34,304 bases of DNA, from positions 1-34,304 of the forward strand of contig CASFQA010000002.1 in assembly GCA_949296775.1 (NCBI GenBank), written 5' to 3'. The notes beneath the pieces were generated by a model that worked only from the letters and a program-made list of their open reading frames with translations, did not search any database and had not been told where the DNA came from. Below are positions 1-34,304 of the stretch, piece by piece. Within the stretch, counting starts at the first letter, position 1, and each line of letters opens with the position of its first letter. The position numbers were made by a program, and so were the translations under genes. This stretch comes from an uncultured bacterium (GTDB lineage: Bacteria; Bacillota_I; Bacilli_A; RFN20; CAG-826).

Positions 1-1
1 G

Positions 2-73
2 ATCGCCTACGAGAAGAAGGAAAAGATAATCAAGGAGGCAAAAGCCAAGAAGGAATCGGAACCTAAAAATTAG
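2..73 (+). CDS. C-terminal end of an unknown lysine-rich protein (partial)
   Basis: Frame 2 is open from the window edge to TAG at 71-73. It encodes 23 residues rich in Lys and Glu (begins IAYEKKEKII, ends ESEPKN). Such a charged tail is typical of a protein C-terminus but does not identify a family. The other two frames give less protein-like peptides. The gene is convergent with rplQ. No + strand terminator is seen behind it. Confidence 0.45.
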   Translation: MAYEKKEKIIKEAKAKKESEPKN

Positions 74-200
74 GTGTCTACAAAACGTTTACTAGTGCAG
101 CAGTACGGTGGTAACCGAAAAGCGGACACATCAAAACGCGCAGATTCCAATAGATTCTTTAGCACTGAATATTCGCGCAGAACCCTTATAAGTGCAACAA

Positions 201-221
201 GAAAACCCTGCCGAAGCAGGG
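201..221 (-). terminator. Rho-independent terminator of the ribosomal operon
   Basis: Read on the minus strand this is CCCTGC-TTCG-GCAGGG followed by TTTTC. That is a perfect 6-bp stem closed by the extra-stable C(UUCG)G tetraloop, then a short U tract. It lies 21 nt past the rplQ stop codon, as expected for the end of the long S10-spc-alpha transcript. The + strand side has no T run, so it serves the minus strand only. Confidence 0.85.
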
Positions 222-242
222 TAATCTGAGTAACGGCGATAA

Positions 243-647
243 TTACTTATCGGACCAACGGACGAGGGTAACCTCAGCCGAATCGCCCCGGCGGAGCCCG
301 AGCTTATAGGCCTTGGTGTAGCCGCCGTTGCGGTCTTTCATCCGCGGGCCAATCTCATTGAAGAGCTTGTCGAGGGCGGTTTTCCCGTCCTTATCGACGA
401 CGGTCGGCCGGACGACTTGGGCGGCAAGCCGCCGAGCGTGCAAGTCGCCCCGCTTGGCCCAGGTGACGAGCCGGTCAGCCAAGGATTTGAGTTCCTTGGT
501 GACGCCGCTGGTGACTTTGACTTCCTCGTTGAGGATCAAGTCGGTGACGACGTTGCGGAGCATCGACTTGTTCTTCGAGGCGGTATAGCCGGCTTTGAAG
601 CGGACACCCGCTTTGCCGTGGACGTTTTTTCTTCCTTGTGCAGCCAT
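243..647 (-). CDS. rplQ: 50S ribosomal protein L17
   Basis: A 134-residue protein of the large subunit near the exit tunnel. The L17 core is clear: an SKNKSMLRNVVTDLI stretch near residues 24-38, then EEVKVT, and a C-terminal GGYTKAYKL / RRGDSAEVTLV block. It is about 10-15 residues longer at the N-terminus than many bacterial L17 proteins. It is the last gene of the operon. It starts 2 nt after the rpoA stop, so translation is probably coupled to rpoA, and it is followed by the operon terminator at 201-221. rpoA-rplQ is the standard order in Bacilli. Confidence 0.97.
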   Translation of the reverse strand: MAAQGRKNVHGKAGVRFKAGYTASKNKSMLRNVVTDLILNEEVKVTSGVTKELKSLADRLVTWAKRGDLHARRLAAQVVRPTVVDKDGKTALDKLFNEIGPRMKDRNGGYTKAYKLGLRRGDSAEVTLVRWSDK

Positions 648-649
648 TG

Positions 650-1660
650 TTATTCTCCTACGTAATCGCGGAAGTGGAGGCCGAGGTTGGCGAGCTTCTC
701 CTTAACTTCCTTCAGCGACTTCTTGCCGAGGTTGCGGACCTTCATCATCTCCTCCTCGCTCTTGGCGGTGAGTTCGTTGACGGTGGAGATCCCCGCCCGC
801 TTAAGGCAATTGTTGCTGCGGACGCTGAGGTCGAGCTCCTCGATCAGCATTCCGAGGTATTTGTTCTCTTCCGGTTTGACTTCGTCTTTCTCCAACTTGT
901 AGTTGGTGACCTTCTCTTCGAGGGCGACGAAGCGCTGGAAGTGGGCGACGAGCAGCTGGGCTGCCATCGCGACCGCCTCATGGGGAGCGACCGCCCCATT
1001 GGTGGTCACTTCAAGGGTGAGGCAATCAAAGTCGGTATCGTGAAGGACCCGGGTCGGATCGACGTGGAAGGCGACCTTCTCGATCGGCGAGTAATTGGAA
1101 TCGGTGGCGATGACGCCGACGGTGTCGATATGCCGCTCGACCTTGTTCTGCTCGCTGGTCACATAGCCCCGGCCATTGCCGATGAAGATCGACATGACGA
1201 GGTGCCCTTTCTCGTTGATCGAAGCGATTTCGAGATCGGGGTTGATGACCTGGCAGAGCGCCGGGAGCTTGAGATCCCCGGCCTTCAAGACGCAGGGGCC
1301 GGTGACGTCGACGTCGATCCGCTTGAGATCGGTGGTCTCGTCATCGATCCGCAGGACGAGGTCCTTCAGATTGAGGATGATCCCGGTGACGTCGGGCTGA
1401 ACGCCCGGAAGGGCGGTGAACTCGTGGGGGGCGCCTTCGATTTGGACGGCGACCACCGAGGCGCCCGGAAGGGCGCTTAGCAAGACCCGGCGGAGGGCGT
1501 TGCCGACCGTGATCCCGAATCCTCGCTCAAGAGGCTTAACGACGAATTTGGCGTAGTGCTCGGATTCATCGTTGACTTCGATATTGATGTTGACCGGCTC
1601 GAAGGGGTGCGGGAGCTTAAGCTCCGGGGCCAAGGAGTCGGGGTTTTTCGCGTTTGCCAT
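650..1660 (-). CDS. rpoA: DNA-directed RNA polymerase subunit alpha
   Basis: A 336-residue alpha subunit that dimerises to nucleate RNA polymerase assembly. The N-terminal domain (about 1-240) has the characteristic FGITVGNALRRVLLSALPG motif near residues 48-66. After an acidic linker the C-terminal domain (about 260-330) contains the helix-hairpin-helix region LKRAGISTVNEL and RNLGKKSLKEVKEKL, which contacts UP elements and activators. Length is slightly above the 314-330 usual in Bacillota. It begins 35 nt after rpsK with a good SD (AGGAGG in TCAGGAGGTAAAGAA) and is coupled to rplQ. Confidence 0.98.
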   Translation of the reverse strand: MANAKNPDSLAPELKLPHPFEPVNINIEVNDESEHYAKFVVKPLERGFGITVGNALRRVLLSALPGASVVAVQIEGAPHEFTALPGVQPDVTGIILNLKDLVLRIDDETTDLKRIDVDVTGPCVLKAGDLKLPALCQVINPDLEIASINEKGHLVMSIFIGNGRGYVTSEQNKVERHIDTVGVIATDSNYSPIEKVAFHVDPTRVLHDTDFDCLTLEVTTNGAVAPHEAVAMAAQLLVAHFQRFVALEEKVTNYKLEKDEVKPEENKYLGMLIEELDLSVRSNNCLKRAGISTVNELTAKSEEEMMKVRNLGKKSLKEVKEKLANLGLHFRDYVGE

Positions 1661-1695
1661 TTCTTTACCTCCTGATGGTTAAGCGGAATAGCGGA

Positions 1696-2103
1696 CTAGC
1701 CGCGAGGACGCTTCGGGGGACGGCATCCGTTGTGGGGGATCGGGGTGGTGTCTTCGATTGAGAGGACCTGCAACCCGGCGGTGGCAAGGGCCCGAACGGC
1801 CGATTCGCGGCCGGCGCCGGGGCCTTTGACCTCGACGTCAACCTGGCGGAGGCCTTGGTCATAGGCGGTCTTGCCCGCCGCTTGCGAAGCGAGCTGAGCG
1901 GCGAACGGGGTCGATTTCTTCGCCCCTTTGTAGCCGAGGGCGCCCGCCGAGCTCCAGGCGATGACATTGCCTTGCTGATCGGTGATGGTGACGATGGTGT
2001 TGTTGAAGGTGGCGTGGATATGGGCGACGCCGCGGGTGAAACTCCGCTTGATCTTCTTCTTGCGGGCGGTGGTGGATTTGCCTTTGGTCTTGGTGTTAGC
2101 CAT
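1696..2103 (-). CDS. rpsK: 30S ribosomal protein S11
   Basis: A 135-residue platform protein of the small subunit. S11 hallmarks are visible: [18 protein letters not shown] near residues 25-42, [21 protein letters not shown], and the C-terminal [18 protein letters not shown]. The N-terminus (about 20 residues) is Lys/Thr-rich. It follows rpsM by 14 nt with an AGGAGG-type SD. Gene order rpsM-rpsK-rpoA-rplQ is that of the Bacillus alpha operon. Confidence 0.98.
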
Positions 2104-2117
2104 TTTCTTATCCCTCC

Positions 2118-2492
2118 TTACTTAGTCGCCTGCTTCTTGTTGGCGATGGTCTTCCGCTTGCCCTTGCGGGTCCGAGCGTTGGTCCGGGTCCGCTGACCGC
2201 GAACCGGCAGGCCCCGCTTATGCCGGATGCCACGATAGCAGCCGATTTCGGTGAGGCGTTTGATGTTGAGGGCGGTCTCGCGGCGGAGGTCGCCTTCGGT
2301 GTGGTATTTGCTGACCTCGTTCCGGAGAGCGGTCAATTGCTCATCGGTGAGGTCCTTGGTCCGGATATCGACGTTGACCCCGGTCGCGGCGCAGATTTTC
2401 TCCGCGGTCGAGGGGCCGATGCCGTAGATGTAGGTAAGGGAAACGACGATGCGCTTCTCGTTGGGGATATCGACCCCGACAATACGTGCCAT
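2118..2492 (-). CDS. rpsM: 30S ribosomal protein S13
   Basis: A 124-residue head protein of the small subunit that contacts the P-site tRNA. It begins [19 protein letters not shown], has the YGIG motif near residues 24-27, and ends with the basic [19 protein letters not shown] segment plus a Lys-rich tail. Length is normal. It follows rpmJ by 21 nt with an AAAGGAG SD. Confidence 0.98.
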
Positions 2493-2513
2493 ATTCTGTT
2501 AACTCCTTTTGGC

Positions 2514-2627
2514 TCAACCCTGACGCTGCTTATGCTTGGGGTTGGAGCAGATGACCATGACTTTGCCATGGCGCCGAATGACTTTGCATTTGTCGCAAAT
2601 CGGCTTGACGGACGGTCTGACTTTCAT
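2514..2627 (-). CDS. rpmJ: 50S ribosomal protein L36 (zinc-binding form)
   Basis: A 37-residue small gene. The protein begins [17 protein letters not shown] and ends NPKHKQRQG. The zinc ligands C11, C14, C27 and H32 are all present, so this is the C+ paralog. The start is ATG at 2627-2625, preceded by AAAGGAG; the stop is TGA. It sits between infA and rpsM, the usual position. Confidence 0.96.
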
Positions 2628-2640
2628 TTTCTTTACTCCT

Positions 2641-2843
2641 TTAGTTCCGATGACGGAACGTGATGCGCCCACGTGTTAAATCGTAAGGTGAGAATTGGAC
2701 CGTGACCCGATCGCCGGGGAGAATGCGGATGTAATTCATCCGGATTTTGCCCCGGCTCCGTTGGCGAGCTTCACCTTGAAGTTGGTGCCGGGAAGGCACT
2801 CGATGACGGTCGCCTCGACTTCAATGCAGTCCTCTTTGCTCAA
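2641..2843 (-). pseudogene. infA: Translation initiation factor IF-1 gene with an internal 19-nt loss and frameshift
   Basis: Both ends of IF-1 are clear. From a TTG start at 2843, behind AAAAGGAGG, one frame reads [18 protein letters not shown].., ending at LANG. After about 5 nt a second frame carries [13 protein letters not shown], then [12 protein letters not shown] and TAA at 2641. In IF-1 proteins eight residues (like HEVLAHIS) lie between the Asn-Gly and the Gly-Lys. Here 5 nt stand where 24 are expected, a net loss of 19 nt around 2744-2756. The first frame therefore stops after about 35 codons at a TGA. An intact gene would encode 73 residues, close to the family's 72. IF-1 is normally essential, so this is either an assembly or sequencing deletion or a real lesion compensated elsewhere. 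Order map-infA-rpmJ is normal. Confidence 0.85.
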
Positions 2844-2857
2844 GTTGCTTCCTCCTT

Positions 2858-3607
2858 TTAGAGTTGGGTTAGGATCCGATAACCGGAACTGGTGACGGCG
2901 AGGGTGTTCTCGTAATGGGCGGTCAAGCCCCCGTCTTTGGCCACCACCGTCCAGCCGTCTTTCATGATGCGGACGGCGTTATGGTGTTCGAGGATCATCG
3001 GCTCGATGCAGATGGTCATCCCTTCCCGCAATATCGGCCCGGTGCCGGGCTCGCCATAGCAGGGGATGTAAGGGTCTTCATGCATCGAGGTCCCGATCCC
3101 GTGGCCGGTGAAGTCACGGGGAACCGAGCAGCCGTATTTGGCGGCCGTCGCTTCGATCGCGTGGCTGATGTCGCCTAGATGAACCCCGGGCCGGACTAAG
3201 GAGACCGCGGCTTGGAAGCATTCCTCGGCGATTTTGATCATCCGAAGGGCCCTTTCGCCGCAGATGCCGACCGGATAGGTCCGGCAGGCGTCCCCGACAT
3301 AGCCGTTTTTGGTGGCGCAGAGGTCGAGGGAGACGATGTCCCCGTCCCGGAGGATCTTCTTTTCCGAAGGGATCCCGTGGAGGATGACTTCGTTGACTGA
3401 GGCGCAGATGCTGGCCGGGTAGCCTTGGTATCCGAGCTCGGAGGGGATGGCCCCTTCGCGCCGGATGACGGCTTCGGCGGCGTCGTTGAGCTCAAGGGTG
3501 GAGACCCCTGGTTTGACTAGGGGCCCCACTTCCTCGAATACTTTGGCGACGACGCGGCCAGCTTCGGCCATCAATTCGATTTCCCGAGGGGATTTGATGA
3601 TGATCAC
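2858..3607 (-). CDS. map: Methionine aminopeptidase, type I
   Basis: A 249-residue cytosolic metallo-enzyme that removes the initiator Met from nascent proteins. The full active site of the family is visible: H78 (in LHGIP), and metal ligands D95 (SLDLC), D106 (GDACR), H169 (TGHGIG), E202 (IEPM) and E233 (YENT). Length is normal and there is no N-terminal zinc-finger extension. The start overlaps the adk stop by 4 nt (ATGA), so the two are translationally coupled. The adk-map-infA order is standard. Confidence 0.97.
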   Translation of the reverse strand: MIIIKSPREIELMAEAGRVVAKVFEEVGPLVKPGVSTLELNDAAEAVIRREGAIPSELGYQGYPASICASVNEVILHGIPSEKKILRDGDIVSLDLCATKNGYVGDACRTYPVGICGERALRMIKIAEECFQAAVSLVRPGVHLGDISHAIEATAAKYGCSVPRDFTGHGIGTSMHEDPYIPCYGEPGTGPILREGMTICIEPMILEHHNAVRIMKDGWTVVAKDGGLTAHYENTLAVTSSGYRILTQL

Positions 3608-4257
3608 TTCAACGCCTCGAGCGTCGCCGAGATCTCATCGAGCAGCTCTTCGAGGGGTTTGGTCCCATCGAAGCACTTATAGAGCCCTTTGGCTTTATAG
3701 AACTCGACGAGCGGCTGGGTCTGTTTGTAGTAGTTGTCGAGCCGGGTTTTGAACGACTCGGCATTATCGTCCTTCCGTTGGATGAGCTCCGCCCCGCAGC
3801 GGTCGCAGATCCCCTCGACCGCCGGCTTCATCGTATCGACGTGATACGAGGCCCCGCATTTGGGGCAAACCCGGCGCCCGGAGATCCGGCGGATAAGCTC
3901 GGATTCGGGGACGTCGAGGTCGATGACCAAGCTGACCGGGCGATCGATCTGCTTCCCCATTTCCTCCAAGGCTTCGGCCTGAGGGATGGTCCGGGGGAAG
4001 CCGTCGAGCAAGTAACCGGCGGCGCAGTCATCCTGGCTCAACCGTTCCTTGACCAAGCCGCAGGTGACGTCGTCGGGGACTAAGTCGCCCCGGGCGATGA
4101 TGGCCTGGGCTTGAAGCCCTAACGGGGTCTTCTTGGCGATGGCCTCGCGGAACATATCCCCGGTGGAGATATGGGGCAGGTGGAACTTGTCGACTAAGTG
4201 GGTGGCCTGGGTGCCTTTCCCGGCGCCCGGCGGCCCCATCAAGATGATGTTGAGCAT
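3604..4257 (-). CDS. adk: Adenylate kinase (zinc-LID type)
   Basis: A 217-residue enzyme that interconverts AMP + ATP and 2 ADP. The P-loop GPPGAGKGT lies at residues 8-16, the AMP-binding STGDMFR near 31-37, and LLDGFPRT near 83-90. The LID carries two CxxC pairs (CPKC and CDRC), so it is the long, zinc-binding form common in Gram-positives. It starts 3 nt after the secY stop. Confidence 0.98.
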   Translation of the reverse strand: MLNIILMGPPGAGKGTQATHLVDKFHLPHISTGDMFREAIAKKTPLGLQAQAIIARGDLVPDDVTCGLVKERLSQDDCAAGYLLDGFPRTIPQAEALEEMGKQIDRPVSLVIDLDVPESELIRRISGRRVCPKCGASYHVDTMKPAVEGICDRCGAELIQRKDDNAESFKTRLDNYYKQTQPLVEFYKAKGLYKCFDGTKPLEELLDEISATLEALK

Positions 4258-4260
4258 TGA

Positions 4261-5619
4261 TTACATTCCTCCGGATACTTCTTCGAACGACTTGCCAGCC
4301 AGCAAGCCATCGATCTGGTTGTTGAGCTCGATGCAGACGCCGACGATGATGATCATGCCGGTGCCGCCGATGGCCAAGCTCGAATCGTTCCCGAAGACCC
4401 CGGAGAGAACCAGGATGAGCGGAAGCGCCGAGATGGCGGCGAGGGCGAGGGCCCCGATGCAGGTGACGCGGTTGAGGACCTTGCCGACGTAACGGGCGGT
4501 TTCCTTACCCGGGCGGATGCCGGGGATGAAGGAGCCGTTGCGCTGGAAGTTCTCGGAGAGCTGCTCCGGGTCCATCTGCATTTGGGCGTAGAAGAAGGCG
4601 AAGACGATGATGAGGGCCAAATAGATCAACAAGCCCCAAGGCATCCCCCACGTCTCCCCGTTGAACCAAGGCATCTCATACATCTCGGAGTAGGAGAAGA
4701 TGGTCAGCCACTTGGCTTCGCTGGCCTCGGGCGAGATGAAGCTCGCGATGACCGAGGGGGCCATCATGATCGAGGAAGCGAAGATAACCGGGATGACGCC
4801 GGCCGAGTTGACTTTAATCGGCAGGTAACTAGCCTTGCTCATCGAAGCCGAGGGACCGGATTTCCCGGCGTGTTGGACCGGAATCTTCCGGCGGCTGGTC
4901 TCGAAGAAGACGACCCCGGCGATAATGAGGATGAAGGCGAGGATGTAGAGGGCGAATTGGAAGGCCCCGGTGATAAGCTCAGTCGAGCTGTGGTCGAGGT
5001 TGGCGGTAATCCACTTCGTCCAAGCGGTCGAGAGCTGAACCGGCAGGCTGCGGACGCAGCCGGCGAAGATGACGACGGAGATGCCGTTGCCGAGCCCCTT
5101 CTCGGTGATCTGGTCGCCTAGCCACATGGTGAGCATCGCCCCGGCCAAGAGGACCGTGACGATGTAGGCGTAGGTCCAGAAGTTATCCTCCATCGTAAGG
5201 CTGATATAGGAGTTGTTCTGCATCGTCATGATGATCCCATAGGCCTGGACCGCCCCAAGCAGGAGGGTCAGGTAACGGGTCGCCATTTCGATTTTCTTTC
5301 GGCCGTACTGGCCTTGCTTGCTAAGTTCAGTCAAGGCCGGCAAGACGTCTTTCGAGAGCAACTGGATGATGATCTGGGCGGTAATGTAAGGGGAGACGCC
5401 TAAGGCGAACACGGAGAAGTTCGACAAGGCACCGCCGCCGAGAAGGTCCATCATGGCGATGGCGTTGCCGGAATTAAGCGCATCGCTTAACTCGGAGCCG
5501 ACGCTGACGCCCGGGACCGTGATAGCCGCCCCGATTCTGAGCACGAACAATATCATGACCGTGAAGAATATCCGGCCGACGATATCTTTGTTTTTGAAGA
5601 TCGAGACGAACTTTTTCAT
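4261..5619 (-). CDS. secY: Protein translocase channel subunit SecY
   Basis: A 452-residue inner membrane channel with about ten hydrophobic segments. It exports unfolded proteins with SecE/SecG and SecA. Landmarks are VRIGAAITVPG-like first helix sequence, the SNFSVFALGVSPYITAQIIIQLL plug/TM2 region, TEKGLGNGIS, and the RPGKETARYV loop near the C-terminal third. Length is slightly above the usual 430-440. The start overlaps the rplO stop by one base (TAATG), so translation is coupled. Confidence 0.98.
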   Translation of the reverse strand: MKKFVSIFKNKDIVGRIFFTVMILFVLRIGAAITVPGVSVGSELSDALNSGNAIAMMDLLGGGALSNFSVFALGVSPYITAQIIIQLLSKDVLPALTELSKQGQYGRKKIEMATRYLTLLLGAVQAYGIIMTMQNNSYISLTMEDNFWTYAYIVTVLLAGAMLTMWLGDQITEKGLGNGISVVIFAGCVRSLPVQLSTAWTKWITANLDHSSTELITGAFQFALYILAFILIIAGVVFFETSRRKIPVQHAGKSGPSASMSKASYLPIKVNSAGVIPVIFASSIMMAPSVIASFISPEASEAKWLTIFSYSEMYEMPWFNGETWGMPWGLLIYLALIIVFAFFYAQMQMDPEQLSENFQRNGSFIPGIRPGKETARYVGKVLNRVTCIGALALAAISALPLILVLSGVFGNDSSLAIGGTGMIIIVGVCIELNNQIDGLLAGKSFEEVSGGM

Positions 5620-6071
5620 TATTCGATGACCTTGGCCTCTCCGCCTTTGTCCTCGATCGCTTTCTTAGCCGAGGCCGAGAAGGCTTTGGCTTCGACGATC
5701 AATTTCTTGGAAAGGGTTCCTTTCCCGAGGATTTTAACACCATCGAACTCTTTCTTGATGATGTTCTTTTCGCGGAGGGTGACCGCATTGACCGTTTCGC
5801 CGTCCTTGAAGGCGTTCAACCGATCGAGGTTAACGGCGACATAGACGATGCGGCGGTTCTTATGCGATTTGCGGAAACCGAATTTCGGGAGCCGGCGGGC
5901 GATCGGGGTCTGGCCGCCTTCGTACCCGTTTTTCTTGGTGTGCGAGTGGGCGCCTTGGCCTTTCATGCCCTTGCCGGCGGTCTTGCCGTTGCCGCTGCCC
6001 CGGCCCCGCCCCTTGCGGAAGCTATCGGTCCGGGCTCCGGCGGCGTTTTGGAGGTTCGATAGGGATGACAT
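5619..6071 (-). CDS. rplO: 50S ribosomal protein L15
   Basis: A 150-residue protein of the large subunit. The Gly/Arg-rich N-terminal extension (GRGRGSGNGKTAGKGMKGQ, residues about 21-39), which threads into 23S rRNA, and the PIARRLPKFGF motif identify L15. It starts only 2 nt after the rpsE stop. In Bacillus rpmD (L30) would sit here, and there is no room for it. Confidence 0.97.
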   Translation of the reverse strand: MSSLSNLQNAAGARTDSFRKGRGRGSGNGKTAGKGMKGQGAHSHTKKNGYEGGQTPIARRLPKFGFRKSHKNRRIVYVAVNLDRLNAFKDGETVNAVTLREKNIIKKEFDGVKILGKGTLSKKLIVEAKAFSASAKKAIEDKGGEAKVIE

Positions 6072-6073
6072 GT

Positions 6074-6793
6074 TTATTTATCTCCTTTCTCGTGGCTCTT
6101 GTTGGCCCGGCGAGCTTTCAGTTCCTCTTCGGTCTTGAGGCCGCGGAGGAGCATGACCTCGTCGTAGCGCTTGAGCGCATTAAGCCCGGCATGGGTCGCC
6201 CGGATGACGTTGATCGGCGCGCGGGAGCCATAGACCTTGGAAACCAGGTTCTTGACCCCGGCGAGCTCAACGATGGCCCGGACCGGCCCACCGGCGACGA
6301 TGCCGGTGCCCGGGCGAGCGGGTTTGAGGACGACTTTGGTCGAGCCGTAGACGCCGATGACGTCATGGGCGATGGTGCCGTTGGCGTTGATCTCGATGGT
6401 GCTCATCCCCTTGCGGGCTTTGGCAAGCGCCTTCTTGATGGCATCGGGGACCTCGCTCGATTTGCAGAGGGCGAAGCCATAACGGCCCTTGCCATCGCCG
6501 ACGACGGCTAAGGCCGAGAAGCGGACGTGCTTGCCGCCTTGGACGGTTTTGGAGATGCGGTTGATCTTGACCACCCGCTCGGCGAAATCGTCGACGTTGC
6601 GGCGGAAGCCACCCCGGCCACCCCGTCTTTCCGACGGGCGGCCTTTCCGGGAGCCGTATTTCCTATCGCCCGGGCGGGCGGCGGAAGCGGAGCCATGGGG
6701 TTCGTAACCCTGGGCATTATCCTCGGCGGCGACTTCTTCGGTATTTTCTTCCGCGGGGGTCTCCGCGGCGATGTTCTTTTCTTCTTCCATCAT
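6074..6793 (-). CDS. rpsE: 30S ribosomal protein S5 with a long N-terminal extension
   Basis: A 239-residue protein; ordinary bacterial S5 is about 166. The conserved part begins near residue 66 (DFAERVVKINRISK, then VQGGKHVRFSALAVVGD, then GRYGFALCKSSEVPDAI) and runs to the end. The first 65 or so residues are extra: an acidic Glu/Ala-rich stretch (about 1-32) followed by a basic Gly/Arg-rich stretch (about 40-65). S5 shapes the mRNA entry site and decoding fidelity, so the extension would sit on the solvent side near mRNA entry; that placement is inference. Two Met codons begin the frame; either could be used. Confidence 0.97.
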   Translation of the reverse strand: MMEEEKNIAAETPAEENTEEVAAEDNAQGYEPHGSASAARPGDRKYGSRKGRPSERRGGRGGFRRNVDDFAERVVKINRISKTVQGGKHVRFSALAVVGDGKGRYGFALCKSSEVPDAIKKALAKARKGMSTIEINANGTIAHDVIGVYGSTKVVLKPARPGTGIVAGGPVRAIVELAGVKNLVSKVYGSRAPINVIRATHAGLNALKRYDEVMLLRGLKTEEELKARRANKSHEKGDK

Positions 6794-6801
6794 GAATCTC
6801 C

Positions 6802-7158
6802 TTAGAACTTGAGACCCGCTTCGCGAGCGGCGTCGGCGAGGGCGGCGACCCGGCCGTGGTAGATGTATCCGCCACGGTCGAAGACGACCTTCTCGATGCC
6901 TTTGGCTTTGGCTTTTTCAGCTAAGTCGGCCCCGACTTTGGCGGCGGCTTCGCAGTTGCCGCCATTGGCGAGGTGAAGCTGGGTGGACGAGGAGGAGACC
7001 AAGGTGACGCCTTTTTCGTCATCGATGATCTGAGCTTCGATGTTCTTGTTGGAGCGATAGACGCATAGACGCGGGGTCTCGGCGGTGCCGGAGACTTTCT
7101 CCCGCACCCGAAGGTGACGGCGGAGACGGATGCTGTTTCTCGATTCTTTCGCGATCAT
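6802..7158 (-). CDS. rplR: 50S ribosomal protein L18
   Basis: A 118-residue 5S rRNA-binding protein. [35 protein letters not shown] near residues 11-45 and the C-terminal [24 protein letters not shown] are typical. Length is normal, with 8 nt to rpsE and 15 nt from rplF. Confidence 0.98.
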
Positions 7159-7173
7159 AATTCACAGGCTCCT

Positions 7174-7722
7174 TTACTTCTTGCCGCCGGCGGCGCGCTT
7201 GCCTTCCTTGCGGATGATGACTTCGCCCTTGTACTTGATGCCTTTGCCGCCATAGGGCTCCGGCCGCTTGGTGTCGTGGATGAGGGCGGCGGTCTGGCCG
7301 ACTTTCTGTTTGTCGATGCCCTCGACCACGATGTGGGTCTCGTCGGTGGCGGAGATCTTCACGCCCTCGACGGGGGTGACGACGACTTCATGGGAGAAGC
7401 CGACGTTGAGGACCAAATCGGTGCCCCGCATGGCGCAGCGGTAGCCGATGCCCGAGATCTCCAGCTCCTTCTTGAACCCCTCGGAGACGCCGACGACGGC
7501 GTTGTGGAGGTTGGCCCGGACGGTGCCGTGCATCTCGAGATCGCGCTGCTCCTCGCCGGCGCGGTGGCAGAGGATGGTGCCGTCTTTGACCTCGACGCTG
7601 ACGTTGCTCGGGAGAGCGACGCTTAATTCGCCTTTGGCTCCTTTGACGGCGACGCTTCCGTCTTTGACTTCGACGGAGACGCCCTCAGGAAGAACGACGG
7701 GTTTGAATCCGATACGTGACAT
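7174..7722 (-). CDS. rplF: 50S ribosomal protein L6
   Basis: A 182-residue protein with the two repeated L6 folds. MSRIGFKPVVLPEGV opens the first; the C-terminal signature IRKPEPYGGKGIKYKGE-like element appears as KRPEPYGGKGIKYKGE near residues 152-167. A short Lys/Arg/Gly tail ends the protein. Length is close to the usual 177-179. It follows rpsH by 15 nt with a GGAGG SD. Confidence 0.98.
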   Translation of the reverse strand: MSRIGFKPVVLPEGVSVEVKDGSVAVKGAKGELSVALPSNVSVEVKDGTILCHRAGEEQRDLEMHGTVRANLHNAVVGVSEGFKKELEISGIGYRCAMRGTDLVLNVGFSHEVVVTPVEGVKISATDETHIVVEGIDKQKVGQTAALIHDTKRPEPYGGKGIKYKGEVIIRKEGKRAAGGKK

Positions 7723-7737
7723 TGCTTTTCCTCCTGT

Positions 7738-8133
7738 TTACCAGACGTAGCAGAGGACTTCGCCGCCGACGTGGGCCTTGCGGGCCTGATGGTCGGTGAG
7801 CAGGCCATTCGGCGTGGAGACGATGGCGATGCCGAGTCCTTTGAGGACGCTGGGGATCTTGTCGGCTTCCGCATAGACGCGGAGGCCCGGCTTGGAGATC
7901 CGCTTCAAGCCGGAGATGACCCTCTCCCCGGAGGAAGAGTACTTGAGGACGATGGTGAGGGTTTTCTTCCCCTTCTCCTCCTCAACGCGATAGGATTCGA
8001 TGAACCCTTGGTTTTTGAGGATCTCGGCGATCCCCTCTTTGATTTTGCTGCTCGGAAGGGAGACTTCCTCGTACCGGAGCTTATTGGCGTTCCGGATCCG
8101 GGTGAGCATATCGGCGATTGGATCAGCGTTCAT
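7738..8133 (-). CDS. rpsH: 30S ribosomal protein S8
   Basis: A 131-residue protein that binds the central domain of 16S rRNA. It begins [14 protein letters not shown] and ends with [26 protein letters not shown], the S8 C-terminal signature. In E. coli S8 represses the spc operon by binding near rplE; I see no specific S8-like mRNA site here. Length and context are normal. Confidence 0.98.
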
Positions 8134-8149
8134 GTTCTTTCTCCTTTCC

Positions 8150-8335
8150 TTACCACGAGGCCTTCTTCAGCCCCGGGATCTCGCCTTTGTAGGCCATCTC
8201 GCGGAGGCAGATGCGGCAGAGGCCGAAGCGGCGGATGACGCCGTGGGGGCGTCCGCACCGCTTGCAGCGGGTGTATTCGCGGACCGCGAATTTCTGCGGG
8301 CGCGATTTCTTGACGACTAAGCTTTTCTTGGCCAT
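8150..8335 (-). CDS. rpsZ: 30S ribosomal protein S14, zinc-binding type Z
   Basis: A 61-residue short S14. Zinc ligands are present as CKRC (near residues 24-27) and CRIC (near 40-43), which marks the type Z (zinc-dependent) form found in Bacilli rather than the 89-101-residue zinc-free form. It starts 4 nt after the rplE stop, so it is probably translationally coupled. Many annotations call it rpsN type Z. Confidence 0.97.
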
Positions 8336-8339
8336 TTGC

Positions 8340-9014
8340 TTACCTCCTGAACGGCATGCCGAGCTTTTCGAGCAAGGCGGCCGCTTCCTTATCGGTGTTG
8401 GCGGTGGTGACGATGACGACGTCCATGCCGCGGACCTTGGTGACTTTATCGTAGTCGATTTCCGGGAAGATCAATTGTTCCTTGACTCCGAGGGTGTAGT
8501 TGCCATGGCCATCGAAGGCGTTGCGCGAGACGCCGCGGAAGTCGCGGACCCGCGGAAGGGCGATGGAGACGAGCTTATCGAGGAATTCGTACATCCGAAC
8601 GCCCCGGAGGGTGACCTTGCACCCGATGGCTTGTCCCTCGCGGACCTTGAAGGTCGCGATGCTCTTCTTGGCTTTGGTGACGACCGGTTTCTGACCGGCG
8701 ATGGTGGCTAAGTCAGCCACCGCGTCATCGAGGGCTTTGGCGTTCGCGGTCGCGTCGCCGACGCCGATGTTGATGACGACTTTCTCAAGCCGCGGGGCCT
8801 GCATGACCGAGGTGTAGCCGAATTCTTTGACGAGTTCGGGGATGACCTCGTTCCGATACTTGGCTAAGAGCCGGTTGCTCGGAGCGGCCGGGGCTTTCTT
8901 GGCGGTCTTCTTCTCGACTTTGGCTTCCGCCGGGGCTTCGGCCTTGGGGGCCGCCTTCTTGGCGGTGGTCTTCTTGGGGGCCGCCTTGACGGCTTTCTTG
9001 GTTTCTTCTGCCAT
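8340..9014 (-). CDS. rplE: 50S ribosomal protein L5 with an Ala/Lys-rich N-terminal extension
   Basis: A 224-residue protein; ordinary L5 is about 179. The core begins near residue 46 ([15 protein letters not shown]) and includes [34 protein letters not shown] and the C-terminal [20 protein letters not shown]. The extra 45 residues are almost only Ala, Lys, Pro, Glu and Thr. L5 binds 5S rRNA and touches the P-site tRNA. The ATG used has a good SD; a start inside the extension would lack one, so the tail appears genuinely translated. Confidence 0.97.
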
Positions 9015-9028
9015 TTGGGCTTCCTCCT

Positions 9029-9337
9029 TTACTTGTCGAGGCTCTCGCCGGATTTGGCGAGGCGGACTTTCTTGCCGTTCACGGTGCCCATATGGACCCG
9101 GGTCGGCTTCTTGGTTTTCGGATCGATGAGGGCGACGTTGCTCGCATCGAAGGGAACGTAGATCTCGACGACCGACCCTTCGGGGACGGCTTGCGTCGGC
9201 TTCTTGTGCTTCTTGTGGACATTGACGCCTTCGACGACGACTTTGTTGAGCTTGGGGTAGACGCGCTGCACGATACCCTCTTTGCCTTTGTCGGCGCCGG
9301 AGATGACGATGACCTTATCACCTTTTTTGATGTTCAT
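9029..9337 (-). CDS. rplX: 50S ribosomal protein L24
   Basis: A 102-residue assembly-initiating protein at the exit tunnel. The KOW motif is at the start ([20 protein letters not shown], about residues 4-23), followed by [15 protein letters not shown]. Length is normal, with 11 nt to rplN and 14 nt to rplE. Confidence 0.98.
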
Positions 9338-9348
9338 AGTCTTTCTCC

Positions 9349-9717
9349 TTATAGCACCTCGATGGCGAGCGAGATGATTTTCATGTAGCCCTTGTCGCGG
9401 AGCTCACGGGCGACCGGCCCGAAGACACGGGTGCCGATCGGGTTGCCGTCATTGTCGATCAAGACGATGGCGTTGTCGTCGAAGGCGATGGTCGAACCGT
9501 CTTTCCGGAGAACCGGATGCTTGGTCCGGACGATGACCCCTTTGACGACGTCGCTTTTCTTGACTTTGCCATTCGGGATGGCGTCTTTGACGGCGCAGAG
9601 GACGACGTCCCCGATCGAGGACGATTTCCGGTGGGAGCCGCCATAGAGGCGGAAGACCCGGACGGAGCGGGCGCCGGAGTTATCGGCGACCACGAGATTG
9701 GTTTCGGTCTGGATCAT
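9349..9717 (-). CDS. rplN: 50S ribosomal protein L14
   Basis: A 122-residue protein, the exact family length. Its beginning [17 protein letters not shown] and its end [24 protein letters not shown] are near-consensus. It forms the inter-subunit bridge region and the docking site for the silencing factor RsfS. The start overlaps the rpsQ stop by one base (TAATG). Confidence 0.99.
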
Positions 9718-10046
9718 TATTTCGCCTCCTCATTGGTGACGACGCCTTCCGCCGCCTCAAGGGAAGCTTCGGTCTCGGCGACGGTTTCGGCTAAGTCGGC
9801 GTGCTTGTCGATCGAGACGAGGCGGTAGCGCTTCAGTTTCGATAACGGACGGCAGGCCATGATGGTGACGGTGTCGCCGAGCTTGGCGGCGTTGTTCTCG
9901 TCATGGGCGTAGTATTTCTTCGAATACCCGACCCGTTTCTGATAGATGGGGTCGTTGCGTTCGGTGGAGACGGTGACGACGATCGTCTTGTTCATCTTGA
10001 CGGAAGTGACGACGCCGCTGACGCTGGTCCGATGATTTCTTTCCAT
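9717..10046 (-). CDS. rpsQ: 30S ribosomal protein S17 with an acidic C-terminal tail
   Basis: A 109-residue primary 16S rRNA-binding protein; the usual length is 84-90. The OB-fold core is complete: [50 protein letters not shown]. After residue 85 or so a Glu/Ala-rich tail of about 22 residues is added, ending NEEAK. It follows rpmC by 12 nt. Confidence 0.97.
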
Positions 10047-10058
10047 GGTCTTCTCTCC

Positions 10059-10259
10059 TTACTTTTCGATGCCAAGGGCCCGTTGGCGCTTGACGGTTTC
10101 GGCTTTGGCGAGGTCCTTGCGGACTAAGCGAACGTTCTCGCCGCGCTCGAGCTGCCCCACCGCTTTCTTGCGGCGAAGCTCGAAGAGCTCTTCCTTCAAG
10201 GCATAGATCTTCTGATCGAGCTCTTCCGAGGTAAGTTCGCGGAATTCTTTGATTTCCAT
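10059..10259 (-). CDS. rpmC: 50S ribosomal protein L29
   Basis: A 66-residue two-helix protein by the exit tunnel, where it helps dock SRP and trigger factor. It begins [16 protein letters not shown], contains LRRKKAVGQLE, and ends with the VRKDLAKAETV helix. The start overlaps the rplP stop by one base. Confidence 0.98.
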   Translation of the reverse strand: MEIKEFRELTSEELDQKIYALKEELFELRRKKAVGQLERGENVRLVRKDLAKAETVKRQRALGIEK

Positions 10260-10807
10260 TACTTGGCCTCCTCTTTGGCTGGGGCCTCGCCGCCGTTGTC
10301 GACGATGGTCTCAACCTGGATGTGGTCCTCTTTCTCGATGGCCTCGAGGGAGGATTCGTGGACCTCTTCCATCTTCAGCAGCTCAGCCTGGCTAAGGGCC
10401 TTGGTCCGCTTGATGACTTTGGTCTTGACCGGGAGCTTATACCCGGCGAGGCGAAGGGCTTCCTGCGCCTTGGCGGCATCGATGCCGCCGATTTCGAACA
10501 TGACGGTCCCTTTCTTGACGACCGCCACCCAGCCTTCCGGGGAGCCTTTGCCGGAACCCATACGGACTTCGGCCGGCTTCTTGGTCTTGGCAAGATGGGG
10601 GAAGATGCGGATCCAGACCTGGCCCGCGCGGTCGGTGCAGCGGGCTAAGACGATACGGGCGGATTCGATCTGATGATCGGTGATGTAGTTGCCTTCGAGG
10701 GCGACTAAGCCATATTCGCCGAATTCGACGGAGGTCCCGCCTTTGGCCCGGCCTTCGTATTTAAGGCCATGCGGGCGGCGGTATTTAACGCGCTTTGGTT
10801 GCAGCAT
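10259..10807 (-). CDS. rplP: 50S ribosomal protein L16 with a C-terminal extension
   Basis: A 182-residue protein; ordinary L16 is 137-144. The core is typical: [15 protein letters not shown] at the start, then [26 protein letters not shown], then [27 protein letters not shown]. From about residue 142 the protein continues with a Glu-rich tail of about 40 residues ending APAKEEAK. L16 lines the peptidyl transferase centre and A site; the tail would point to the solvent side. The ATG lies inside the end of rpsC (23-nt overlap). Confidence 0.97.
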
Positions 10808-11555
10808 TGCTCATGCCTCCTTTGTTATTGCCCCGACGGCGATCGTCCCGATGGGTCGGGCGCGATTCCCGCGGCGCGGGCTCATTGACTTCTTCGGTCC
10901 CGATTTTGGAAAGGGAACGGCAGATCCAGACCTTGACGCCGATCCGGCCATAGGTGGTGGCGGCGTCAACGTGGGCGAAGTCGATGTCAGCCCGGATGGT
11001 GTGGAGGGGGACGACCCCTTCCTTATAGCCTTCGGCCCGGGCGATTTCGGCCCCGCCGAGACGGCCCGAGCAAAGGGTCTTGCACCCTTTGGCCCCGGCT
11101 TTGCGCATCCGTTGGATGGCTTTCTTCATAGTCGAGCGGAAGGCGGCCCGGTTCTCGAGCTCGCTGGCGATCCACTTGGCGATGAGGGTGGCGTCCAAAT
11201 CCGGATTGAGGATGTTGACGACGTTGAGGTCGAGCCGGTCTTTGCCGGAATCGATCTTCAAGAGCTTGTTCAGCTCGGCGAGGAGACGCTTCTTGTTCTC
11301 CCCTTCCTGCCCGAGGACTTCGCCCGGGCGGGAGCAATAGACCTTAACGTTGACGTTATGGCCCTTATCGGTCTTGACCCGCTCGATGACGACGCGGGAG
11401 AGCATCGAATTCTTCAGCTCTTTTTCAAGATAGCCACGGATCTTCATGTCCTCGACGATGAAGGTGCCGTAATCGGTTTTGGAAGCGAACCATTTGGAGT
11501 TCCAGTCGCGGTTGATGCCGATCCGCATCCCGACTGCGTTGACTTTATGACCCAT
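10785..11555 (-). CDS. rpsC: 30S ribosomal protein S3
   Basis: A 256-residue protein; ordinary S3 is about 218. The start is the ATG at 11555 ([20 protein letters not shown]), with AAAGGAAG about 8 nt upstream. The frame stays open further upstream but only through out-of-frame rplV sequence. The KH domain includes [18 protein letters not shown], and the C-terminal domain includes [21 protein letters not shown] and RIGVKVWI. About 37 Arg/Asn/Gly-rich residues are added at the C-terminus and overlap the start of rplP by 23 nt. S3 forms part of the mRNA helicase site. Confidence 0.97.
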
Positions 11556-11560
11556 AGTGC

Positions 11561-12133
11561 TTACTTCCTTTCGGCAACGACGACCAATAAGTTGGCGTTG
11601 CGCTTGATGATGGGCGAGGCGGAGCCTTTGGCCCGGGGGATATACCGTTTGATCTTCAAGCCATCGGAGACTTGGATTTCGGCGACGTAGAGGAGATCCT
11701 GCTCCATCCCGAAGTTGTTGACGGCGTTGGCGCTGGCGCTTTTGATGGCCTTGGCGACCGGGGTGGCGGCGACGCGGTTGGTCTGAGCGAGCAGCCCGAG
11801 GGCGACGCTCACGCTCTTGCCGCGGACGATGTCGGCGACCAGGCGGACTTTCCGCGGGGTGATGCGGACATCGCGGACGAAGCAACGGGCGGAGGTCGGC
11901 TTGGGTTTATCCTCGACGACTTCGGCTTTCGCGGCTTCCTTAGCGGCTTTCTTCGCGGCTTTCTTCTCTTCCTTGGCCGCTTTCTTGGCTTCCTTCGGGG
12001 TCAGTTCTTCTTTGACTTCCGGGGTCGCCGTTTCCTCAACCTTCTCCTCAGCTTTCTTCTTCGGAGCGGTCTTCTTGGCCGGGGCCTTTTTCGCGGCCGG
12101 GGCCTTCTTCACGGTTTTCTTTTCTTCAGCCAT
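11561..12133 (-). CDS. rplV: 50S ribosomal protein L22 with a long Ala/Lys/Glu N-terminal extension
   Basis: A 190-residue protein; ordinary L22 is about 110-115. The conserved part begins near residue 81 (SARCFVRDVRITPRKVRLVADIVRGK) and includes the tunnel hairpin up to IKRYIPRAKGSASPI. The first 80 residues are a low-complexity Lys/Ala/Glu run resembling a histone-H1-like tail. L22 lines the exit tunnel, with its N-terminus on the outer surface. The SD is upstream of the distal ATG at 12133; no good SD precedes the core. Confidence 0.97.
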   Translation of the reverse strand: MAEEKKTVKKAPAAKKAPAKKTAPKKKAEEKVEETATPEVKEELTPKEAKKAAKEEKKAAKKAAKEAAKAEVVEDKPKPTSARCFVRDVRITPRKVRLVADIVRGKSVSVALGLLAQTNRVAATPVAKAIKSASANAVNNFGMEQDLLYVAEIQVSDGLKIKRYIPRAKGSASPIIKRNANLLVVVAERK

Positions 12134-12144
12134 GTTCTGACTCC

Positions 12145-12432
12145 TTACTTCTTGGCGGCTTGATCGCCGACGTTGTTGCCATGGTGGCCCGGGAAGGTCC
12201 GGGTCGGGGCGAATTCGCCGAGCTTATGGCCGACCATATCCTCCGTCACGTAGACGGTGATGTGCTCGTGTCCATTGTAGACGGCGAAGGTCTGCTCGAC
12301 GAAGGCGGGATAGATCGTCGAACGGCGAGACCAAGTCTTGATGATCTCTTTCTTGCCCGATTTTTGGATGGCTTCGACCTTCTTGAGAAGGTATTCATCC
12401 ACGAACGGGGCTTTCTTAAGCGAACGAGACAT
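12145..12432 (-). CDS. rpsS: 30S ribosomal protein S19
   Basis: A 95-residue head protein. [22 protein letters not shown] and [24 protein letters not shown] are near-consensus, as is [16 protein letters not shown]. It lies between rplB and rplV as usual, with short spacers. Confidence 0.99.
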
Positions 12433-12446
12433 GTCCTATCTCCTCC

Positions 12447-13283
<837 letters not shown>

Positions 13284-13310
13284 TTGCTTTCTCCTATATT
13301 GGATTCTTCG

Positions 13311-13336
13311 CTCTTATATCCTTAATAGATATAGAG
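13311..13336 (-). promoter_or_regulatory. Intercistronic hairpin between rplW and rplB
   Basis: On the minus strand CTCTATATC (13336-13328), a 7-nt loop and GATATAAGAG (13320-13311) form nine base pairs with one bulged A. No U tract follows, so it is not a typical terminator. It is the only conspicuous structure in the otherwise tightly packed operon and could be a processing, stability or repressor-binding site; function is inference. Confidence 0.45.
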
Positions 13337-13346
13337 ACCGGTGTGC

Positions 13347-13748
13347 CTACTCCTTGAACAGGTCGATGGCTTCCCCTTCGGCAATGGTGACCACGGCTTT
13401 CTTATAGCCGGAGATGGTCCCCTTGTAACGGGAGCCGCGGGTCGTTTCCTTGGCGCGTTGGTTGATGACCTTGACGTCGGTGACCTTGACCTGGAAGATG
13501 CGCTGGAAGGCATCTTTGATTTCGATCTTGTTGGCCTTGTCGGCGACTTTGATCGTGACCTTGTTGGCGTTTTGCATAAGCGCCATGGTCTTTTCGGTGA
13601 TGTGGGGGGCGACGATGACTTCGAAGTCATGATGGGTCGCTTTGGCGAAGGTGTGGGCGGGAGCCTTAACCTCCTCTTTCTTGGCGGCCTTCTTCTTGGC
13701 CGGCTTGGCGGTTTCTTCGACCGCTTCGACTTTCTTTTCCTCAGCCAT
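13347..13748 (-). CDS. rplW: 50S ribosomal protein L23 with a charged N-terminal extension
   Basis: A 133-residue protein; ordinary L23 is about 95. The core starts near residue 40 (DFEVIVAPHITEKTMALMQ), then NKVTIKVADKANKIEIKDAFQRIF and the C-terminal TISGYKKAVVTIAEG. The first 38 residues are Glu/Ala/Lys-rich. L23 is the docking site for trigger factor and SRP at the tunnel exit. It starts 1 nt after the rplD stop, with GGAGG inside the end of rplD. Confidence 0.97.
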   Translation of the reverse strand: MAEEKKVEAVEETAKPAKKKAAKKEEVKAPAHTFAKATHHDFEVIVAPHITEKTMALMQNANKVTIKVADKANKIEIKDAFQRIFQVKVTDVKVINQRAKETTRGSRYKGTISGYKKAVVTIAEGEAIDLFKE

Positions 13749-13749
13749 A

Positions 13750-14385
13750 TTACTTCAGGGCCTCCTCGATTTTCTTGATGTCATCTTTGCTGATGACGAG
13801 GTTGGTGTTGTTGAGGACGTCGTAGACCGAGACGTTATTGATCTCGGCGAGCTCAACGTTAGCTAGGTTCCGGGCCGAGAGGACGAGGTTATCGTTCTCT
13901 TCCCCGAAGACGATGAGGGTCTTGCCCTCGGCCTTGATGGCCTCTAAGCAAGCGGCGAAGGCTTTGGTCGAGGCGGTGTCGAGCTTAAGCGAATCGACGA
14001 CGATCAAGCCTTTGGCGGCCTTTTCGGAGAGGACGCCTTTTAAGGCCAAGGCGTGGGCTTTCTTGTTTTGGGAGAGCTTGTAGTTCTGCATCCCATCGGG
14101 CCCGAAGACGGTGCCGCCGCCGACCCAGATCGGGGACTTGCAGTCGCCCGAGCGAGCCCGGCCGGTGCCCTTTTGCCTCCAAGGCTTCTTGTTGGTGCCG
14201 TGGACTTCGTGGCGTTTCTTGGTCTTCGCCGTGGCTTGGCGGAGATTGGCTTGGTAAACGGTGACGGCGTCTTTGATGACTTGCTGGTTGGCTTCAACCC
14301 CGAACACCGAGGCGGAGACTTCGATCTCGCCGGCGGCTTCGCCTTTGAGATTGACCACCTTCAAGCTGATTTTCTTTTCAGCCAT
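13750..14385 (-). CDS. rplD: 50S ribosomal protein L4
   Basis: A 211-residue protein with a loop reaching the exit tunnel. [31 protein letters not shown] near residues 53-83 is the L4 signature. In proteobacteria L4 represses its own operon through the leader; whether it does so here is unknown. Length is normal, with 5 nt after rplC. Confidence 0.98.
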
Positions 14386-14390
14386 GGTTG

Positions 14391-15110
14391 TTATTCTCCT
14401 TTCTTCTCTTCCGCGGAGGCCTTGGCGGCGGCTTCTTTAGCCGCGACGTCGAGGATTTCCTTGACCTGCGGAGTCTTGAATTGCTGGCGGATCGGCGAAC
14501 GGAGCATGACGATCGCCTTCTTCGGCCCCGGGAGGCCGCCTTTGACGAGGATGTAGCCCTTCTCGGGGTTGCTCTCGACGATGGTGACGTTTTGGATGGT
14601 CACTTGCTCCGGACCCCAATGGCCCGACATCTTCTTGCCCGGAATGACGCGGTTGTTGTCACGGCCGTTGTTGGCAAGGGAGCCGATTTGGCGGTGGTAG
14701 CCCGACCCATGGCCTTTCGGGCCGATGTGGTGATGGTATTTCTTGATGGTGCCGGAGTAGCCATGGCCTTTATTATGGCCGATGACGTCGATGACCTCGC
14801 CGGTCTTGAACAGATCGGCGGTTAAGGTCTCGCCGACGTTCTTGGCGTAGACCTCGTCGCCCTTGAGCTCATACATGGCTTCCTTGGTGGCGACGCCGGC
14901 TTTCTTGTAGATGCCCTTCTCGGCTTTGTTGAGGTGGCGCTCGGCCTTGTCCTCATAGCCGACGACGATGGCCTCATAGCCATCTTTCTCTTTCGTCTTC
15001 TTGGCGATGACGACGTTGGGAAGGACTTCGACGACGGTGACCGGATACATGGTCCCGTCGGCGGCGAAGACCTCGGTCATGCCCATTTTCCTTCCGATGA
15101 TGGATTTCAT
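14391..15110 (-). CDS. rplC: 50S ribosomal protein L3
   Basis: A 239-residue protein; the usual length is 205-212. It begins MKSIIGRKMGMTEVFAADG and has the central signature HHIGPKGHGSGYHRQIGSLANN and KKMSGHWGPEQVTIQN, near residues 127-180. The gene ends with about 30 extra residues, an Ala/Glu/Lys-rich helix-like tail. SD AAGGAGG precedes the ATG by 9 nt. Confidence 0.98.
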   Translation of the reverse strand: MKSIIGRKMGMTEVFAADGTMYPVTVVEVLPNVVIAKKTKEKDGYEAIVVGYEDKAERHLNKAEKGIYKKAGVATKEAMYELKGDEVYAKNVGETLTADLFKTGEVIDVIGHNKGHGYSGTIKKYHHHIGPKGHGSGYHRQIGSLANNGRDNNRVIPGKKMSGHWGPEQVTIQNVTIVESNPEKGYILVKGGLPGPKKAIVMLRSPIRQQFKTPQVKEILDVAAKEAAAKASAEEKKGE

Positions 15111-15124
15111 TGATCAGGTCCTCC

Positions 15125-15436
15125 TTATAACTTAATGTCGATCTCGACGCCGCTCGGGAGATCGAGGTTGCGAAGCGCATCGATGGTCCCTTTCTGCGGA
15201 TGGGTGATATAAATCAATCTCTTGTGGGTCCGAATCTCGAACTGTTCACGCGAATCCTTGTATTTGAAGGTAGCGCGTAAGATCGTGTAGACCTGTTTCT
15301 CGGTCGGCAAGGGGATTGGGCCCTTGACGCCGGCTCCGGTTTTCTCGGCGACGTTGAGGATCTTCTCGACGCAGAGGTCGAGGATCTTGTGGTCGTAGGC
15401 GAGCAAGCGAACGCGGATCGCTTTTTCTTTTGCCAT
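15125..15436 (-). CDS. rpsJ: 30S ribosomal protein S10 (NusE)
   Basis: A 103-residue protein that also acts as NusE in antitermination. It begins [20 protein letters not shown], then GPIPLPTEK and the [21 protein letters not shown]-like segment ([19 protein letters not shown]), and ends [11 protein letters not shown]. It is the first gene of the operon, with SD GGAGG 7 nt before ATG. A promoter and structured leader lie upstream (15466-15593). Confidence 0.99.
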
Positions 15437-15465
15437 TTCTGTTCCTCCAATGGTATTTCAGGCTT

Positions 15466-15556
15466 CTAGCGTTTGTTCGGGGCGAATTCCCTGACCGCCT
15501 TTCATGACAACGCCTGTAGGTGTGTCAGCAACCTCGCTCTTCATCGCAAGCGCTAG
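15466..15556 (-). promoter_or_regulatory. Structured 5' leader of the S10 operon (candidate autoregulatory element)
   Basis: On the minus strand CTAGCGCTTG (15556-15547) can pair with CAAACGCTAG (15475-15466): nine of ten positions, one C-A mismatch. This closes a roughly 70-nt interior that includes a TGACA/TGTCA hairpin. The element starts just where the transcript predicted from the 15565-15593 promoter would begin, and it ends about 30 nt before the rpsJ ATG. S10 operons of other bacteria are controlled by r-protein binding to such leaders; the ligand here is not known. Confidence 0.5.
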
Positions 15557-15564
15557 CGTGTACA

Positions 15565-15593
15565 AGGGTACGCGTATGGGGGCGAGAGGTCAA
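15565..15593 (-). promoter_or_regulatory. Sigma-A-type promoter of the S10-spc-alpha operon
   Basis: On the minus strand TTGACC (15593-15588), a 17-nt spacer and TACCCT (15570-15565). The -35 matches 5 of 6 consensus bases; the -10 matches only 3 of 6. The predicted start, near 15558, coincides with the 5' edge of the leader stem, which supports the call. Confidence 0.5.
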
Positions 15594-15695
15594 CAAAAAC
15601 TTTAAGATTTCATCGGCATTAATGATGTATTTTGCCCGTCAACGGGAAAAGGGGCGAAAATAGTTTCGATGCCGCCAAGGAAAAATCGTTAGTAT

Positions 15696-15719
15696 GTGCA
15701 TCGTGCACAAATTGATAAT
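15696..15719. repeat. Degenerate third copy of the toxin-antitoxin operator core
   Basis: GTGCAT-CG-TGCAC followed by AATTGATAAT. Compare the core upstream of the antitoxin gene: GTGCAT-TTT-TGCAC, then TTATTGATAAT. The palindrome and the downstream ATTGATAAT are retained, with one base less in the loop. The surrounding repeat is not preserved. Confidence 0.4.
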
Positions 15720-15720
15720 T

Positions 15721-15894
15721 TTAAATACTCTTTTTGCCGTTCGCCCATCCATAAGGAAAAACATCGGGCCATACCTTTGCCCCGCCAACAAAAACGACCC
15801 GTGTCTTTCCTGCAATAGGATGGGCGCGCCTTAATGAATCTCTCGATGACGATAAGGGCAATTCGAAGCCATCGGATAGTTGAGCGATTTGCAC
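15721..15894 (-). CDS. Small unidentified frame downstream of the operator copy
   Basis: A 57-codon frame from a GTG at 15894, which lies inside the operator repeat, to TAA at 15721. The peptide reads like real protein (QIAQLSDGFELPLSSS early, then RVVFVGGAKVWPDVFPYGW, ending GKKSI). I cannot name a family. There is no SD, and the start codon overlaps the repeat, so it may be the 3' remnant of a gene truncated when the repeat was copied or recombined. An overlapping frame in another register (15689-15991) looks less protein-like. Confidence 0.25.
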   Translation of the reverse strand: MQIAQLSDGFELPLSSSRDSLRRAHPIAGKTRVVFVGGAKVWPDVFPYGWANGKKSI

Positions 15895-15954
15895 TTTCTT
15901 TCAAAACTAAAAGTGCATTTTTGCACTTATCGATGCTTATAAAAGTGCAATATT
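15888..15954. repeat. Operator repeat, downstream copy (67 bp)
   Basis: The same 67-bp length as the copy at 16847-16913, and nearly identical over the first 50 bases (two mismatches), then diverged until the shared AAGTGCAA end. It contains four GTGCA/TGCAC arms: TTTGCACTTT, AAAAGTGC, TTTTGCACTTAT and AAAAGTGCAA. A TTGAAA -35-like hexamer is kept on the minus strand, but no good -10 follows. It lies about 50 bp behind the HEPN gene. Confidence 0.85.
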
Positions 15955-16002
15955 CCGCCAATTGCCCCCTAGGCGAAATTCGAGGATGCATTGGCGAAAC
16001 CG

Positions 16003-16359
16003 TTAAACGGAGTTTTTTATCGAGGAAGCGAAAGCCCTCATATCGGAAAGCAGACCGGGCAAGTCATCGAAAACCGTATGATAAACAATATCTAGTCGCA
16101 CATTGCCATAATCATGGACAATCCTGTTTCTCAGCCCCATTAATTCAGAATAGGGAATTTGATTCCTTAATTCCGGGTAATAAGCCAATAGCCTATTCGC
16201 GGATTCAGAGATTTGGACAAATTTGAAACTCACCGCGCAGTTAAGCAATTCGTCCTTAGCGAACTCGTCCAAGCTCATTCTCCCGACTTTATCTAACACG
16301 AATTCGATGTCGCCGATGATTTGCTCCAAATAATAAACTGGCGTTTTCCCACTACCCAT
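16003..16359 (-). CDS. HEPN-domain toxin (DUF86 / HepT family)
   Basis: A 118-residue helical protein, typical length for HepT-like HEPN toxins. The RX4HXY RNase motif is intact at R77, H82 and Y84 (GLRNRIVHDYGN). In this family the motif cleaves RNA, often tRNA. The cognate MNT enzyme can inactivate the toxin by AMP-modifying the Tyr. The gene overlaps the end of the XRE-MNT gene by 8 nt and is therefore co-transcribed and coupled. Hydrophobic helices and SFKFVQISESANRLL are typical of the family. A frame shared with a nucleotidyltransferase makes a toxin-antitoxin role likely; activity is inferred. Confidence 0.9.
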   Translation of the reverse strand: MGSGKTPVYYLEQIIGDIEFVLDKVGRMSLDEFAKDELLNCAVSFKFVQISESANRLLAYYPELRNQIPYSELMGLRNRIVHDYGNVRLDIVYHTVFDDLPGLLSDMRAFASSIKNSV

Positions 16360-16828
16360 AAATTTTTATCCCATCCTTTAAAACATCGCGGAGCAGTTCC
16401 TCGTTATCAAGCAATTGGTTTATTTTCAAAAGATCGACGACTTTTCCTAAGGATTGCCGCAGCTCCTCAACCAAACCATAAAACTTAAGGCCGGTTATCG
16501 GCGTGTCAATAATCAAATCCACATCGCTTAAAGGCTTAGCCTCTCCTCTGGCATATGAACCAAATAAATAGCAGAAATTTACGTCTATCTTCGATAAAAC
16601 CGAAGAGACGATTTCCTTAATATTGTTGAAGGCAAGAACGCCATGGGTTTCGTCAATCGGACGATAATTCCGAAGCTGTTCGCAATACTTTGCGTACTTC
16701 GAGGTTTTGGCCTTTCCGACCTCATTCTCGTAACTTTTGTAACTCCGCAAAGAGATACCGAGAACGTCCGCGGCTTGTGCCTGGGTCAATCGGATGCTCT
16801 TTCTTAGGTCCTTCAGTTTATCGATCAT
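16352..16828 (-). CDS. XRE-type HTH fused to a minimal nucleotidyltransferase (MntA-like antitoxin)
   Basis: 158 residues from the ATG at 16828. Residues 1-55 form a Cro/CI-type helix-turn-helix (RLTQAQAADVLGISLRSYKSYE). Residues 65-158 are a minimal nucleotidyltransferase with GSX10DXD (G90, S91, D102, D104; GSYARGEAKPLSDVDL) and a third acidic candidate, D132. MNT partners of HEPN toxins AMP-modify the toxin; the HTH here should autoregulate the pair by binding the palindromes just upstream. I chose 16828 because a TTGAAA-16 nt-AATAAT promoter ends 7 nt before it, which suggests a leaderless mRNA. ATG at 16837 is an alternative; the frame extending to 16885 runs through the operator repeat. 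Confidence 0.9.
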   Translation of the reverse strand: MIDKLKDLRKSIRLTQAQAADVLGISLRSYKSYENEVGKAKTSKYAKYCEQLRNYRPIDETHGVLAFNNIKEIVSSVLSKIDVNFCYLFGSYARGEAKPLSDVDLIIDTPITGLKFYGLVEELRQSLGKVVDLLKINQLLDNEELLRDVLKDGIKIYG

Positions 16829-16835
16829 CAACAGC

Positions 16836-16863
16836 ATTATTCCACATTTGCACTTTTTTTCAA
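16836..16863 (-). promoter_or_regulatory. Promoter of the XRE-MNT / HEPN operon
   Basis: On the minus strand TTGAAA (16863-16858), 16 nt, AATAAT (16841-16836), then 7 nt to ATG. One GTGCA arm of the operator lies inside the spacer, and the paired palindrome sits directly upstream of -35, so repressor binding would block polymerase. This fits autoregulation by the HTH antitoxin. Confidence 0.55.
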
Positions 16864-16913
16864 AACTAAAAGTGCATTTTTGCACTTATTGATAATGAGA
16901 GAAAGTGCAAATT
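16847..16913. repeat. Operator repeat, promoter copy (67 bp)
   Basis: Four GTGCA/TGCAC arms arranged as TTTGCACTTT, then AAAAGTGCATTTTTGCACTTAT (a tight palindrome), then AAAGTGCAA. It fills the space between the queH stop and the XRE-MNT promoter, and partly overlaps the promoter. It is the near-identical partner of 15888-15954; together they bracket the toxin-antitoxin pair as direct repeats about 960 bp apart. Confidence 0.88.
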
Positions 16914-17558
16914 AACAATCGGCCTTCCGCTTTAGATATTCCTCGTAAGAGGCGCGGCAACCGCAGTATTGCTGATTGTATAGTCCATAATGATCGCGGA
17001 TCTTAACCCCTTTAAGCGCTCCATCCTTCTTCTTGAAGTCGGTATAGAGATAGGGGACCGAAGGGTGCTGGGCTTCAAGTTTCCGCCCCACTTCGTTTAG
17101 GACCACGCTCGACTTTTGGCGCGACACCGTCATGACGGTTGTGAAGTAATCGAAATGATGATCCTCGGCGTATTGATAGGCTTCGTCCATCCGATACTCA
17201 TAGCAACGGTGGCATCGTTGGCTGCCTTCCGGCAAATGCTCATAAGGTTCGATGAACTCGTAATAGGCGTCCGGGTCATAAGGGGGGATGACCAAACCGA
17301 TATCAAACCCATAGTCTCGTTTAAGGTAATCCAAGAGCTTTTTCAATTCGCCCAACCTTCTTTCGTATTCCTCGCTGGGGTAGATATTGGGGTTGCAATA
17401 ATAGATGGTGACGTCGAAATGGGGGCAAAGATAAGTCAAAGGAAAGCAGGCGCAGGGCCCGCAGCAGACATGGAAAAGCAACCTTTTCCGCTCGCCCCGC
17501 AAAGAGGCGATGACCGCTTGTCCGAAATCGTAATAACGGGTCTTCTTATTGTTGTCCG

Positions 17559-17562
<4 letters not shown>
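16912..17562 (-). CDS. queH: Epoxyqueuosine reductase QueH
   Basis: A 216-residue enzyme for the last step of queuosine synthesis: reduction of epoxyqueuosine in tRNA to queuosine. It replaces the unrelated cobalamin-dependent QueG. The cysteine motif [14 protein letters not shown] (C33, C34, C37, C39) and the second motif [12 protein letters not shown] identify the family, which uses an iron-sulfur cluster. [12 protein letters not shown] is also typical. It overlaps queA by 4 nt and is the last gene of the que operon. No clear terminator follows; the TA operator begins at its stop codon. Confidence 0.94.
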
Positions 17563-19762
<2,200 letters not shown>

Positions 19763-19776
19763 TTACAAATCCCCTT

Positions 19777-20289
19777 TCAATACTTAAAGGGGTAATGCCG
19801 AGAGGGCTGGATCGCCTTAAAGAACCCTTTGTTGTTTCGAATCAGCATGAAGAAAAGATAGCCGACCCCGATGGCGATGGTCTCGCCGGCAGAGACTAAG
19901 CCCGATTGATACCAATAGCTGCTCCACGGCAGCTCCAGCAGCCAGCAAAGTTCGGCCCCGACCACGAAGGCGTTGATGGCGATGGGATATAGACAAGCAA
20001 TCAATAACCTAGGCGAGGCAAAGGAAATCAAAATGCAGGAAAGGAAAGTGGCGGCGGTCCCGATGAGGATATCGGGCCAGCCTAGAGTCGAGCCAAGGTT
20101 AGCCAAGAAGCAGCCGACGGTGACGCCGCTTATGAAATCGGGTCGGAAGAAGCAAAGCAGGCAGAGGAGCTCAGCGAAACGGATCTGCATCGGCCCATAG
20201 GATATGCCGCTTAAAAGCAGGCATAACAAAAAATAAATCGCCCCGACAATACCGTTTTGGGCGATCTTAAGAAGAAGTTTGTCTGACAC
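19777..20289 (-). CDS. queT: QueT-family preQ1/queuosine-precursor transporter (ECF S component)
   Basis: A 170-residue integral membrane protein with about five to six hydrophobic segments. The N-terminal AQNGIVGAIYFLLCLLLSG and the PMQIRFAELLCLLCFFRP motif are characteristic of the QueT/DUF988 family. These are substrate-binding subunits of ECF transporters that need a shared energising module, which is not in this window. The start is GTG at 20289, with SD AGGAGG 8 nt upstream; that SD lies in the riboswitch pseudoknot. It heads the queT-tgt-queA-queH operon. No queC/D/E/F genes are nearby, so the context points to salvage rather than de novo synthesis. Confidence 0.9.
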   Translation of the reverse strand: MSDKLLLKIAQNGIVGAIYFLLCLLLSGISYGPMQIRFAELLCLLCFFRPDFISGVTVGCFLANLGSTLGWPDILIGTAATFLSCILISFASPRLLIACLYPIAINAFVVGAELCWLLELPWSSYWYQSGLVSAGETIAIGVGYLFFMLIRNNKGFFKAIQPSRHYPFKY

Positions 20290-20297
20290 GATAAGTG

Positions 20298-20341
20298 CCT
20301 CCTGATTTTTTAACGCTGGGTACCGAGGACTAACAGCGCAG
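20298..20341 (-). promoter_or_regulatory. preQ1-I-like riboswitch overlapping the queT ribosome binding site
   Basis: On the minus strand: CGCTG stem, loop TTAGTCCTCGGTAC, then the closing strand in CCAGCG, then the A-rich tail TTAAAAAATCAGGAGG. This is the H-type pseudoknot plan of class I preQ1 aptamers: short P1, loop, A-rich strand crossing the minor groove. The loop CCUC/UCCU can pair with the tail AGGAGG, which is also the queT SD. Ligand binding would therefore hide the SD and shut translation. Position in front of a queT-tgt-queA-queH operon supports it strongly; class/type assignment is by eye. Confidence 0.72.
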
Positions 20342-20347
20342 TTCCGG

Positions 20348-20376
20348 ATTATAGACTTCTTGACTTAGCAAGGCAA
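20348..20376 (-). promoter_or_regulatory. Sigma-A promoter of the queuosine operon
   Basis: On the minus strand TTGCCT (20376-20371), a 17-nt spacer, then a perfect TATAAT (20353-20348). The expected transcription start falls 1-2 nt before the riboswitch stem, consistent with a very short leader that is almost only the aptamer. Confidence 0.75.
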
Positions 20377-20430
20377 AAAATTGGGTGCTTTTTTGATAAA
20401 GCCTGCAAAAACAAAGCAAATCGTTTAAAT

Positions 20431-21811
20431 TCACTCCGGATCGAATGGGGTGAACAAGGCGAACATAGAATAGAAGGGGAAATTTTGACGACCGAGTTTT
20501 TCGTTATATGGTTCAGAAGTGATGATTATGCCTTTCCGAACGGTGTCCATATGCTTGCTTTCCAGAAGATCCAAAGATTTCAAAGCATGGTAACTAGAGG
20601 ATCTGCATTCCACCGGTTGAACCTTTCCATGCCTTTCGAAAGCAAAGTCGACTTCATACGAATAAACGGTCGAGTCTTTGGTTTCGGTCCAAGAAAAGTA
20701 ATGAGGATCAAGACCGGCTAATTTTAATTGCTGAGCCACGGCGTTTTCATATATATAGCCGAAGTGGCCCCTTAAATCGCCATCGATGAACTTATCGTAA
20801 TGCTCATCGATATTTTCGGGGAAATAGCAAAGGCAATGAGCTAATCCCAAATCGTTATAGAAGCCTTTAAAATAAGTGTCGTCCTCGGTTAAAGACAAAC
20901 CAATGTCCGGATTCTTCGCCCTTTTGACAATGTAGCCAATTTGGCTTTCGGCTAATTTGTTAACGGTTTCTAAGGAAGTTGGCGAATTAGGTCGGGAGTT
21001 GATATCGGAAAACTGGAACCGAAAACTATTTCGACCTAGGCATTTAGGGAAGTTCTCATACATCGTCCTACAATGGGTGCCGTATCTGCGGTCAATGGCC
21101 TCTAGGTCTTTGCGAAACAAAGAGAGTATTACCTTTTGGCTCTCAATGACCTCCCAGTAAGAACGAGTTTTAACATAAGCCTCGACCGCTTCCGGCATTC
21201 CCCCAATCAACATATAGGTACGGAACAGACGCATGCAATCATCGTGATTTATAGAAAACAATTGATAATTTTTAGCTTGTGCCGCCGTTTTAATGGAATC
21301 GGCGACGTTCGACATACCTATATTGATCAGGAACTCTTCAAAATCTAAAGGGGCGAAAACAACTTGCCGTTCTTTTGAAGGAAGCAATATATCCAAGGAG
21401 TTCAACTCAATCGATACGGCCGATCCCGTTTCGATAAAAACGATAACGCCCATCATCGGTGAGCTGTTTTATTGCTTGCCGCGCTCAAGAGCAAAATTAA
21501 ATCTCGTCAAATATGATTAAACTCCCGCGCGGGAGAACGGGCTTTTTCAGGGCAAAAAACAAACGATTGTAAAAAGCATCAACGTCGCCCAAATCATCAA
21601 AACAACGTTTAACCCGAACGTCCTCGGCAGAAAAATCAATGAGATAGTAGTTATCAAAAAAGTGTTTTCCAATATACTTTGCCGCGGTTGTCTTGCCGGT
21701 CCGTCTGGGGCCATTAAAAAATAACGCGTTCTGGCTTTCTGACTTCGCCCAGCGTTCTAAATAACTGTAAACTTTTCTAAATAGTGGTTTTTCTAACATA
21801 CCGCAGATCAC
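20431..21811 (-). pseudogene. Decayed AAA-family ATPase with DUF4143 C-terminus
   Basis: The 5' part (21811-21497) encodes the Walker A GPRRTGKTT and Walker B LIIFDE, then stops. In the same frame there follow TAA (21499-21497), TGA (21487-21485), and a coding-looking ARQAIKQLTDDGRYRF. An extra T in a run of five (21436-21440 as A on the + strand) then shifts to the frame of the 3' part (FIETGSAVS.., ending FTPFDPE). The two stops look like CAA to TAA and CGA to TGA changes. The 3' part keeps the DUF4143 core and a degenerate nuclease-like end (EVDFAFERHGKVQPVECRSS, where family members usually have EVKS). Such proteins are accessory, mobile and often toxin-antitoxin-like; their function is poorly known. 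Confidence 0.85.
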
Positions 21812-21822
21812 TATAGGCCAAC

Positions 21823-21898
21823 TGCGGTTTTTTGTATTGCTACATTCTAAAAAATGCGGTTTTTTGATTTTCTAAGTGGCCAAAAATGCGGTTTTTTG
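21823..21898. repeat. Three 12-bp direct repeats with an exact 32-bp period
   Basis: TGCGGTTTTTTG occurs at 21823-21834, 21855-21866 and 21887-21898, each start exactly 32 bp apart. The 20-bp spacers share TTCTAA and a terminal A5, so the whole unit looks like a diverged 32-bp tandem repeat. The first copy also forms an inverted repeat with ACCGCAG at 21800-21806. It lies directly upstream of the ATPase pseudogene, where an operator array would be. Three helical turns per unit would place the motifs on one DNA face. Confidence 0.8.
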
Positions 21899-21949
21899 AA
21901 TAACTCTGAACGATTCCAAACAAAAAGGCACTTCAAAATTCTTAGACAA

Positions 21950-21969
21950 CAAAAACTGCCTTCTAAAGG
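21950..21969 (-). terminator. Weak terminator-like hairpin after prs
   Basis: On the minus strand CCTT-TAG-AAGG (21969-21959 region), then CAG and TTTTTG. The stem is only 4 bp, so this is a weak candidate, but its place just behind the prs stop is right. Confidence 0.3.
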
Positions 21970-21974
21970 ACCAA

Positions 21975-22931
21975 TCAATAGAATGACATCCAGGAGTTAG
22001 GGACCGCAGTCCCTTCGACGCTGGCCTTGATGACCCCGGCGATCATATTGGCGATCGAAAGGACCGTCACCCCTTTTATCCGCGGATGCTCGATGGAATT
22101 GGTAACGACCATATCGACGATCGGCGATTGAGCCAACAGCTCAGCCGAGCCCGGGGAGAAGACGGCATGGGTCCCAGCCACTCGGACATCAAGCGCCCCA
22201 CGGGAGAGAATGGCGTGGCTGCAGGCTAAAACCGTTCCGGCGGTATCGATGATGTCATCGACGATCAAACAATGCTTGCCCCGCACCTCACCGACGATAT
22301 TCATGACCTCGGCCACATTAGGGGCCGGACGCCTTTTATCAATGATGGCGATTTCCGAATTGGCAAGTTCAGAAGCTAAGTCCCGAGCGCGATGGATAGA
22401 TCCATGGTCAGGGGAAACGACGACCACATCTTCGGTTTTTATTCCAAGGGCAGCGAATTCTCTCCGGAAATATTCGCCAAATAAGGGAATGGAGGACAAA
22501 TCATCGACCGGACAGGAAAAGAAACCTTGGGTTTGGGGGGTATGCAAATCCATGGTAATGATCCGCGATACCCCGACGGTGTCGAGCAAATCGGCAACCA
22601 ACTTCGCAGTAATCGGCTCCCCCGGCCGGGCGACCCGGTCCTGCCGGCAGAATCCATAATAGGGAATAACCAGGTTTATCTCTTTGGCTTTGGCGTTGCG
22701 GATCCCGTCGATGAAGACCAAAAGCTCCATCAGCCTTTCGGCGGCGGGGGTGGCAGTGCTTTGGATGATGTAGACGGTTTTGCCCCGGACTGAATCGGGT
22801 GAACGGGCCATCACTTCCCCATCAGAAAAATGGGTCACTTCGCTTTGCCCTTGCTCGATGCCGAGTATTTGACAAACCTCTTTGGCTAACGACGGGTTAG
22901 CGGTTAAGGAAAAAACTTTGACGTTATCCAT
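21975..22931 (-). CDS. prs: Ribose-phosphate pyrophosphokinase (PRPP synthetase)
   Basis: A 318-residue cytosolic enzyme. It makes PRPP from ribose-5-phosphate and ATP for nucleotide, His and Trp synthesis and salvage. Visible landmarks: FSDGEVMARSPDSVRG near residues 36-50, PYYGFCRQDRVARPGEPITAK with the ATP-loop Arg near 96-102, MDLHTPQTQGFF, SPDHGSIHRARDLA, and the PRPP loop VDDIIDTAGT at 224-233. Length is normal. It starts 3 nt after the stop of the kinase-fold gene, so the two are one operon. Confidence 0.97.
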   Translation of the reverse strand: MDNVKVFSLTANPSLAKEVCQILGIEQGQSEVTHFSDGEVMARSPDSVRGKTVYIIQSTATPAAERLMELLVFIDGIRNAKAKEINLVIPYYGFCRQDRVARPGEPITAKLVADLLDTVGVSRIITMDLHTPQTQGFFSCPVDDLSSIPLFGEYFRREFAALGIKTEDVVVVSPDHGSIHRARDLASELANSEIAIIDKRRPAPNVAEVMNIVGEVRGKHCLIVDDIIDTAGTVLACSHAILSRGALDVRVAGTHAVFSPGSAELLAQSPIVDMVVTNSIEHPRIKGVTVLSIANMIAGVIKASVEGTAVPNSWMSFY

Positions 22932-22934
22932 TGC

Positions 22935-23519
22935 TCACCAATGCTTGACGGTCACTAAAACGGTGGCTTTGTTCACTTCCGGCTCGCTTAGGGAGGGAAG
23001 AGAAGAAACATCGTAGCCTTTCTTGGTTAACAGGGCCCGTCCCTCTTTGCCTAAGAACCAAGAACGGATCGAGGTCGGCTCCAGCCGGTTCTTATCGGTT
23101 AAGGCCTCCCACTTGGTCGGAAGGTAGAACATCTGCGATCCCCGGAGCATGAAGTTCTGGGGTTCCCAGTCTAACGAGACTTTGGAGAAACGGGCAAAGC
23201 GGTATAAAGAGAACAGGGCCTCGAAATAACGATCATCAAGCGGGCCGTGCGAAAGGGCCTTAAGGCAATCATCTTCAGGGAAATAATCGAAGACAATGAC
23301 TTTGGTCTCGTCATCGTGGTAGCACATCTTCGCCATATTGATCCCGGCGTGCTTGAGTTCCTTATAATCGGCTAGGGCCTGTTCGTAACCGGTCTTATAG
23401 GTCCGGACGCAATAAGTCCGATCGGCCCAGGTGCAAATATAAGTCGTGTGGTCTTCGTGTTCGGCTTTTACCGATTCGACCGTGAATTTTTTGGTTTTGA
23501 CTTGGATAATTTCGTCCAT
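22935..23519 (-). CDS. Small protein with a protein-kinase-like fold, function unknown
   Basis: 194 residues from the ATG at 23519 (a TTG at 23537 could extend it by 6). I do not recognise a named family. Features resembling a reduced kinase/APH fold: CVRTYK (possible beta-3 Lys, K42) followed by a helix EQALADYKELKHAG; a hinge-like KVIVFDYFPEDD; and LDWEPQNFML, which matches the D-x-x-P-x-N catalytic loop pattern (D117, N122). The expected DFG is not present; the position reads MFYLPTK. It could be a lipopolysaccharide- or RIO-like kinase, a pseudokinase or a structural relic. A -10-like TAAAAT ends 8 nt before ATG, suggesting a leaderless transcript that continues into prs. Confidence 0.75.
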   Translation of the reverse strand: MDEIIQVKTKKFTVESVKAEHEDHTTYICTWADRTYCVRTYKTGYEQALADYKELKHAGINMAKMCYHDDETKVIVFDYFPEDDCLKALSHGPLDDRYFEALFSLYRFARFSKVSLDWEPQNFMLRGSQMFYLPTKWEALTDKNRLEPTSIRSWFLGKEGRALLTKKGYDVSSLPSLSEPEVNKATVLVTVKHW

Positions 23520-23527
23520 ACGGGACA

Positions 23528-23533
23528 ATTTTA
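23528..23533 (-). promoter_or_regulatory. -10 box of a possible leaderless promoter (kinase-fold gene / prs)
   Basis: TAAAAT on the minus strand, then TGTCCCGT (8 nt) and ATG. No SD is present. The -35 region (TTTATT at a 17-nt spacing) is weak. Confidence 0.4.
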
Positions 23534-23766
23534 GCAAAAGTCGGAACCATAATAAACGACGGCGGAAAATAGGAAAGCATTTTCTTTGCCCTTGTAGGGG
23601 AATAGTTCAATGCACTTACGTCAATAATTAGGCCGAAAATCGCAATTTTCGATGGTTTTGAACCGGAACTTAGACTTTTTGATGCCAGAAAGAAATTTTG
23701 GCTGCGGTAGTCCTATTTGCCCAAACAGAAGGATACGAGTTACTAGACCAGGGCTTCGTCCTTCTT

Positions 23767-23772
23767 TATCAT
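23767..23772 (+). promoter_or_regulatory. -10 box of a possible leaderless promoter (P-loop kinase gene)
   Basis: TATCAT, then ATGCGCGT (8 nt) and ATG. TAGACC at 23744-23749 gives a 17-nt spacer and matches TTGACA at 4 of 6. A hairpin (GAAGG .. ACGA / TCGT CCTTC, 23731-23766 region) overlaps the -35, possibly an operator. Confidence 0.4.
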
Positions 23773-23780
23773 ATGCGCGT

Positions 23781-24296
23781 ATGCGCACGCTTTACTTGCT
23801 ATCCGCCCTGCCGGGATCAGGCAAATCGACCTGGGCTCGCCGCTTTAAGGAAAACCATAATCACGTTTATGTCGTTTCCAGCGACGAAATCCGAATCGAG
23901 CTATTCGGCCGGGCCGATGATTTTTCCAATGAGGAATTGACTTGGAGCACCTTTTTGCAACGCATACACTTTTACGGAGAGCAAGACGAAGAAGCCAACG
24001 TCATCGCCGATTCGACGAACCTGACCAATTACTTTCGAGAGTACTATAGGCTGAAGACCCCGGAGTTCGATAAGCACATCCTAGTGGTCTTCGATATCCC
24101 CTTGGAAGACGTCTTCGCCCAAAACCGCATGCGGAAGAAGGAAAAGATCGTGCCCGACGAGGCCATGCGGAAAATGGCCGCCCAATACGAACCCCTCTCC
24201 CAAGAAACGGCTGATGGTTTCGATGAAGTCATCCGCGTCGGGCCGGATTTCATCGCCGAGGAATTAAGACGGCAAAAAGAGAAAGCCGGGCGTTAA
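23781..24296 (+). CDS. P-loop kinase of the zeta-toxin / polynucleotide-kinase-like AAA_33 type
   Basis: 171 residues from the ATG at 23781. Walker A is at the very start (ALPGSGKST, residues about 8-16), followed by VVSSDEIRIELFG, VIADSTNLTNYFREYY (Walker-B-like region with D and the nucleotide-kinase DxTN motif), and a lid with RMRKKEKIVPDEAMRKM. This arrangement fits small ATP-binding kinases that phosphorylate nucleic-acid ends or small molecules; the substrate cannot be read from sequence. The frame is open upstream to 23652, but those residues are not kinase-like, and conserved homology starts at MRTLYLL. It is followed 23 nt later by a separate promoter and gene. Confidence 0.85.
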   Translation: MRTLYLLSALPGSGKSTWARRFKENHNHVYVVSSDEIRIELFGRADDFSNEELTWSTFLQRIHFYGEQDEEANVIADSTNLTNYFREYYRLKTPEFDKHILVVFDIPLEDVFAQNRMRKKEKIVPDEAMRKMAAQYEPLSQETADGFDEVIRVGPDFIAEELRRQKEKAGR

Positions 24297-24306
24297 AGCA
24301 AATTGA

Positions 24307-24312
24307 TACAAT
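24307..24312 (+). promoter_or_regulatory. -10 box of a possible leaderless promoter (first RDD-like gene)
   Basis: TACAAT, then TATTTCT (7 nt) and ATG at 24320. There is no SD. No convincing -35 is visible. Confidence 0.4.
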
Positions 24313-24319
24313 TATTTCT

Positions 24320-25459
24320 ATGGACGAAGATAAAGCTGAACAACAAAGCAACCGAGGGGCGACCCTCGACGTCTTTCCCCTAAGCAAAGGAAAAAGAATG
24401 CTCTTGTTTTTGGGGGATTTTTTCCTCGTTTTCATTTTGGCGTTGTTTTTATCGAATATCGTCGTCTACCCCATCGCCAAAAGCGCCACCGACTACGACA
24501 CGAAAGAATCGCTTAATGTCGCCAACCAACAAGGACGATATACCATCCTGTACGAAAACCACCTTCTGTTCAATGAGTCCGCCGAAACGAAGAACAGTCT
24601 AGAAGACAACCTCGAGTACACATATTCTCGCTTTCTAAGTTACTACGTCGTCGGCGCCTCAATTGAAAACGAGATATATCACAACTATTATTCCCAATAT
24701 CACAACCAAGACGGGAAATCTTTATTAAAACTATATAAAGCATACGATTTAAGCGAGTTCTTTGATTTTGGGACAATAAATGGCGAAGGTTTGCCGGCTC
24801 TAAAGGAAAAATATCAGGAGGAGTTCGCTCCTAAGTATGAAGAGGGCAACGAAATGAGCGAAACCGGCCAAATAAATTATAACTATCTTTTTGAGCACTT
24901 CTTCTTGTCGATGTATTACACCATGGTCGACGACATCAAATTCAACGATTTGCATCTCCCCAACAACGAGCTTTCCGCTTCCTATAACGACCTGACGGAA
25001 AAAATCGAAGAATTCAACGATTTTTACGATTCAACCGCAATCATTTGCTCATCAATATCTTTTGGCGCGGCCGCCGTTGCCTTATATTTCGTTTACCCGC
25101 TTCTCAATAAACGCGGGCGGACCCCAACTCAATCAGTCATGAAAATCGAACGGGTTGAGAAAGGCACATATAAGATCCTGTCCAGACCGCGCCGCTGCCT
25201 AAGCGGGTTGTATATGAGCATACTGACATTGCCCTGTCTCCTTTTCGTCCCCGTTCCGACGGTTTCGATAAATTACGTCTTCTCCATCACTGGTATGTTT
25301 GGAATTTCCATGGTTGGCTTGATTGGGGTTATCGCCTCGATGCTTATGGTTATTTTCGATAAATTCAATCGTGGTCTGACGGAACTTCTGACATTTTCGA
25401 TCGCTTTGAAGGAAGAAATGTTGGATGAAGTTTATAAGGTGAAAGGCTATTACGTATGA
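24320..25459 (+). CDS. RDD-like membrane protein with a large extracytoplasmic insert
   Basis: A 379-residue protein. A hydrophobic helix lies at about 27-50 (MLLFLGDFFLVFILALFLSN). Then comes a polar region of about 190 residues rich in Tyr, Asn and Glu (about 51-240), presumably outside the membrane, and then three to four further hydrophobic segments (near 241-262, 292-320, 325-345). Between TM2 and TM3 the segment NKRGRTPTQSVMKIERV resembles the GRTPGKxxxGLRVV motif of RDD proteins. RDD proteins are membrane proteins of mostly unknown transport role. The next gene has the same plan, so the two are probably paralogs acting together. It overlaps that gene by 4 nt. Confidence 0.75.
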   Translation: MDEDKAEQQSNRGATLDVFPLSKGKRMLLFLGDFFLVFILALFLSNIVVYPIAKSATDYDTKESLNVANQQGRYTILYENHLLFNESAETKNSLEDNLEYTYSRFLSYYVVGASIENEIYHNYYSQYHNQDGKSLLKLYKAYDLSEFFDFGTINGEGLPALKEKYQEEFAPKYEEGNEMSETGQINYNYLFEHFFLSMYYTMVDDIKFNDLHLPNNELSASYNDLTEKIEEFNDFYDSTAIICSSISFGAAAVALYFVYPLLNKRGRTPTQSVMKIERVEKGTYKILSRPRRCLSGLYMSILTLPCLLFVPVPTVSINYVFSITGMFGISMVGLIGVIASMLMVIFDKFNRGLTELLTFSIALKEEMLDEVYKVKGYYV

Positions 25460-26469
25460 GCGAAGAACAAACCGAAAACCTCTTGCCTGAAATCAAATAT
25501 CGACGCGCTAAATTTTGGCGGCGGATATTTGCCAATCTGCTCGACATAATAATTCTTATTGTTTCAACTTTCCTTCTTTTTGCCGGAGTCAGGGCCCTAG
25601 CCAGTTGCTTTGATTCCGTTTCTTCATCTCAACTCCGGCTAAAGGAAATGCGAGAGGACTCAGGGCTTTACCATCCAAAAGAGGAGGAAAGCAATGAACT
25701 CGTTTCTATTGCCGATTATTTAGAAGATTCGTCCGATTACACTGCGGCCGATAAATATTATTTTGCAGAAGAAACGATTTTCGATTTTGCCGAATATGCT
25801 GGCGTTCAGGTCAGCGATGATTTAAAAAGCGAAATTATCAACGCCTATAATGAATTTCGACTCGAACAGTCATACCTCGGAAAACCCTATTTCATCGTGG
25901 AGAATTCCCAAATCAAGGAAAACGTAGATTGCAAAGCCTCAAAAATCCTTTACTTTCAAAACATCGCTGCTCCATTCCTGAACGATTATTGCGAAGGGTG
26001 CTTAGCTTCAAAATTCCCTGAATACGTAGATTTGACATTGTTCAATTCTCGCTTGTTATTTCTGGTTGAACTTCCGCTATCCTACGCTCTTGCCGGTATC
26101 CTAACTTACCTCGTTCCAACTATCATATTCCGCCGAGGAAGAAAGACATTTGGCAAAGCGTTATACAAAATTGGCCTAGTCGATTCCCGGGTTTTGAACC
26201 CTACCTGGAAACGAAGCCTTGCCCGCTTTGCCATTTTCTACTTCGCAATTCTGCTGTTGTCATTAGTGACGTTCGCCATACCGGTTATCATCTCAGTTAC
26301 CATGATGGGTTTTTCAAAGAAAAAACAAGGTTTTGCGGATTATATGCTTGATTTGCAAGAAATCGACACTGCTGGTTCGACAATTTTCTTTAACATTGAG
26401 GAAGCAGAGGTCAGCAACGTCAATAACTATAAAAAACCGGTGGATTTTCAATCAATTACACGCGAATAA
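25456..26469 (+). CDS. RDD-family membrane protein with an extracytoplasmic insert
   Basis: A 337-residue protein. It opens with RRAKFWRRIFANLLDIIIL, where the R-x-x-A-x-L(L)D pattern is the RDD first-helix signature, and TM1 follows (about 25-47). Residues about 50-200 are polar and probably outside. TM2 is near 203-222, then FRRGRKTFGKALYKIGLVD (RDD motif, near 226-245), then SLARFAIFYFAILLLSLVTFAIPVII (TM3/4). The ATG overlaps the previous stop (ATGA), so the two are coupled. The A+T-richer codon use differs from the sugar transporter genes. The function is unknown; a two-subunit membrane complex is plausible. Confidence 0.8.
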   Translation: MSEEQTENLLPEIKYRRAKFWRRIFANLLDIIILIVSTFLLFAGVRALASCFDSVSSSQLRLKEMREDSGLYHPKEEESNELVSIADYLEDSSDYTAADKYYFAEETIFDFAEYAGVQVSDDLKSEIINAYNEFRLEQSYLGKPYFIVENSQIKENVDCKASKILYFQNIAAPFLNDYCEGCLASKFPEYVDLTLFNSRLLFLVELPLSYALAGILTYLVPTIIFRRGRKTFGKALYKIGLVDSRVLNPTWKRSLARFAIFYFAILLLSLVTFAIPVIISVTMMGFSKKKQGFADYMLDLQEIDTAGSTIFFNIEEAEVSNVNNYKKPVDFQSITRE

Positions 26470-26477
26470 GTCCAAAA

Positions 26478-26497
26478 TTAAATTTAATTAAATTTAA
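26478..26497. repeat. Perfect 20-bp A/T palindrome between the RDD genes and the next unit
   Basis: TTAAATTTAATTAAATTTAA is its own reverse complement. It sits just after the stop of the second RDD gene and could be a bidirectional transcript end or a protein-binding site; there is no G+C stem, so it would be a weak terminator. Confidence 0.6.
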
Positions 26498-26526
26498 AAT
26501 ATGTGGAAGCACTTCGAAAAAAAGCA

Positions 26527-26557
26527 AGGTGCATTTGTTTTCGCACCTATGTATAAT
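26527..26557 (+). promoter_or_regulatory. Promoter with an inverted-repeat operator before the 700-residue membrane protein
   Basis: AGGTGC (26527-26532), a 10-nt loop and GCACCT (26543-26548) form a perfect inverted repeat in the -35 region. It is followed by TATAAT at 26552-26557 and ATG 8 nt later (26566). No TTGACA-like -35 is recognisable, so an activator, or a repressor bound to the repeat, probably controls it. There is no SD, so the mRNA may be leaderless. Confidence 0.55.
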
Positions 26558-26565
26558 TAGCGCGT

Positions 26566-28668
26566 ATGGAAAAAACCTTTCGATTCAAAAGGCCGTCCAG
26601 AAAATGGAGGTGGCTTTTATTTTCGGGCATCGCCAGCAGTTTTGCCATTGCTGCTTTCGGGGCGTTGAACTATAAACCAAACCTCGTTGTCGCCGAAGCG
26701 GAAACCACTACCGAAACAACCGAGGACGGCAATGATGCCACGTCCGATTCAAATTCCGGAACCGGACAAACCGGCGCTATGTCCTACATCGAAGGCAAAC
26801 AAATCACTGAGATCGGCGAAGCTAAGCTAGGGGCGGGTTATTCAGAAGAAACCATGACTGACGCGGGAAACAATTTCTACACCACGGTCACGGCCAATAC
26901 CCACACCCCATACATGCAGACCTTCACGATCTCTTTTTCTTCCCAAACAACCACCTATGTCGATACTTTGGGTCAAGTCTTCCTTACTATCGATGATTCT
27001 AATTTCGTAAGCGACACGCCAGTAAGCGACGAAAACGACCCTCTGCCAGAATTCAACGCGCAAGTTTTCCGCATTGAAACCGGCCGGCGCGATAATCCGG
27101 ACATTTATATCCCAGCAAGAGAAACCAAAGCTGGCTTCTTCGTGATGAACGTAACCGGTATTTTTTCCGGCGCGGTAAGCGAGGAATACACTGAGGCGAT
27201 TGAAAACATTTACATCCCCTCGGAAATTGTTACGGCAGCCGAAGGGGCCTTAGATGTCGCTAACCCAAATTGCCAAATTCACTTCGAAGCCGATGCGCTG
27301 CCAGAAGAATTCGATCCCGCCTACACCAATCTTCCTGAGGAGAACATCCACTTTGGGGTAGAACTGCCGTACAACAAAACCAACTACATGGTTCGGAACA
27401 CCAATAAGGAAGGAAACCAGACCGATAATTTTATGATGGGATTCGACGCCGGCGACGAATCGCCATATAAACCCCAATTGCTCAACGTCACGTATGATTT
27501 AGTCAAAGGCGGCACCAGAACCACTTATAATCGGGATTTGCCTTTGAGCTTCGGCACCTATAATTCCTATTATGATGCGATTGGAGAAAGGCTTGGATCC
27601 TACGCCCTAAACCGCACGGTCTCCATTCCGGTTGAGGCGGATGAGGAGATTGATCCGACATCATTGGTTTTCTCTAACATTTACCAAACCGACGCTTTAG
27701 AACGCCCATTCAGGCCAAATACCGACGGGGTTTGCTATTATTCCATTGCCCGGCCAGTCTATAGCAACGAATACGATTCAAATGAGTTCCTCACCATCGA
27801 ATTCGACCACGTCGCCACTTTTGCTGGTTATACCGCCATCTATCTTAAGTCTGAACAATTCCCTGATATCTATAAAATTGTTAACCCAACAATGTATGAA
27901 ACGGCAAAGCGATATCTGGATGAGGATTCAGCCTATATTCGGTTTGCCTTCAATACCGTCAACTCGATGGTTTACAACCTTTCTTACGAGCACAACGGTC
28001 AACTTATAGAGACTCAGTTTACCGCCAGCGCCAAATCCGATTCCTTTGAGATCAACGCTAAACCAATCGGTTTCCTGTTTAAAAACTCCGATATTGGCGA
28101 GGGGTTCTCCGCAGAAAATCTGAAATCGTTTGGCTTTGAAAACTTTGCGGTCCGAGTTGACGTCATGCTCCGCAGCTCAGCCGAAACGCTTGGTCGCACC
28201 GCTTCCACCATCTCCTTTGGACGTTACAATATCCTTGATGATGACCAAGATTTTAACCTAACCAACGTTAACTCCGGCCTCATCTGGACTTTCATTATCT
28301 ACACGATCATCGTCGTCGCTATCGCCATTAGCCTTTATATTTATAAACTCAATCGGTTCAAAAACGACGAGTTCCGGCGCCTAAAGCCGAAGCAATTCAT
28401 CAAAACCGGCATCTTAGCTTACGTATTATTTGGCATAATCACCTTCTTCATTGCCTTCTGTTCGGTCCGCTGGGCCTTCCTGACGAATTCCTTAGTCGTC
28501 TTTAACCCCGCCGACCCGTTCGTAATCGTCTTCGGCATCATTGCCATTATTGCCACCGGTTACTACATCCGCTGGCTCGCGATCGCCATCAAGAATGAAA
28601 AAGAACGCCGTAAGGCCATCAAACTTAAACTCGATTCCGATATCAACGACGATGACGGAACGAAATAA
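26566..28668 (+). CDS. Large membrane-anchored surface protein, function unknown
   Basis: A 700-residue protein. A basic N-terminus (RFKRPSRKWRW) precedes a hydrophobic segment at about 17-37, then a Thr/Glu/Asp/Ser-rich linker (about 44-70). The long outside region (about 70-560) is polar, beta-rich by eye and Tyr/Asn-rich. Three C-terminal membrane helices lie near 565-590, 610-636 and 648-675, followed by a charged cytoplasmic tail. No Cys lipobox is seen, so it is a membrane-spanning rather than a lipid-anchored protein. I recognise no family. It ends 19 nt before the ABC ATPase gene, whose start has an internal SD, so it is probably the first gene of the sugar-importer operon and may bind or present substrate. 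Confidence 0.8.
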   Translation: MEKTFRFKRPSRKWRWLLFSGIASSFAIAAFGALNYKPNLVVAEAETTTETTEDGNDATSDSNSGTGQTGAMSYIEGKQITEIGEAKLGAGYSEETMTDAGNNFYTTVTANTHTPYMQTFTISFSSQTTTYVDTLGQVFLTIDDSNFVSDTPVSDENDPLPEFNAQVFRIETGRRDNPDIYIPARETKAGFFVMNVTGIFSGAVSEEYTEAIENIYIPSEIVTAAEGALDVANPNCQIHFEADALPEEFDPAYTNLPEENIHFGVELPYNKTNYMVRNTNKEGNQTDNFMMGFDAGDESPYKPQLLNVTYDLVKGGTRTTYNRDLPLSFGTYNSYYDAIGERLGSYALNRTVSIPVEADEEIDPTSLVFSNIYQTDALERPFRPNTDGVCYYSIARPVYSNEYDSNEFLTIEFDHVATFAGYTAIYLKSEQFPDIYKIVNPTMYETAKRYLDEDSAYIRFAFNTVNSMVYNLSYEHNGQLIETQFTASAKSDSFEINAKPIGFLFKNSDIGEGFSAENLKSFGFENFAVRVDVMLRSSAETLGRTASTISFGRYNILDDDQDFNLTNVNSGLIWTFIIYTIIVVAIAISLYIYKLNRFKNDEFRRLKPKQFIKTGILAYVLFGIITFFIAFCSVRWAFLTNSLVVFNPADPFVIVFGIIAIIATGYYIRWLAIAIKNEKERRKAIKLKLDSDINDDDGTK

Positions 28669-28687
28669 ACAAGGATAGGAGCTAGTT

Positions 28688-30613
28688 ATGGAAATCAGAA
28701 TCAAGGACCTGACCAAGATCTTCCCGGGAGACGCGAAGAAGAACATCCGTGACACCGTTGCGGTCAAGGATATGAGCTTCGTCGTTCCTGATGGAAAATT
28801 AGTTGGCTTGCTCGGACCTTCGGGATGTGGCAAATCGACCACCCTGTATATGATCTCCGGCTTGCAGAGCCCCACTTCTGGCGAAGTTTGGTTCGGCGAC
28901 CAAGAAGTCACTAACCTCGCTCCGGAAAAGCGCGGCATCGGCTTAGTCTTTCAAAACTACGCCCTTTACCCGCATATGTCGATCTATAAGAACATCGAGT
29001 TCCCGCTTACCAACCTTAAGGTCGAAGTCCCCCTCGTTACGTTCTTCAATTTCCATCTTACCTATACCTATAACCTAAAGAAAAGCGACCTGGTCGAAGG
29101 CATCGCCAAATCGGTCATCGCCCTCGCTAAGCGAATTGGCTTAAAGAAGCGGAACGTCGCCGTCAGCTATGAACAAGCCGATGCTAAGCTAACCCTTCAC
29201 GTCGACTTACTTAACGTCTCTCAAGTCGTGGCCGATCTCTACAAGAAGAATTTCCCGTTGGTCATCGAGAACGCTGAATTAGTCGAGGAGAAATCCGAGC
29301 AGACCAACGAAGCCCTTTACGACGCCTCTTTCCGGGCCACCGTCAACAAGGAAAGCGACTCGGAAATGCTCGACATCCTCTATAAAGGCAACCTCGGCAA
29401 GAAGTTCAACACCGCCACCATCGACGAGACCATCAAGGCCATCAAGGCCATCATCCATAATCACGGCGTCTCCGAAGGGGTTATCATCTCCCGCCTCCAA
29501 AACGGCGAATACGAGCTCATGGCCCGGATCGTCAAGGTCCGTCGCGCCGATTTCGAAGCTACCATCAACGAATTAAACGCTGGCGCCGCCTTCTCCTCTC
29601 ACGTTGTCTCCATCACCAACGTGAGAAACAGCGAGCTGACCATCCAATTCAAGAAACAATTCGCCTTAAAGCGTCTTTCCATCTCCGACTTCAAACTCTA
29701 TTACTCGGAAGGCAAAACCAAGGTTTACTTCCGCCTCCACAAAGTAACCAAAGAGGTCGCCGAGGATTCGAAGGTATTCCTCACTAAGGAATTCGACCTC
29801 TCCGATATCTCGATGGACCTAACCCAGGCCATCGCCCACCGCCGCCTAACCAAAGAGGAACGGCGGGACATCGTCTATGACGCCGCCAAACTCGTCCAGG
29901 TCGATGAGTATTTGCAGCGTAAGCCCAATCAGCTCTCGGGCGGTCAGCAGCAACGGGTCGCCATCGCCCGGGCCCTCGTCAAGAAACCGAAGGTCCTCCT
30001 CCTCGACGAGCCTCTTTCCAACCTCGATGCCCGGCTTCGGCTGCAAACCCGGGAAGAAATCCGCCGCATTCAAAAGGAAACCGGCATCACCACCGTCTTC
30101 GTTACCCATGACCAAGAAGAAGCGATGTCCATCTCCGACGAAATCGTCGTCATGAAGCTCGGCGAGATGCAGCAAATCGATGCCCCGCAGAACGTCTACA
30201 ACAACCCGGCCAACCTCTTCGTCGCCATGTTCCTCGGCACCCCGCCGATCAACGTCTTCAAAGGCCATATCGGCGATGGTCAAGTCAAAGTCGGGGACGA
30301 CGTCGTCTACGAAAACAAAAAATGCAAGGCCCTTAAAGAGGATAAAGACGTTTATGTCGCCATCCGTCCCGAAGGCTTCTCTATGGATAAGCCCAAAGAG
30401 GGTCAAGGTCTCCACTGCAGCGTCGAGATGATTCAAATCCTCGGCCGCGACATCTCGATCGTCGCCAATAACTCTGCCTGCACCAAACCGACCTTCAAGG
30501 TCATCATCTCGGCCGAAGACCAAACCAACGACACCAAGCTTTGCTTAACCGTCAAGCCGAATAAGATGTTTATCTTCGACGGCGAAACCGAACAAAGGAT
30601 CTATCTAGACTAA
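28688..30613 (+). CDS. Carbohydrate ABC importer ATPase (MalK/UgpC/MsmK type) with a ~275-residue insertion
   Basis: 641 residues; ordinary MalK-type proteins are about 370. Nucleotide-binding elements are complete: Walker [10 protein letters not shown] (43-51), Q-loop [16 protein letters not shown] (Q89), signature [15 protein letters not shown] (416-430), Walker B VLLLDEP (436-442), D-loop SNLDARL and H-loop TVFVTHD (H474). The C-terminal part (about 515-641) is the OB-type regulatory domain (IRPEGFSM). Residues about 108-385 are inserted in the helical subdomain between Q-loop and signature; they include [15 protein letters not shown].. and repeated beta/helix patterns. A comparable insertion is known to me in Mollicutes MsmK homologues. 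SD AGGAG precedes ATG. Confidence 0.93.
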
Positions 30614-30624
30614 GAGGTACCCCC

Positions 30625-31650
30625 ATGGCAGAAGCAATGGTCAAAGAAAAACCAAGCCTCGGGTACCACGAGGAGAAGACGGATACCGTCATTCGCCTCG
30701 TCTCCACCCGGAAGCGGAAAAAGGAATACCAAGTCACCGGTATTCAAGACATCGCCAGCGAGAACAACTGGAAAGCCTGGCTTTACCTTGCCCCAGTCAT
30801 CGTCCTGATCGCCGTCTTCCTTTTCTACCCCCTTATCAACACCATTTTCATCGCCTTCACCGAGAATTACCGTTACTCCCAAGGGACATACGATGGCTTC
30901 ACTTTGAATAACTTCGGTATCATCCTGGGCCTCACGTCAACGGATATCGGAGCGACTGAAGTCAACTTCTCCCGTTACGCCATCCCGAACACCTTCATCA
31001 TCGTCTTCATGACGGTTCCGGTCTCGACTTTATTGGCCTTGATCATCGCGGTCGCCTTAAACTCGATTAAATGGTTCCAAAAGTTCTTGCAGACCGTCTT
31101 CTTCTTGCCCTACGTCACCAACGGCATCGCCATCGGCATGGTTTTCGCCGTCATCTTTGATCAACAAGGCATTGTTAACTATATCTTCGGATCTTCTACC
31201 CAGTGGATATACGGGGCCGATCGTTGGACGGCTATGGTTCCGCTATGTATTTACATCGTTTGGAACTCCATCCCATTTAAGATCTTGGTCTTGCTCTCGG
31301 GCTTACAAGGCATCGACAAGCAATATTATCAAGCGGCCCAAATCGACGCGGCCGGCCACGCCAAGACGCTATGGAAAATCACCGTGCCTTTGCTGTCGCC
31401 GCAAATCCTATATCTACTCGTCACTTCCTTCATTGGCGCTTTCAAGGAATATACTTCCATCGTCGCTATCTTTAATGGCCCCGGCACCACTCAAGGCTCT
31501 TACAATATGATGACCATTGTCTATTACATTTATGAGAACCTCAGTATCAACACCTCTTATGCAGCGGCCGCGGCGGTCTTCCTGTTCGTCATCATCTTGA
31601 TCTTCACGTTCTTGCAGTTCGCCGTCGGCAAGACGAGGGTCCATTACTAA
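30625..31650 (+). CDS. Carbohydrate ABC importer permease, MalF/UgpA type
   Basis: A 341-residue inner membrane protein with about six helices. The first is near 52-74 (AWLYLAPVIVLIAVFLFYPLINTIFIAFTENY). The EAA loop that docks the ATPase is YYQAAQIDAAGHAKTLWKITVPLLSP, near residues 234-259. A polar N-terminus of about 45 residues precedes TM1. It starts 11 nt after the ATPase gene with an AAGAGG SD. It forms a heterodimer with the next gene's product. Confidence 0.95.
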   Translation: MAEAMVKEKPSLGYHEEKTDTVIRLVSTRKRKKEYQVTGIQDIASENNWKAWLYLAPVIVLIAVFLFYPLINTIFIAFTENYRYSQGTYDGFTLNNFGIILGLTSTDIGATEVNFSRYAIPNTFIIVFMTVPVSTLLALIIAVALNSIKWFQKFLQTVFFLPYVTNGIAIGMVFAVIFDQQGIVNYIFGSSTQWIYGADRWTAMVPLCIYIVWNSIPFKILVLLSGLQGIDKQYYQAAQIDAAGHAKTLWKITVPLLSPQILYLLVTSFIGAFKEYTSIVAIFNGPGTTQGSYNMMTIVYYIYENLSINTSYAAAAAVFLFVIILIFTFLQFAVGKTRVHY

Positions 31651-31662
31651 GGAGGGGAGAAA

Positions 31663-32649
31663 ATGGAAAACGTTTTCAAAAAATTCCTTAAAAAAGAAGA
31701 AAAGCCTGCCTTAGTTGAGAAGCCGAAGATTGTCCTCTCAATCGAAGACGCCGGCAAAACCGTCGATGCCATCAAACGCAGCCAAAAGATTGGCCACATC
31801 GTGATGATGGTTATCACCTACATCTTCATCCTTTTCTTGGCTTTGATGATGGTCTTCCCCTTCTACTGGATGATCATCACCTCCCTCAAGCAACGGACCG
31901 AAATCATCGCCACCACCCAAACATTCTTCCCGTCGGTCGTCATGTGGAGCAACTACGTGTACGTCTTCCAAGTCTTTGACTTCGGAACCTACATGCTCAA
32001 CACCATCGTCGTTGCCATTTTCTCAACAATCGGCACTTTACTGACTACCATTTTTGCCGCCTTCGCTTTCGCCCGACTCAAATTCAAAGGAAGAGAGCCG
32101 TTGTTCATGCTCTTCTTAATGACCATGATGATTCCGGGCGAAATGATGGTCATCTCCAACTTCGTCACCGTCGCCTCATTCGGCTGGATCGGCACCGGCC
32201 AAACCTTGATGGATGCCTATGCCGCGATGATCGTTCCATTCTGGATCTCAGTCTTCTATATTTACTTGTTGCGGCAGAACTTTAAGCAAATTCCAAACGA
32301 GCTTTACCTAGCCGCGAAAGTCGACGGCAAGTCCGATTGGTCCTTCCTTTGGAAAGTCATGGTTCCGTTGGCTGCCCCGACCCTCATTTCCATCACCATC
32401 CTCAAATTCATGGGCACTTGGAACTCCTACGTTTGGCCGGAACTCGTCACCTCGGTCGACGAATACAAACTCATCTCCAACGGTCTACGCGGAGGGCACT
32501 TCGTCGACAACAGCTCGGGCGCCTCTATTACCGAATACGGGTATCAGATGGCCGCGACCGTCTTAGTCACCGTCCCGCTCTTCTTGCTCTTCGTCTTCTT
32601 CCGTAAATACATCATGCGTGGCGTTGGCCGCGCCGGCATCAAGGGTTAG
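31663..32649 (+). CDS. Carbohydrate ABC importer permease, MalG/UgpE type
   Basis: A 328-residue inner membrane protein with about six helices: TM1 near 45-70, later GEMMVISNFVTVASFGWIGT and PFWISVFYIYLLRQNFKQIP. The EAA loop is LYLAAKVDGKSDWSFLWKVMVPLAAP, near residues 214-239. A 40-residue charged N-terminus precedes TM1. A strong AAGGAGGGG SD lies 12 nt after the previous stop. It is followed by a hairpin spacer and the binding protein. Confidence 0.95.
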   Translation: MENVFKKFLKKEEKPALVEKPKIVLSIEDAGKTVDAIKRSQKIGHIVMMVITYIFILFLALMMVFPFYWMIITSLKQRTEIIATTQTFFPSVVMWSNYVYVFQVFDFGTYMLNTIVVAIFSTIGTLLTTIFAAFAFARLKFKGREPLFMLFLMTMMIPGEMMVISNFVTVASFGWIGTGQTLMDAYAAMIVPFWISVFYIYLLRQNFKQIPNELYLAAKVDGKSDWSFLWKVMVPLAAPTLISITILKFMGTWNSYVWPELVTSVDEYKLISNGLRGGHFVDNSSGASITEYGYQMAATVLVTVPLFLLFVFFRKYIMRGVGRAGIKG

Positions 32650-32671
32650 AAACCCATTAATTAGGTTCATC

Positions 32672-32704
32672 CGCCCGATACTTGATCGTTAGGATAAGCG
32701 GGCG
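32672..32704 (+). promoter_or_regulatory. Intercistronic hairpin before the binding-protein gene
   Basis: CGCCCG (32672-32677) pairs with CGGGCG (32699-32704); the inner CTT/AAG adds three pairs. No T run follows. In many sugar-ABC operons a hairpin at this point stabilises or separates the binding-protein mRNA so that it is made in excess; that role is inferred here. Confidence 0.4.
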
Positions 32705-32741
32705 CGTGAATAAATCGACACGTTCATTAAGGAGGAAAATT

Positions 32742-34304
32742 ATGAACCAAAGTCGTAAAGCGAAACTGATTCCGCTTCTGGCGGCAGTTACGTTATTAGC
32801 CGCTTGTAACAGGACAACCTCAAGCAGCTCTTCAACCCCCGATCCCACCGGATCCGAAACCCCGTCCGAATCCAACACCGACAAGAGCACCAATACCGAT
32901 ACTGGTTCTGGGGCCGGCGAGTACAAGCCCTACTTCGGCGAAGAATACAATAGCAACAAAATCACGATCAATGTCTGGACTACCGCTGGTGATCAACAGC
33001 AGACTCAGCTGAACAATTTCGTCACTAAGTTTAAGGAAGTCGAGCCGAACGTCATCGTCAACAACGTCAAACAGTCTGGCTCCTATGATGATTTAAAAGA
33101 AAAGATCATCACCGGTTTCGCCGGCAACGACTATCCCGACCTCACCTACTGCTACCCCGACCACGTCGCCGAATACATCTACTCTTTCAAAGCTGTGGAT
33201 TTGACCGAGTATATCGACGACCCCTATTACGGGTGGACCGCCGAGGACAAAAACGACATCATCCCGGCTTTCCTTGAGGAAGGATCAAAGTATTCGACCC
33301 CAGGCATCTACTCAGTCCCGATGTCCAAATCGACCGAAGCGATGTATTACAACCCGGTCCTGGTCGGTTTAGACGTCTCCAGCGTTAACGCCACCTTGAA
33401 TGGCAACGGCGTCATCACTGAATCTTACCTCAACAGCCTGACTTGGGACGAACTCCTCGACAATTTGGCCCCGACCCTTAAGCAATACGCTAAGAACCAA
33501 ATGGATGCCGGCGAAACCCCAATCTGGGACAGCTCTGACACGTATTCCGCCATCGTCGGCTATGACTCCGACGACAACCTATTCATCACCTTGGCCGAAC
33601 AGTATGGCTATGGCTATACCGCCATCGACGAGACCACCGGCAAAGGCAAGGTCCTCTTCGACAACCAAGGCATGAAGGATTTAATGAAGAAGCTCAACGA
33701 AGCCTATCAAGACAAACTCTTCATCACCAAAGGGGCGGCCAACAACGAATACATCAATACCCGCTTCACCAAAAAGCAAGTCCTCTTCTCCATCGGCTCG
33801 ACTGGTGGCGTCAACTACCAGTTCGACGACGAAGCCCCGATGGACGTCCGGGTCGCTCCGGTCCCGCAGGCCGCCAACGGCGCCAAAAAGGCCCTTATGA
33901 GCCAAGGTCCCTCAATGTGCGTCTTATCCCACAATAAGGCCGACGGCACCATCGACAAAGATCGGATCATGGCCACCTGGCTGTTCTATCGCTTTATGGC
34001 CACCACTGAGAACTCCGCTCAATGGGCTCTTCTCTCCACTGGTTACATGCCGATTCGCGAATCCTCTTACACCACTTCCCAATTCATGAACATCACCAAC
34101 CTCGAGGGCAAGGAAGAGGCCACCATCGACATCCTCACTGCTCGGAACCTAATCTATTGCTCTGACCCCGATACCACCGATATGATGTTTACCTCCCCGG
34201 TCTTCGTCGGCTCCTCGGCTTGCCGTTCGGCCGCCGGTGGCATCGTCACCCAAAGTTTGGTCGCCGGCAGCAGCCTAACCGACGATTCCCTCAACAAAAT
34301 CTTC
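32742..34304 (+). CDS. Extracellular sugar-binding lipoprotein of the ABC importer (partial, runs off the window)
   Basis: 521 codons are open from ATG at 32742 (SD AAGGAGG) to the end; the stop lies outside. Residues 1-22 are a lipoprotein signal with lipobox L19-A20-A21-C22 (LLAAC). A Ser/Thr/Asp-rich linker follows (about 24-60), then the solute-binding fold: ITINVWTTAGDQQQ, FVTKFKEVEPNVIVN, FAGNDYPDLTYCYPDHVAEYIY and SVPMSKSTEAMYYNP, the latter typical of the hinge strand of the SBP_bac_1 family. It captures substrate outside the membrane for the permeases. The ligand cannot be read from sequence. The protein is longer than the usual 400-450 residues. Confidence 0.93.
   Translation, partial: MNQSRKAKLIPLLAAVTLLAACNRTTSSSSSTPDPTGSETPSESNTDKSTNTDTGSGAGEYKPYFGEEYNSNKITINVWTTAGDQQQTQLNNFVTKFKEVEPNVIVNNVKQSGSYDDLKEKIITGFAGNDYPDLTYCYPDHVAEYIYSFKAVDLTEYIDDPYYGWTAEDKNDIIPAFLEEGSKYSTPGIYSVPMSKSTEAMYYNPVLVGLDVSSVNATLNGNGVITESYLNSLTWDELLDNLAPTLKQYAKNQMDAGETPIWDSSDTYSAIVGYDSDDNLFITLAEQYGYGYTAIDETTGKGKVLFDNQGMKDLMKKLNEAYQDKLFITKGAANNEYINTRFTKKQVLFSIGSTGGVNYQFDDEAPMDVRVAPVPQAANGAKKALMSQGPSMCVLSHNKADGTIDKDRIMATWLFYRFMATTENSAQWALLSTGYMPIRESSYTTSQFMNITNLEGKEEATIDILTARNLIYCSDPDTTDMMFTSPVFVGSSACRSAAGGIVTQSLVAGSSLTDDSLNKIF

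Follow-up and report, generated by a model that had tools for sequence, protein, structure and literature searches.

In this study, we identified a 700-aa protein, named X700 here (product of the ORF at 26566-28668), that is very probably a dedicated part of an ABC importer whose ATPase carries an insert of approximately 270 residues. To the fuller reading, in which X700 serves an ABC importer for nucleic-acid breakdown products as a dedicated accessory membrane subunit, we give about even weight for and against. The gene lies in the window, the whole 34,304-nt stretch of DNA that was analysed. The insert-bearing ATPase gene was found directly 3' of X700 in all 63 genomes compared (the window's own genome, 21 fetched relatives, 14 genomes found via the insert and 27 more from the order) as well as in all 58 named loci from a GTDB scan, whose genomes partly overlap the 63; no X700 homologue without an ABC importer was thus found in either set. 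Starting from the insert, X700 was located directly upstream in 14 of 14 further genomes. One draw of 395 genomes of the class contained X700 in 16 genomes (E <= 7.8e-56) and the insert in the same 16 (E <= 2.3e-14), the other X700-profile matches listed for this draw being LRR-only (E >= 1e-12). Among the matches listed for a draw from the order, a true X700 was present in 57 of 196 genomes (E below 1e-50). The sequence-only reading had proposed an undescribed accessory part of the importer, and this strict gene linkage bears the proposal out; open-licence papers yielded no description of X700 or of the ATPase insert.

X700 was absent from 15 control loci (best E 0.006), chosen as those with the closest other permeases. 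Their ATPases, of 354-597 aa, carry at the same site either nothing or inserts of ~25 to ~240 aa, and only the ~270-aa insert form accompanies X700. The sequence-only reading had asked whether X700 always precedes MsmK-type genes: it precedes only the insert-bearing ATPase, and these 15 insert-less or differently inserted loci lack it. The short gap described from the sequence was confirmed, with the ATPase ORF starting at 28688, 19 nt after X700, and an AGGAG Shine-Dalgarno sequence in between. In 57 of the 58 named loci, 10-36 nt separate the X700 stop from the ATPase start, and the overall range is 4-36 nt apart from one outlier, L089 (1128 nt), whose ATPase ORF is split. A scan of the window detected no terminator-like site between the two genes. 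There is thus no sign of separate transcription, which would have spoken against the proposal, and the two genes are probably co-transcribed.

Table 1. Features of the X700 locus (window coordinates unless a locus is named)
Feature	Position	Strand	Basis
RDD-type membrane proteins (two), frequent upstream neighbours	24320..26469	+	family scan, loci
TATAAT -10 element	26552..26557	+	perfect, 8 nt 5' of X700 ATG
X700, 700-aa accessory membrane protein	26566..28668	+	ORF call, homologues, model
Signal-peptide-like segment, residues 1-45	26566..26700	+	hydrophobicity, alignment; cleavage inferred
Ig-like domain 1, first part, residues 100-126	26863..26943	+	model and structure comparison
BspA-type LRR inserted in Ig-like domain 1, residues 127-277	26944..27396	+	profile and structure comparison
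Ig-like domain 1, rest, residues 278-402	27397..27771	+	model and structure comparison
Ig-like/beta domain 2, residues 403-566	27772..28263	+	model and structure comparison
Membrane helix 1, residues 568-597	28267..28356	+	model and hydrophobicity
Cytosolic loop FKNDEFRRLKPK, residues 598-609, most conserved part	28357..28392	+	alignment, charge
Membrane helix 2, residues 610-637	28393..28476	+	model and hydrophobicity
Outer loop, residues 638-649; N647 and P648 invariant, then D650	28477..28512	+	alignment
Membrane helix 3, residues 650-672	28513..28581	+	model and hydrophobicity
Cytosolic tail, residues 673-700; D697-G698-T699 invariant	28582..28665	+	alignment
ABC ATPase (UgpC/MalK-like), 641 aa	28688..30613	+	ORF call, family scans
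ATPase insert, ~270 residues (111-383), tandem ferredoxin-like units	29018..29836	+	alignment, fold
Permease A (BPD_transp_1)	30625..31650	+	family scans
Permease B (BPD_transp_1)	31663..32649	+	family scans
Binding lipoprotein 1, continues past window	32742..34304	+	ORF call, family scan
Binding lipoprotein 2	L188:1791-3377 (own genome, past window edge)		SBP_bac_8 E 2e-15
SNase lipoprotein, 647 aa	L188:3355-5298 (own genome, past window edge)		PF00565 E 5e-7, above cut-off

The X700 ORF starts with ATG on the plus strand, and stop-free matches were found in 22 of the 61 related genomes, one of them the window's own; it is not a chance ORF. Within the genus, only 18 of 31 genomes contained a match, which counts against our main reading. 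The named relatives are metagenome-assembled Bacilli, many of them with a rumen label, and one is Candidatus Alloenteromonas pullistercoris. The three nearest (L044-L046) also have a perfect TATAAT 8 nt 5' of the X700 ATG; several others carry TATAAT at 8-11 nt, and in many of the more distant relatives a GGAGG site takes its place. In the window, there is no Shine-Dalgarno sequence between TATAAT and ATG, and a leaderless start of the X700 message is likely in its own lineage. The placement of TATAAT also suggests that X700 is the head of the operon. The standard sigma-70 scan skipped this element because no -35 passes. Directly 5' of the -10, an inverted repeat, AGGTGC...GCACCT (26527-26548), may function as an operator or form a terminator-like hairpin on the minus strand. 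TACAAT is located at a similar distance 5' of the RDD gene at 24320. An Rfam search gave no match.

X700 had been described as having one helix at the N-terminus and three at the C-terminus, and both hydrophobicity, which peaks at residues 16-34, 572-590, 616-634 and 644-671, and the AlphaFold model, with C-terminal helices at 568-597, 608-637 and 650-686, agree with this. The best model, built from 47 sequences, is only fair (pLDDT 79, pTM 0.62); it begins disordered, continues with a beta-rich region (100-566) and ends in the three helices. The alignment used for X700 (A4) comprised the 58 named loci minus 8 near duplicates and 4 excluded for length (L089, L090, L095 and L100), i.e. 46 sequences plus the window; in alignment A5, one of the 58 loci (L097) was left out for short coverage. 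Forty-three of the 47 aligned homologues have one N-terminal and three C-terminal hydrophobic segments with none in between. The N-terminus, with seven K/R among its first 16 residues, a hydrophobic core and AEA at 43-45, looks more like a cleavable signal peptide than an anchor, and the mature outside region would be approximately residues 46-567. This corrects the earlier description, in which the N-terminal helix and the three C-terminal ones frame an outside region of roughly 490 residues. No lipobox is visible by eye in the window protein, as had been noted; lipobox-like N-termini occur in three X700 homologues from Coprobacillus-labelled MAGs (L063, L068 and L072). Positive residues are present in loop 598-609 and in the tail and absent from 638-649, so loop and tail are placed inside the cell. 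Both are much better conserved than the ectodomain: mean conservation is 0.80 in the loop (NDEFRR) and 0.59 in the tail (DDGT), against 0.33-0.47 in the ectodomain domains. Likewise, the window protein and that of L046 share 85% identity in the loop, 96% in the tail and 30-40% in the ectodomain domains.

The ectodomain contains a BspA-type LRR. Residues 128-266 align with solved structures 4oju (Z 10.1, rmsd 3.3, 115 aligned) and PcpA 4cp6 (Z 8.6, 120 aligned), and the X700 sequence profile matches the BspA-type LRR of 4gt6 (E 3.2e-10), Pfam LRR_5 being found at E <= 0.1 in only 3 of 22 members. The repeats split an Ig/FN3-like domain (parts 102..397), for which a Z of about 5 denotes only a common arrangement; the second beta domain, ~404-565, is likewise weakly matched to solved structures (Z 4.6-6.3). 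Seven of the 47 members lack the LRR region, so it is an add-on, not the constant part of X700. Pfam and NCBIfam matches to MnhB, DUF2339 and Tetraspanin, all sub-threshold, were dismissed, as were, the LRR excepted, whole-model Foldseek matches to Vps26, arrestin and complement (TM-scores 0.06-0.13).

The ATPase core contains Walker A, Q-loop, LSGGQ, Walker B and H-loop, and LSGGQQQ, LLLDEP and H474 are invariant in 22 of 22 aligned ATPases. In all 22, the insert sits after the Q-loop and measures 271-275 aa. Since related ATPases have at this site nothing, inserts of ~25, ~75, ~120 or ~180-240 aa, the 270-aa ferredoxin-like form or lysine-rich mycoplasma inserts, it is an insertion hot spot. 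Folded alone from 58 sequences, the insert was modelled with pLDDT 94.7 and pTM 0.73 as repeated beta-alpha-beta-beta-alpha-beta units, which resemble EF1B 9a9s (Z 10.6), ribosomal S6 (Z 10.6), acylphosphatase (Z 8.9) and ACT proteins (up to 9.3); the ferredoxin-like fold is too common to indicate a function for the insert. The listed structure matches include no MetN or other importer domain, which tells nothing either way, and a profile search of the PDB found no close sequence relative. Insert residues ~112-203 weakly match the Nucleoid occlusion protein Noc (7ol9, E 0.025), and in 8 of 395 genomes the insert profile also weakly matches ORFs of 277-325 aa (E 4e-5 to 1e-3); we treat both as chance or a remote fold echo.

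Downstream of the ATPase, the two permeases match PF00528 (E 5e-21 and 9e-18) and the binding lipoprotein in the window has an LAAC lipobox by eye. The SNase lipoprotein gene occurs at the same place in 42 of the 58 named loci. Of the 16 loci without it, L091 was measured from another permease, and the others stop short of the gene or no more than a few hundred bases beyond binding protein 2, too near to tell. A DGDT...DTPE catalytic-type motif was found in 41 of the 41 SNase proteins examined, 24 by pattern and 17 by reading the sequences. Among loci that lack X700, 8 of the 15 controls as well as L229 and L230 also have the SNase next to the importer, so the nuclease-importer core is older than X700. 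A relative of the second RDD protein lies upstream of X700 in 34 of the 42 loci with room for it; several importers that lack X700 likewise have RDD genes in front of them. Two genes follow on the 3' side of the SNase gene (L188:5301-8722), one for a zinc-ribbon-like membrane protein of 157 aa, the other for a lipoprotein of 983 aa that contains an InlB-type repeat. Further upstream in the window, on the minus strand, an ATPase-like gene (20431-21811) is split into two ORFs of 104 and 341 aa; L023 has one 455-aa ORF in its place, the window gene being broken.

The following mechanism can be proposed. The SNase lipoprotein would cut extracellular DNA or RNA, and the binding lipoproteins, together with the X700 ectodomain, would hold the fragments, or the ectodomain would hold the lipoproteins themselves, near the permeases. 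The three X700 helices may pack beside the permeases, and the NDEFRR loop and DDGT tail may touch the ATPase insert. As the insert would be placed close to the permease coupling helices, on the helical subdomain of the ATPase, contact with X700 could tie ATP hydrolysis to substrate bound outside. The contact between X700 and the insert is a tentative part of this proposal. A mirror-tree test on 40 of the 58 loci, with ATPase-core and permease signal removed, gave residual correlations for the X700 ectodomain of 0.37 with binding protein 2, 0.29 with binding protein 1 and 0.23 with the insert, and for the membrane part of 0.14 with the insert (p 0.036) and 0.29 and 0.33 with the binding proteins. 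This pattern favours some outside partnership of X700 and lends little weight to the contact with the insert, bearing in mind that surface proteins evolve fast, a confounder of this test.

Regarding the substrate, the operon had been read as a sugar importer, and the family scans assign the ATPase, permeases and binding proteins to carbohydrate-type families. On that basis, with a UgpC/MalK-like ATPase, CUT1-like permeases and SBP_bac_8 in binding protein 2, X700 could be a sugar-importer accessory whose LRR/Ig ectodomain binds polysaccharide and passes oligosaccharides to the binding proteins. We consider this unlikely, as the gene run includes a thermonuclease-type lipoprotein in 42 of 58 loci and none of the eight operon proteins scanned matched a glycoside-hydrolase family. 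The sugar assignment also finds no support in the likeness of the operon to the mycoplasma MslA/P81-nuclease operon, and we lean slightly towards nucleic acid as the substrate. The purH and pyrB families had no match in the own genome (96% complete); among 61 genomes, purH was matched in one and pyrB exceeded the cut-off in two. Their absence fits a need for nucleotide salvage, but purH is missing from nearly all relatives, with or without X700, and the auxotrophy is thus not specific to X700 carriers.

Two other readings concern the role of X700 itself. It might be a sensor or regulator that handles no substrate, its ectodomain sensing the substrate and its cytosolic face switching the ATPase via the ferredoxin/ACT-like insert. 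The resemblance of the insert to ACT-type and other ferredoxin-like regulatory folds and the concentration of conservation in the cytosolic loop and tail speak for such a role; that fold is very common and shows no function, however, and the residual correlation of X700 is stronger for the binding proteins than for the insert, which makes this reading rather unlikely. Alternatively, X700 could be a surface anchor or adhesin whose production keeps pace with that of the importer but which is not physically involved in transport. BspA-type LRR domains do occur in cell-surface proteins (4gt6, PcpA), and the ectodomain is the fastest-evolving part of X700. For an adhesin, neither one-to-one linkage with one ATPase form nor conservation centred on cytosolic parts would be expected, the LRR is dispensable, and we regard this role as very improbable. 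The preferred reading, an accessory membrane subunit of the importer, has a more far-reaching version that we find somewhat doubtful: a new class of ABC importer, a nuclease-coupled scavenger of nucleic acid in which a dedicated three-helix Ig/LRR membrane subunit would sense the state outside and drive or gate the motor via the ferredoxin-like insert, itself built for this purpose, the pair having been gained as one module.

Importers of the CUT1 kind are thought to need only a binding protein, two permeases and an ATPase. The system described here shares the ATPase core, permeases and binding-protein type of CUT1/UgpC-MalK sugar importers and differs from them in the 270-residue insert, the obligate X700 and the SNase lipoprotein. 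A strictly linked membrane subunit together with an insert in the motor suggests an added layer of control or capture. If the substrate is nucleic acid, this would also be a route to nucleotides for small bacteria of gut and rumen in which purH and pyrB find no match, one that parallels the mycoplasma system yet is independent of it.

That system, the MslA/P81-nuclease operon (MBOVPG45_0307-0311 in M. bovis, with MG187 and MG189 orthologues), is the closest in content. The M. bovis operon is described as a putative nucleotide transporter and the M. gallisepticum MslA homologue as binding DNA (PMC4045577; a 2025 review, PMC12115388). In both operons, a single run of genes encodes two permeases, a long ATPase, a binding lipoprotein and a nuclease lipoprotein, in a different order. 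Of seven mycoplasma-like loci, six contained genes for a binding protein, a long ATPase and two permeases, along with a small ORF of lipoprotein size that in one locus is SNase-like by BLAST; none of the six contained X700. The mycoplasma ATPases, of 614-738 aa in six loci, carry their insert between Q-loop and signature, at the same site as ours; theirs is lysine/glutamate-rich and coiled-coil-like by eye, whereas ours is ferredoxin-like, and homology between the two was dismissed (hhalign probability 0.1, 14 columns). Our binding proteins match lipo_P68 at E 5.9e-12, but with 44.8 bits they score well under its cut-off of 200, and PF03305 'MG185/MG260' touches binding protein 2 below cut-off (E 0.008).

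With BspA-type LRR surface proteins (4gt6, 4oju and PcpA 4cp6), X700 shares the LRR fold over ~110-140 ectodomain residues; unlike in those proteins, the LRR of X700 is dispensable and interrupts an Ig-like domain of a membrane protein with three helices. In MetNI importers, the ATPase bears a ferredoxin-like regulatory domain (C2) at its C-terminus, and an extra membrane subunit is not known. Our system resembles them in having a ferredoxin-like domain added to the ATPase, but it is located inside the helical subdomain, while that of MetNI is C-terminal.
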